From NCBI GenBank assembly GCA_902806095.1, contig CADCVF010000019.1:1-45987 (forward strand): a DNA stretch of 45,987 nt, in the 5' to 3' direction. Positions within the stretch are counted from its first letter, which is position 1; every line of letters begins with the position of its first letter. The translations under genes and the position numbers were made by a program. Shown one piece after another: positions 1 to 45,987 of the stretch. This stretch comes from an uncultured Rubrobacteraceae bacterium. GTDB taxonomy: Bacteria > Actinomycetota > Rubrobacteria > Rubrobacterales > Rubrobacteraceae. A model generated the notes under the pieces. That model had not been told where the DNA came from, made no database searches, and was given only the letters and a program-made list of their open reading frames with translations.

Positions 1-1
1 C

Positions 2-460
2 CTGGGCGGTGAGAACGCGAACGTGCACTTGAAGCTCGGGTGCATCACGTCCGCCGGTGTCATCACCGAGTTCGGTTCGGCGTGCGAGTTCTGCACCGTG
101 ACCGACATCATCCAGGGGCCGAGCGATGTCTTGTACTACACGTCGAACAAACCCGTCCTAGGGCGAATCATGACGTCCGGCGAGATACTAGATCCCATCG
201 AAATCCCGAACTCGAACGCGGTCGCCGGCAACCTGGCGGTGCACGGCGAGGACATCTGGTTCACCGACTTTAACAACGATAGCCTCTGACGCTACGACGG
301 GGGCCTGGGCCAGTTCACCCGGTTCGACGTCCCCGAGCCGAGCGACACGGTCGTCGACGAGGCCGGGATCGTTTGGTTCACCGCTCCGCTGGTAGAGCAC
401 GTGGTCTGCGAGGAGGCGTTCTGGGAGCTACGCCGGCGCCTAGTCGCGCCGAGGCGCTAG
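2..460 (+). pseudogene. Virginiamycin B lyase-like beta-propeller, 3' part with in-frame stop
   Basis: The frame is open from the window edge and reads as a Vgb / SMP-30 type propeller. Blade-like stretches such as DIWFTDFNND and GIVWFTAP recur, and G-x-I-T-E-F strands are visible near the start. At 287-289 a TGA interrupts the frame exactly where this family usually has a tryptophan (L-W-R-Y-D); the same frame then continues with clear propeller sequence to a TAG at 458-460. A single TGG to TGA change explains this. The gene converges on nnr and overlaps its 3' end by 21 bp. Its 5' end lies outside the window. Whether the stop is a real mutation or a sequence error cannot be told from one read. 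Confidence 0.6.
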
Positions 461-1966
461 TGCCTCCGGGAGCGCCTGGATGACATCCCCCACCACCGTG
501 TGACCCGCACCGACGCAGGCTGCGGCGACATTCCCGGCGTCGGACCGCGCGAGCACCGCCGCCGCCGCGGCCGCGAACGGGTCCATCCCTCGCGCCAGAA
601 ATGTCCCGACAAGCCCCGCCAGCACGCTCCCGGTCCCGTTGGTGGCCAGGGCGCCGCTCGTAGCGGGACCGAGGGCCATGGGGCCGCCGGGCGCTGCGAC
701 GACGCAGCCGTCTCCCTCCAGTACTGCCACGACTCCCGTCCGGTCGGCGAGCGCCCGCGTGGAGGCGAGCCGGCGTGCCCCAACCTCCTCCGGTGGAAGC
801 CCGAGTAGGCGCCCGAGCTCGGCCTCGTCCGAGATCAGGACTGTGAACCCGGAGCGTTCGGAGAACGCCTCAGCGGAGGGGTAGGCGTATAAACCGCCGG
901 CCTCGATGACCATTGGGACCTCAGTGGAGGAGCCGACCGCCCGCGAGAAGGCGCCCTCGGCACCATCCAGGCCAGGCCCGAGCACGACCGCTCCGGCCTC
1001 GGGCGCGAGGCCGGCGATCGTCCGCGCGCCCGTCTCGACGTGGCGGCCGTCCTCTTCCGCCAGGCCGTGGATCAGGGCCCCGGGCAGGCGCAGATCCATG
1101 AAGGGGGCGACCGAGGCGGGGACGGCCACCTGCACGTAGCAGGTGCCGGCGCGCATCGCGGCCTCAGCCGCTATGGCGGGCGCACCGATCGAGGCGCGCA
1201 CCCCGCCCACTACCAGGACGGTGTCGGAGGGCGCCGCGTACCGGGGCCGGGCCGGCACCAGACGCAACACGCGCCGGGAGATCAGGCCAATGAGGCCGGG
1301 CTCCGGGGCGCCGCGCGGGATGCCGATGTCGATCACGCGCACCTCGCCCGCGTGCCAGGCGCCCGGCGCCACGTACAGGCCGATCTTCGGGGCGTGGTTC
1401 GTGGTCGTGAGGCTGGCGCGGATCGCCGGTCCCTCCACCTCGCCGGTCGCCGCATTGACCCCGGACGGCACGTCCGCGGCGACCACCGGCGCGCCCGCGG
1501 CGTTGATCGCCGCGATGACTTCGGCGAGGGGTTCGCGGACGACGCCCTCGAAGCCCGTCCCGAGCAACGCATCGACTATGGCACCGGAGCCCGCGAATGC
1601 CGCCGGATCGAACGGGCGCGGCGGCGCACCGGGCAGGCGGTCGAGGTTCGTCCGCGGCACGCCGGCGAGGCCGTCCAGCGCGAGCGGGGCGATCACGTCG
1701 ACCTCGTGCCCGGCTTCCCGGAGAAGCCGGGCCGAGATCAGGCCGTCTCCCCCGTTGTTGCCGGGCCCGACCACGACGCGGATGGGTCCCCCTCCGGCGA
1801 CCTCTGCCGCGGCCGCCGCCAGCCCCGCCCCGGCCTTCTCGGCGAGTTCCAACTCCAGGATGCCGCGCCGCTCCATCGCGAAGCGATCCGCCGCGCGCAT
1901 CTCCTCCGGGTCGTAGAGTCCGTCGAGCCATCCGAGCAGGGAAGCCCGTGTCCGCTCTTCTTGCAT
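440..1966 (-). CDS. nnr: Bifunctional NAD(P)H-hydrate repair enzyme homologue with degenerate dehydratase domain
   Basis: A 508-residue YjeF/Nnr-type protein. The N-terminal epimerase domain is typical: GPGNNGGDGL near residue 60 and the D-V-P-S-G-V-N segment, so repair of the R-epimer of NADHX/NADPHX is expected in the cytoplasm. The C-terminal ribokinase-like domain would be the ADP-dependent dehydratase, but key motifs are altered: N-G-T-G-S-V-L-A-G replaces G-T-G-D-V-L-A-G (the catalytic Asp is Ser), V-I-E-A-G-G-L replaces V-L-D-A-D-A-L, and the T-P-H-P-G-E loop is not recognisable. The start chosen at 1966 has AGGAAGGGGAG a few bases upstream; an upstream in-frame start at 2002 has no such site. 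The gene stands alone between a propeller remnant and a tRNA fragment. The epimerase call is firm, the dehydratase activity doubtful. Confidence 0.85.
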   Translation of the reverse strand: MQEERTRASLLGWLDGLYDPEEMRAADRFAMERRGILELELAEKAGAGLAAAAAEVAGGGPIRVVVGPGNNGGDGLISARLLREAGHEVDVIAPLALDGLAGVPRTNLDRLPGAPPRPFDPAAFAGSGAIVDALLGTGFEGVVREPLAEVIAAINAAGAPVVAADVPSGVNAATGEVEGPAIRASLTTTNHAPKIGLYVAPGAWHAGEVRVIDIGIPRGAPEPGLIGLISRRVLRLVPARPRYAAPSDTVLVVGGVRASIGAPAIAAEAAMRAGTCYVQVAVPASVAPFMDLRLPGALIHGLAEEDGRHVETGARTIAGLAPEAGAVVLGPGLDGAEGAFSRAVGSSTEVPMVIEAGGLYAYPSAEAFSERSGFTVLISDEAELGRLLGLPPEEVGARRLASTRALADRTGVVAVLEGDGCVVAAPGGPMALGPATSGALATNGTGSVLAGLVGTFLARGMDPFAAAAAAVLARSDAGNVAAACVGAGHTVVGDVIQALPEALAPRRD

Positions 1967-2125
1967 GCCACTCCCCTTCCTGGACCGACATATGTTAGAC
2001 ACAGCCTGGGGCGCGGGTCAAACTGAACCCCTACTTGCCAACCGATCCCAGGCAATGGCCGCTCAGGCTCATACTCGATGTTTACAGAACACGCTTATCC
2101 ACTGCGTACGACCTGTGTGAGAGGG

Positions 2126-2159
2126 TGGCCGACGGGACTCGAACCCGCATCCTTCAGAG
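2126..2159 (-). repeat. tRNA 3'-end fragment A (not Thr) in an attP-like module
   Basis: On the minus strand this reads as a tRNA T-arm (stem, TTCGAGT loop, stem) and acceptor 3' strand. The 5' half of a tRNA is absent: the bases that should pair with the acceptor do not. The isotype is not certain. It differs from the Thr-type copies further right, but TTGCN pentamers follow at 2180, 2190 and 2199, beginning the same 32 bp from the T-stem as in copies C and D. Inferred to be an attachment site of the same family of integrative elements using another tRNA. The rest of 2003-2354 shows nothing else I can name. Confidence 0.55.
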
Positions 2160-2354
2160 GCGCAGTCCGGCGAATCCTGTTGCCGTAGGTTGCAGTTGTT
2201 GCGTAAACTGCTTATCTAGGCCGATTCCCTTACTAATGGTGCCCGACGTTTCTGCGCCCACCCACTCGGCACATACATCAAAGAGAGGCAAGCCGGACCG
2301 CCTGGAGTAATGTGGCCTACGTCTCAGGAGGGCTTGGGCCGTTCACCCCGCTCG

Positions 2355-2777
2355 CTAACCCTGAACTAAGCCTTTCGACAACTCGAACCTCAGTTCATCT
2401 GCGCTGTCGAAATGACCTTGGTAGGTAAGGTTCGCCCTACGTCGGTGCATCCGCCTCATGACCCGTTCCAAAGCGGCGACTCTCGGACCCGACACGCGCC
2501 GTACGCGATGCGTATTCAGCTTGGCTCTCTGCCTCACCACCGCGACGAGGCTTACCGACGCCCATGCACCCTCCAAGAGCAGGAAGCCCCACTGCGCTTC
2601 TAGCGCGGCTACCACCGCCAGTAGCCCCGAGCCAACAATGTTCGCAAAGGCAAAGGAGAGCCCCTTCGCGCTCAGGTACCCGAACTGACCGGCCACGTAG
2701 GCGACCAGCACGAGCAGCGACCCGAGGACCGAAACAAGCTGTACGGAAGACCACATACTCTTCACCATCCTTTCCAA
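2355..2777 (-). CDS. CBU_0592-like small membrane protein
   Basis: A 140-residue protein with two or three hydrophobic segments in its first 80 residues (SVLGSLLVLVAYVAGQFGYL, then ANIVGSGLLAVVAALEAQWG and LLEGAWASVSLVAVV). It matches the layout of the CBU_0592 family, which has no known function. The C-terminal 60 residues are Arg-rich and soluble. A TTG start at 2777 is chosen because GGGGAG lies 7 nt upstream; ATG codons at 2768 and 2756 are alternatives with poorer spacing. The ribosome site is part of a set of mutually exclusive hairpins (separate entry), so translation may be controlled. It is the only intact gene between tRNA fragments A and B. Confidence 0.6.
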   Translation of the reverse strand: MERMVKSMWSSVQLVSVLGSLLVLVAYVAGQFGYLSAKGLSFAFANIVGSGLLAVVAALEAQWGFLLLEGAWASVSLVAVVRQRAKLNTHRVRRVSGPRVAALERVMRRMHRRRANLTYQGHFDSADELRFELSKGLVQG

Positions 2778-2781
2778 CGAC

Positions 2782-2863
2782 GTGCTCCCCGGGCCATCCT
2801 CTCTGGAGCACGATAAAGCCCGGGGAGGAGCAATCCATTACCACTGACCTCCCGGGCTTTTTT
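2782..2863 (-). promoter_or_regulatory. Candidate switching 5' leader (alternative hairpins over the RBS)
   Basis: On the minus strand three related segments precede the gene at 2355-2777. Segment 1 (2848-2857) can pair with segment 2 (2818-2828), and segment 2 can also pair perfectly over 10 bp with segment 3 (2785-2794). Segment 3 contains the Shine-Dalgarno GGGGAG. GTGCTCC/GGAGCAC at 2782-2788 and 2805-2811 forms a further competing stem. This is the layout of a translational attenuator. Read on the plus strand, segments 2 and 1 followed by T6 (2858-2863) also look like a rho-independent terminator, with no obvious plus-strand gene to terminate. No known riboswitch class was recognised. 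Confidence 0.45.
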
Positions 2864-3185
2864 GTCCCGCCGTGTGGCGGCCGGATGACCGCCGACCGCT
2901 GGCCGCCCTCGGACCAGACCCGCTCTCCTGGAGCAGCGGAACCCTAGCGACCAAGCGATTCTACCTTCCCTTTCTCAGCAAGACGAATGATGGTGAGACC
3001 TACTTGGTGATCAGCTTCACGAGCGCCTTGCCCCTCTACTTCACGATCTCTACTCTTCACCTTTTCACGCCCATGCGCTCGTCGGGATCAGTAGCGGGGG
3101 TGTTCTCACGAGCGCTCCTTTCCTCTAGGACTCTCAACCTATTGACAAGATCCTGGCCAGCAATGAAACGCCGAACCCGAGGGGT

Positions 3186-3981
3186 TCAGCTGTCCCACAG
3201 GCCCACAGGCATCTCGTTGCCGCTCTCGATTCTCCCCGGTGTCATCAACGTCTCCAAGATGCGCTCGTGGGTAGCGCGGTGCTCCACCTGGTCGGGATGC
3301 GCCGAGACGGCACGCAGGGGACTTCCCGAGACAGTGTAGAGATCTTGCGCACCGGCGTAGCGCACCAACGCCTCGATGTCGCCGTCCGGGGTTAGGCGGG
3401 TAAGCAGCTCGAGCTCACGCAGGTACCAGAGCTGTCCTCGCTCCTGTAGTTCCGCATCCAGGATCGCGCCGAGGCGCAGGACCGCATCGATCGGCCCGAG
3501 TGCAGACGTTTCGTGTCCCCTCCTCACTTCCCTTCGCCACTCCTTCCTGGGCCGACAAGCCGAGCGTGTCGGCGATCAGGTCCTCGATACCGTGCGTCTT
3601 CCCATCGAGCAGGAAAGCCGCAAGGAGGGTGTCGAAGGCGGGCGTACCTGTCTCAACACCACGCTGAGCAAGCACTATGAGTCCGAGCTTGGCGTCGTGC
3701 ATCACCTTTGGTGGGCCGTCGGCGCCTAGTAGCGGACGAAGCTCCTGCAGAATCGCATCGCTGTCCGTATCCATGGAACCTAGTGGCACGTGGTAGGCAG
3801 CGCCAGGCTCGAAGCAGAGCGAAAGGCCAGCGAGGGTAGCCCCAACCACCCCTGGCCCTTCGGTCTGGACATCGAGGGCTACTTGTTGCGCGTGCTCGGA
3901 CGCCTCTAGCACGTCGCCCACCTGCGTCGAGGAGGAGAGTACCTGGCAGCGCGGTGTCCCCATATCCGGCAGTCGGTTCAT
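3186..3981 (-). pseudogene. DNA polymerase I 3'-5' exonuclease-like domain remnant, frameshifted
   Basis: Two adjacent minus-strand frames together read like the middle of bacterial Pol I. The first (from 3981) has V-A-L-D-V-Q-T-E-G, the V-M-H-D-A-K helix and F-D-T-L-L-A-A-F-L-L-D. The second (ending 3186) has D-A-V-L-R-L, a typical link towards the polymerase domain. The frame changes near 3500-3527, at a GAGGAGGGGACACG stretch. No polymerase domain and no 5' nuclease domain are present, so about 265 codons of a normally 850-900 residue protein remain. The exonuclease signature D-x-E reads D-V-Q, so the domain was probably inactive before truncation. It lies inside the A-B segment of the tRNA-fragment array. 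Confidence 0.6.
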
Positions 3982-4490
3982 CTGATCGGTCTCTTCACCT
4001 CACTCTCCCTCAACAGTCGCTCCACGCAACATTGTACTGCCGTCCGTCGTTGCGCTGCGCCAACGTTGGCAGCGACAGTGTTCGCCTGGGAAGTCACCAT
4101 CCCTCGCCCTATGCTCAGCCGATCACACCCGCTCTCCTGTGGTGCTCTGCGCCGATTCAAATACCTGGTCAAAGAGCCGCTACTGTCCAGGGTCGTGTCG
4201 TATCGTCTAGGTGGAGATACTTCTCCAGCAACTCGCAGGTGATGCCTTTACATGCGTCCGACCGCTCGAGGAGATCCTTCGCCAAGTGATCCGCGGCTTT
4301 GTCGAGGCCTGATGGGTCCACTTAATGTTGGCCACTGATCTTCCCAAGAGCTACCTATCGGGAGGTATTGGTGAGCGCCTCGAGTAGCGCGTAGCTGACC
4401 TCCCGTGTGATGTTCCCCTGTCGGACCCGTATCGGACAGAAGGAGCTCGGCTATTCGAGCATTTCCCGCTTAGATTAGCCGATTCGAAGA
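3982..4490. other. Gap, one possible micro-ORF only
   Basis: Nothing recognisable apart from the short minus-strand ORF at 4169-4321 (separate entry). The last 50 bases before 4491 belong to the left flank of tRNA fragment B: GCTTAGATTAGCCGATT here resembles GCTTAGATAAGCCGATT left of copy D. Confidence 0.5.
4169..4321 (-). CDS. Possible 50-residue soluble micro-protein
   Basis: A GTG-started frame encodes a hydrophilic, helix-prone 50-residue peptide with balanced Asp/Glu/Lys and two Cys (S-D-A-C-K-G-I-T-C-E). Codon third positions are GC-rich like the neighbours, which is why it is listed. A GGGAAGA lies about 17 nt upstream, too far for a good ribosome site, and an in-frame TAA immediately precedes the GTG. 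It could equally be the tail of a decayed larger gene. I do not recognise a family. Confidence 0.25.
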   Translation of the reverse strand: MDPSGLDKAADHLAKDLLERSDACKGITCELLEKYLHLDDTTRPWTVAAL

Positions 4491-4627
4491 GAGCCGACGA
4501 GCGGACTCGAACCGCTTACCCCTGCTCCAGCAACGAGTGATCCATCAGGCGTTGCAGGGGTTTGCACGAGCTTGCAAAACCCGCATTCCTAAGCGGCTTT
4601 CTCTGCACTGGGTTGCTGCGTGTTGCA
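4491..4627 (-). repeat. tRNA-Thr fragment B with phased TTGCA arm sites
   Basis: The core at 4491-4516 is the T-arm plus acceptor strand of the Thr-type tRNA (minus strand). Beyond the T-stem the anticodon arm has diverged. Pentamers TTGCA occur at 4552, 4562 and 4572, and TTGCT/TTGCA at 4613/4623, offsets 0, 10, 20, 61 and 71. The sequence between and around them aligns with copies C and D over about 130 bp, and the left flank resembles copy D. It separates the polA-remnant segment from the pao segment and cuts close to a truncated antiporter gene. Confidence 0.7.
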
Positions 4628-4666
4628 CCGTATTGTGCTCCCGGTGGTATCAGAGTGGCATCAACA

Positions 4667-4861
4667 TCACCCCCGTATCGACCTAACGACCACCACGAGC
4701 TTGGGGTCGAGCTTGACCTCGGGCAGCCTGGGAACGAACCCGAGCAAGGCGCCGCCAACGACGAGCACGATCCGATACGGCACCGAGAGGTGGTGGGCGA
4801 GCGTGCTCAAGTCCGCGACGGCCACAAGCAGTCCGGCGATCAGAAGCTCGGCTTGGCCCAT
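4667..4861 (-). pseudogene. Na+/H+ antiporter N-terminal fragment
   Basis: About 60 codons match the first two membrane segments of CPA1/NhaP-type antiporters: E-L-L-I-A-G-L-L-V-A-V-A, then V-P-Y-R-I-V-L-V-V-G-G-A-L-L-G and L-P-E-V-K-L-D-P-K. The homology stops after V-V-V-V and a stop follows within six codons. The ATG at 4861 begins the conserved part. The remaining 350 or more residues are gone; the break lies 40 bp from the outer TTGCA of attP-like module B, so truncation by insertion or excision there is likely. A second decayed antiporter is at 35490 and an intact one at 44512. Confidence 0.6.
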
Positions 4862-5071
4862 CACTCGAGTGTGCCCATCCGCCAGATAAATAGGATCCGA
4901 CCAATTCCGCAAGTGGCCATTCGTCCAGCCTCTATGCGGGCTGCTAGAGCCTCATGTATGGCTAGCACCGACCGTAGAGGGCTTGCGAACAAGCTCGTGC
5001 CGACCGTGGCGGCTACGTTTCCCAAGGGCTTGCCCACGGGTTTTTTCTTCCCGTGTTGGTCATGACTCTCC

Positions 5072-7162
5072 TCACTGGACGAGTTTGTCCGGTGTAATCG
5101 GGAGGTCGCGGACGCGAATCCCGCTGGCGTGGTAGACCGCGTTAGCGATGGCAGCGGACGAGCCGACGATGCCGATCTCACCTATCCCTTTGGAACCCAT
5201 CGGGTTGACGTAGGGGTCTTCCTCCTCGATCCATACGATATCCATCTCGCCCACGTCGGCGTTGGTGGGGATATGGTATTCGGCGAAGTCGTGGTTTACG
5301 ACGTGCCCGAACCGGGGGTCCACCAGGCTCTCCTCGTGCAGCGCCATACCGAGACCCATCGTCATCCCGCCGATGAACTGCGAACGGGCGGTCTTGGGGT
5401 TGATAATGTTCCCAACCGCGAACACCCCGGTCATGCGCGGGATGCGCACTTCTCCTGTGTCGGCGTCCACTCGCGCCTCGACGAAGTACGCTCCGAAGGC
5501 GTGCATCGCGTAGTTATCGGTCTCCGGGTTCTCGGGCATCCCGGCTTCGACCTCATCACCTTCGGAGGGGTCCTGACCGTGCTGCTCGCGAAACGCGCGG
5601 GCCGCCTCGAAGATGGTAGAACCCCAGGAAGTGATGCCCGAAGAGTTGCCCGCAACGGAGGCGAAGGGCACGTTGGTGTCCCCGATCTTCAAGTCTATGA
5701 CCTCGACGCCCACGTCCAGAGCGTCGGCGGAGATCTGGGTCAGCGCCGTCCACGTGCCGGTCCCGATGTCCGCAGCGCCGATCTCGACGGCGTATCGTCC
5801 GTCGCCTTCGCAGCGGATCCTCACCCTCGAACCGGGCTGCCTGCCGACGGGGTAGGTGGCGGAGGCGACCCCGGTCCCGACGAGCCACCTTCCCTCCCGC
5901 CAGACGCACGGGATCGGGTCGCGGTCTTCCCAGCCAAAACGCCGTGCTCCTTCGCGCAGGCAGGCGACAAGGTTGCGGCTGGAGTAGGGGAGCCCTGTCA
6001 GAGCGTCGATCTCGGGTTCGTTGCGGATGCGGAACTCCACCGGGTCGAGGTTGCACTTTATGGCCATCTCGTCCATCGCCGCTTCGAGCGCGTACATCCC
6101 GGGGCATTCGCCGGGTGCCCTCATCCACGACGGCACCGGCACGTCGAGCGCAGCGAGGCGGTGCGTGGTGCGCCGGCTCCCGGTGGCGTACATCATCCGG
6201 GTCGCGATGGCGGTCTGCTCGGCGAACTCCTTTATCTTCGCCGTCTGCTCGACGACTTCATGGGAGATCGCCGTGAGGCGACCGTCTTCGTCGGCGCCGA
6301 GGCGTATCCTCTGTATGGTCGGGGTGCGGTAGCCGACGCAGGAAAACATCTGCTGGCGGGTGAGCGCGAACTTCACGGGCCGGCCCTCGACCTTTCTCGC
6401 GGCCAGTGCCGCGAGGATGGTGTTGGCGTGCGGCAACCCCTTCGACCCGAACCCGCCGCCGACGTAAGGCGCCACTACCCGCACCCGACTCGGGTCGAGC
6501 CCAAAGATCGGGGCGACCTTGGCCTTCACGCGGTGCGGACCCTGTGTGGACTCGTACAGCGTCAGGTCCCCGCCCTCCCACACGGCGACCGTGGTGTGCG
6601 GCTCCATGGGGTTGTTGTGCTCCATCGGCGTGGCGTAGGTCTCGTCGAGCTTGACCGCTGCCGAGGAGAACGCCTCGTCGAAGTCGCCTTCTTCGGTATC
6701 GGTGGGGAAGCCGCCGCTGACTCGGTCTGGTGTGTACAGGTCGTCCCGGTCGGCCCGGAGCGCCACGTCGTGCGCCTTCTCGTCGTATGAGATTTTGATG
6801 ATCTGCGCGGCGTGCCGCGCAATTTCGAAGGTCTCGGCTACGACGGCCCCCACGTACTGACCGCGAAAAGCCACTTCGTCGGATTGCAAAATCGCGAGTT
6901 CCTTGTCGCTGGTGTCGGCCAGCCTCGGGGCGTTCTCGTGGGTGATCACGAGTATCACGCCAGGGAGAGCCTCGGCGGCGCTCGCGTCGATCTGTGCGAC
7001 GCGCCCACGGACGATATCGCTCTGCAGCGGGTACAGGTAGAGGGGGTACCCGACATGATGCTCGTAAGCGTAGGGTGCGGTCCCCGTAACCTTCTGTGGC
7101 CCGTCGATGCGGTCGAGGGGCGCGCCGATGGCCCTGCCCGGCACGCGTGTGGCCGTGCTCAT
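5072..7162 (-). CDS. paoC: Aldehyde oxidoreductase (xanthine dehydrogenase family), molybdopterin subunit
   Basis: A 696-residue large subunit of the xanthine-oxidase family, closest in layout to E. coli PaoC/YagR (about 730 residues). Visible features are the Moco-binding glycine motif G-G-G-F-G-S-K-G, the M-R-A-P-G-E-C-P-G turn followed by A-L-E-A-A-M-D-E, a second cofactor loop A-D-I-G-T-G-T, and near the C-terminus G-S-K-G-I-G-E-I-G, whose Glu is the expected catalytic base. It should oxidise an aldehyde or N-heterocycle using water as oxygen donor and pass electrons to the FeS and FAD subunits. Its ATG overlaps the stop of the FAD subunit as ATGA, so the three genes are translationally coupled. 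No signal peptide is seen. The substrate is unknown. Confidence 0.85.
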
Positions 7163-8145
7163 CGTTCCTCCGAAAGCTCGAGCAGTGCGCGGGTGATGAT
7201 GTTGCGCGCCAGCGGTACCTTGAAGGCGTTATCGCGCAAGGGCTCGGCGTCTTCGAGCTCGATGTCCGCTGCAGCGCGGAAGTTCGCCTCGTTGGCCTGC
7301 TCTCCTCGGAGAGCTTCTTCCGCCTTCGTGGCGCGCCAGGGCTTGTGGGCGACCCCGCCGAGCGCGAGGCGTACGTCGCGCACCGTTCCGTCTTCCACGT
7401 CGAGCGCCGCGGCCACAGAGACGAGGGCGAAGGCGTAGGAGGCCCGCTCGCGCACCTTGCGGTACTTCGAGTTGGACGCGAAAGCGAGCGGTGGCAGGTC
7501 TACCGCCGTAATGAGCTCGCCGTGCTCCAAGGTCGTGTCGCGCTCAGGCTCGTCGCCGGGCGGGCGGTGCAACTCCTCTATCGGGATGCGTCGCTCGCCG
7601 TCTGGTCCGTGCACGTTGACGAACGCTTCGAGCGCCGTCATGGCTACGGCCATGTCCGAAGGGTGGGTGGCGACGCAGCGCTCGGAGGCGCCGAGGATGG
7701 CATGATCCTTGTTGTGGCCATCTATAGCCGAGCAGCCCGACCCCGGCTCGCGCTTGTTGCACGGCGTGGTCGTGTCGTAGAAGTAGACGCAGCGCGTGCG
7801 TTGGAGCAGGTTCCCGCCGGTCGTAGCGAGGTTGCGTAGCTGGCCAGATGCTCCCGAAACGAGTGCTTGCGAGAGTACCGGGTAGCAGGAGCGGATGGTG
7901 CGGTCGGCGGCGAGGTCACTGTTCGTAACGGCGGCCCCGATGCGCACGCCGCCGTCTTCGGTCTCCTCGATCCGGTCGGAGGTCAGGCGGCGCACATCCA
8001 CGAGCATGTCCGGCGTCATTATCTCCAGCTTCATAAGGTCCACGAGGTTCGTGCCGCCGGCGAGGTACTTCCCGTTCGGCTGTTCGGCGAGCGCCGCGAC
8101 AGCTCCGGGTATGTCCCTGGCCCGCTGATAATGGTAGGGTTTCAT
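7159..8145 (-). CDS. paoB: Aldehyde oxidoreductase FAD / [4Fe-4S] subunit
   Basis: A 328-residue FAD-binding subunit. A-G-G-T-N-L-V-D-L near residue 35 is the FAD pyrophosphate loop and T-T-G-G-N-L-L-Q-R follows near residue 115. After it comes the cysteine insert that marks the PaoB/YagS branch rather than ordinary XDH: C-V-Y-F, then [10 protein letters not shown], then R-C-V-A-T-H-P-S-D. In PaoB these cysteines hold an extra [4Fe-4S] cluster. The ATG at 8145 is chosen because it overlaps the upstream stop as ATGA; longer frames upstream are shadows of the FeS subunit gene. Electrons would flow from Mo via 2Fe-2S to FAD. Middle gene of the three-gene operon. Confidence 0.85.
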
Positions 8146-8666
8146 CGGCGCGCCCTCTCGTCGGCAACCTCCCGGATGGCCGGGACGATATTCGCGTAGG
8201 CGCCGCAGCGGCAGAGGTTGCCGCTCATCCTCTCCCGGATCTCCGCGTCGCTCAGGGAGATTTTCTCGGCACTCACGTCCCCGGTTACGTGACTCGGCCA
8301 GCCCGCTTCGACCTCGTCGAGCATCCCGACCGCCGAGACGATCTGGCCGGGCGTGCAATATCCGCACTGGTAGCCGTCGTGCTCGATGAAAGATCGTTGC
8401 ATCGGGTGCAAATCTCCGTTCTCGGCCAGCGCCTCGGCCGTGACGATCTCCGCCCCATCGTGCGCGACGGCCAGCGCGAGGCAACTGTTCGCGCGCCTGC
8501 CGTCGAGCAGGACTGTGCAGGCGCCGCACTGGCCGTGATCGCAGCCCTTCTTCGGGCTGGTGTTTCCGAGACGCTCGCGAAGAGCGTCCAAAAGCGTCGT
8601 GCGGGTATCGACGATGATGCGGTGCTCTTCGCAGTCTACCCGGAGCATGATCTCCTCTTCGTTCAT
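8142..8666 (-). CDS. paoA: Aldehyde oxidoreductase [2Fe-2S] subunit
   Basis: A 174-residue small subunit carrying both 2Fe-2S sites of the family: the plant-type cluster [10 protein letters not shown] with a downstream S-C-L, and the all-helical C-terminal domain with C-G-Y-C-T-P-G and N-L-C-R-C-G-A-Y. It starts directly with the ferredoxin fold and has no twin-arginine leader, unlike E. coli PaoA, so this complex is probably cytoplasmic. GGAGAGG lies just upstream of the ATG at 8666. First gene of the operon; it sits 220 bp from tRNA fragment C, and the whole operon is the cargo between fragments B and C. No dedicated maturation chaperone (PaoD/XdhC) is in the window. Confidence 0.88.
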
Positions 8667-8888
8667 CGTCCTCTCCTTCCCCGATTCTCCGCGTCTAGTG
8701 GCCGAGAGTGCACCTTTGATGATGCCCTATTCTAGTGTCTCCATTACTAAGGGCGGTGAGCTACGGAATGCAACCAGAGTACCATGTCTTCTTGCCACTC
8801 AGCCATCGATCAGCCTCTGCGACTTTCGAGGTACCAAGTCCCTGCACCCCGATTCTGAGTATTCGGCTTACCTGTAGTGGAAAATAAA

Positions 8889-9021
8889 GAGCCGACGAGC
8901 GGACTCGAACCGCTTTCCTGCTCATTACGAGTGATCGGTAATGCGTTGCAGGGGTGTGCAGGGGATTGCAAATGCCGCATATTTAGAGGGGTTTCCTTTC
9001 CCTGCCTTGCTGAGTGTTGCA
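8889..9021 (-). repeat. tRNA-Thr(CGT) 3' half, copy C, with phased TTGCA arm sites
   Basis: On the minus strand 8889-8931 reads as anticodon loop CTCGTAA (8925-8931), 3' anticodon stem, five-base variable loop, T-arm and acceptor strand of tRNA-Thr(CGT). The 5' half of the tRNA is missing, and identity to the expected partner stem stops three bases past the loop. TTGCA-type pentamers follow at 8946, 8956 (GTGCA), 8966, 9007 (TTGCT) and 9017, the same spacing as copies B and D. Reading through the fragment on the plus strand gives the well-known spurious peptide E-P-T-S-G-L-E-P-L. Confidence 0.75.
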
Positions 9022-9187
9022 CCGTATTGCGTTCCCGGTGGTGTCAGGGCTTCCTCTTGCTCGCCAACGCGCTCCAGGATTCCTTCGCGCTGCATCCCAC
9101 ACCCTCCGTAGATCCGAGGTTTGGTCTCCCGAGGCCTCTACTCATCGTCCGAGAGCCTCAAACTGGGAATGCACCGCATCTCTGGCC

Positions 9188-10495
9188 CTACTCGCCAGAG
9201 GGGAAGGTCGCGGGCTCCTCGGGTTCACCGCTCCACGGGGCGTGCAGCGGCCTGAGGGTACGAGTCTCATCCAGATACAAGAAGGCGTCGTAGCGGCGGG
9301 GGAGCACGGTCGGCACATAGTTGCCGTAGCGCTCGGAGCCGGCATCGTAGACCACTCCTATGGCGCGATGGTCGCGCTCCTCCAGCAGCTCTTCTATCTC
9401 GGGGTAGGAAAAGACGAGCAACCCATCCTCCCCGCTTGCGCGGCGGAGGGCGTCCTCCCAGCTGCCATCACGGGCGGGCGGGACGCGCATACGCTCCATC
9501 GGCGCGCCCCACCTGGCGCCGGCGACCACGCTCCCCCGATGCGAGCCGAAGCCGACGAGCACCACCTCTTCCTCACCCCACCTCTCCCGGGCAAGCTGCC
9601 CCACGTTGACCAGTCCGTCGTCAGCCATGTCTGTGAAGCGGGCGTCGCCCACGTGGGTGTTATGCTCCCAGATTATCGCCTTCGCATCAGGACCGTGATG
9701 GCCGAGCAGCCGCCCCAGGGTCTCAACCATGTGCCTATCTCGAACGTTCCACGAGGAAGCGCCGCCCTGGATCATGGCCCGATAGTACCTTTCGGCGTTC
9801 CGCGCCACGAACGCGTTCTGTTCGGCAGCGAAGTGGGCCTCGCTTCCGTCCTCGGGATGCTCTGCAACCCCGCGAAGGAGCTCGGAGAGCATCGCCACGA
9901 CCTCATCCTCGCAGGAGGTTGGGACCAAGGCAGTGGCCCGGGCGTACTCTCGGGCGCTCCCACCGTAGGGCTCGAAACACTGGTATGCCCGCTGCGCGGC
10001 CTCCACAGCCTCAGGGTGCTCCCTCTTCAGGTACTGCATTACCGCATCCAGCGACTCCCACAGGCTGTAGACGTCGAGGCCGTAGAAGCCGATCCTCTCG
10101 GGCTCTGGAAGCCCGTCGTTGTGGCGGCGGAGCCACTCAACGAGCTCGACAACCTCTTCGTTCGCCCACATCCACGTCGGCCACCTGCGAAAGGCACCGA
10201 GGGCTTCTCGTGCGCTGTGCGCGGATCTGGGGAGGCCCCTAACGTAGCGGTTTACTTCGTAGCAGTCCGGCCAGTCGCCTTCGACCGCGATAAAGGAGAA
10301 GTCCTTCTCGCGGATCAGGCGCTCGCTTATGCGGGTGCGCCAAGAGTAGTACTCTGAGGTACCGTGCGAGGCCTCCCCGAGGAGCACGCACCGGGCGTTA
10401 CCGATGTGCTCCAAAAGCGGGTCAAGGTCATCTGCGACTCTTAGCGGGTGCAGCCTCTGGCGGAGGCGCTCGGCGAGCTGCGTGGTGATCTCCAC
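9188..10495 (-). CDS. Erythromycin esterase family protein
   Basis: A 435-residue member of the EreA/EreC superfamily. G-E-A-S-H-G-T-S-E at residues 40-48 and V-E-G-D-W-P-D at 71-77 hold the conserved His and Glu pair, and W-E-H-N-T-H-V-G-D near residue 285 carries the second histidine region. True Ere enzymes hydrolyse the macrolide lactone, but most chromosomal members of this size are uncharacterised, so resistance should not be assumed. The GTG start at 10495 lies 9 bp after the chaB stop and closes a four-gene operon. Its 3' end is about 165 bp from the last pentamer of module C, so it is the first gene of the C-D cassette. Confidence 0.8.
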   Translation of the reverse strand: MEITTQLAERLRQRLHPLRVADDLDPLLEHIGNARCVLLGEASHGTSEYYSWRTRISERLIREKDFSFIAVEGDWPDCYEVNRYVRGLPRSAHSAREALGAFRRWPTWMWANEEVVELVEWLRRHNDGLPEPERIGFYGLDVYSLWESLDAVMQYLKREHPEAVEAAQRAYQCFEPYGGSAREYARATALVPTSCEDEVVAMLSELLRGVAEHPEDGSEAHFAAEQNAFVARNAERYYRAMIQGGASSWNVRDRHMVETLGRLLGHHGPDAKAIIWEHNTHVGDARFTDMADDGLVNVGQLARERWGEEEVVLVGFGSHRGSVVAGARWGAPMERMRVPPARDGSWEDALRRASGEDGLLVFSYPEIEELLEERDHRAIGVVYDAGSERYGNYVPTVLPRRYDAFLYLDETRTLRPLHAPWSGEPEEPATFPSGE

Positions 10496-10504
10496 GGGCT
10501 TGGC

Positions 10505-10708
10505 TCACTCCTTTTTCTCTACCCAGTCGCCCTTGTCGTTCTTCTCGTACTTGTTCTCCACGGCGCCCCAGGCGACGCGGTGGGCACGATCCTCCTCACC
10601 GTACTGCTCCTCGGCAGAGTTAAAGGCCTCTTTGTAGATCTCCTGGGCGTGCTTGGGCAGGTTGTTCTTGACGCTCTCTGGTAGTTGCGTGATCTGCTTG
10701 TAAGGCAC
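10505..10708 (-). CDS. chaB: ChaB family protein
   Basis: A 67-residue ChaB-type protein: M-P-Y start, L-P-E-S-V-K-N-N-L-P near residue 9, H-A-Q-E-I-Y-K-E-A-F-N and A-H-R-V-A-W-G-A-V-E match the family almost throughout. E. coli ChaB was proposed as a regulator of the ChaA cation antiporter; in actinobacteria the domain occurs in stress-related gene groups and its role is open. The start is GTG with GGAGG seven nucleotides upstream. It lies 24 bp after the DUF2267 gene and 9 bp before the Ere gene, inside one operon. Confidence 0.85.
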   Translation of the reverse strand: MPYKQITQLPESVKNNLPKHAQEIYKEAFNSAEEQYGEEDRAHRVAWGAVENKYEKNDKGDWVEKKE

Positions 10709-10732
10709 TTGGCGTCCTCCATTGGGTCTTCT

Positions 10733-11119
10733 TTAGGCCGAGGCGCCCGTCTGACCGAAGAGCTCCCCGTAAGTGGCACCTAGCTGGGAGCGGATGTCCT
10801 CTAGCTCGCCCTCGGTTACGGCCGTCTGCACCACCGTGGCCACCGCCCTGGCGCGGCCTACAGCCTCCTCTTTACCTACGCCCTCTTTTTGCGCCACCCG
10901 CTCGTAGAACTCCTCCACTGAGAAGGACTCCCCTCCCCCGTCTCCCTCCACGTAAGGAGCTATCTCAGGGGGAAGCTGGGCTGCGAGGTCCGAGGGCTCC
11001 TCCCCAGCCAGTCTCTCTTTGAGTGTCTCGAGCGTGGCTGCTATGGCCTTGCGGGCCTCCTCGTCGGCATCGAGCTCGGCGAGGTTCTTGACCTCGGCGA
11101 TGAACTGCTCGTCGTTCAT
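10733..11119 (-). CDS. DUF2267 domain protein
   Basis: A 128-residue acidic helical protein. The segment A-I-A-A-T-L-E-T-L-K-E-R-L followed by D-L-A-A-Q-L-P is the DUF2267 hallmark, with a second helical repeat (V-A-T-V-V-Q-T-A-V-T-E-G-E-L) in the C-terminal half. Function is unknown; relatives often sit with general-stress genes. GGGAG lies upstream of the ATG at 11119. The gene follows the ferritin-like gene by 33 bp and precedes chaB by 24 bp, so co-transcription is very likely. Confidence 0.8.
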   Translation of the reverse strand: MNDEQFIAEVKNLAELDADEEARKAIAATLETLKERLAGEEPSDLAAQLPPEIAPYVEGDGGGESFSVEEFYERVAQKEGVGKEEAVGRARAVATVVQTAVTEGELEDIRSQLGATYGELFGQTGASA

Positions 11120-11152
11120 GCGCTCCCTCCTCCCTCCAGGCGGGGTTGTCGA

Positions 11153-11692
11153 CTACGGTGTACGCCTCCCGGGCCTCTCCTCGCCCGCCGGTGGTTCTTC
11201 GCGCGGGGTCGGCGGGGTCGTGGGCACCTCCCCCCGCCTCTCGGGCCTCTCCTCCCCAGGTGGCGGCTCCTCCCTCGATGGCGGCTCCCCGCCCGGCGGG
11301 GAAGCGACGTAGGGCGGCACGTCCTCCTCCGGAGGAACGATCGGAGCGTCGGATACGGTTCCCCGTTCCACATCTCCCGTCGTGTCCCGCAGCGGGGTAC
11401 GCGGCATATCCGGCGTGCCCCCACTCGCGGGGGTGCTACCCCTAGCGGGGCTGGTGCCGAACTCAGGCGGGTGCTCGAGGATACCGAGCAGACCTTTGGC
11501 CCGCTCTGCGATTTGCGACTGCATGACTTGCGTTTCCCTGAAGAAAGCTGCAAGCCGCTCGTTGCCAACCGTCTCGGCGTCGAGGGCGTAACGCTCACAG
11601 GTGTCGGCGCCGCTGAGAGCGTGATAGAGGACGCTTACGAGGTTGTAGTGCTCGTCCCTGGTGCCCGTGGTTTGCTCACCGTAATCCACCAT
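11153..11692 (-). CDS. Ferritin-like domain protein with Pro-rich tail
   Basis: A 179-residue protein. Residues 12-75 form two amphipathic helices of a ferritin-like bundle (E-H-Y-N-L-V-S-V-L-Y-H-A-L, then F-F-R-E-T-Q-V-M-Q-S-Q-I-A-E-R). The other half of a usual four-helix bundle is absent and is replaced by about 100 residues of low-complexity sequence rich in Pro, Glu, Arg and Gly, with repeats of E-E-P-P-x-G-E-E-R-P. The tail may be a disordered tether or DNA-binding extension. AAGGAG precedes the ATG at 11692. First gene of the operon 11692 to 9188; its promoter should lie in 11703-11900. Confidence 0.7.
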   Translation of the reverse strand: MVDYGEQTTGTRDEHYNLVSVLYHALSGADTCERYALDAETVGNERLAAFFRETQVMQSQIAERAKGLLGILEHPPEFGTSPARGSTPASGGTPDMPRTPLRDTTGDVERGTVSDAPIVPPEEDVPPYVASPPGGEPPSREEPPPGEERPERRGEVPTTPPTPREEPPAGEERPGRRTP

Positions 11693-11702
11693 GTACTCCT
11701 TC

Positions 11703-12031
11703 CTTAGCGGTCCCTTTCCCTACATCCGAAGTACCCACGGTAAAGAGCTCCCAAACGGGTGCTTCTGTGCCAACAACCTCTGCAGCGCACGGCCGAGAAC
11801 CGACCACGACGACCCATCCTGGAGACCGGATTGCACAAGACGCTACGAGGGAACCTGCTGCAGGGTGTGAGCGATTAGACACCGCTACAGCTCACAGCCG
11901 CTGCGTCTCAAATATCGACTGTCCTCCAAGCCGGTGAAACCCGACTCAATGTATAGCAGTCAGAACAGGCTGAGCGAGAACACACTCCGCCGGTAGACTT
12001 AGCAGCACAAGTTCACAGAAGGGGGCTCACC
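11703..12031. other. Gap upstream of the ferritin-like operon
   Basis: No gene is seen. The stretch separates the divergent minus-strand operon and the plus-strand micro-protein at 12032 and must hold both promoters, but I cannot point to convincing -35/-10 boxes. Confidence 0.4.
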
Positions 12032-12226
12032 TTGCGAGACGAGGGTCAGATGGCCGAATCTCAACTCTCGGAGCTGCGCAACATGCGTGTGCTCCTAGAA
12101 GAAGCGAGGATGCTTGCCCGCAACCTCGCTTACCATCGGTGGGCGAGCCTAGAGGATGTGCTTGGCCGAGCGCTGGATGAGGTAGACCGGCAGATAGAGG
12201 AGCTCCGAAGCAGCAGCCGAGATTGA
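12032..12226 (+). CDS. Small coiled-coil protein, copy 1
   Basis: A 64-residue helical protein with heptad-like Leu/Ile/Val spacing (L-S-E-L-R-N-M-R-V-L-L-E-E-A, later A-L-D-E-V-D-R-Q-I-E-E-L). A homologous ORF lies at 14769, across the next two tRNA fragments. The two share L-S-E-L-x-N-M-x-V-L-L-E-E-A-R and the E-V-D-x-Q-I-x-E-L tail, which shows the frame is selected. The TTG at 12032 has AAGGGGG six bases upstream; ATG at 12050 is an alternative. No family is recognised. It is the only plus-strand gene of the C-D cassette. Confidence 0.6.
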   Translation: MRDEGQMAESQLSELRNMRVLLEEARMLARNLAYHRWASLEDVLGRALDEVDRQIEELRSSSRD

Positions 12227-12532
12227 TTCCCCGATGCCTTGTGCCCATGGTGGGTGTACAGGGCGGTGAAGATCCTAAGGGCGTGTCTACCGTCCCTTCA
12301 ACCACTCTAAATTGTTCTTCAAGCCGATGCAATTGCCCGTGTTGCCCTCCTTTACCACTGCTGTCCGCAGGGGCCTTAACCAATCCTTACGCCTTTGGGA
12401 GAACACCGCATTCACCTGTGTGGGTAGAAGATGCGTTCTGGGAAATTCGCTCAGTGGTATCAAAGGAGATTCCACTGTAAGCGGAAGCCACGGCCTATGC
12501 CGTGTATTCAGCTTAGATAAGCCGATTAGTGA
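12227..12532. other. Gap with a weak operator-like pair
   Basis: No gene is seen. CTTTAC at 12351, CTTAAC at 12375 and CTTACG at 12386 resemble the 11-bp phased hexamers described elsewhere, but only the last two are properly spaced. The right end (from about 12508) is the left flank of tRNA fragment D. Confidence 0.35.
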
Positions 12533-12703
12533 GAGCCGACGAGCGGACTCGAACCGCTGACCTGCTCATTACGAGTGTGCGGTCAGTGGTTGCTGGGCGT
12601 TGCACACGCTTGCAATTCTCGCATAAGTAAAGGGGTTTCTATTCTCTCGTTTGCTCACTATTGCAGGGTGTTACGTCCGGGTTAGGGTCAAACTAGGGTC
12701 AAA
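12533..12703 (-). repeat. tRNA-Thr(CGT) 3' half, copy D, with arm-like sites
   Basis: The best preserved copy. Minus-strand 12533-12575 gives acceptor (12535-12541), T-arm (12542-12558), variable loop (12559-12563), 3' anticodon stem (12564-12568) and loop CTCGTAA (12569-12575). Pentamers TTGCT, TTGCA, TTGCA, TTGCT, TTGCA start at 12590, 12600, 12610, 12651 and 12661. Further out AGGGTCAAA is repeated at 12684 and 12695 with 11-bp spacing. No 5' tRNA half follows. Interpreted as an attP-like junction between two integrated elements. Confidence 0.78.
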
Positions 12704-12903
12704 TCAGGCATAGGAGGCCTCAGGGCTTGCGGCGCATTTCCCGCTCCCTGTCAGAGCGGCATGTCCCGCAGCCAGTTCTGAAAGGGGAGGCACTCGGACA
12801 CTCTCGACCGGCTCGAGTGGAAGAATTTCGAGGCCGATAAATAGAAGCCGGGGCCGAAAGGGCCCCGGTTCGAAAAAGGATCGACGCGGTTATGGACTCT
12901 GCC

Positions 12904-13797
12904 TCATTTCTTGGCGGTGGTGAAGGACGACACCGCGTCGCGGGCTAGCTCGTTGCTCGCCACGTCCCTTACGGCGAAGCCGTCTGTGTCGCCTGCTCCC
13001 TCGATAGTGAGCTGGTAGGTCGTGGTGCCCGCCAAGTTCTGCTTGGCTGATCCGAATGGGTCGAGCGTGAGGACACTGCTACCGCTGCCGTCGGTACTCT
13101 TCGTCATCGTGATGGGTATGGAGGTGGGCCTCCTCCCCGGCTTGACGAGCTTGACGGTATTATCGTTCAGGGTGCTCTCGTCCATCGTCTCGGAGAAGGT
13201 TAGCGTGATGTTTGTGGCGGTCGAAACTCCCGTCTGTCCATCCGAAGGGTTCAAGCCAAAGACCGTGGGCGCTGGGGTGTCGACGGGATTCACGGTGATG
13301 GTCACCGTGACGGTGTTGCTGTCGGCGGTGCCGTCGTAGGCCTTGTAGGTGAAAGTGTCGCTGCCCGAAAAGCCCGAACTCGGGGTGTAGGTGAACGAGC
13401 CGTCGGAGTTTAGGGTCAGCGTGCCGTTGGCCGGGCCTGAGACCTTCACCGCCGTGAGCGTATTGCCCTCGGGGTCGGTATCGTTGGCCAGGACGCCGGG
13501 GGCGGCTTCGTTAAGCGGCTGGCCCTGGTTGGTGCTGTAGGAATCGTTGCTCGCCACCGGCGGCTTGTTCGTGTCAGGTGGCGCCACCGCCACCCCCCAG
13601 TCGAGGAAGGACTCGTTACCGGCGGGGGTGTTGGTGAGGTTGGTCTGGTTGGAGCCGTCGGGGTTCATCGTGTAGATCTCCTGGTCGCCCTCCGGGTTTC
13701 CGGCCTTGACCTCGCCGTTCGTGAACGCGATCCTGCCGTTATCGCCGGGGAAGGCGGCCTTCGCCAGTCCCCCGCCGCCGACAGCTACTAGCACCAT
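12904..13797 (-). pseudogene. Surface protein with cadherin-like and SbsA Ig-like domains, 5' truncated
   Basis: As it stands this is a 297-residue frame. It opens with the end of a signal peptide (V-L-V-A-V-G-G-G-G-L-A-K-A, then A-F-P-G-D-N-G-R-I-A-F), one TolB-like blade (Q-E-I-Y-T-M-N-P-D-G), a VCBS/cadherin-type domain (A-N-D-S-Y-S-T to V-T-I-T-V-N) and an SbsA-like Ig domain (S-T-A-T-N-I-T-L-T-F-S-E-T-M-D). Relatives carry a full multi-blade TolB propeller; here it is reduced to one blade. The signal peptide lacks its positively charged start and no ribosome site precedes the ATG at 13797. The sequence changes abruptly there into a regulator remnant on the other strand, so this is probably an inactive, internally deleted copy. 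Confidence 0.55.
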
Positions 13798-13802
13798 CGC
13801 CG

Positions 13803-14246
13803 CTGCTGGAAGAGAGTCTAGCTTTGTCTCGTAGTAAGGAGCATGCCTGGGGCATCGCACGCACGCTAGCCAGCCTCGGGAACGTGGCGTGCGAAGCAGG
13901 CGAATACACGCGGGCGTCGAGGTTGTACGAAGAGAGTCTGGAGCTTGGGGGGCGGCGGATGGGGCTCAACCATACCATCCTAATCTGCTTGGAGGGGCTG
14001 GCCCGAGTAGCGGTCGCGCAAGGGAGGATGAAACGGGCAGCGCACCTTTTTGGGACAGCCGCCGCGCTACGGGAAGATAGGGGCTGGCCCCTCCCACCGT
14101 CCAAGCGCACCGAGCACGACCGTACCGTGGCTGCGGCCCACGGGGCACTCGGGAAAGAGGCGTTTACGGCGGCGTGGACAAGGGGCCATGCTCTGCCCTT
14201 GGAGGAGGCCATCGAGGATACCTTATTGGGCAAGGGTGCAATCTGA
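13803..14246 (+). pseudogene. AfsR/LuxR-type ATPase regulator, C-terminal TPR remnant
   Basis: The frame starts in mid-protein (L-L-E-E-S-L-A-L, W-G-I-A-R-T-L-A-S-L-G-N-V-A) and continues through TPR units (A-G-E-Y-T-R-A-S-R-L-Y-E-E-S-L) to the family's typical end: A-A-H-L-F-G-T-A-A-A-L-R-E, G-K-E-A-F-T-A-A-W and L-E-E-A-I-E-D-T-L. The ATPase domain and any LuxR HTH are missing. Its left end meets the truncated surface-protein gene head to head within a few bases of 13800. Its stop lies two bases from tRNA fragment E. Both edges look like recombination breakpoints. Confidence 0.6.
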
Positions 14247-14247
14247 A

Positions 14248-14273
14248 GAGCCGACGAGCGGACTCGAACCGCT
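14248..14273 (-). repeat. tRNA-Thr 3'-end fragment E
   Basis: Exact copy of the 26-base acceptor plus T-arm core shared with B, C and D. The anticodon arm is lost and no TTGCA array lies on either side, so this is a minimal, one-sided or eroded site. It abuts the end of the regulator remnant at 14246. Confidence 0.65.
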
Positions 14274-14523
14274 CTCTTGAGGATTCACGCTACGCGCGGA
14301 AGCAGTACTATCCCAGCACGGTTTCGATACGGTAGCAACCCAAAATATTATCGTGCGTTGGGGTGAAAGTCGTGGGCGTACAGCTACTAGCAGCGTAGTA
14401 CGCACCTGGCTGAGGTGCCAACAGCTATTCTCGCTGCAATGAATAAATATTCATCGTTTCAATATCTTGTATTGGCAATGAGCCGCAAGGCGGGGCAATG
14501 GGTCATTCTCCGCCCGGATTGGG
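14274..14523. other. AT-richer gap right of tRNA fragment E
   Basis: No gene is seen. Around 14430-14480 the sequence is much richer in A+T than the rest of the window and contains short inverted repeats such as CAATA/TATTG, which suggests foreign or element-terminal DNA. Confidence 0.35.
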
Positions 14524-14794
14524 GTGAAGCTGCCTCGCATCTTAAGGGAGGCCAACTGTCCACGCTGTGAACCAGTCTACGAGTACGAACAAAACAAGTT
14601 AGGCGAACGCCTGGGGGAAGTTAGGGACCCAATACAACGCACTTCTCGAAGAGGGCCACCAGGAAGAAGCCCGGCGCGTAGCTGCAGAATACGCCCAAGT
14701 GAAGTCGAAGATGGAGGACTTGGCCAGATTAGCTGAGAGCAGAGTCACAGTTATCGGAGCTGCAGAACATGCAGGTGCTCCTCGAAGAAGCTAG
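14524..14794 (+). pseudogene. Frameshifted small helical protein
   Basis: A GTG-started frame (14524) encodes E-Y-E-Q-N-K-L-G-E-R-L and then, one frame over, G-K-L-G-T-Q-Y-N-A-L-L-E-E-G followed by Y-A-Q-V-K-S-K-M-E-D-L-A-R-L. Joined at the G5 run 14613-14617 they make one continuous amphipathic helix, so a one-base slip at that run is likely. A short C-P-R-C motif is present near residue 12. The joined frame ends at 14794 and overlaps the coiled-coil paralogue that starts at 14769. No family is recognised; the frameshift could also be a sequencing error. Confidence 0.4.
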
Positions 14795-14909
14795 AGGGTT
14801 GAGCCGAAATCTCGCCTGTCATCGGAGGGCTCGGCTGGAGAGCAGGATCGGCGAGGCCCTAGAAGAGGTGGACCAACAGATACAGGAGTTGGTGGCTGCG
14901 AAGGGCTAG
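14769..14909 (+). CDS. Small coiled-coil protein, copy 2
   Basis: A 46-residue frame homologous to copy 1 at 12032: M-Q-V-L-L-E-E-A-R, R-N-L-A-C-H-R-R-A and E-E-V-D-Q-Q-I-Q-E-L correspond position by position. The similarity extends upstream of this ATG into S-Q-L-S-E-L-Q-N, where no ATG/GTG/TTG is available, so the original start seems lost and the ATG at 14769 (GGAG nine bases upstream) may have taken over. It lies in the cassette between tRNA fragments E and F. Confidence 0.45.
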   Translation: MQVLLEEARGLSRNLACHRRARLESRIGEALEEVDQQIQELVAAKG

Positions 14910-14919
14910 GGTCGTTTCC

Positions 14920-15009
14920 TCACAGCCAACGACGCACCAGCATGTACACCACGAGTATTGCCGATACGGCTATGGCTGCCCCTAGCACCGCCAATAAGAC
15001 GAATGACAT
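14920..15009 (-). CDS. Single-pass membrane micro-protein (29 aa)
   Basis: A 29-residue ORF, M-S-F-V-L-L-A-V-L-G-A followed by A-I-A-V-S-A-I-L-V-V-Y and M-L-V-R-R-W-L. It is one long hydrophobic helix with a positive C-terminus, so the tail should face the cytoplasm. AAAGGAG lies 11 nt upstream of the ATG. It is just downstream of the sulfatase gene on the same strand and could be co-transcribed. Similar one-helix ORFs occur at 22833 and 25608. Function unknown. Confidence 0.5.
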   Translation of the reverse strand: MSFVLLAVLGAAIAVSAILVVYMLVRRWL

Positions 15010-15076
15010 AGCACGTCACACTCCTTTCGTTGCTCTGAGAAAGCCCTTCGCCCCATTCCTTTGTAGTCTGCTGCTG

Positions 15077-16711
15077 TTATGCAGGATCCTGCACCTGGAC
15101 TTCCGAGAATCCACCTTCCACGAGGTTCACTGAATGGATCTTCGTCGGGAGCGTCTCTCCGGATATTACGCCTGGTCGTGTTGAAGGTGCATACCCGTGC
15201 ATGAGAACGGCTGCGTCTGAGAAGGGGAGATCGGCTGTGTTCTTGGGCTTTTCGGCGCTCCGGCACGCTTCTCCAGAGCAATACTTCAGGGCTTGTAAGC
15301 GGGCCGAAAGCGCAGATACCTCTACCGCGCGTTCGGGCTCGTCGTGTACGCTTCTTAGCTGGCGTGGATCGGTGCTCAGGTCGTACATCTCCCCCTCGCC
15401 GGTCTCGTACTCGACGTAGGTACGCCCTTCAGAAGTCCTTATCGCCTTGAAGTCGGGCGGGACGTAGGCCTTTTTGCCGAAGCCGTCGTCGTAGCCCTCT
15501 AAGAGTAGCGAGTCACGCCAGGAAGGGTTCGACCCGGAGAGCACGGGCGCGAGGGATCGGCCGTCCACGTACTCTGGTGTCGGAACTCCCGCCAGGTCGA
15601 GGAAGGTGGGCATCAGGTCTGTGCCGCTCACCAGCCTCTCGTCCTTCGCGCCGTGCCCCACACCGGGTCCACGGACGACCATCGGGTAGCGTACGTCCTC
15701 CTCGTAAACGGTCCTCTTGCCCTCCGGGATCCTGTGCTGGCCCATGTGGTAGCCGTTGTCGTTCCAGAGGACTACGTAGGTGTTGTCGAGTTGCCCTGTC
15801 TCCCTTAGGCTCCGTAGCAGATCTGCGATGGCGTCGTCGACGCTGCGCATGGCCCTCAGCCTGTTGCGGTACCTGCGGTTGTACTCAGCTCTGTCCTCAT
15901 CGCTTATGCGGGGGAGCTGGCGCACCCACTTGGGCTTGTCGGAGACGTCCGCCTCGTCGAACGCCGGTGATCTAGGATAACGATGCCTCCTGTAGTCGTC
16001 GTCGTACTCCGACTCGGTGTATGTGGGATTGTGGGGGCTGTTGAAGGCGACGTAGGCGAACCACGGATAACCCTTCGCGTTCCTCACGAACGACCTGGCC
16101 TTCGAGCCCAGAATATCTGTCTCGTGGCGGCGCGATAGATCGTAGGCGTTCAGCCTGCCGTTCTCGTATATCTTCCCGCTAGCGTAGGATCCGGCCCAAC
16201 CGTGCCACTCGTCCCAGCCGGGTGGGACGTAGCCACCGTCATACCCGTTCAAGTACTTGCCGAACAGCCCAGTTCTGTAACCGGCTTCGTCGAGGCGAAT
16301 GGCGAGGTTATCATCGTCGTTTCCTGCCGCCTCGAATGCGCTGACGCCGCCGTAGGTGCCGTAGTTGGAGATCACGCCGGTATTGTGCGGGTACTGCCCG
16401 CGCAGAATCGTCGCGCGCGAGGGGCAGCATGTGGCGAAGGGAGCAAAGGCGTTGGGGAAAGTCGTACCCTTTAGGACCAGCTGCTCTTCGATCTTGGGCA
16501 TCTTGGGGAGCAGGGAGAGGTCGGCGTCGTCGGTGAGGATAAGCAGGATGTTCGGCTTCTCCCCCGCTTCTACTGCTAGCGCCTCGCTACCCCCGGTCAG
16601 CTTCCCGAGGCACCCGGCGGCTGCAATCAAGCAAAGCACCGCCACTGGCACGAGTTTGTATGCGCGCGCGGCCTGAGACAAGAAGAGTCCGAGAAGGCGC
16701 TTACGGGCCAT
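15077..16711 (-). CDS. Sulfatase lipoprotein
   Basis: A 544-residue type I sulfatase. Residues 1-34 are a lipoprotein leader with lipobox A-A-A-G-C (Cys34), so it is exported and membrane-anchored. The catalytic core begins N-I-L-L-I-L-T-D-D (metal ligands Asp61/62) and the formylglycine site is C-C-P-S-R-A-T at 95-101, with R-G-Q-Y-P-H-N-T-G after it. Downstream W-F-A-Y-V-A-F-N-S-P-H and W-N-D-N-G-Y-H-M-G-Q-H supply further active-site residues. It would remove sulfate from an extracellular ester, probably a sulfated glycan. It needs a formylglycine-generating enzyme, which is not in the window. No clear Shine-Dalgarno is seen. Largest gene in the E-F cassette. Confidence 0.85.
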   Translation of the reverse strand: MARKRLLGLFLSQAARAYKLVPVAVLCLIAAAGCLGKLTGGSEALAVEAGEKPNILLILTDDADLSLLPKMPKIEEQLVLKGTTFPNAFAPFATCCPSRATILRGQYPHNTGVISNYGTYGGVSAFEAAGNDDDNLAIRLDEAGYRTGLFGKYLNGYDGGYVPPGWDEWHGWAGSYASGKIYENGRLNAYDLSRRHETDILGSKARSFVRNAKGYPWFAYVAFNSPHNPTYTESEYDDDYRRHRYPRSPAFDEADVSDKPKWVRQLPRISDEDRAEYNRRYRNRLRAMRSVDDAIADLLRSLRETGQLDNTYVVLWNDNGYHMGQHRIPEGKRTVYEEDVRYPMVVRGPGVGHGAKDERLVSGTDLMPTFLDLAGVPTPEYVDGRSLAPVLSGSNPSWRDSLLLEGYDDGFGKKAYVPPDFKAIRTSEGRTYVEYETGEGEMYDLSTDPRQLRSVHDEPERAVEVSALSARLQALKYCSGEACRSAEKPKNTADLPFSDAAVLMHGYAPSTRPGVISGETLPTKIHSVNLVEGGFSEVQVQDPA

Positions 16712-16789
16712 ACCAAGCAGGCGAAAGTCTGACCATACGTTTACCCTAGCGGCCCCATGATGCTCTCGTCGGGCTCGGAGGGAAAAGAG

Positions 16790-17014
16790 CTACCCGGAGA
16801 AGAATCCGGACGTATCCCACACCAAGAGTACGCCCTTGCTCACGGGGTCTTTCGTCACGCTTATCAGCTTCCAGCTCTGGCGCGCCCCCTCGTTGATCGC
16901 CTCTTGCAGGGCCGCCTCAGGGGACCCCCCCGGGCCGACGCCGAGCTTCGCGTACTGAGCGTAGTAGCGCTCGGCCGCCGGACGCTCTGCGGTCTGCCTC
17001 TGATGCTCGGTCAT
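16790..17014 (-). CDS. Small W-x-L-V-x-V protein (DUF4177-like), copy 1
   Basis: A 74-residue protein: an N-terminal helix R-Y-Y-A-Q-Y-A-K-L, a helix A-A-L-Q-E-A-I-N-E-G, and a beta hairpin W-K-L-I-S-V ... G-V-L-L-V-W-D-T. That hairpin recalls DUF4177 (W-E-L-V-x-V). A paralogue at 38116 shares R-Y-Y-A-x-x-x-x-L, W-x-L-V-x-V and G-V-V-L-F-W-D-T. Its ATG overlaps the stop of a small membrane ORF (17011-17136) as ATGA, and GGAGGA lies just upstream. Role unknown; the PRC-barrel gene is upstream in the same direction. Confidence 0.6.
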   Translation of the reverse strand: MTEHQRQTAERPAAERYYAQYAKLGVGPGGSPEAALQEAINEGARQSWKLISVTKDPVSKGVLLVWDTSGFFSG

Positions 17015-17136
17015 GTTCGTCCTCCGTTTTTTAGGTCAACCTGTCGGGTCTTCCGTTGGGTTTTGTGGATTGGCGGTCTACGTAGAGTGAGCACCGCGGC
17101 GAGCATCACGATGACCACCCACAAGGCCAGGGCCAC
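17011..17136 (-). CDS. Single-pass membrane micro-protein coupled to the W-x-L-V gene
   Basis: From the GTG at 17136 this reads V-A-L-A-L-W-V-V-I-V-M-L-A-A-V-L-T-L-R-R, one membrane helix with a positive flank, followed by a 20-residue basic tail; 41 residues in all. Its TGA overlaps the ATG of the next gene (ATGA at 17011-17014), which supports real translation. The start is uncertain: the hydrophobic frame extends a little upstream (A-R-A-I-A-W) and the best ribosome site, AGGAAGG, sits over the preceding PRC-barrel stop. Confidence 0.45.
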   Translation of the reverse strand: MALALWVVIVMLAAVLTLRRPPIHKTQRKTRQVDLKNGGRT

Positions 17137-17153
17137 CCAGGCGATGGCCCGCG

Positions 17154-17582
17154 CTACCTTCCTTTACTCCTCGTTGGAGGGGCGGCACCGGCGTTGCCGT
17201 AAGGGGGCGAGGCGTAGTCCTCGGCGCGCCGCTCTTCGGCGGCGGGCGGGGGCGCGACCTTGGTGTCGAAGGGTGCGGGGCCTTCCACCTCCTCCGTCCT
17301 GCCCGGCTCGATGGTGACCCGATCCTCTGCAACCTCAACGACGGTCTCAACCGGTACCAGGAAGCGCTTCTCCCTTATCCTCAGGAAGCCCCCTGCGCCC
17401 ACCTCCAAGAAGCGGACCTCGCGCTCCTGGCGGTCGATGTAGAGGTCCTCGACGCTTCCTACGAGCTGCCCCTCCGGCTCGTAGACGTCCTTGCCGCGCA
17501 CGTCGTTCTCGGGGTTTGCGGGTACAAAGTCCGAGTCGCCCAGCCTGACCAGCCCTATCCTTGCCTGCGTCGGGTGCCTCAT
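17154..17582 (-). CDS. PRC-barrel domain protein
   Basis: A 142-residue protein. Residues 25-90 form a PRC barrel (V-R-G-K-D-V-Y, G-S-V-E-D-L-Y-I-D, V-R-F-L-E-V-G-A-G-G-F-L) with the end strands V-P-V-E-T-V-V-E-V and V-T-I-E-P. The C-terminal 45 residues are disordered, Pro/Ala/Arg-rich. Such proteins adapt RNA processing or membrane-associated complexes, but free-standing actinobacterial forms are uncharacterised. The ATG at 17582 has AGGAGG nine bases upstream; longer frames have no site. It heads a three-gene set with the two small ORFs downstream. A truncated PRC fragment of another subtype is at 31573. Confidence 0.75.
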   Translation of the reverse strand: MRHPTQARIGLVRLGDSDFVPANPENDVRGKDVYEPEGQLVGSVEDLYIDRQEREVRFLEVGAGGFLRIREKRFLVPVETVVEVAEDRVTIEPGRTEEVEGPAPFDTKVAPPPAAEERRAEDYASPPYGNAGAAPPTRSKGR

Positions 17583-17730
17583 CGCCGCATGCCTCCTCTC
17601 TCTCCCGTAGCCTCCGGGGTTGGTGATCCTTGGGGATGGTTTTAGTCCACGGGTATTTGAGGCGCGTTTGAGCGGGGTTAGAGACTTCAAAGAAGGCCGG
17701 CAACGCTCATGCGCTGAACTTCTTAGAACG

Positions 17731-17819
17731 CCGTTATGGCGAAGTCCGCAGTATTCAACTTCTCGGCACCCAGGCGAAGCTTTTTCGACGGTGGGGCACC
17801 GACCCAAGCTCGGGCACAT
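17731..17819. repeat. 89-bp dispersed repeat, copy 1
   Basis: This stretch matches 45803-45891 in the same orientation with two mismatches (A/G in the cacccAggcg position, G/A in acccaaGctc) and sharp edges on both sides. A short inverted pair CGGTG/CACCG lies inside. No coding capacity is conserved. It is probably the end of, or a footprint left by, a mobile element. Confidence 0.7.
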
Positions 17820-17991
17820 CGGTCAGACAGTCAATGCCAGAGGATTAGTTTACGCCACCTGCGGTAGCCTGCAACCCACATGTAGCACGCCAATGCCGAG
17901 GACGAGGCTTTGGGATAGTCTACTGCTTACAAAGGCCTCGACACGAACACGGAAGTCTTTATCTTTTTGCAGGATTTGCAGGCAAAACGAA

Positions 17992-18017
17992 GAGCCGACG
18001 AGCGGACTCGAATCGCT
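17992..18017 (-). repeat. tRNA-Thr 3'-end fragment F
   Basis: The 26-base acceptor plus T-arm core with one change in the T-stem (C to T at 18013). The variable loop gacct is kept, then the sequence diverges. Here the TTGCA pentamers lie to the left (17967 and 17976) instead of to the right. Last copy in the window; no 5' tRNA half follows, so the intact tRNA-Thr gene must be elsewhere. Confidence 0.6.
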
Positions 18018-18055
18018 GACCTCATCTCATTCTCTTGTTTATGTATCGACACCAT

Positions 18056-18517
18056 TTAACGCTCTCTCCCGCTTCTGCACCACACGGCGGCAATACCAAC
18101 GATTGCTCCGGCGACCAGAGCAACGAACGCAGCCGTACGGGCATTCAAAGTATTGCAGGTCTTCGATAGAGGTTCCGCTACCGCCCGCCTGGTACCTTCC
18201 TCGCCCGTGGCGTCCAGGAACATGACCGTGCCCGCATTTCCGTCGAGACGGACCATCTGGCCAGATCGGATCCGCTGGGTCGCCACACCGGTCCCGAGAA
18301 CGGCTGGGATGTCGTACTCCCGGGCAACTATCGAGCCGTGTGCCAAGACACCGCCTACGTCGGTAATCAATCCTCGCACCTGGGAGAACGGCGGCGTCCA
18401 CGCGGGGGTCGTGGTGGGACACACCGGAATTGTGCCGGGCTCCATCCGAGAGAAGTCGTCCGGCAAGCGGATGACGCTGGCGGGAGCACTCACGCTTGAT
18501 TTGGATGGTCCTGACAT
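18056..18517 (-). CDS. Lone PEP-utilising (phosphohistidine swivel) domain with C-terminal TM helix
   Basis: A 153-residue protein equal to the mobile phosphohistidine domain of PEP synthases and rifampin phosphotransferases: V-C-P-T-T-T-P-A-W-T-P, then V-G-G-V-L-A-H-G-S-I-V-A-R-E with the phosphorylatable His, then I-P-A-V-L-G-T-G. The ATP-grasp and substrate domains are absent, and a membrane helix (A-A-F-V-A-L-V-A-G-A-I-V-G) is attached at the end. The first 20 residues do not match the family, so either this is the truncated tail of a larger gene or a real free-standing phospho-carrier tethered to the membrane. No good ribosome site is seen at 18517. It follows the response regulator gene by about 100 bp on the same strand. 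Confidence 0.55.
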   Translation of the reverse strand: MSGPSKSSVSAPASVIRLPDDFSRMEPGTIPVCPTTTPAWTPPFSQVRGLITDVGGVLAHGSIVAREYDIPAVLGTGVATQRIRSGQMVRLDGNAGTVMFLDATGEEGTRRAVAEPLSKTCNTLNARTAAFVALVAGAIVGIAAVWCRSGRER

Positions 18518-18620
18518 TAGCGTTCGAGTTCGGTTTGGGGCATCATGTCCTGAGAGATTCGTGGAGCAAGCTCAATTCCGCACCGCTGGAACAAGCTTGA
18601 GGTCTTGGTTCCGATAAGGC

Positions 18621-19328
18621 TCAGATGTTTGCGAACTTGTAACCGGCGCCTCGCACCGTCAGGAGATAGTGGGGGTGCTGGGGGTCTGGCTCTATCTTCT
18701 TGCGGAGGTGCTGGATATGTACGTCTGCGGCGCGGGCCTCGCCATAGAACTCCCCGTCCCACAGATAGCGCATGATCTGCTCCCGGCTGTAGACGCGCCC
18801 CGGTGACGTGGCCAGAAAAGCCAGAACGTCGAACTCCTTGGCCGTCAGCTCGACTTCCTCGCCGCCGGCCAGAACTCGTCGACCGAACAGATCTACCTCC
18901 AGGCCCGGAAACGTCAGCTTCTTGTGCTCGGAGGGTACAGCCTTCGACAAGAGACGCTGCCTTCTTAGATGCGCCCGCACCCGGCTGACGAGCTCCCGTG
19001 GCCTGAAGGGCTTGGATATGTAATCGTCGGCGCCGACCTCCAGGCCGACCACTACGCTCGTCTCGTCGTCGCGGGCGGTGAGCATTATGACCGGCGCCTC
19101 GGCCGAAGGCGAGTCGCCCTTCCTCAATTCCTGACAGATCGAGATCCCATCTATTCCAGGCAGCATAACGTCGAGCACGACGAGATCGAATAGATCGGGA
19201 CCGTTGAGGCGCTTCAGAGCTTCTTCTCCGTCCTTGGTGGTCGCCACCTCCATACCCTCGCGTGTGAGGGCGTGCTCTACCACGTCTCTGACGGCGGCGT
19301 CGTCCTCGACGACGAGAATCCTACTCAT
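18621..19328 (-). CDS. OmpR/PhoB-family response regulator
   Basis: A 235-residue two-domain regulator. The receiver has E-D-D near residue 8, phospho-acceptor Asp53 (V-L-D-V-M-L-P-G), Thr84 and Lys106 (S-K-P-F). The C-terminal winged helix shows E-L-T-A-K-E-F-D-V-L and V-H-I-Q-H-L-R-K-K-I-E, ending V-R-G-A-G-Y-K-F. OmpR-type regulators bind direct repeats spaced one helical turn apart; exactly such repeats (11-bp phased GTTAAG-like hexamers) lie upstream of this operon and of several other genes here. The ATG at 19328 (GGAGG six bases upstream) overlaps the kinase stop by 8 bp, so the pair is translationally coupled. The resemblance to MtrA/PhoP operators is an inference. Confidence 0.9.
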   Translation of the reverse strand: MSRILVVEDDAAVRDVVEHALTREGMEVATTKDGEEALKRLNGPDLFDLVVLDVMLPGIDGISICQELRKGDSPSAEAPVIMLTARDDETSVVVGLEVGADDYISKPFRPRELVSRVRAHLRRQRLLSKAVPSEHKKLTFPGLEVDLFGRRVLAGGEEVELTAKEFDVLAFLATSPGRVYSREQIMRYLWDGEFYGEARAADVHIQHLRKKIEPDPQHPHYLLTVRGAGYKFANI

Positions 19329-21009
19329 CACTCACCTCCCGAAGCTCTACCTCGACGGTCGTGCCCACGCCTTCTTCGGACCTCAGAGAGATCTTACCCC
19401 CCATCCTCTCGATCAAGTCCTTGCATATAGGGAGCCCGAGTCCGAAGCTCCCTGATTGGACGCCTCCGCTGTAGAAGCGCTCGAAGACATGCGGTAGATC
19501 CTCCTGGCTTATGCCTTCTCCCTCGTCCTCCACTGCGACGACGTTTCCGTTGAGGCGCAACCACACACGCCCGCCGTGCTGGGAGTGCTTGATCGCGTTG
19601 CTCATCAGCGCAAGCAGTACCTGCTCCAGCCACTCCAAATCGGCGTCCACCCGGGCTCCGCTCCCCTCGACCGATATCTGGAGATCGGCCGCATCCGCAA
19701 GCGGCGTCATGCGCTCGGCTGCCCTGCGCGCCGCTGTTGCCAGATCTACGGGCGAGATCTCCGGGTTCCTGAGGTCCCATCCCGTGCGTGCCAGCCGGAG
19801 CAGCGTGTCGGAGAGCCGCCGCATGCGTTCTGCCTCGGTGTGGATATGGCCGAGGAACTTGTCGCGCGTACCCTTGTCCTCCCGATCCTCTGTTAGTAGC
19901 AATTCCGAGGCGCCGAGGATGGTCGTAATCGGGGTCTTGAGCTCATGGGCTGCGTTGGCGAGGAAGCGCTGCTGGTTGGCCTCGAGCCTCCTACCCTCAG
20001 AGAGGTCTTGCATGACGAGCAGCACGCCGCCGCGGTGCTCGTCGAAAGCGGGCAGGTGCTCTATGTTGACCTGCAGGTACGTATCTCCCCTCCGCACGCG
20101 GGCCTCGCCGCATTCGTGTTCTTTCGCGCAACGGGCTACGACGCGAGGAAGATCGATGTCCACAAAGGGATCAGGAATCCTTTCGGGCTTCCCGGTGCCC
20201 ATACCCAACATGCTGCGGGCCGCATGGTTGACGAACACGATATCGCCATTGAGTCCGGTCGCCACCACGCCCTCGGTCAGGTTATTCAGGATGGCGTCTA
20301 GTGTCTCCTTACCCTCTTCTATCTGGTGGAAGGACTCTTCGAGCCTCTCGGCCATCGAGTTGAAGCTTCTTGCGAGATCGCCAAGCTCGTCGCCGTAGCC
20401 GGGCTCTATGCGGGAAGACAAATCGCCACGCTCTATGGACTTGGCAGCCAGGTTGAGCCGCTCCACTCGCCTGCTCAAGAGCGCCGCCACCAGCAGCATG
20501 AGCCCGCCCCCGAACACGGACGCTATCGCTGCCGCCTCGATGTTGCTCCTGGAGAGAATCCTCAGTACGGCCGTTTCGCTTGCACCGGAGACGAAGACGA
20601 TTCCTCCCTGCAGTTCGCCATCACGGATCACGGGGATGCTGGTGGTCTTCCGGTTCCCTGCAGTTGTGGTCATCCGCTCGCCTCTTGATGCCGCTTCGAT
20701 TACCTCGTCTGGGATCTTCGGGCCACCGCTCACGCCCTCTCGTGCCACGGTTTCGCCCTCCCGGTTGACGAACAAGGCCTGGCCGCCTCCTGTTTCGGTT
20801 GCCAGATCTAGGGCCTCTCGCAGCTCATCTGCTCCCGTATTCTCTACTGCGCTTGCTACAGCCACGGCCCTCGCCACTGTTCGATCCTGCGCATACTCAC
20901 CCAAGCGCGCGCGGGTTGCCTGGAAGCCATATAGGAGAATCGTCCCGATCGAGAGCATCACGATAAATATCGCGATCGCAGGCATCCACAAGCGAAACCT
21001 CAAATTCAC
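19321..21009 (-). CDS. Membrane sensor histidine kinase (HAMP-PAS-HisKA-HATPase)
   Basis: A 562-residue kinase. TM1 is residues 9-29, then an extracytoplasmic sensor domain of about 140 residues, TM2 near 170-190 (A-S-V-F-G-G-G-L-M-L-L-V-A-A-L-L), a HAMP linker, a PAS domain (I-L-N-N-L-T-E-G-V-V-A-T), the HisKA box A-A-H-E-L-K-T-P with His355, and the ATPase N-box L-M-S-N-A-I-K-H-S, then D-E-G-E-G-I and G-L-G-L-P-I-C. Layout is that of PhoR-type kinases. It is the first gene of the operon with the response regulator. Its upstream region holds five 11-bp-phased hexamers (21072-21120), suggesting autoregulation. The stimulus is unknown. Confidence 0.9.
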   Translation of the reverse strand: MNLRFRLWMPAIAIFIVMLSIGTILLYGFQATRARLGEYAQDRTVARAVAVASAVENTGADELREALDLATETGGGQALFVNREGETVAREGVSGGPKIPDEVIEAASRGERMTTTAGNRKTTSIPVIRDGELQGGIVFVSGASETAVLRILSRSNIEAAAIASVFGGGLMLLVAALLSRRVERLNLAAKSIERGDLSSRIEPGYGDELGDLARSFNSMAERLEESFHQIEEGKETLDAILNNLTEGVVATGLNGDIVFVNHAARSMLGMGTGKPERIPDPFVDIDLPRVVARCAKEHECGEARVRRGDTYLQVNIEHLPAFDEHRGGVLLVMQDLSEGRRLEANQQRFLANAAHELKTPITTILGASELLLTEDREDKGTRDKFLGHIHTEAERMRRLSDTLLRLARTGWDLRNPEISPVDLATAARRAAERMTPLADAADLQISVEGSGARVDADLEWLEQVLLALMSNAIKHSQHGGRVWLRLNGNVVAVEDEGEGISQEDLPHVFERFYSGGVQSGSFGLGLPICKDLIERMGGKISLRSEEGVGTTVEVELREVSDE

Positions 21010-21071
21010 ACTACGATTCTATACTCCTCTTGCTTAGCAGCGGCTCAGGCGCTTGCGTAGAAAAAAGGACT

Positions 21072-21120
21072 CTTAACCAATTCTTTACGGAATGCTAACG
21101 ATGCTTCACCGCCTGCTAAG
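21072..21120. promoter_or_regulatory. 11-bp phased operator cluster 1 (two-component operon)
   Basis: CTTAAC at 21072, CTTTAC at 21083, GCTAAC at 21094, TTCACC at 21105 and CTAAGA at 21116: five units exactly 11 bp apart, the first three near-identical. They lie 60-110 bp upstream of the kinase start, a usual position for an activator. Apart from these the gap 21010-21350 shows no gene I trust. Confidence 0.6.
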
Positions 21121-21350
21121 AGCGGGTGATGAACATTATTGACAGGTACGGCTCTGGATAGCCTGAGAATAGATGTCCTCGCAGGCTCGCAAGAACGGCT
21201 CGTCGACCCCGTTGGAGCACATGGCGATTCCAGCCTCACACGCGTGCAATGTGGAGCGAACAGCGCGGACGCTACCTGTCTCATACCCAGAACAAACAGG
21301 TGACCGGAACGCGGCAGGAACGTTGACGAAGATGCAAAGGAAGTAGAGGG

Positions 21351-21827
21351 TTGAGCGCGGAGAAAAGTTTGAGGTGGAAGAGTATTGCGTTGGGGTGGCT
21401 GGTCGCATCCGTTTCGGGACTTGCAATCAGCCCACTTCTACAAAACATTTACAGCATCGCAGTACCCCCACCCATCGAGCGTGGAGACTTTACGGCGGGC
21501 TTGGTGGTCGTATCACTAACTTCTGGCTTTCTTGCTTACCTGCTAGGGGGATTTGTTGCGGCGAGGAACGCGGGACGCAAGGGGGGATTACACGGCGCCT
21601 TGGCTGCTGTCTTCGGCTTGATGGTCGGGATCGCCATAACCCTCATCCTAGCCGTCTTCGGGCTGGCTTTTGTGGAGGGTGTAACCGTTCCTCCGGCTGG
21701 CTTCGGGTTGACTGGACGGGCATTGTTGATCGGCTCTCTGCCACTCTTTCTCGCCAATCTCTTTGCTGGATACGTGGGTGGCAAGCTCGGCGAGCCCCCA
21801 GAGCCCCTCACGTGGCGTAACCACTAG
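21351..21827 (+). CDS. Four-helix membrane protein (TIGR04086/YrzE-like)
   Basis: A 158-residue protein with four predicted membrane helices: near 12-30 (A-L-G-W-L-V-A-S-V-S-G-L), 48-70 (G-L-V-V-V-S-L-T-S-G-F-L), 82-108 (A-A-V-F-G-L-M-V-G-I-A-I-T-L-I) and 125-145 (A-L-L-I-G-S-L-P-L-F-L-A-N-L). The G-G-F-V-A-A-R-N-A-G turn after helix 2 is typical of TIGR04086/YrzE-type proteins of unknown function. Start TTG with AAAGGAAG seven bases upstream. It is divergent from the kinase and could share the operator region at 21072. Confidence 0.6.
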   Translation: MSAEKSLRWKSIALGWLVASVSGLAISPLLQNIYSIAVPPPIERGDFTAGLVVVSLTSGFLAYLLGGFVAARNAGRKGGLHGALAAVFGLMVGIAITLILAVFGLAFVEGVTVPPAGFGLTGRALLIGSLPLFLANLFAGYVGGKLGEPPEPLTWRNH

Positions 21828-22029
21828 CGGGCATCGAGGCGCGCTTTGCGCCCACCTGAGGGTCTCTGGTGATCCCGTTGAGAGGAGGGTCTGCTGCTCG
21901 AACTGGGTCGACAGGCAGGAGAACGCAGTACGGTTTTGAGTCGGTTGGGGAACGCGCATTCGACTTGCAGGTTAGCGTGACCAATGGTCTGTGAGATTTC
22001 GAGCTAGGATCGACTATAGAGCCCTTGAG

Positions 22030-22746
22030 TTACTTCCGGTGCCGTTCCTCGCTGAGTATACTCACAGTGTACAGGCCAAGTGCCTGGCGCGTACGAGAGA
22101 GTGAATAAGTAGCGCAGCGATAAGCCGCCCTGAATTTCATCCGTCGAAGAGGTCCTGACCTCATTTGCTCCTCGCTAACGAGCAGGGCAAGCGTGATCAG
22201 ATCATCCATGCAGGCACTGCATCCCAACGCGCACATCTCGACCTCAATCTCCGACGGCTCCCCGAGCAGCGTCCGGTGGATTTGATCCGCACGCTCGACG
22301 ATCTGCCCAGAGAGCACCTCGGCGCTCGGTGGTTCCTGCGAATCCCGATACTCGACGATATCCCCTGGCGTGATACTGCGCTGCCGGTAGCGTAAGAAGT
22401 TCGCTCGAAGCCGGGTCCACGAGGCCAACGGATCGTTATCAAGGACGACCAAGGCGAGCGTCAGGGCTCCCGCGCCCCTGGCGTTCCAAGCTGCCGCGCT
22501 CCCGTAGACGAGCAAGAACGGAGCGATCAACAGCCAGCACCCGAGCGCGGCTTTGATCCATTCCGTGGTCGCGGTTTTACGCACGCCGAGCGTCCACACG
22601 GTAACTGCAATGAGGATGACTCCGCTGCCCATCTGCATACGGTAGCTAACTGCTTCCGCACCTACGGTCCAAAACGCAGGCGTGGTGACCAGGTACACCC
22701 CGAGCAACAGGGGAATCCAGATGGACCATCCGTGACGAGCCTTCAC
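22030..22746 (-). CDS. SPW-repeat membrane protein with cytoplasmic tail
   Basis: A 238-residue protein. The first 115 residues hold two SPW-like repeats: W-I-P-L-L-L-G-V-Y-L-V-T-T-P-A-F-W, then A-A-L-G-C-W-L-L-I-A-P-F-L-L-V-Y, each with its paired helix. The remaining 120 residues are soluble and helical, with M-C-A-L-G-C-S-A-C-M-D-D near residue 180 that could bind a metal or form a disulfide. The GTG at 22746 has GGAG eight bases upstream and fits better than the longer frame from 22779. Function unknown. Confidence 0.6.
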   Translation of the reverse strand: MKARHGWSIWIPLLLGVYLVTTPAFWTVGAEAVSYRMQMGSGVILIAVTVWTLGVRKTATTEWIKAALGCWLLIAPFLLVYGSAAAWNARGAGALTLALVVLDNDPLASWTRLRANFLRYRQRSITPGDIVEYRDSQEPPSAEVLSGQIVERADQIHRTLLGEPSEIEVEMCALGCSACMDDLITLALLVSEEQMRSGPLRRMKFRAAYRCATYSLSRTRQALGLYTVSILSEERHRK

Positions 22747-22832
22747 GTCATGAGCTCCTGCCGTCGCCGAGACTCTCACTTATCCTCTAGACTACGAGGG
22801 CCTACTACTATTATTGTGTGCTTCCTCCTCGG

Positions 22833-22925
22833 TCATGAGAGCAGCCCTAGCAGGGCCGCAACCGCGATCAAGATGGCAAAGATCACCAGACCAAGCAAGA
22901 TGCGTTGTAACAAGCCTTCGATCAC
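22833..22925 (-). CDS. Single-pass membrane micro-protein (30 aa)
   Basis: From GTG at 22925: M-I-E-G-L-L-Q-R-I-L-L-G, then L-V-I-F-A-I-L-I-A-V-A-A-L-L-G-L-L-S. A short amphipathic start runs into one membrane helix. GGGAGAG and AGGG lie upstream. It sits between the Nramp-like and SPW genes, all on the minus strand. It resembles in design the ORFs at 14920 and 25608, though sequences are not clearly homologous. Too short for certainty. Confidence 0.4.
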   Translation of the reverse strand: MIEGLLQRILLGLVIFAILIAVAALLGLLS

Positions 22926-22996
22926 CTTTGCCCTACTCTCCCTTGAGCCAGTAGCTCGGTCTCTCTACTGCTTCGCTAGTTGCACTTAGCCGCAAA

Positions 22997-24460
22997 TCAG
23001 ACTCCGGAGGTCGCGATATCCCAGATCAGCAGGCCCGAGAAGAAGACGAAGAATATGGCCGTCACGACCATGATCGGCAACCGCCAGCCCTTGAGCTTGA
23101 TGGCATCCGGCAGGGCCCGGGTGTTCAGCACGATAAGCATTACCGAGTAGAGCGCCATCACGACACCGCCACCCGCCGCCGAGATGATCAGCAATACTAT
23201 CGGTGCGTTCAAGCCGGCGATCAAAACGATCGAGCCGCCGATGGTCATTGTCCACACGACCGTGAGGTAGATTTTGCTCTCGCTCCAGAACTGGCTCCTG
23301 GCCAGGTAGCCTGTCTTGAGCGTGTCGGCGGCCAGCCTGGAGGTGTAATCCACGATCCCCACGTTGGTCGAGAAGAGCATGATGACGATCGCCACGAGGA
23401 AGAAGGTCTCGAACCACGGCGCTATAGTATTGCCGAGGACTGCCGCCTCCTCCTGGATGAACGCCAGATCTGTCCCGATGTTCTCCCGGATGCCTATGGT
23501 CGAGTTGACGAGCACCGAGAGGGCGATGAGCAGAGCGCCGCCGATGCCCAGGAACGTAATGAGCTGCTCCTTGTTGGCAACCCTCCACCAGCCCTCCCAG
23601 CGGCGCTGGTTCTCCTCGTCCAACGTGAAGGTGTACCCGATCGAAGGCGTGGCTACCTCCTCGCCCGTCACCGGCGAGACGATGTTGGGGATGCGCCGCC
23701 CCATGCCCATGCCTTTGTCCCTGATGTAGTTGCTCTGCACGAGGTTGTTGGCCCCGCCCGCGCCCGCAAAGGCTATGGCACCCAGAATGGTCGCGGCCCC
23801 TAGCTCCGCAAACCACTGAGGAGCGTTCGTAAAGGACTCGGGAGCCTTGGTGACGATGCGGCCCCAGGAGCCCGCGTCGGTGGCAACGATGATCGCGAAT
23901 ATAACGAAAATCACGATGATGCCGAGCAGCGCCATCTGGATCTTCTCGAGGACCTGGTAGACCACGGGTGCGGCGGTTACCGCAAGGGCGATGGCCCACA
24001 GCTGCGCGGCGGCGATCCAGGAGACGGCCCCCTCTCCGAGACCGAAGATGTACGTGACCCCCGTGCCGGCGCCGGCCGCCCATCCGGGCCAGGCGTTTGG
24101 CAGGATGGCCCCGAGCGCGAAGATTACCCCCCAAGGTTTCCAGAACCGACTAAAGCCCGTTACGGCAGTCTCTCCCGTAGCCAGGGTGTAGCGCTCGATC
24201 TCCATGTTGAGGAAGTACTGCATCGTTATCCCGACTGCGGCGAGCCATAGAAGCCCCATCCCCACCTGCGAGGTGATGTAAGGCCAGATTATCGACTCTC
24301 CAGAGCCCATCGCCGTGGCGGTCAGGATGACGCTCGCCCCTATGTACGCCGTGAGTTTCCTGGGTTCAGGTAGGTCGCGGGTCTCCACCGCAGGTAAACC
24401 CCTAGTCGGGAGATCCCAGCTTCCTTGGCCTTTACCGGGTCGGTCCGTCACTTCGGCCAT
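22997..24460 (-). CDS. Nramp-fold transporter lacking the canonical metal motifs
   Basis: A 487-residue polytopic protein with 11 or so helices in Nramp/SLC11 order. In true Nramp transporters helix 1 has D-P-G-N and helix 6 M-P-H; here the equivalent helix 1 stretch is T-A-M-G-S-G-E-S-I-I-W-P-Y and the helix 6 region is A-G-A-G-G-A-N-N-L-V-Q-S-N-Y. Neither metal-binding Asp/Asn nor Met is kept, so transport of Mn2+/Fe2+ should not be assumed. A helix 6-7 loop insertion (about 50 residues, with W-E-G-W-W) is notable. The ATG at 24460 has AAGGAGG seven bases upstream. Operator cluster 2 lies 125-175 bp upstream. The substrate is unknown. Confidence 0.75.
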   Translation of the reverse strand: MAEVTDRPGKGQGSWDLPTRGLPAVETRDLPEPRKLTAYIGASVILTATAMGSGESIIWPYITSQVGMGLLWLAAVGITMQYFLNMEIERYTLATGETAVTGFSRFWKPWGVIFALGAILPNAWPGWAAGAGTGVTYIFGLGEGAVSWIAAAQLWAIALAVTAAPVVYQVLEKIQMALLGIIVIFVIFAIIVATDAGSWGRIVTKAPESFTNAPQWFAELGAATILGAIAFAGAGGANNLVQSNYIRDKGMGMGRRIPNIVSPVTGEEVATPSIGYTFTLDEENQRRWEGWWRVANKEQLITFLGIGGALLIALSVLVNSTIGIRENIGTDLAFIQEEAAVLGNTIAPWFETFFLVAIVIMLFSTNVGIVDYTSRLAADTLKTGYLARSQFWSESKIYLTVVWTMTIGGSIVLIAGLNAPIVLLIISAAGGGVVMALYSVMLIVLNTRALPDAIKLKGWRLPIMVVTAIFFVFFSGLLIWDIATSGV

Positions 24461-24584
24461 GCGCTTACCTCCTTGCTCCTCGGCGCGGAAGCAGATGTCG
24501 CCGATTTCGAGCCTCCGCTCGCTCCGCACCTTCCCCTGCAGTGGTCATCGAAACGACCGCTACTACTATGCTTACCCTTCGTGA

Positions 24585-24633
24585 GTTAGTATTCGGTAAA
24601 GCTCGGCAATGATTCCGTAAACGGAAGGTTAAG
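24585..24633. promoter_or_regulatory. 11-bp phased operator cluster 2 (Nramp-like gene)
   Basis: GTTAGT at 24585, GTAAAG at 24596, GTAAAC at 24617 and GTTAAG at 24628: offsets 0, 11, 32 and 43. The same offsets recur in cluster 6 at 35437. It lies upstream of the Nramp-like gene, whose start is at 24460. Confidence 0.6.
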
Positions 24634-25009
24634 CACACGGCGCTAAGACGCTCGGGTATTGGTTCGAAGACCATGAGGTTTCGGGCAATGCCTCAGATCG
24701 TGCACCAGTTGCCGGGAGGTTCTGTTCTCTAAGCTTTCTTCGGCACGTGGGTTGGGAGACTTACATCCTGAGCCTAACGAGACAAGAGCTTAGTCACGTC
24801 TGGCAGGAAGTCTCGATCTCCTGGATACATCATCTGGTCCTGACACCCTTCGGCCCGCAATATGTATTGACGCCTGACAGTTCGTTGCAAAAGGATCGGG
24901 TTAACCAATCGGTATCTATGACCCGCCTGGCTCAGACGCCAACATGACCTGCGCTTCGGCTCGACGGAGGTCAAGTTCAAAATTCCCGCCTGATCTGACC
25001 TTGACAGCC
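24634..25009. other. Gap without recognisable genes
   Basis: I see no coding region or structured element here; frames across it are short and not family-like. Confidence 0.4.
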
Positions 25010-25220
25010 CTAGAGGAAGAGCGGTAGTCGCTCCAGTCCGCGCAGGAACACAGTCGGCGCCAGCGCAGCATGTAGGAGGCCACCGCCAGGGTGCTTCGGG
25101 AGACGGCCGCAGGAATGTGCCTACGGCGATCTGGCCCTCCATCCTGGCTAGCGGCGTCCCAAGGCATTGGTGAACTCCTGCTCTCCCGAAGGTGAGGTGC
25201 CTGTTTGGATCACGTGAGAT
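25010..25220 (-). pseudogene. Cytochrome P450 C-terminal remnant
   Basis: Only the last 70 codons of a bacterial P450 remain, in three frames. [10 protein letters not shown] leads into the heme loop, ending [17 protein letters not shown]; then after a shift [11 protein letters not shown]; then after another shift [15 protein letters not shown] and TAG at 25010. The heme loop also has one extra codon between F-G and the Cys ligand compared with the standard F-G-x-G-x-H-x-C-x-G. A TAG lies in frame just upstream. Clearly non-functional. Confidence 0.7.
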
Positions 25221-25449
25221 CTAGGATTTAGGGATCCTCTAAGAGCCGCTCGCCGCGTAGAGCCAGTAAGCCTTTCCTACAAGTGTGCGCAATCAGCACT
25301 ACTCACCTGAGTACTTGGGAGGCAAGTATTTTCGGAAGTGCGCATAACCCCGGTCCAACGCCTATGAGCACCCCGCCTTACCGTAGCCTCGCTTGGTGAG
25401 AGGACGGTGACAGCCGAGTCAATGTAGACAAGAACAATGCGAGAGAACC

Positions 25450-25552
25450 GTTAAGGGGCGCTCCAATGCTGCATGCGCCTGAAGGGGGTCTCGCTCGCTA
25501 TGTTCAGCGGCCTTTTACCGTTCCTTAACCAGACGGGAGGCATAACCTTAAC
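25450..25552. promoter_or_regulatory. Operator-like cluster 3
   Basis: GTTAAG at 25450, then TTTTAC at 25513, CTTAAC at 25524 (11 bp on) and CTTAAC at 25547 (23 bp on). Weaker than the other clusters, but it lies directly upstream of the micro-protein ORF at 25608. Otherwise 25221-25607 shows no gene. Confidence 0.4.
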
Positions 25553-25607
25553 CCGGCGTCGATATGCTGGTTGAACCCGAGGCGGGGTAGGATACGACGG
25601 CAGAAGG

Positions 25608-25715
25608 GTGTTCGGGATAGGCTACGATTGGCTCATGTTCGGCGTGGCGGTCGTCATGTTGGCGCTGCTAGGAGCCCTCATCTTCATCATGGTGAACGTC
25701 TTTCGCAGACGCTGA
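25608..25715 (+). CDS. Single-pass membrane micro-protein (35 aa)
   Basis: From GTG at 25608 a short start F-G-I-G-Y-D-W-L precedes one membrane helix, M-F-G-V-A-V-V-M-L-A-L-L-G-A-L-I-F-I-M-V, and a basic end F-R-R-R. An internal ATG at 25635 could also start it. No strong ribosome site is seen. The clean hydrophobic helix with a positive tail and the operator-like repeats upstream argue for a real gene. Function unknown. Confidence 0.45.
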   Translation: MFGIGYDWLMFGVAVVMLALLGALIFIMVNVFRRR

Positions 25716-26100
25716 AGCTGGCCTGCAAGCGCCGCACGGTATCGTCGTAGTCCCCCTAATGAGACCCTTCTCGCCCTTATTCACCCGAGGGCGTAGAAAG
25801 GTGAATTCTCAGAAGTTGGTATGCAGGCTGCCGCATTGTCCCGCTCGCTGGCTACCCTATGATCGGCCTGCGAGTCCTCGGCTCCGCAAGGTCGACTACT
25901 GTATGTTGGACACGCGCATAAAGCTTGGGTGGATGGGCGGCTAGCTCTCAGGATACTGACGCCGATACGCAGGTAGGGGATGACAGGCGTTAAGTAGCCC
26001 GCTCCATTATGGGAGCCCCGACCTGCCTGACTTCAGTGTGTGTACAAGGTCGTTATATATGGTCAGGTACGCGGGGTCGTTGAGAGCACGTTGATATCAG
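25716..26100. other. Gap without recognisable genes
   Basis: A 385-bp stretch in which I see neither a family-like frame nor a structured element. A GTG frame at 26040 (V-Y-K-V-V-I-Y-G-Q-V) runs antisense into the XRE remnant and is not supported. Confidence 0.4.
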
Positions 26101-26444
26101 CTAGAGAGACTTTTGAGGAGGCTTTGAAGAGCCGGCAAGCTGACCGCCTACGCCGCTCGACTGTTCGGTCTCTCCGATGGATCGTCCCTCGCCCAAGCCA
26201 TCCTCGAACCACACCTCCGGCGCGAAACCCATCGCTTTGGCGATAGCCCTCATCTTCTCGTAGCCCGGGTTCTCTATCCTACCCTTGCGCAGGTTGGTTA
26301 CGTAGGAGCGGGTCACTACTCCATCTGTGGCATCGTCGAGCTGGGCGCCGGTCCACTCTCATGTCCGTCCGGATGGCGGTACATCTTCAGGAGGGCCTCG
26401 AACTTCTGCGCGATGAGTCTAGCATTTATGATACGAGACGCCAC
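26101..26444 (-). pseudogene. XRE-type regulator, frameshifted
   Basis: From the GTG at 26444 the frame reads R-L-I-A-Q-K-F-E-A-L-L-K-M-Y-R-H-P-D-G, a typical N-terminal helix of a Rubrobacter-type XRE protein. Two extra bases near 26370 (in catgagag) then throw it out of frame. One frame over it continues E-W-T-G-A-Q-L-D-D-A-T, V-V-T-R-S-Y-V-T-N-L-R-K-G (recognition helix) and E-N-P-G-Y-E-K-M-R-A-I-A-K-A-M-G-F to a stop at 26101. The HTH itself is intact in the second frame, and a GTG within it (V-T-R-S) could give a fragment. It follows the cupin remnant by 5 bp. Confidence 0.6.
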
Positions 26445-26449
26445 GCCGT

Positions 26450-26737
26450 TTAATTAGTCTTATCACCGGGCTCGAACCAGACCACATCTCCCGGGTAGAT
26501 CTCCTCGACCGGTCCGCCCTCGCGCTGTACCAGGCCGCAGCCCGCCGTGACGATGAGGACCTGGCCAAGGGGATGGATGTGCCATGCCGTGCGAGCGCCG
26601 GGCTCAAAGTTCACCGTGTTGCCCGCCGCCCGCGCCGGAGCGGTCGCTCCGAACAGGGGCTCGATCCGAACCGTGCCAGTGAACCGCTCGGCCGGCCCCC
26701 TGCCGGAGTGCTGGGTACCGATTCGCTTGATATCTAT
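26450..26737 (-). pseudogene. Cupin domain protein without start codon and C-terminus
   Basis: The frame [38 protein letters not shown] and [12 protein letters not shown] is a single-domain cupin with the metal His pair (W-H-I-H). Where homologues have an ATG the codon is ATA (26735-26737), with AGAAGGA just upstream as the old ribosome site. The usual P-G-E-K-H-W-H-G end is replaced by D-K-T-N and a stop, so the third His is missing. It probably formed a cupin-plus-regulator pair with the adjacent XRE gene before decay. Confidence 0.6.
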
Positions 26738-26913
26738 CTTCCTTCTCCCTGGTCATTGCCACGTCGTCAGCGATCCATCATCCTCTCGGAGCTTGCGGGG
26801 TATCGGGCCCTTGCACCGATTGGGGAGGGCTCGACGACAACGAGGGCGTAGCACACAAGACAACAGCTCAAACCGGCTTCAATACACATCGAGGTCTGGC
26901 CGTCCAGACCTCT

Positions 26914-27147
26914 TCAAACAGACCGCGGGCCTAAACTCCTGCTACCCCCTCCCCCCGTATCAGCATCCTGAGGGGGTGCCGCGTATTGGCTCGTGCGCGT
27001 CTTTATGCCGTTCTCCACGTCGAGACTGAGCCCGAAGATCGTCATGCTCAGAACCGGCCCTACCAACAGGAGTAGAAGGAGATTCGGCTGGCGCACCAGA
27101 GCCCAGAACTCCTTCGCCGCCACGGCGCTTATCCCCCTCATCAGCAC
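26914..27147 (-). pseudogene. ABC-2 permease N-terminal fragment
   Basis: The first 48 or so residues (A-V-A-A-K-E-F-W-A-L-V-R-Q-P and V-G-P-V-L-S-M-T-I-F-G-L-S-L-D-V-E-N) match the start of the intact permease at 40814-42298 almost residue for residue. Homology then stops and the frame runs into low-complexity sequence. About 60 bp upstream of the start is also alike in the two loci (CAGCAcAATCCACC etc.), so a larger block was duplicated and most of this copy lost. Confidence 0.6.
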
Positions 27148-27515
27148 AATCCACCAGAGGATTTGACTGAGTTCACTTCGGCGACACCCCTGTTCTTCAC
27201 CCAGCCTCTCCCGGCGGCTTGTTCGAGGTCTTGTACTATCCTCAGGGTTACGTCGTTGAAGCGCTCTATGCGGGGCAAGCTCTGCTGAGTCGCCTTCCTA
27301 ACCTGATCCCGGCAACCATTCTCAGCAGCCTTACTGACATTGTCATGGGCGGGCAGCACATCCTCGTAGGCCGCAACCAACCGTTCGTGGATCGGTTGCA
27401 AGACCTCCGGTGGCTGGACCTCACGCAGCCCGTTGAACCCTCGAGGGGCCTCATCCCTGGCTAACTGGCTACCGAGGACCTCTCGTTCGATGGCTAGCGC
27501 CTCACGGTGCCCAGC
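27141..27515 (-). pseudogene. Remnant of a helical protein of unknown family
   Basis: The frame is open from the end of the subtilase gene (H-R-E-A-L-A-I-E-R-E-V-L-G-S-Q-L) through F-N-G-L-R-E-V-Q-P-P-E and L-V-A-A-Y-E-D-V-L-P-A-H-D to K-S-S-G-G-L-C and a stop at 27141. It lacks a start codon and its 5' part is missing. Long helices with P-P-E spacing suggest an extracytoplasmic helical bundle; I do not recognise the family. Its end overlaps the permease fragment start, so the 3' part may be fused sequence. Confidence 0.4.
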
Positions 27516-28807
27516 ATATTGAGCGAGCCGTGGCCGAAGTACTTGTCCCTACCGGGCCGCCCCCAGTCGTAGGCTCGCTCGAAGAGATCCCTTTGGGCTT
27601 CGAACCGGCCCTTGCCGTTTGCCCGGGCACAAGCTAGGGCCGCAGCCACGTGCGGGGTGGCCTGCGAGGTGCCGCTAATGGACTCGTAGGTCGGGTGGCC
27701 TCTTTCGAACGAGGTCGAAACTATCGCCTCGCCGGGGGCGGCTACGTCCACCCAGTAGCCGACACTAGAGGACGGCAACCTCGTGTTCGTCTCGGTGGTG
27801 GCAGTAACTCCTATCACGCCTTCTGAGGCAGCGGGGTAGAGCGGGTGGCCCTGAGATCCGTAGGGCGAGGCGTCATTGCCTGCTGCGGCCACGACGTTGA
27901 TGCCGTGGTCGTTCCAGCGGTCTACGGCTTCTTGCAATAGTCTGCTCTTCCATTTGAAGGCCAGGGAGATGCTGATGACCTTGACGCCCCGCTTCATGGC
28001 TACGTCACCGCACTGGACCAAGTTCTCGACCAGAAGATAGCCATCCTCAGTAAACACCTGCCCAAAGAACAGATCGGCCCCCGGCGCTATGCCCGTGATG
28101 CCGCGCTTGTTGTCGGCCACTGCCGCTGCGATGCCGGCGACGTGGGTACCGTGGACGCGCACCGGATCGGCACGATCATCGTTGCTGCCGCAGTCGTACT
28201 CCGAGACCACCTTGCCCCTGAGGTCGGGGTGACGGAAGTAGCCCGTGTCAAGTATGCCTATGTCGGGTCCCGGACCAATATCCCCGCGCGAGATCTCCCA
28301 CGCCTTTTTTGCGATTAACTTTTGCGGCCCCCACTGCTTCCCACGCTTGTAGAGGCGGTCGTCCGGGTTGAAGAGCAGGGAACCACGCTGGCTCTCCTCA
28401 GCGTACTTGACGCCTGCCACCGCCTCGGCAGTCCTTACCGCGTCGTTTACAGGCCCCTTGACGGCGAAGATTTCAGCGTTCGCCGTCTTAAGGTCCTCCT
28501 CTGACCTTGCCCCCTCAACCCTTTCCTCGATCGCCGAGCTCACCTCTTCCTCATCGGCACCCTTCGAGTAGCGGACGATCACGCTGTGGGGCGACTTAGC
28601 GTCCTGCGGATCGTTGGGCAACGTCGCCCGCTCACCTGCGCCTGGGTGAGAGCCTCGCGGGTCGGCGGCATTCCCTGGACCGGCGATTCTCCTCTCGGCA
28701 TCGCCGCGGAGCGCTATGGCCGGCAGTAGTAGTAAGGTGGCGATCAGCAATGCGAGCGGTGGCCATAGGGCAAAGTAAGTACCGGGGCTCCGATCTGGGC
28801 AGTGCAC
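27494..28807 (-). CDS. Secreted subtilisin-like serine protease (S8)
   Basis: A 437-residue protease. After the start a membrane signal helix (F-A-L-W-P-P-L-A-L-L-I-A-T-L-L-L) is followed by a propeptide (S-V-I-V-R-Y to V-K-Y-A-E-E) and the S8 core with Asp187 (G-I-L-D-T-G), His219 (H-G-T-H-V-A-G-I-A), oxyanion Asn311 (A-A-G-N-D) and Ser381 (G-T-S-Q-A-T-P-H-V). No C-terminal repeat domain. The GTG start at 28807 overlaps the TAG of the preceding gene (TAGTG), so the two are coupled; the longer frame from 28873 lies in that gene. A secreted or membrane-tethered general protease, with the upstream secreted protein as possible partner or inhibitor. Confidence 0.85.
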   Translation of the reverse strand: MHCPDRSPGTYFALWPPLALLIATLLLLPAIALRGDAERRIAGPGNAADPRGSHPGAGERATLPNDPQDAKSPHSVIVRYSKGADEEEVSSAIEERVEGARSEEDLKTANAEIFAVKGPVNDAVRTAEAVAGVKYAEESQRGSLLFNPDDRLYKRGKQWGPQKLIAKKAWEISRGDIGPGPDIGILDTGYFRHPDLRGKVVSEYDCGSNDDRADPVRVHGTHVAGIAAAVADNKRGITGIAPGADLFFGQVFTEDGYLLVENLVQCGDVAMKRGVKVISISLAFKWKSRLLQEAVDRWNDHGINVVAAAGNDASPYGSQGHPLYPAASEGVIGVTATTETNTRLPSSSVGYWVDVAAPGEAIVSTSFERGHPTYESISGTSQATPHVAAALACARANGKGRFEAQRDLFERAYDWGRPGRDKYFGHGSLNMLGTVRR

Positions 28808-29259
28808 TAGACCCCCGTAAAGGTCCAATCGTATCCTCCTAAGCGATCCTCGGAGTCGATAGCCACAACCCATATGCTGTGAATCTCTGAACTTAGGTCC
28901 CCAACCTCTGCGCTAACGGATTGCGGGTGGCACGTAGGTCCTATCAGGGCGCTCGCCCGCAGCTCACCATCGATAAATACGGCGGCCCACGCCGTCCTGA
29001 CGTCGTGTTGAGTCTCTGGTGTCGCCCCGGCGCGGGCGAGTTCTTCTTGCGCAATTATAGCGTCCTCTGTTGGGATAAGGTTGTAGACGATCGGCCCACC
29101 GGCAGGCTCCTCACCGGCGTCCACCGGCTGGGCATGAACCGCCCCAGCCCAGAGTACGCAAGTAAAAAGCACTAGGAGCAGCGCCACCGAGAACAACGCC
29201 GCGACCCGCTCCCTACAAACATACGAGCGATGCACGTTATCCTTTCCGAAGCTTTTCAT
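28807..29259 (-). CDS. Secreted protein of unknown function, coupled to the subtilase
   Basis: A 150-residue protein with a long signal peptide (A-A-L-F-S-V-A-L-L-L-V-L-F-T-C-V-L-W-A-G, cleavage probably after V-H-A). The mature part is 105 residues, acidic, with beta-type segments (A-A-V-F-I-D-G-E-L-R-A-S, S-I-W-V-V-A-I-D-S). I recognise no family. Its stop overlaps the subtilase start by one base, which suggests a functional link such as inhibitor, chaperone or propeptide-like partner (inference). Operator cluster 4 lies 38-80 bp upstream. Confidence 0.6.
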   Translation of the reverse strand: MKSFGKDNVHRSYVCRERVAALFSVALLLVLFTCVLWAGAVHAQPVDAGEEPAGGPIVYNLIPTEDAIIAQEELARAGATPETQHDVRTAWAAVFIDGELRASALIGPTCHPQSVSAEVGDLSSEIHSIWVVAIDSEDRLGGYDWTFTGV

Positions 29260-29296
29260 CTTCCCATTGATACTACCCGCCTCGCGAGGGTTCGCG

Positions 29297-29342
29297 GTTA
29301 AGGATCACCAGGGCTTCGGTTAAGGGAATGTAAAGAGCTAAG
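29297..29342. promoter_or_regulatory. 11-bp phased operator cluster 4 (secreted protein/subtilase)
   Basis: GTTAAG at 29297, GTTAAG at 29319 (two turns of 11 bp on) and GTAAAG at 29330 (11 bp on), followed by GCTAAG at 29337. It sits between the phosphatase stop and the start at 29259, in the right place to control the secreted protein/subtilase pair. Confidence 0.6.
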
Positions 29343-29375
29343 TCTAAAGACTAGGCTCCCCGAGCGTGCGAACTT

Positions 29376-30513
29376 CTATGAGGATCGTCGTAGCGTAAGG
29401 AGGGTGATGTCATCCTCTTGCTCCCAGCCCTCCCCAGTGAAGGTGTAGAGCTCCCCGAGGAGTGAGTCCACCAGTGATTAGTGATTGCTCATCGCCGCGC
29501 TCGGCGATGAGCGACCGCAGCCTGGGGAAGCCGAACACTCTGCCTTTAGGGTCGTGAGCCTCCACTAACCCGTCACTGTAGAAGAGGGCTACCTCGCCAG
29601 CATCGAGTACTCTCTCCTTCTCCTCATAGCCCATCCCCGGCACTAGGCCCAGGGGCATTCCTCTCGCCCTAAGTTTCTCGGCGTCACCGTTATGGCGGCG
29701 CAGGTAGGCCATGTCATGACCCGCGTTGGCATACCTCAAGCGCCCGCTCTTAGGGTCAAGGATGCTATAGAAGCAAGTTACAAACATGTTGGGAGGGATG
29801 TCGGTGACAAGCGGGTCATTGACCCTTCCCAATACGTCCCCCGGCGAGGAAGAACCTAAGGCTTGGGTTACTGCCCTGAGCATGCTGCGGGCACTAGTCA
29901 TCACCAGCGCAGCTGGCATACCGTGGCCGGTTGCGTCCCCCACTACCAACCCTAACCTTCCGTCAGGGAGCTCCAGAAAATCGTAGAAGTCTCCTCCTAC
30001 CTCCCTGGCTGGCTGGTAGTGGTGGACGATATTCCAGCCGTCGAACCGGGGCAAGTCCTTAGGGAGCAGAGCCTGCTGGATGAGCCGCGCCGTCCTAAGC
30101 TCCTGCTCGATACTCTGGCGCATCAGGTTGAGCTGGTCGTAGGAGTCCCAGCTCTCTATCACCTTGCCCTCATGGTAGAAGCGGAAGATGCCTATGCCAT
30201 TGATCTCCGCCTTCTTGCCCGTAGGCGTGCTGCCTCTGAACTCGCCCTCGTGGGTGCCGCGCATCCTCCAGCGGGTGAGCACCTTGTCCCCCTCGGCGAT
30301 CTGGTCCTCTATGGTGGCATGAAAGTCGGGGAAAGCGGAGTGAAATTCGCCCATAAACCGCCTAGCGTCTTCGGAGCTGCGCTCGAGCACCGATCCGTCG
30401 GGCTGGTGGGCAAGGTAGCGATCGAAGATCTCGTCGGCAAGCGCCAGGTTACCCTGGTTGGTCACCTCCTCGACATAGCGCCTGAACATGTCCTTATCCC
30501 CTTCGGTAGACAC
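29376..30513 (-). pseudogene. SnoaL-like + SpoIIE (PP2C-type) phosphatase broken by a 7-bp duplication
   Basis: Residues 1-125 form a SnoaL-like/ester-cyclase fold (F-R-R-Y-V-E-E-V, D-F-H-A-T-I-E-D-Q) and the rest is a SpoIIE phosphatase of RsbU type: R-E-V-G-G-D-F-Y-D-F, V-V-G-D-A-T-G-H-G, A-N-A-G-H-D and F-Y-S-D-G-L-V-E. Near the end AGTGATT is directly repeated at 29473-29479 and 29480-29486. The extra 7 bp shift the frame, and the ORF ends early at 29410. Without it the frame runs on through G-E-G-W-E-Q-E-D-D-I-T-L-L-T-L to 29376, restoring the last metal-binding Asp. The start GTG 30513 has GGAAGGAG upstream and gives M-S-T-E. As read it is probably inactive; reversible slippage is possible. 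Confidence 0.75.
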
Positions 30514-30653
30514 ACTTCTCCTTCCTGAGCCGCTTGCCTTAGGGTAGCCCGTGGCCCCAATGACGTTGCCAGCCGAAGGAGCCTGGTGCATCTGGCGAAT
30601 GCCAATTCACCCAATCTCCTACAGGGGACGATCTCGAAAGCACGCCCCGTTCG

Positions 30654-31151
30654 CTAGCTCTCTATGTCTCTGGGACGGAAGGCAACCAGATGCAAGGACG
30701 AGGCAAACTCTCGGCGCACAGCCTTCGCCTCACCCGGCGGGTAGCCCAACACCCTGGCGAATATCCTGAAGGCTAGCGGGTAGCGCCGCGCGTACTCGGC
30801 AACTACGGCGTAGTCCTCCTCCGGGGCCATGAATCGCTGCTGCAGTACGTAACGTTGGCCTCCGGTCCGAAACTCCAGCGGTGGAGTTTCCTCGATGTTG
30901 CGGTACCAGTCGGCCTTCTCGCCCCTTGCAGAGAGCACGACACGCTCTTCGGTAGCCGGGTCGTAGCGGACCACCTCCAACACCGTCTGGTGGAGCAGGC
31001 CGCTCTTGCGGCCCTTGTGGACTAGCAGAAGGAAATGGTGCCCAAGTGACCAACCAAGCTTGAGGCGGTACAGGTAGATGGGCAGGCGGAACGCGAATAA
31101 CAGAGCCCCTTTAGGCCTCGACCTTAACCAGCGTGGCAGAGGACCCCGCAA
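30654..31151 (-). CDS. Deazaflavin (F420)-dependent nitroreductase family protein
   Basis: A 165-residue DDN-type split-barrel protein: H-K-G-R-K-S-G near residue 45, V-L-E-V-V-R-Y-D, S-A-R-G-E-K-A-D-W-Y-R-N-I-E and L-E-F-R-T-G-G-Q-R are the family landmarks. Members reduce quinones, nitro compounds or unsaturated ketones with F420H2, but substrates vary widely. The N-terminal 30 residues carry a hydrophobic stretch that may touch the membrane. Operator cluster 5, the most regular of all, lies 134-183 bp upstream, linking it to the putative regulon. Confidence 0.8.
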   Translation of the reverse strand: MRGPLPRWLRSRPKGALLFAFRLPIYLYRLKLGWSLGHHFLLLVHKGRKSGLLHQTVLEVVRYDPATEERVVLSARGEKADWYRNIEETPPLEFRTGGQRYVLQQRFMAPEEDYAVVAEYARRYPLAFRIFARVLGYPPGEAKAVRREFASSLHLVAFRPRDIES

Positions 31152-31284
31152 TTCTGAGGGAGAGGGTTACTTGATGTTGGCTTGTACGCTATCTCCTTGA
31201 GGGCTAGGGTTATGCACTTACGTCGCTACTACCTTTTCGTATATCAGTCTTGCTTCCCCCCGATCGCCATTTCGCGGCAGTCCG

Positions 31285-31334
31285 CTTAACCGAACCTTTA
31301 CCGGAGACTAACCGGAGCTTACGAGACGTTAAGC
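31285..31334. promoter_or_regulatory. 11-bp phased operator cluster 5 (most regular)
   Basis: CTTAAC 31285, CTTTAC 31296, ACTAAC 31307, CTTACG 31318 and TTAAGC 31329: five units at exact 11-bp steps. Upstream of the deazaflavin reductase gene (start 31151). The rest of 31335-31572 shows no gene. Confidence 0.65.
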
Positions 31335-31572
31335 GACGTCAGCGAGAATGGCACCTACAGAGAGCACCGATGTAAGAGTAGCGCGTTGGCGAGCCCAGGC
31401 GAGGCGGTGATCGTGCAAGTTCCAAGACGGAGCCAGACGCCCGGGTGAGTCCCCAGGTACCTGGCGCACATCGGTCGGGGACGACTCTTGAAGCGCGAGG
31501 TGGAGAGGTATCTCATTCGGGGCGGCATAAGCTCGTCGAGAAGAAGATGAAGAGGGTCAGGCGAACTCGAGC

Positions 31573-31797
31573 GTGGACACCCGCAACTGGCTGCCAGGCA
31601 AAAAGGTGCTGATCTCCCCGCGCTGGATCTCGGGCGTCAGTTGGGCCGACGCCGAGGTGCATGCGGATCTGGGCAGCATCGAGATAATAAAGGCGTCTGC
31701 CTGGGACCCTGGCAACCCGATAGACCGGGAGTACGCTACATCCGTCGCCGGAGCCAAGACCGTCCTCAAGGAACCGCAGTGGGCCGCGGGCCGGTAG
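31573..31797 (+). pseudogene. PRC-barrel protein fragment
   Basis: V-D-T-R-N-W-L-P-G-K-K-V-L-I-S-P-R-W-I and N-P-I-D-R-E-Y are the middle of a common actinobacterial PRC-barrel protein. The first 40 residues of the barrel (normally ending R-Y-L-V) are missing: the frame runs open into unrelated sequence upstream. The end also departs from the family after R-E-Y. A short frame from GTG 31573 could be translated but would not fold as a barrel. Confidence 0.5.
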
Positions 31798-31869
31798 ACC
31801 TCGGCCGGAAAGAACGAATAGACCTGGAGTGGGTTACACGGAGTGGGTTACACGATGGAGGGAGTTCTT

Positions 31870-32979
31870 ATGAGCGCGACAACGAATACGGGGAGCAGGC
31901 TGCTAAGCGTGCTGCTGGTGGCCCTCACGTCGTTCCTCCTGCTGGCAGCCGGGTGTGCCGCAGACGAGGAGGCTGGGAACGCCGCTTCAGAGAAAGACAA
32001 AAGAGCGGTGGCCGAAGCAGCGTCGAGCGAGGAGGGCGTGTGGCCTGTGGCCGAGGTCGCCTCGCGGGTCGAGCCCTCGGTGGTGCAGGTCAACGTTTCC
32101 TCGAGCCAGACCACGCCCTACGGGCAGCGCGAGGCGCAGGGGCTCGGCAGCGGTGTGATCTACCGCAAGGACGGATACGTCATCACCAACAATCACGTCG
32201 TCGAGGGTGCGGATACGGTCAACGTCGCCTTCGTCGACGGCTCGGTGGAGACGGGTAGGGTAGTCGGGACCGATCCCTTCACAGACATAGCCGTGGTCAA
32301 GGTGAGCAGGGGGAACCTACCCGCCGCTGACTTCGCCGACGGCGCTGATCTCGTAGTCGGCCAGCTCGCGGTAGCGATAGGGAACCCCTCGGGTTTTCAA
32401 TCCACCGTCACTTCGGGCATCATTAGTGGTCTGCACCGCGAGATACCACCCAAGATCACAGGCGGCTCGCAGCAGAGCGCCCTGGTCGACCTCATCCAGA
32501 CCGACGCCGCCATCTCACCGGGCTCCTCGGGAGGGGCGCTCGTGGGCCGTGATGCGAAGGTCCTCGGCATCAACGTGGCCTATTTGCCCCCCACCCAGAC
32601 GGGGGCGGTCAACATAGGGTTCGCCATACCGGCTGACACAGCGACTGACGTCGCACGACAGATCATAGAGAACGGCAAGGTCGAGCACCCGTACCTCGGT
32701 GTCGGCCTCACCGACCTGACCCCGGAGATAGCGCGCCACTTCGATATCTCGGTCGAGTCCGGGGCGCTAGTTACGCAGGTGGATCCGCAGGGCCCCGCGT
32801 CCGATGCCGGCATTGAGCCGGACGGCGTCATAACCGCCGTGGGCTCCGAGAGGGTGCGTGGCACCGGGGATCTGCTCTCCGCTCTGCGACCTTACGATCC
32901 GGGCGAGCCGGTCGAGATCACCGTGGCGAAGGGCGGAGAGGCAAGTACGTTCACGGTCGAGCTAGAGGAGAGGGGGTAA
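31870..32979 (+). CDS. HtrA/DegP-type serine protease lipoprotein
   Basis: A 369-residue protease. Lipobox L-A-A-G-C puts lipid Cys at 29, so it is anchored outside the membrane. The trypsin-like domain has His109 (T-N-N-H-V-V), Asp139 (F-T-D-I-A-V-V) and Ser220 (S-P-G-S-S-G-G-A; Ser in place of the usual Asn before it). A single PDZ domain follows (Y-L-G-V-G-L, G-A-L-V-T-Q-V, G-P-A-S-D-A-G-I). It should degrade misfolded exported proteins. The ATG at 31870 has GGAGGGAG five bases upstream. First gene of a three-gene operon with the membrane protein at 32983 and the AMIN/Gmad2 protein. Confidence 0.9.
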   Translation: MSATTNTGSRLLSVLLVALTSFLLLAAGCAADEEAGNAASEKDKRAVAEAASSEEGVWPVAEVASRVEPSVVQVNVSSSQTTPYGQREAQGLGSGVIYRKDGYVITNNHVVEGADTVNVAFVDGSVETGRVVGTDPFTDIAVVKVSRGNLPAADFADGADLVVGQLAVAIGNPSGFQSTVTSGIISGLHREIPPKITGGSQQSALVDLIQTDAAISPGSSGGALVGRDAKVLGINVAYLPPTQTGAVNIGFAIPADTATDVARQIIENGKVEHPYLGVGLTDLTPEIARHFDISVESGALVTQVDPQGPASDAGIEPDGVITAVGSERVRGTGDLLSALRPYDPGEPVEITVAKGGEASTFTVELEERG

Positions 32980-32982
32980 TCC

Positions 32983-33306
32983 ATGGACACCAAACCTGAG
33001 AAGAACCCGGAGACCCCCTGGAGGCTGACCGCGGGACGGCTGCTCGCGGGCTTCGCCCTGGTCTTCTGCGTACCCGTCGGGGTGTTGTTCGTCTCCGTGG
33101 CGACAGGCACCGTGGGTATCGTCCTGGGGATCGCGGGCTACGCGTTAGGGGCCAGGACTTCGGGTCTACTCGCCGTCGCGCTGTGCATGATGGCCATGTT
33201 CGTCGGCTTGCTCGTTGGGCAGGGCGTGATCCCTGGGGAAGCCTACGACCGCCTGGTGGACGGCTGGTTCCGTGACAAGCTAACCGCGCACTTCGCCAAT
33301 GACTGA
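32983..33306 (+). CDS. Small membrane protein of unknown function
   Basis: A 107-residue protein with two to three membrane helices (L-L-A-G-F-A-L-V-F-C-V-P-V-G-V-L, then I-V-L-G-I-A-G-Y-A-L-G and L-L-A-V-A-L-C-M-M-A-M-F-V-G-L-L) and a soluble C-terminal segment D-R-L-V-D-G-W-F-R-D. It starts 3 bp after the htrA stop and its own stop overlaps the next ATG by 8 bp, so it is part of a tight operon. I do not recognise the family. Confidence 0.6.
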   Translation: MDTKPEKNPETPWRLTAGRLLAGFALVFCVPVGVLFVSVATGTVGIVLGIAGYALGARTSGLLAVALCMMAMFVGLLVGQGVIPGEAYDRLVDGWFRDKLTAHFAND

Positions 33307-34384
33307 GCGGGTGAAAACCCGGGATCTGCCACAAGGTCCTTCGGCGGACGTCGCCTCCTTCGCCTCCGGAGTCCGCGCCGGATCCTGGCAGGCCAGGGCT
33401 CATGCGGCGGCGTCTCCCATCGCCGGAGGGGGACCTCTCCTCCTCCGGCGAAGACCGCCGCACGCGAATGCCGGGTACGGTTCGGGTACCAATCGGCTCA
33501 AGACGATCGCGGCGGCCGTATTCGCGGCCATGCTCGTGTTGGTGGCGGGGTGCGGCGCCGACGGACGGGACAGCGCGCCGGAGCGAGGCGAAGGATCGCC
33601 AGCGAAGGAAATAGGGGAGTCCTCATCGGTTCTGGAACAGCGCGGTGGGGTAGAAGCGGCCAGCGCCGAAGATGGCCGCTGGTTCGGAGCGGGGGCGGAG
33701 ATGGGCGGAGGCGAGGCGGGGGCCGCGGACCGGATAGAGGGCGTGCGGTTCCAGGACTTCGACGATTACGAGCGCCTGCTCATAGACTTCGGACGCCGGG
33801 ACGGCAGACCGGCCAGCGTGCCCCGCTGGTCCGTCGAAAGCCCGGCCGAAGGTGGCTACGTCCGCGTCCGTTTCCCAGGCGTCACCTCGACGGAGATCAC
33901 GGACGAAGACTTCGTGGGCTCCGTGTTGGATGAACTCTACGTGGTCCGCGACCGGGGCGGCGGGCTGTTTGCGGACGCCTTCGCTATGCGAGCATCCCGC
34001 TATCGGGTGACGGAACTGCCCGAGTCCGGACGGCTCGCGGTGGACTTCCGGGGGGTGCGCGAAGAGCTGGATCTGCTTCCGACAACAAGCGACAATGTGG
34101 TCGTGCTGCAACCCCGCGAAGCGGAAAAGGTCGGCAGTCCCCTCAGTGTGCAAGGGTACGCCCGGCTCTTCGAGGGCCGGGTGACCATATCTCTGCTCGA
34201 CCGGGACCGGGTGGTGATCTCTTCGAGGACAGTGCGCGCCAACGACTGGACCACGGCATGGGGTCTCTTCGCGGCCACGCTCGAATACTCGGGATACAAG
34301 GGACTGGCGACGCTACGCGTCGGCTCCAACAGCCCCAGGGATGGCTCCTTCGTGGGGACGGAGACCGAGATCTTCTTGGAATAA
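33299..34384 (+). CDS. AMIN-like + Gmad2 domain protein
   Basis: A 361-residue frame. From residue 150 an AMIN-like domain (I-E-G-V-R-F-Q-D-F-D-D-Y-E-R-L-L-I-D-F) is followed by a Gmad2 Ig-like domain (V-L-Q-P-R-E-A-E-K-V-G-S-P, G-Y-A-R-L-F-E-G, W-G-L-F-A-A-T-L-E-Y). These domains bind the cell wall. A lipobox (V-L-V-A-G-C) sits only near residue 85, after an 65-residue Arg/Ala/Pro-rich stretch with a strong 9-bp hairpin at 33421-33450. No start codon lies between that stretch and the signal helix, so the coupled ATG at 33299 is kept, but a lost start or a frameshift in the leader is possible. Confidence 0.65.
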   Translation: MTERVKTRDLPQGPSADVASFASGVRAGSWQARAHAAASPIAGGGPLLLRRRPPHANAGYGSGTNRLKTIAAAVFAAMLVLVAGCGADGRDSAPERGEGSPAKEIGESSSVLEQRGGVEAASAEDGRWFGAGAEMGGGEAGAADRIEGVRFQDFDDYERLLIDFGRRDGRPASVPRWSVESPAEGGYVRVRFPGVTSTEITDEDFVGSVLDELYVVRDRGGGLFADAFAMRASRYRVTELPESGRLAVDFRGVREELDLLPTTSDNVVVLQPREAEKVGSPLSVQGYARLFEGRVTISLLDRDRVVISSRTVRANDWTTAWGLFAATLEYSGYKGLATLRVGSNSPRDGSFVGTETEIFLE

Positions 34385-34784
34385 CAGAGGGCAGAACGAC
34401 TCAGCCGGATGCTTATGTCTGTTACGCGAAACTTGCCGTCGCTAACGCCTACCACAGGATCTGCGCCTACCGTCGCACCAACGGTCTAGCGAGCGTCCGT
34501 ACCAGGTCCGGGTGAATGTCAACGGTACGACGCAGCCCTGACGCGATCCCCTTCAAACGGACCCGGTCTTACCTCCCCCAGAGTGTACGCCTTACAACGG
34601 AGGTCAGATTCCGCATCGCACCTTATCTCGACGATCGAGATAGGCTATGGTCACGGGTGCTAGTGGCCAGAAGCGTCCAGGAGGAACGAAGCATGCGCAG
34701 CGTATCGCCCGAGACGCCTCTTCTCTTGCCGACTCCCCGAGCGTCAAAACCGGGGAGGCTCGAAAGGCGGTGCATCGCACGACC
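34385..34784. other. Gap without recognisable genes
   Basis: A 400-bp stretch between convergent genes. Frames across it are not family-like, and I find no clear terminator hairpin with a T-run. Confidence 0.4.
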
Positions 34785-35336
34785 CTACGGCATGACCCGT
34801 TCGAGGATGTCTTCCACGTTCTGCTCTATCCTATCGGCGAGGCCCTTGAGGTTATCTTCTCCAGGTGTGGCATCGTCAGCACTAGACGAAGACCCAGTAG
34901 TGCCGGTTGCCATCTGCGAAGTGGACGATATCGACGAGAAAGAGCCGTCCCCACTGTAAGTCAACCTTACGGCGCCCTCCGCACCCCCGAGCTGCTGCAC
35001 CGAGCGGATGCCCTCGCCGTTGAGAACGACCTCCAACTCCTCACCTCGAGTATCCTGCGTACTAATCTCGCACGAGAGCTCTCGCCCCTTCGGATCGAAC
35101 TCGAAGCTCCGCGGGGTTTGCCCAGAGATCTCGCGTCGCTTCTCTCCGAGCGAGCAAACGCCCGAGAACGGTACCCCATGGTCGCCACTTAGCCTGAGCG
35201 TCACGTGCTTCTTGCCGTGGCGCTCCCCCTTCGCTTCGTCTTGCTTCGCCCGCGCCAGGTCCTGATATGTCCAGTTACCGAGCAAAAGGACAGTCGCAAC
35301 CGCTACTGCCAGGATCAACAACCTTTGGATCAACAT
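34785..35336 (-). CDS. Membrane-anchored extracytoplasmic protein, unknown
   Basis: A 183-residue protein with one N-terminal helix (L-L-I-L-A-V-A-V-A-T-V-L-L-L-G) acting as signal or anchor. The mature domain has beta-type segments with two Cys (F-S-G-V-C-S, L-S-C-E-I-S) about 35 residues apart that could form a disulfide, then a Ser/Thr/Gly linker and a C-terminal amphipathic helix (L-A-D-R-I-E-Q-N-V-E-D-I-L). I recognise no family. It is divergent from the decayed antiporter, with operator cluster 6 between them. Confidence 0.6.
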   Translation of the reverse strand: MLIQRLLILAVAVATVLLLGNWTYQDLARAKQDEAKGERHGKKHVTLRLSGDHGVPFSGVCSLGEKRREISGQTPRSFEFDPKGRELSCEISTQDTRGEELEVVLNGEGIRSVQQLGGAEGAVRLTYSGDGSFSSISSTSQMATGTTGSSSSADDATPGEDNLKGLADRIEQNVEDILERVMP

Positions 35337-35436
35337 CGTCTCACTCCCTCAGGGTGTCTGCTTATTACACTACTGCCGCGCCCGTTCGTATAAGGCGCCC
35401 TACGCTCTCTTGATACCCCTTCTGCATAAAGGGCTG

Positions 35437-35485
35437 GTAACAAACAGGTTAAGGGAGACACAGTCGCCGTAAAGAAACCATTAAG
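35437..35485. promoter_or_regulatory. 11-bp phased operator cluster 6
   Basis: GTAACA 35437, GTTAAG 35448, GTAAAG 35469, ATTAAG 35480: offsets 0, 11, 32 and 43, identical to cluster 2. It lies between the secreted-protein gene (start 35336) and the antiporter remnant (from 35490). Confidence 0.6.
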
Positions 35486-35489
35486 CGGT

Positions 35490-36225
35490 GTGGTTCAGCG
35501 TTCCTATGTGGACGATGGACTGCCAGGAGAAGCCGTCACGTACTGGATCACCCACACCCTCCTGTGGGAGGTCGTCTTCGGAGCGGTGCTAGGGGCCATG
35601 ATCGGGCTCATAGCCTCGGCGGTACACTCAGGTGGGCGGCGGCCCGGGAGATCCTGGAGACGACCTCTCTCCTGCCGTGAGCCTCGCGCTCTCGCTTAGT
35701 GTGCTCGGCGTCGCCGAGCTCCTCGGCACCATCGGCGTCCTGGCGGCTTTCGTAGCGGGCGTGGCCTTTAACGTGACGGGCAGCAGCGACACCAAAGAGC
35801 GGCAAGAGGTCGTGCAGGAGGCGATAACACGCTTCTTCGACTTGCCGATCTTCGTGCTGCTGGGTATGGCACTCCCGTGGGAGGGTTGGCTCGAGCTCGG
35901 GTGGGGCGGCCTTCTCCTCGCGGTTAGCATGCTCGTTCTCAGACGGATCCCCGCGGCGCTATTGCTGCGCCCGCTGCTCGGACCGCTGCGGAGAACGAAG
36001 GACGTCCTCTTTCTGGGCTGGTTCGGGCCGATAGGCGCGGCGGCGCTATAGTACTCTACCCACGCGCTGCAGGAGACGGGCGTCGAGGAGGTCTGGACCG
36101 TCGGCAGCTATGTCATCGTCGCCTCCGTTGTAGCCCATGGCATTACCGGCACGCCCCTCACCAAGCTGTACGGGAGGTTTCCCCGAGGCGAATCGGACGA
36201 GGAAAGGGTCCGGACAAGAGTCTAG
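35490..36225 (+). pseudogene. Na+/H+ antiporter remnant, multiple lesions
   Basis: C-terminal 60 per cent of a CPA1 antiporter closely related to the intact gene at 44512. The first part (W-I-T-H-T-L-L-W-E-V-V-F-G-A) shifts frame near 35635 and again near 35680. The middle (V-S-L-A-L-S-L-S-V-L-G-V-A-E-L-L-G to F-L-G-W-F-G-P-I-G-A) ends at a TAG (36049-36051) where the intact copy reads A-A-L-F-Y-A. The same frame then continues to the natural end T-P-L-T-K-L-Y-G-R and TAG 36223-36225. The N-terminal half with the T-P-T-D-P-V and N-D motifs is gone. It converges on the AI-2E permease with 3 bp between. Confidence 0.75.
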
Positions 36226-36228
36226 GCG

Positions 36229-37305
36229 TCATGAGCGAGCGACCTTTCTCTGGCTCGGCCCATCTTCGGGAACCTTGGGGTCCTCTTCAAGCCGCCGGAA
36301 CCACAGTTCCTTTGTGAGAACTCCGGCAACCACTACCACCGGCACGGCGAGTAGCGCGCCCATGATCCCGAAGGCTGCCCCGCCGGCCGCCACGGTCGCT
36401 ATCACGACTGCCGGATGCACCGACGCAGCCCGTTGCATGATCAGGGGCGTCAGGAGGTTACTCTCCACCTGCTGGATGCCAAGGTAGGCTAGGAGCACCC
36501 ATAACGCGTCGATGGGGTTTCCGGCGAATCCCAACAGCAGCGGCGGAAAGACCGAGATGACCGGTCCGATGAGCGGGATAAAGCACACAAGTCCGGTGAG
36601 GAGGCCGAGGAAGAGCGCGCCAGGGATGCCTATGAAGTATAGGGCGCCGATGGAGAGCACGCCCACTATCGCCATGGACACGAGCCGGCCCTCCAGCCAC
36701 CCAAGCAGGCTCACGCGAACCTTCGAGAGCACCTCTCGGGCTCGATCCCGGCGATCGGGAAGGAAGAGCCTGACCACCCAACCCACCACGGGATCGGGAA
36801 CCGCCACCAGGTAGAGCGGCACGAAAACCACGACCAGCAGCCCCAGGAGGGTCGACGCCATGCTGCCGAAGAGGCCGAGCACTCCGCCCAGCAGCTGGCG
36901 AATCCAGCTGGCGAGGGTCGAAGCGGATGGGGGTTCCAGGCTCCCGACCGACAAACCGAGCTTGCCGGCGAGGCTCTCAACCCGTTCGCCCAGTTGGGAG
37001 AACGCACTGGGCGCGGTGGAAATCAATTGGCGGGCTTGGTCCATTAACACGGGTAGAAGTAGGTAACCGCCCAGCCCCAGTACGATGACGGCGGCCAGGG
37101 CGATCAGAACCGAGGCCACCGGACGGGGTACCTTGTGCCGGTGCAGCGTCTCGACCGGTCCCGAGAGGGCTACGGCGAGGAGTAGCCCCGTGGCGAGCAG
37201 CAGCGCGGTGGCCGCGATCTCCGCCAGAAAGCGCCAGACGAGGAACAGACCGAAGAGTACCGCTCCCACCCGGAGCAGGTCGCGACCCGCGAGATAACCG
37301 TTCAT
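36229..37305 (-). CDS. AI-2E family transporter (PerM/TqsA fold)
   Basis: A 358-residue permease with the usual layout: two N-terminal helix pairs (A-T-A-L-L-L-A-T-G-L-L-L-A-V-A-L-S-G-P-V-E), a large extracytoplasmic helical segment, then F-V-P-L-Y-L-V, G-I-P-G-A-L-F-L-G-L-L-T-G, I-P-L-I-G-P-V-I-S and the conserved N-L-L-T-P-L-I-M near residue 285. The family includes autoinducer-2 exporters and Na+/H+ antiporters, so the substrate cannot be read from sequence. A frameshifted paralogue lies at 42523. It follows a 32-residue ORF on the same strand. Confidence 0.85.
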   Translation of the reverse strand: MNGYLAGRDLLRVGAVLFGLFLVWRFLAEIAATALLLATGLLLAVALSGPVETLHRHKVPRPVASVLIALAAVIVLGLGGYLLLPVLMDQARQLISTAPSAFSQLGERVESLAGKLGLSVGSLEPPSASTLASWIRQLLGGVLGLFGSMASTLLGLLVVVFVPLYLVAVPDPVVGWVVRLFLPDRRDRAREVLSKVRVSLLGWLEGRLVSMAIVGVLSIGALYFIGIPGALFLGLLTGLVCFIPLIGPVISVFPPLLLGFAGNPIDALWVLLAYLGIQQVESNLLTPLIMQRAASVHPAVVIATVAAGGAAFGIMGALLAVPVVVVAGVLTKELWFRRLEEDPKVPEDGPSQRKVARS

Positions 37306-37317
37306 GCCCTGACGTCT

Positions 37318-37416
37318 TTACCTGTCGGCGTTATTGACAACGTTGCCTCCGGCCTCCTCTAGCTTCCCGACCTGCTCGTCTAGCTGCTTGCGGGGCCGGT
37401 TCTCGAGCTCTCTCAT
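37318..37416 (-). CDS. Possible 32-residue soluble micro-protein
   Basis: M-R-E-L-E-N-R-P-R-K-Q-L-D-E-Q-V-G-K, then L-E-E-A-G-G-N-V-V-N-N-A-D-R: a charged helical peptide. It ends 12 bp before the AI-2E start, so it could be a leader or small partner. A perfect 10-bp hairpin (37423-37448) ends six bases upstream of its ATG, and the only candidate ribosome site, GGAG, lies at the hairpin base. Codon usage is like its neighbours. Low certainty. Confidence 0.35.
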   Translation of the reverse strand: MRELENRPRKQLDEQVGKLEEAGGNVVNNADR

Positions 37417-37422
37417 AGTCTC

Positions 37423-37448
37423 CGTCGGAGGGTGAAATCCCTCCGACG
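37423..37448. terminator. Perfect 10-bp hairpin, 6-nt loop
   Basis: CGTCGGAGGG and CCCTCCGACG flank a TGAAAT loop. No T-run follows on either strand. It could be a T-less terminator of the gene at 37515-37922 or a structure masking translation of the micro-ORF at 37318-37416. Confidence 0.4.
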
Positions 37449-37514
37449 TCTGCGCTGTGGGGTACCCCGCCGTGGGTCTCAAACATCACCGTGGCCACCT
37501 CGCTTGAAGCTACC

Positions 37515-37922
37515 CTAGGCCGGCTCTACCCTGGTAACCTTCAGAAGCGGTGGGCCTCCTTCGATCTGGCCGTTCTCATAGCCGGGCACCAACGTCCCGT
37601 GGACGGTGACTCTTTGGCCTGCGTGAGAGTCCAGCAGCTCTTCGTTCTCGCTCCTTAGCGCGTACCTGATGCCTGACGAGACGTCGGTTATGGTGTGGGT
37701 ACCGTACATGTAAGAGGTGATCCCCTCTCTCTCGAGTACCCCCTTTGCAACCCGGGCGGCATCCGTTGCGGGGGCGGTATCGGGATTCGATTCTGGTGCG
37801 GCTTCAGGGGTGGAACAAGATAGGAAGCCCAGGAAGGTGAAGAACGCCATGAGCAAGAAGAAGGCCCAGTGGATCTTGACCTCTATGCCGAAGAGTCGGC
37901 CTATTTTGAAGGATCCACCCAT
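37515..37922 (-). CDS. Chimera of an M50 protease N-terminus and an exported small domain
   Basis: A 135-residue frame. Residues 1-33 (G-G-S-F-K-I-G-R-L-F-G-I-E-V-K-I-H-W) are the unmistakable start of an actinobacterial M50 site-2 protease, whose H-E-x-x-H and remaining helices are absent. After the first membrane helix it passes into L-S-C-S-T-P-E-A-A-P, a linker, and a 75-residue domain (V-L-E-R-E-G-I-T-S-Y, I-R-Y-A-L-R-S, V-T-V-H-G-T-L-V-P-G-Y) that looks like an OB-type exported domain. The M50 start could serve as signal anchor for the new domain. Either a real fusion or a deletion product; no frame damage is seen. Confidence 0.5.
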   Translation of the reverse strand: MGGSFKIGRLFGIEVKIHWAFFLLMAFFTFLGFLSCSTPEAAPESNPDTAPATDAARVAKGVLEREGITSYMYGTHTITDVSSGIRYALRSENEELLDSHAGQRVTVHGTLVPGYENGQIEGGPPLLKVTRVEPA

Positions 37923-38115
37923 CTACTGCCTCCAAGTGTCGGGAACAGGGCCATAGCCGTTGGCTCCTTCCCTGCTTGCAGGTTTGAGCATCGGCCGATC
38001 ATAGCGTGTCCATTGGTCTCTCCTGTGATGATTGTTTCGCCACCGATTGTTGTGCTCCTTTTGAGCGCTCTGCGGTATAGCTCTCGCCGAGAGCCTAGTG
38101 AACAAGACGGAGTGG

Positions 38116-38361
38116 CTACGCAGAATGCCTGAAGCGAGAGGTTCTGCCGAAGCTGGGCCTCTTGGTGTCCCAGAAGAGGACCACGCCGCCGTCGGGTAAT
38201 CCGCCGGACACGCCGACCAGATGCCACTCCTTCTCTTCTGCGGCATCCAGTACGCCCTGCAGCTGTTCGTAGGGCTCCCTGTCTGGGCTCAGCCGCACGT
38301 GCTCGGCGTAGTAGCGGCCTACTGATGTCTGACCTCTATCGGTAGCTATCTCGTCGGACAT
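38116..38361 (-). CDS. Small W-x-L-V-x-V protein (DUF4177-like), copy 2
   Basis: An 81-residue paralogue of the protein at 16790: G-R-Y-Y-A-E-H-V-R-L, a helix G-V-L-D-A-A-E-E-K-E, then W-H-L-V-G-V and G-V-V-L-F-W-D-T-K. The ATG at 38361 has AGGAGGT seven bases upstream, so the longer frame is rejected. Operator cluster 7 lies 130-180 bp upstream. Role unknown. Confidence 0.65.
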   Translation of the reverse strand: MSDEIATDRGQTSVGRYYAEHVRLSPDREPYEQLQGVLDAAEEKEWHLVGVSGGLPDGGVVLFWDTKRPSFGRTSRFRHSA

Positions 38362-38489
38362 GACCTGTACCTCCTGATCCTCCTGCGCTACCGGCGGAGT
38401 GGGCGGGCTCCCACATGGAGGGGGATTATGTGAAGACCCCGACCTTCCTCCACCTGACCTTGAACCTACCAACCCGGCGAGAGCGGATG

Positions 38490-38538
38490 GTTAAGGAGGG
38501 TTAAGCGAAAGTAAGGGTTCGGTAAGCGGCCGGTTAAG
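38490..38538. promoter_or_regulatory. Phased operator cluster 7
   Basis: GTTAAG 38490, GTTAAG 38500, GTAAGG 38511, GTAAGC 38522, GTTAAG 38533: steps of 10, 11, 11 and 11. It lies between divergent genes, the W-x-L-V protein (start 38361) and the channel (start 38785), and could serve either. Confidence 0.65.
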
Positions 38539-38784
38539 AGGCAGCCTCGGCGGATGTTCTGCGCCAGGACGCCGTCCGTGCGGCGAAGCGGTCTCCCGAG
38601 ACTGGACGGTTGGCGTACAGGGACACGCGTTAGCATGCGTTAATTCGGTCGACCGACGCATCCTGCTCATGATTGATATACCGCCTTTCCCAGAACGACC
38701 GAGACCCGGCGAAGTATCAGTCCTCGGTGTTCGGGCGAAAGCAGCTGGATTACTTTCGTCTCGGTGACGGGAAAGAAGATCAGC

Positions 38785-39582
38785 ATGACCCAGGAAGGCG
38801 AGGAACTGCGGCAACTGCGGGAGGACCAGACGACTCGGGAGGAACTGCGCGAGAAGCTGGACCGCTACCTCGATATCCCGCTCGCCCTGGCCTCGGTCGT
38901 GGTGGCCCTGCTCATAATCATCCAGCTGGGCGGCCAGGTAAGCGAACCCTGGGAGCGAAGGCTCGAGGTGCTGAGCTGGTCCCTCTGGGGCCTGTTCCTC
39001 CTCGAGTTTCTGGTCAAGTTCGCGCTCGCCCCCGTCAAGCGCCACTACGTGCGCAAGCACTGGCTCGACGTCCTTGTGGTGCTCCTGCCTTTCTTGAGGT
39101 TCTTGAGACTAACGAGGATCTTGCGGGCGACGCGGGCGCTCCCGTTATTGCGGCTACTCATCTTCGGTGGGCGGGGCTCGGAATCCGCCCTCACGCTGCT
39201 CAAGCGCCGCCGTCTGGGGCAGCTCGCCATCGTCTCGGCGATGGTCATCCTGCTGGGGGCCGCTACTGGTTTCCTTTTAGAAGTGGAGGCATCCGGCAGC
39301 CAGATGCGGACCTTTGGGGACGCTTTGTGGTGGTCGGCCACCCTCGTTACCACGGTGGGCAGCGAGCTCTACCCGGTAACCGTGGGTGGACGCATCTTGG
39401 GCTTCCTGCTGATGCTCTACGCCATCGGGATCTTCTCTTACTTTATCGGTGCCATAGCCTCCGTGCTGGTGGAGTCGGACGCCCGGCGCACCTCCGAAAC
39501 GGAGAGAGGAAGCGGCGTTTCGGTCAGCCGGGGCGAACTCGAAGCCCTGCGCTCCATACTTGAGCGGGCTGACAAACCTTGA
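38785..39582 (+). CDS. Voltage-gated-type ion channel with non-canonical filter
   Basis: A 265-residue six-helix channel subunit. A short N-terminal coiled segment leads to S1 (A-L-A-S-V-V-V-A-L-L-I-I-I). The S4 voltage sensor is plain: R-F-L-R-L-T-R-I-L-R-A-T-R near residue 110. The pore loop reads W-W-S-A-T-L-V-T-T-V-G-S-E-L-Y-P-V-T, where a K+ channel has T-T-V-G-Y-G-D-x-x-P. Thr-Val-Gly is kept but Tyr-Gly-Asp is replaced, so K+ selectivity is uncertain. S6 and a short cytoplasmic helix follow. The ATG at 38785 is preferred over GTG 38764 on ribosome-site spacing, weakly. Operator cluster 7 is upstream. Confidence 0.75.
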   Translation: MTQEGEELRQLREDQTTREELREKLDRYLDIPLALASVVVALLIIIQLGGQVSEPWERRLEVLSWSLWGLFLLEFLVKFALAPVKRHYVRKHWLDVLVVLLPFLRFLRLTRILRATRALPLLRLLIFGGRGSESALTLLKRRRLGQLAIVSAMVILLGAATGFLLEVEASGSQMRTFGDALWWSATLVTTVGSELYPVTVGGRILGFLLMLYAIGIFSYFIGAIASVLVESDARRTSETERGSGVSVSRGELEALRSILERADKP

Positions 39583-39845
39583 TCTGAGACCCTTAGAACT
39601 CTCTACCACCGTCGTCTTTCCGAGACCGCCCGAAAGAGGAACCCAAACTGGGCACTCCAGCCCTTGATGGTATCTACGGTGCGCCCCGGTACACAAATCG
39701 GGCAACCCGCAGCCGTTCCGCTGTCGTCACGGGTCTACCGGCGGGCGGCAAGAACACGCTGTAGGCGAGGCTATTGGCTACACACCCGGGTGTTGCGCGC
39801 TCGTGGGCGGCCGCCGCACCGGCGCGCAGGAGAGACCACCAGGCC
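39583..39845. other. Gap between convergent genes
   Basis: No gene or clear terminator hairpin is seen in these 263 bp. Confidence 0.4.
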
Positions 39846-40814
39846 CTATCGTGATCCGAGCCCGACCTGCCCCGTCTCCTTGACCAGCCGGAAGAACACC
39901 TCGTCGAAGGACGGCTTGGGGACGTCCAGAGAGCGTACGTCGGCGCCGCTGAGTACCTCCATGACGTTCGGGAGCGCAGTGTCGGCGTCCTCGACCAGCA
40001 GGCGGACGAGGCTGACGACGTCATCGCCACCCGCGTCTCGCCGCACCTCCTCCACGCGACCGAGGTCCTCCAAGGCTCTAAGCCGTTCGGGCAGGCTACC
40101 CGGCTCCCCGCCAAGTGAGAGGTGGACGATCTCGCCGCCAAAGGCTTGGCGCCTCAGCTCGGCAGGGGTGCCGACCGCTACGAGGGTGCCGTCCACCAGG
40201 AGCCCTACCCGGTCGCAGAGTTCGGCCTCGCCGACGTACTGCGTCGTAACGAAGATCGTGCGTCCTCCTTCGCGGAGCTGCTCGAACTCCTCCCAGAACT
40301 TGCGGCGGAGGATAGGGTCCAGGTTGGCCGTGGGTTCGTCCACGAAGAGAAGATCGGGCTCGTGGACGACGGCCGCAGCGAGCTGCAGGCGCCGCTGCAT
40401 CCCTCCGGAGACGTCCCTGGCCGCTTTGCGCCGATCGTCCCAGAGCTCAACGAACCCGAGCACCTCGCGCACCCTCCGGTGGCGCTCCCCGAATCGGAGC
40501 CCGTAGAGTCCGGCGACGAAGTTGAGGTTCTGCAACACGGTGAGCTCTTCGTAGAGCACGAACCCCTGGGGCATGAACCCCACCCGGCGCCTCGCTTCGG
40601 GGGAGAAAGCCGCCGGGGCACTTTCGAAGACTTCGGCCGACCCATCCGAGGGTTCGAGGTAGCCGGTGAGGATCCTAAGCAGGGTACTCTTGCCCGACCC
40701 CGAAGGACCTATGAGGCCGAAGATCTCGCCCTCCTCGACCGTGAGATCCGTCTGTTTCAGAACCTTAGCGTCGCCGAAACTCTTTGACAAGTTCTTGATG
40801 CGAATGGCCGCCAT
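39846..40814 (-). CDS. ABC transporter ATP-binding protein (ABC-2 exporter)
   Basis: A 322-residue ATPase: Walker A G-P-S-G-S-G-K-S-T, Q-loop M-P-Q-G-F, signature V-S-G-G-M-Q-R-R, Walker B L-L-F-V-D-E-P-T and the H-loop position occupied by T-T-Q-Y (Gln where most have His, as is common in DrrA/CcmA-like subfamilies). A 90-residue C-terminal extension follows, as in DrrA-type drug or lipid exporters. Its ATG overlaps the permease stop by one base (TGATG), so the two are coupled. The transported substrate is unknown. Confidence 0.88.
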   Translation of the reverse strand: MAAIRIKNLSKSFGDAKVLKQTDLTVEEGEIFGLIGPSGSGKSTLLRILTGYLEPSDGSAEVFESAPAAFSPEARRRVGFMPQGFVLYEELTVLQNLNFVAGLYGLRFGERHRRVREVLGFVELWDDRRKAARDVSGGMQRRLQLAAAVVHEPDLLFVDEPTANLDPILRRKFWEEFEQLREGGRTIFVTTQYVGEAELCDRVGLLVDGTLVAVGTPAELRRQAFGGEIVHLSLGGEPGSLPERLRALEDLGRVEEVRRDAGGDDVVSLVRLLVEDADTALPNVMEVLSGADVRSLDVPKPSFDEVFFRLVKETGQVGLGSR

Positions 40815-42298
40815 CAGGCCTTCTTTCTGCCCATCAGGTAGCGGGCCAGTCCAAGGGTGAGGGACGCCATTAGGAGCAATCCCGCGAAGTCGAGACCCGA
40901 AATCCCTTCGCCCCGGATCATGACGTCCTGTAGCGCGCTGATGCCGTTGGTGGCGGGCAATAGGTACGAGATAGCGACGGCCGGTCCTTGCAGCTGGCCC
41001 AGGGGGAAGAGGAAGCCCGCGAAGAAACCGCTCGCGATGAGCAGGAGCATCGAGACTTGGACGGCCTGCAGCTCGCTTCGGGCGAGAGCCGAGACCAGGA
41101 ACCCCAGCCCCAAAGAGGCGCTAGTAAGGAGCGCCATCGCCAGCGTCATTTCTACAAAACCCCCCTCGATGGGGATGCCGAGAAAGCCGGCCAAGACGAG
41201 CGCCACCGACAGGTTCACGCCGAGCACCAGCCCGAAGTAGGTGAAAAACTTGCCGGCTAGGAGTTGCCCGGGTCCCAGGGGCGAGACCTCGAAGAACTCG
41301 TAGGCCCCGCTCAGGCGTTCCCGGACGATTGCCAGCGAAGCCAGGCTCACGGCTATGTGCTGGATGAGGATCGCGAGCACCGCCGGGGCGTAGAAGCCCA
41401 CCACCTGCGGCGGTGAGGCAAGGTTCTCAGTCTTGAGCTCGAACGGGTTGGCCAACACTCGGGCAGGTACGTTGGAGGGTAAACTCGCGAGCGCCTCCTC
41501 GAGCGAGGCGAGGCTCTCCCGCAGGTCCGCCAGGCCGCTACGCTCCCTTATCTGTTCGGGCCCCGCTTCCTGGGCCTCGCGCACCTCGTCTAGCGTTACC
41601 TGGGCACTATCGATCCGCTGCAAGGTGGCCGATACGTCCTCGTCTTCTCCGGGCCTCACACCCTGCCAGAGCCTTAACGTGCTCTCGAGGGTCGTCAGCG
41701 TCTCGTCTAGCTCGGCCGTGGTGGTCTGGGCCTCTTCAGAAGTAAGGGTCTCGGCGGCGGAGCTCGCCGTCTCGAGCCTGCGGTTCAGCTCGTTCAACCG
41801 CTCCTGCAGCGTGCGGACCCCCCCGAGCTCCTGCGCGATGGCCTCCTGGACCAGGCTCTGGTTGAGGTCCAGTACCAGGCTGTAAGCGCGGCTTGGCACC
41901 CTGGTCCCGAAAACGGGGTTTATCGTGTCGTAGACGACGCGTAAGACCGCCCGCTCTCCGCCCGCGACGGTCTCCAGGGGGGCGGAGGGTATGACGATAA
42001 CGGCGTCGACCTCCCCCCTAAGGAGCCGCTGCCTGGCCTCCTCCGAGTCGTCGGTAGTCCCGACCAACTGGGTGCGGTCGGTGAACTCCTCCCGGTACTG
42101 CTGAAATAACTTGGCGCCCTCGCTGCCGGGCTCCACCACGACGAGGGCGCGCGGCCTAAGGATGTTCTCGACGTCGAGGCTGAGGCCGAAGATCGTCATG
42201 ATCAAGACCGGCCCGATCAGAAGGAGCACGAGGAGCTGCGGCTGGCGCACGAGCGCCCAGAGCTCCTTCACCGCCACTGCGCTCACCCTGGTCAGCAA
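40814..42298 (-). CDS. ABC-2 type permease with large extracytoplasmic domain
   Basis: A 494-residue permease. One helix near residue 20-40 (V-L-L-L-I-G-P-V-L-I-M-T-I-F-G), then about 250 residues outside the membrane with coiled-coil segments (residues 160-275), then five helices in ABC2_membrane_3 layout (Q-H-I-A-V-S-L-A-S-L-A-I-V-R-E-R, G-P-G-Q-L-L-A-G-K, L-P-A-T-N-G-I-S-A-L). This is the YhgE/DrrB-like half of an exporter with the ATPase downstream. Start TTG 42298 with AGGTGGA close upstream. An N-terminal duplicate fragment is at 26914, including part of the upstream region. Confidence 0.85.
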   Translation of the reverse strand: MLTRVSAVAVKELWALVRQPQLLVLLLIGPVLIMTIFGLSLDVENILRPRALVVVEPGSEGAKLFQQYREEFTDRTQLVGTTDDSEEARQRLLRGEVDAVIVIPSAPLETVAGGERAVLRVVYDTINPVFGTRVPSRAYSLVLDLNQSLVQEAIAQELGGVRTLQERLNELNRRLETASSAAETLTSEEAQTTTAELDETLTTLESTLRLWQGVRPGEDEDVSATLQRIDSAQVTLDEVREAQEAGPEQIRERSGLADLRESLASLEEALASLPSNVPARVLANPFELKTENLASPPQVVGFYAPAVLAILIQHIAVSLASLAIVRERLSGAYEFFEVSPLGPGQLLAGKFFTYFGLVLGVNLSVALVLAGFLGIPIEGGFVEMTLAMALLTSASLGLGFLVSALARSELQAVQVSMLLLIASGFFAGFLFPLGQLQGPAVAISYLLPATNGISALQDVMIRGEGISGLDFAGLLLMASLTLGLARYLMGRKKA

Positions 42299-42397
42299 AA
42301 TCCACCTGACGGTTGGATCGAGTTCACTCCTGCGCCACCCCTCTCCTCCACATCCTGGTTATACTCCACCTGACAGGCGAGAAGATCGGACGGGCTT

Positions 42398-42427
42398 GAA
42401 GCCGCCCTCGTAAGGTCGGGGCGGCTT
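42398..42427. terminator. Perfect 10-bp hairpin between AI-2E remnant and ABC operon
   Basis: GAAGCCGCCC (42398-42407) pairs with GGGCGGCTTC (42418-42427) across a 10-base loop. There is no T-run on either strand. On position it may terminate the frameshifted AI-2E gene ending at 42523. Confidence 0.4.
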
Positions 42428-42522
42428 CCGCTTCGTGACATGCTTCCCCCCGAGTTTTGGCAACTGCGCGGCTCCTCGCAGCGGTGCGCCTGGCCGTCTC
42501 GCGAGGCGCCCAGGCACCGGTC

Positions 42523-43592
42523 TCACCCGGCGCCTTCGAATTCTCGCTCGGGGTTCCCTTCGGATTCCTCCAGGCGCCGGGACCACAGCTGGTCGACCAT
42601 GGCGCCGGCGACCACCATCGCTGGGGCTGCCAGCAGCGTGTCCAAGATACCAAACGCCGTGCCAGCGATGGTCACCGACGCTATCACGACCGCAGGGTGC
42701 AGAGAGGCGTCCTTGTTCATGACCAGTGGCGTCAGGAGGTTTCCTTCGACCTGTTGGATGGCGACGTAGGCCAGAAGGACCCACAGGGCGTCTATCGGAT
42801 TTCCGGCGCAGGCGAGCACCAGCTGCGGTACCGCCGAGACCACTGGTCCTACCAGGGGAATAAAGCAGACCAGCCCGGTGAAGATGCCGAGGAAGAGCGC
42901 GCCAGGAACGCCGATAAGGTAGAGGGCCACCGTGGATAGAACACCGAGGACGGTCATCGAGACGAGTTGCCCCCCAGCCAGCCGAGGAGGCTTGTTCGCA
43001 CCTCGGAGAGCAGGCCGCGGATCCCTTCCCTCTTCTCGGGCGGAAAAAGCCTGACGATCCACCCGACGACCGGTCCCGGCATCGCCGCCAGGTAGAGGGG
43101 GACGAACAGGAGGACGATGAGGCCGGCGAAAAACGCTGCCAGGCCGCCGAACAGGCCCAAAGCGCCGCCCAGCACCTTGCGCCCTGCCCTCGCTAAGGTC
43201 GATGGGGAAACATCGCCGCCCCCCTCGCCGCCTATGTTGAGTCCCAGATCATCCGCCAGCCGCCCGGCCCGCTCGGCGAGCTGGGAGAGGGCACCGGGCA
43301 GGGCCGATGCCAGTTGCGCCGCTTGCTCGGCCAGCGCGGGGTAGAGTAGGTAGCCTCCCCCGCCGAGGGCTACCACGCCGGCTAGAAAGATCAGGGCGAC
43401 GGAGACGGCCCTCGGCACCTTGCGCCGGTGCAACGCCTCTACGGGCGCCGAGAGCGCCACGGCCAAGAGCAGCCCCGTGGCCAGCAGCAGTACCGTCGTC
43501 ACCACTTCCGCCAAGGACTGGTAGGCTAGGAAGAAGGCGAACGCCACCAGCACGGCCCGTAAGAGCCCGCGGTCCGTTAGCGATGCTCTCAC
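42523..43592 (-). pseudogene. AI-2E family transporter, frameshifted at a C6/G6 run
   Basis: Second AI-2E permease, closely related to that at 36229. The first 205 residues are in one frame (L-L-L-A-T-G-L-L-L-A-V-A-L-S-A-P-V-E-A-L to T-S-L-L-G-W-L-G). The rest (Q-L-V-S-M-T-V-L-G-V-L-S to N-L-L-T-P-L-V-M and beyond) is one frame over. The break falls on six C on the plus strand, 42970-42975; seven would restore one reading frame of about 355 codons. Homopolymer slippage, a sequencing error or a real lesion fit equally well. The two halves are otherwise undamaged, so decay is recent if real. Confidence 0.75.
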
Positions 43593-43791
43593 GGACCGGG
43601 TCCCAACCGCTGCGTCAACCTCATGGGCTTGTCAGGGCGGAGAGCCGACCGATGACCGGCACCAACGTCCCGATGGTCGGCAAGCCTGTGTTCAACGCGC
43701 CCAAAACAACTCTCCCGTACTCGCTTACCGTTTCCTGGCCATGATGTTTTCTTGCCCATTATGATGCCCGCAACATTGCAGGGGTTTCCTC

Positions 43792-44325
43792 TCAGCGCCG
43801 GGCTACCGGTCCCATGAGGCTTTCGTCGGGCTCCGCGGGCTCGGTGGGTACCGAGGAGCTTATGACCGCCACGTTGCCCGTCGTCTCAAGCACCACTGCG
43901 GCCACCGACTCCAGGTTGGGGTGGCCGCTCTGGCGTATCTTCGCCTTCACATCATCGCGCGTGATGCGCTCATCGTTGAGGTTCTCGTCGAGGAAACGGG
44001 AGCCGTCGTAGAGCAGCCGGGGCGTGTTGGTGGTGATGCGGTAGAAGCGCCCGCTGCGCGAGGAAGCGTAGGCCACCGACCACTGGAGGGCGACCAGCGC
44101 AGTGAGCCCGACGAGGCCTGTGGTGAGGGCGATGCTCGAGGAGATGATCGTGGAACCGATCATGGTCCCCATGGCCACCGTGCTCACGAAGTCGAAGATC
44201 CTCGCCGTGCCCACGGTTGTCTTGCCCGCGACACGCAACAATAATATGGCGTACAAGTAGAAGACGATCGTCTCGATCAACGCGCCCACTATGCCACCCC
44301 AACCGCCGAACAGCCCCAGGTCCAC
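43792..44325 (-). CDS. DUF421 (YetF-type) membrane protein
   Basis: A 177-residue DUF421 protein: three helices in the first 90 residues (I-E-T-I-V-F-Y-L-Y-A-I-L-L-L-R-V-A-G-K, F-V-S-T-V-A-M-G-T-M-I-G-S-T-I-I) then the cytoplasmic YetF domain (R-L-L-Y-D-G, N-D-E-R-I-T-R-D-D-V-K-A-K-I-R-Q-S-G, A-A-V-V-L-E-T-T-G-N-V-A-V-I). Function of the family is unknown. The GTG at 44325 has AGGAGG seven bases upstream and is preferred over ATG starts further out. Divergent from the antiporter. Confidence 0.8.
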   Translation of the reverse strand: MDLGLFGGWGGIVGALIETIVFYLYAILLLRVAGKTTVGTARIFDFVSTVAMGTMIGSTIISSSIALTTGLVGLTALVALQWSVAYASSRSGRFYRITTNTPRLLYDGSRFLDENLNDERITRDDVKAKIRQSGHPNLESVAAVVLETTGNVAVISSSVPTEPAEPDESLMGPVARR

Positions 44326-44511
44326 CCGCCTACCTCCTCGGTCGCTTAACCTAGGCGTCATGGTCGCACCGAACGCGGTCCGGCACATCTCGATCCGAGC
44401 GGCCTTCGAAGAACTTCCCTTCTAGACACTTCGGTCAATAGGATCCAGATTATCCCCGATGGCGTAGGATGTTACGCAGTCGGACGCCGGCTAGGAAAAG
44501 GAGGTACCCCC

Positions 44512-45750
44512 ATGAGCGAGCTGAACATAGTTCTGACTGCCGTGGGCGGGTTGGTCCTGGTCATCGGGCTACTCTCCGGTGCGATCAGACGCAGTACCCT
44601 CTCTGAGCCGCTGGTTGCTCTTCTGGCCGGAATACTGCTCGGGCCGGCCGTGCTGGGGTTGCTCGACCCTGCAGGTTGGGGCAGCCAGGAGACGATACTG
44701 GAGCAGGCGGCGCGCCTGACGCTGGCCATCTCGCTGATGGGGGTGGCCCTGCGTCTCCCGAAGAGGGAGCTCTTCCGCGGCTGGCGATCCCTTGCGGTCT
44801 TGCTGGGGCTGGTGATGCCACTCATGTGGCTGGTGAGCGGCCTGCTAGTGTATCTGATCCTAGGTGTCCCTTTCTTCGTCGCGCTGCTGGTGGGGGCCGT
44901 CGTCACCCCGACCGATCCGGTGGTTTCCAGCACCATCGTCACGGGCGAGTTGGCGGAGGAGAACCTGCCGAACCGGCTACGATACACCCTCTCCGGAGAG
45001 TCGGGCGCCAACGATGGCCTGGCCTACCCGTTCGTCTTGTTGCCCATCCTCCTACTCTCACGACCCCCCAGGGAGACCCTCTGGCACTGGTTGACGCACA
45101 CGCTGCTGTGGGAGGTGGGGGCCGCCGTCGTCTTCGGGGCCATCGTAGGCTACGGCGCCGGCCGGCTCTTGGAGCGGGCCCAGGGCAAAGGCACCATGGA
45201 GAAGACGTCCTTTCTGGCCTACACCATCGCCCTCTCGCTGGCCGTGCTGGGGTCCGCCAAGCTGCTGGGGACGGACGGGGTGTTGGCGGTGTTCGTGGCA
45301 GGGCTCGCCTTCGATGCGGCGGTGAGCGAGAGCGATCGCGCCGAGGAAGAGCGGGTGCAAGAAGCGGTGAACCGCTTTTTCATCCTGCCCATCTTCGTGC
45401 TACTCGGGCTTGCGATACCCTGGGAGGGGTGGATGGAGTTGGGGTGGGCGGGGCTCCTCCTGGCGCTAGCGGTGCTGCTACTCAGGCGGCTTCCGGCGGT
45501 GCTGGCGCTGAAGCCTCTGCTCGGACGGGTGGGAGGGACGCGAGACGCCCTGTTCTTAGGATGGTTCGGCCCCATAGGGGTAGCGGCTCTCTTCTACGCC
45601 AACCTCGCGGTCCGCGAGGCGAGGGTGGAGGAAGCGTGGGTGGTCGGAAGCCTCGTCATATGCGCCTCCATACTCGCCCACGGCCTGAGCGCCACGCCCC
45701 TCACCCGACTCTACGGAAGGCGCGCCCAGAACGACAGGACCCGCGAGTAG
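44512..45750 (+). CDS. Na+/H+ (cation:proton) antiporter, CPA1 family
   Basis: A 412-residue antiporter with about 12 helices. The conserved helix-5 motif T-P-T-D-P-V-V-S-S and the ion-binding region G-E-S-G-A-N-D-G-L-A-Y-P are intact (Asn-Asp pair). C-terminal helices W-F-G-P-I-G-V-A-A-L-F-Y-A and the G-L-S-A-T-P-L-T-R-L-Y-G end follow. It exchanges Na+ or K+ for H+ at the cytoplasmic membrane. AGGAGGT lies six bases before the ATG. This is the intact member of three antiporter sequences here. No cytosolic regulatory domain. Confidence 0.88.
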   Translation: MSELNIVLTAVGGLVLVIGLLSGAIRRSTLSEPLVALLAGILLGPAVLGLLDPAGWGSQETILEQAARLTLAISLMGVALRLPKRELFRGWRSLAVLLGLVMPLMWLVSGLLVYLILGVPFFVALLVGAVVTPTDPVVSSTIVTGELAEENLPNRLRYTLSGESGANDGLAYPFVLLPILLLSRPPRETLWHWLTHTLLWEVGAAVVFGAIVGYGAGRLLERAQGKGTMEKTSFLAYTIALSLAVLGSAKLLGTDGVLAVFVAGLAFDAAVSESDRAEEERVQEAVNRFFILPIFVLLGLAIPWEGWMELGWAGLLLALAVLLLRRLPAVLALKPLLGRVGGTRDALFLGWFGPIGVAALFYANLAVREARVEEAWVVGSLVICASILAHGLSATPLTRLYGRRAQNDRTRE

Positions 45751-45802
45751 GGAGGCTAAAGGCGATGGCAGCAACGACACCTTTGCTCGACTTCGGAGCA
45801 TT

Positions 45803-45891
45803 CCGTTATGGCGAAGTCCGCAGTATTCAACTTCTCGGCACCCGGGCGAAGCTTTTTCGACGGTGGGGCACCGACCCAAACTCGGGCACAT
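45803..45891. repeat. 89-bp dispersed repeat, copy 2
   Basis: Same orientation as 17731-17819, 87 of 89 bases identical. It begins about 50 bp after the antiporter stop and ends abruptly at cgggcacat, where the following sequence differs completely from copy 1. Confidence 0.7.
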
Positions 45892-45987
45892 GGTAGTGTC
45901 CGCGTGAGTGTGTAAAAGGCAAAGGCTGTTGACGAAGACGGCCACCGTGTGGTTCCTTCAGAAGAGACCAATCAACCGAAGGGAGAC
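45892..45987. mobile_element. Possible end of an insertion sequence
   Basis: Directly after the repeat the sequence turns to a short-GTG-rich non-coding leader running to the window edge and ending in GAAGGGAGAC, like a ribosome site before a start codon just outside. This resembles the untranslated end of an IS next to its transposase, but no transposase codon is in view, so it is only a suggestion. Confidence 0.25.

Follow-up and report, generated by a model that had tools for sequence, protein, structure and literature searches.

An apparently recent 7-bp tandem duplication that probably inactivates a SnoaL-SpoIIE phosphatase gene in an uncultured Rubrobacteraceae bacterium

The window analysed here, a stretch of 45,987 nucleotides from an uncultured Rubrobacteraceae soil bacterium (contig CADCVF010000019.1 of assembly GCA_902806095.1), carries on its minus strand a gene that comprises 367 codons as assembled (29410-30513). 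Pfam detects two domains in its product, a SnoaL-like domain (3e-31) and, C-terminal to it, a SpoIIE-type PP2C phosphatase domain (1.8e-44). The latter match (PF07228) scores 152.5 bits (cut-off 25) and covers profile positions 1-156 of 192. This significant profile match places the protein among the SpoIIE-type PPM phosphatases, the family proposed in a first-pass annotation. The start of the gene is most plausibly the GTG at 30513, because an AGGAG motif is located directly upstream. At the other end, the assembled product finishes in a 22-residue out-of-frame tail (ITGGLTPRGALHLHWGGLGARG) that resembles no homologue seen.

Inside this gene, AGTGATT is present twice in exact tandem at positions 29473-29486 (AATCACT twice on the coding, minus strand), which shifts the frame by one base. 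The sequence AGTGATTAGTGATT occurs only at these positions, both in the window and in the entire 3.83-Mb assembly. The assembled two-copy frame runs into a stop at 29410, whereas a one-copy reading leaves the frame open as far as a TAG at 29378-29376. The alternative frame (29376-29472, minus strand) encodes the conserved C-terminus of the PP2C family (…GEGWEQEDDITLLTL…), and the tail of the one-copy reading, SLVDSLLGELYTFTGEGWEQEDDITLLTLRRSS, aligns without gaps with intact paralogues and homologues. The frame is therefore disrupted relative to intact homologues, and a change in repeat copy number restores it. These results bear out the initial description of the tandem repeat and of a C-terminus that is regained up to 29376 when one copy is dropped.

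A perfect 7-bp repeat is by itself unremarkable; what matters is its location at the frame break. The window contains four such tandem repeats where 3.0 are expected, and a 400-kb sample made up of 20 stretches of the bacterium's own assembly contains 31 where 28 are expected. This sample thus shows no genome-wide excess at 7 bp, and its counts above 7 bp are small. Perfect repeats of 7 bp or more with a length of 1 mod 3, together with 10 nt to either side, take up just 0.28% of positions, so the duplication is very probably the cause of the frame break. A codon-usage screen for frame-healing repeats (unit lengths of 5-40 bp, multiples of 3 excluded) was run over approximately 446 kb. In the part of the sites that was scorable, this screen flagged five 5-bp candidates and no further frame-breaking repeat with units of at least 7 bp.

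To place the metal ligands, we aligned an intact paralogue with Bacillus subtilis SpoIIE (5mqh). The DDIT motif of the paralogue lies opposite EDDMT of SpoIIE, and counting along the alignment equates its first Asp with D795, which together with D746 and D628 forms the metal ligands of SpoIIE (PMC8080068). In the window gene the codon that aligns with D795 occupies 29414-29412 and is overlapped by the premature stop at 29412-29410. The two-copy form retains the metal motifs VGDATGHG and YSDG in frame, and its set of metal-binding Asp residues (D628, D746, and D795 in SpoIIE) is incomplete, the counterpart of D795 being out of frame. The suggestion that the last metal-binding Asp is lost is thereby placed at a defined ligand position. 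An AlphaFold2 model of the assembled product was of moderate confidence overall (mean pLDDT 71.7), with values below 50 for residues 340-367. The loss of the D795-equivalent Asp, together with this model, makes it probable that the assembled product lacks phosphatase activity and has a disordered tail.

The break looks recent, since the 33 residues past it are as conserved as the rest of the protein. Compared with 19 homologues, identity is 0.55-0.82 after the break (over at most 33 residues) and 0.57-0.71 before it, and for nearly all homologues the later value is similar to or above the earlier one. Neither a second lesion nor any loss of conservation past the break was seen against these 19 sequences. 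This lack of further decay is consistent with a young lesion and agrees with the very recent mutation suggested at first reading. The terminal branch of the window gene (0.29, against a median of 0.11 over 21 rows) is among the longer ones but did not receive a long-branch flag. Finer dating is precluded by the divergence of even the nearest homologues. The relatives found were Rubrobacteraceae genomes, mostly metagenome-assembled, in which the best full-length match to the window gene has 54-55% identity and the best partial matches have 67-72%; none was close enough to serve as a close-relative orthologue. The neighbouring genes gave only weak or scattered matches and no single-copy sister locus for comparison, and a search of a plasmid collection returned distant matches only, all below 60% identity.

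Among 39 Rubrobacteraceae genomes, we examined 23 loci of at least approximately 50% identity. The C-terminal motif is reached in 21 of these, the other two being truncated where their contigs stop. Of the 21 assessable members, two have a broken frame, namely the window gene and the homologue L063 (G014 C319). In L063, TCAACGAGAC is present as a perfect 10-bp tandem of two copies at 4953-4972, and the gene is otherwise undecayed. Both duplications are perfect tandems that shift the frame by one base, and they are located at different positions. No homologue has a frame break at the duplication site of the window gene, nor is a repeat tract conserved there in the relatives. Loss of the C-terminal segment was likewise seen in no other assessable member. 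Tandem duplication is thus a believable route to inactivation in this SpoIIE family; two cases are too few to demonstrate a switch.

Directly next to the duplication, with zero gap, is a perfect inverted repeat (29487-29512) whose 11-bp arms enclose a loop of 4 nt. It is the longest perfect hairpin in the window, where a shuffling model predicts approximately 0.1, and 21 hairpins with arms of at least 11 bp were counted in 400 kb of the same genome. The probability that such a hairpin adjoins the duplication by chance is about a few in a thousand, judged post hoc. The hairpin was not seen in the fetched homologues. Polymerase pausing at the bases of hairpins, and slippage at these sites, has been documented (PMC4134008), and the hairpin is a plausible candidate cause of the 7-bp duplication. 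The duplicated unit has no flanking microhomology, so simple slippage offers no obvious mechanism. Two further ideas about origin were rejected. The hairpin is not a cause common to both duplications, as no comparable hairpin was found near the 10-bp duplication of L063. The footprint of a transposon target-site duplication found no support; the lengths of 7 and 10 bp would call for two different elements.

The bacterium's own genome carries six other SpoIIE-domain genes with near-complete profile matches. A paralogue on C35 adjoins two STAS genes and one kinase-like gene. The window gene has no such partner beside it; STAS and kinase genes are present on other contigs of the genome. The stress-signalling role put forward in the first-pass annotation accordingly stands as an inference from the family and gains nothing from the gene's neighbours. 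Short frame-broken remnants of SpoIIE domains were also observed in this genome at 1501-1740 of L008 (C46) and 1501-1683 of L010 (C39), which suggests turnover of the SpoIIE gene family.

We consider it likely that the window gene, an accessory SnoaL-SpoIIE gene from a redundant family, has undergone a recent and ordinary loss of function by 7-bp tandem duplication. Short tandem duplications are a usual kind of insertion mutation. Replication or repair probably faltered at the base of the 11-bp hairpin and left the second copy, and the resulting frame shift would remove the C-terminal segment together with the metal-binding Asp, yielding a phosphatase that is probably inactive and ends in a disordered tail. 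Such a loss may be tolerated thanks to the other SpoIIE paralogues in the genome, which belong to a family that seems to experience both gain and loss of genes. The counterpoint to this reading is L063, whose break is also a tandem duplication and resembles what a recurrent switch could look like. The reversible on/off switch of the first-pass annotation would require that the second copy is often gained and lost, such that populations mix ON (one-copy) and OFF (two-copy) cells. The frame is restored exactly upon loss of one copy, L063 from another Rubrobacteraceae genome is in the OFF state owing to its perfect 10-bp tandem duplication, the site could be made less stable by the hairpin next to it, and Staphylococcus aureus agr is a known case of a regulator that is lost reversibly (PMC6686034). 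However, the tract consists of two short copies only, the genome has no excess of repeats, the different places of the two duplications argue against a conserved dedicated repeat tract, and in the S. aureus study one duplication isolate gave no revertants (PMC6686034). We obtained no positive evidence for such a switch and regard it as quite unlikely. In a broader version, short perfect tandem duplications, such as the 7-bp one described here and the 10-bp one in G014 C319, would time and again silence members of this Rubrobacteraceae SpoIIE family in a reversible manner. Their sites would vary and would sometimes be marked by a hairpin, and the result would resemble phase variation with no dedicated tract. 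This broader version is the sole unusual reading left, it rests on two cases, and we judge it improbable.

The second copy could also be an artefact of assembly or consensus, or a minority variant captured in the contig, with the real population having one copy. The draft assembly comprises 85 contigs and its contamination is estimated at 3.37%, but a 14-bp feature falls well inside short-read length, and frame-breaking tandem repeats are not scattered over the approximately 446 kb of assembly; we therefore find this explanation unlikely. With its SnoaL domain and the greater part of its PP2C domain still in frame, the truncated protein might work as a pseudophosphatase, for instance as a SnoaL sensor or a binding adapter like RssB, whose PPM domain has been described as C-terminally truncated and inactive (PMC12143880). 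Yet the tail is out-of-frame sequence with no homologue seen, the segment is lost in no other assessable family member, and the lost C-terminus is still fully conserved, which points to selection on the full form until recently and makes such a role highly improbable. Finally, ribosomal +1 frameshifting at the duplication could provide some full-length phosphatase, given that the shifted frame is open and only two residues would be added. No known slippery motif was recognised, however, the hairpin is upstream rather than downstream of the shift point, and the arrangement is found in no homologue, leaving frameshifting with hardly any likelihood.

The window gene shares the SpoIIE domain and the GD and SDG metal motifs with SpoIIE/RsbU-type PPM (PP2C) phosphatases such as B. 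subtilis SpoIIE and RsbU and Mycobacterium tuberculosis Rv1364c, and its one-copy reading also contains DDIT. It differs from these proteins in that the assembled form is missing the D795 position, the regulatory domain is SnoaL-like, and no STAS or kinase gene is adjacent. Natural loss-of-function alleles of S. aureus rsbU, such as the 11-bp deletion in NCTC8325, have been described in sequenced strains (PMC10135042) and similarly involve a SpoIIE-type phosphatase inactivated by a small indel. In the window gene, by contrast, the lesion is a tandem duplication near the 3′ end of a member of a multi-copy family in an uncharacterised environmental species. Reversion or mixed populations have been observed for S. 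aureus agr (PMC6686034) and for tandem repeats in M. tuberculosis promoters (PMC12817950). There, as here, a regulatory gene or promoter is altered by a potentially revertible change, whereas the assembly of the window shows a single, two-copy form. The PPM domain of Escherichia coli RssB is C-terminally truncated like that of the window gene (PMC12143880), but RssB possesses a receiver domain and its function is established, and the truncation described here seems recent and terminates in out-of-frame sequence. Should the locus record nothing beyond a recent inactivation, it represents a clear yet ordinary loss of a paralogue. Recurrence of hairpin-linked short duplications in the family would matter more, since reads from soil metagenomes would then allow a direct count of ON and OFF alleles.

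Several other features were observed in the window. A perfect 14-bp tandem duplication (GGAGTGGGTTACAC, two copies) at 31826-31854 is located just upstream of the ribosome-binding site and the ATG (31870) of a gene for an HtrA-like protease (Trypsin_2 and PDZ domains). No repeat of that length is expected by chance, and the duplication may alter the 5′ leader of the protease gene. A short open reading frame at 13824-14246 contains only TPR/MalT-like repeats and could be what is left of the C-terminus of a larger regulator. Positions 3186-3981 encode a fragment of a DNA polymerase I-type 3′-5′ exonuclease (PF01612), with a possible continuation in another frame; this fragment, within which an 8-bp perfect tandem repeat is present at 3194-3210, looks like a gene remnant.
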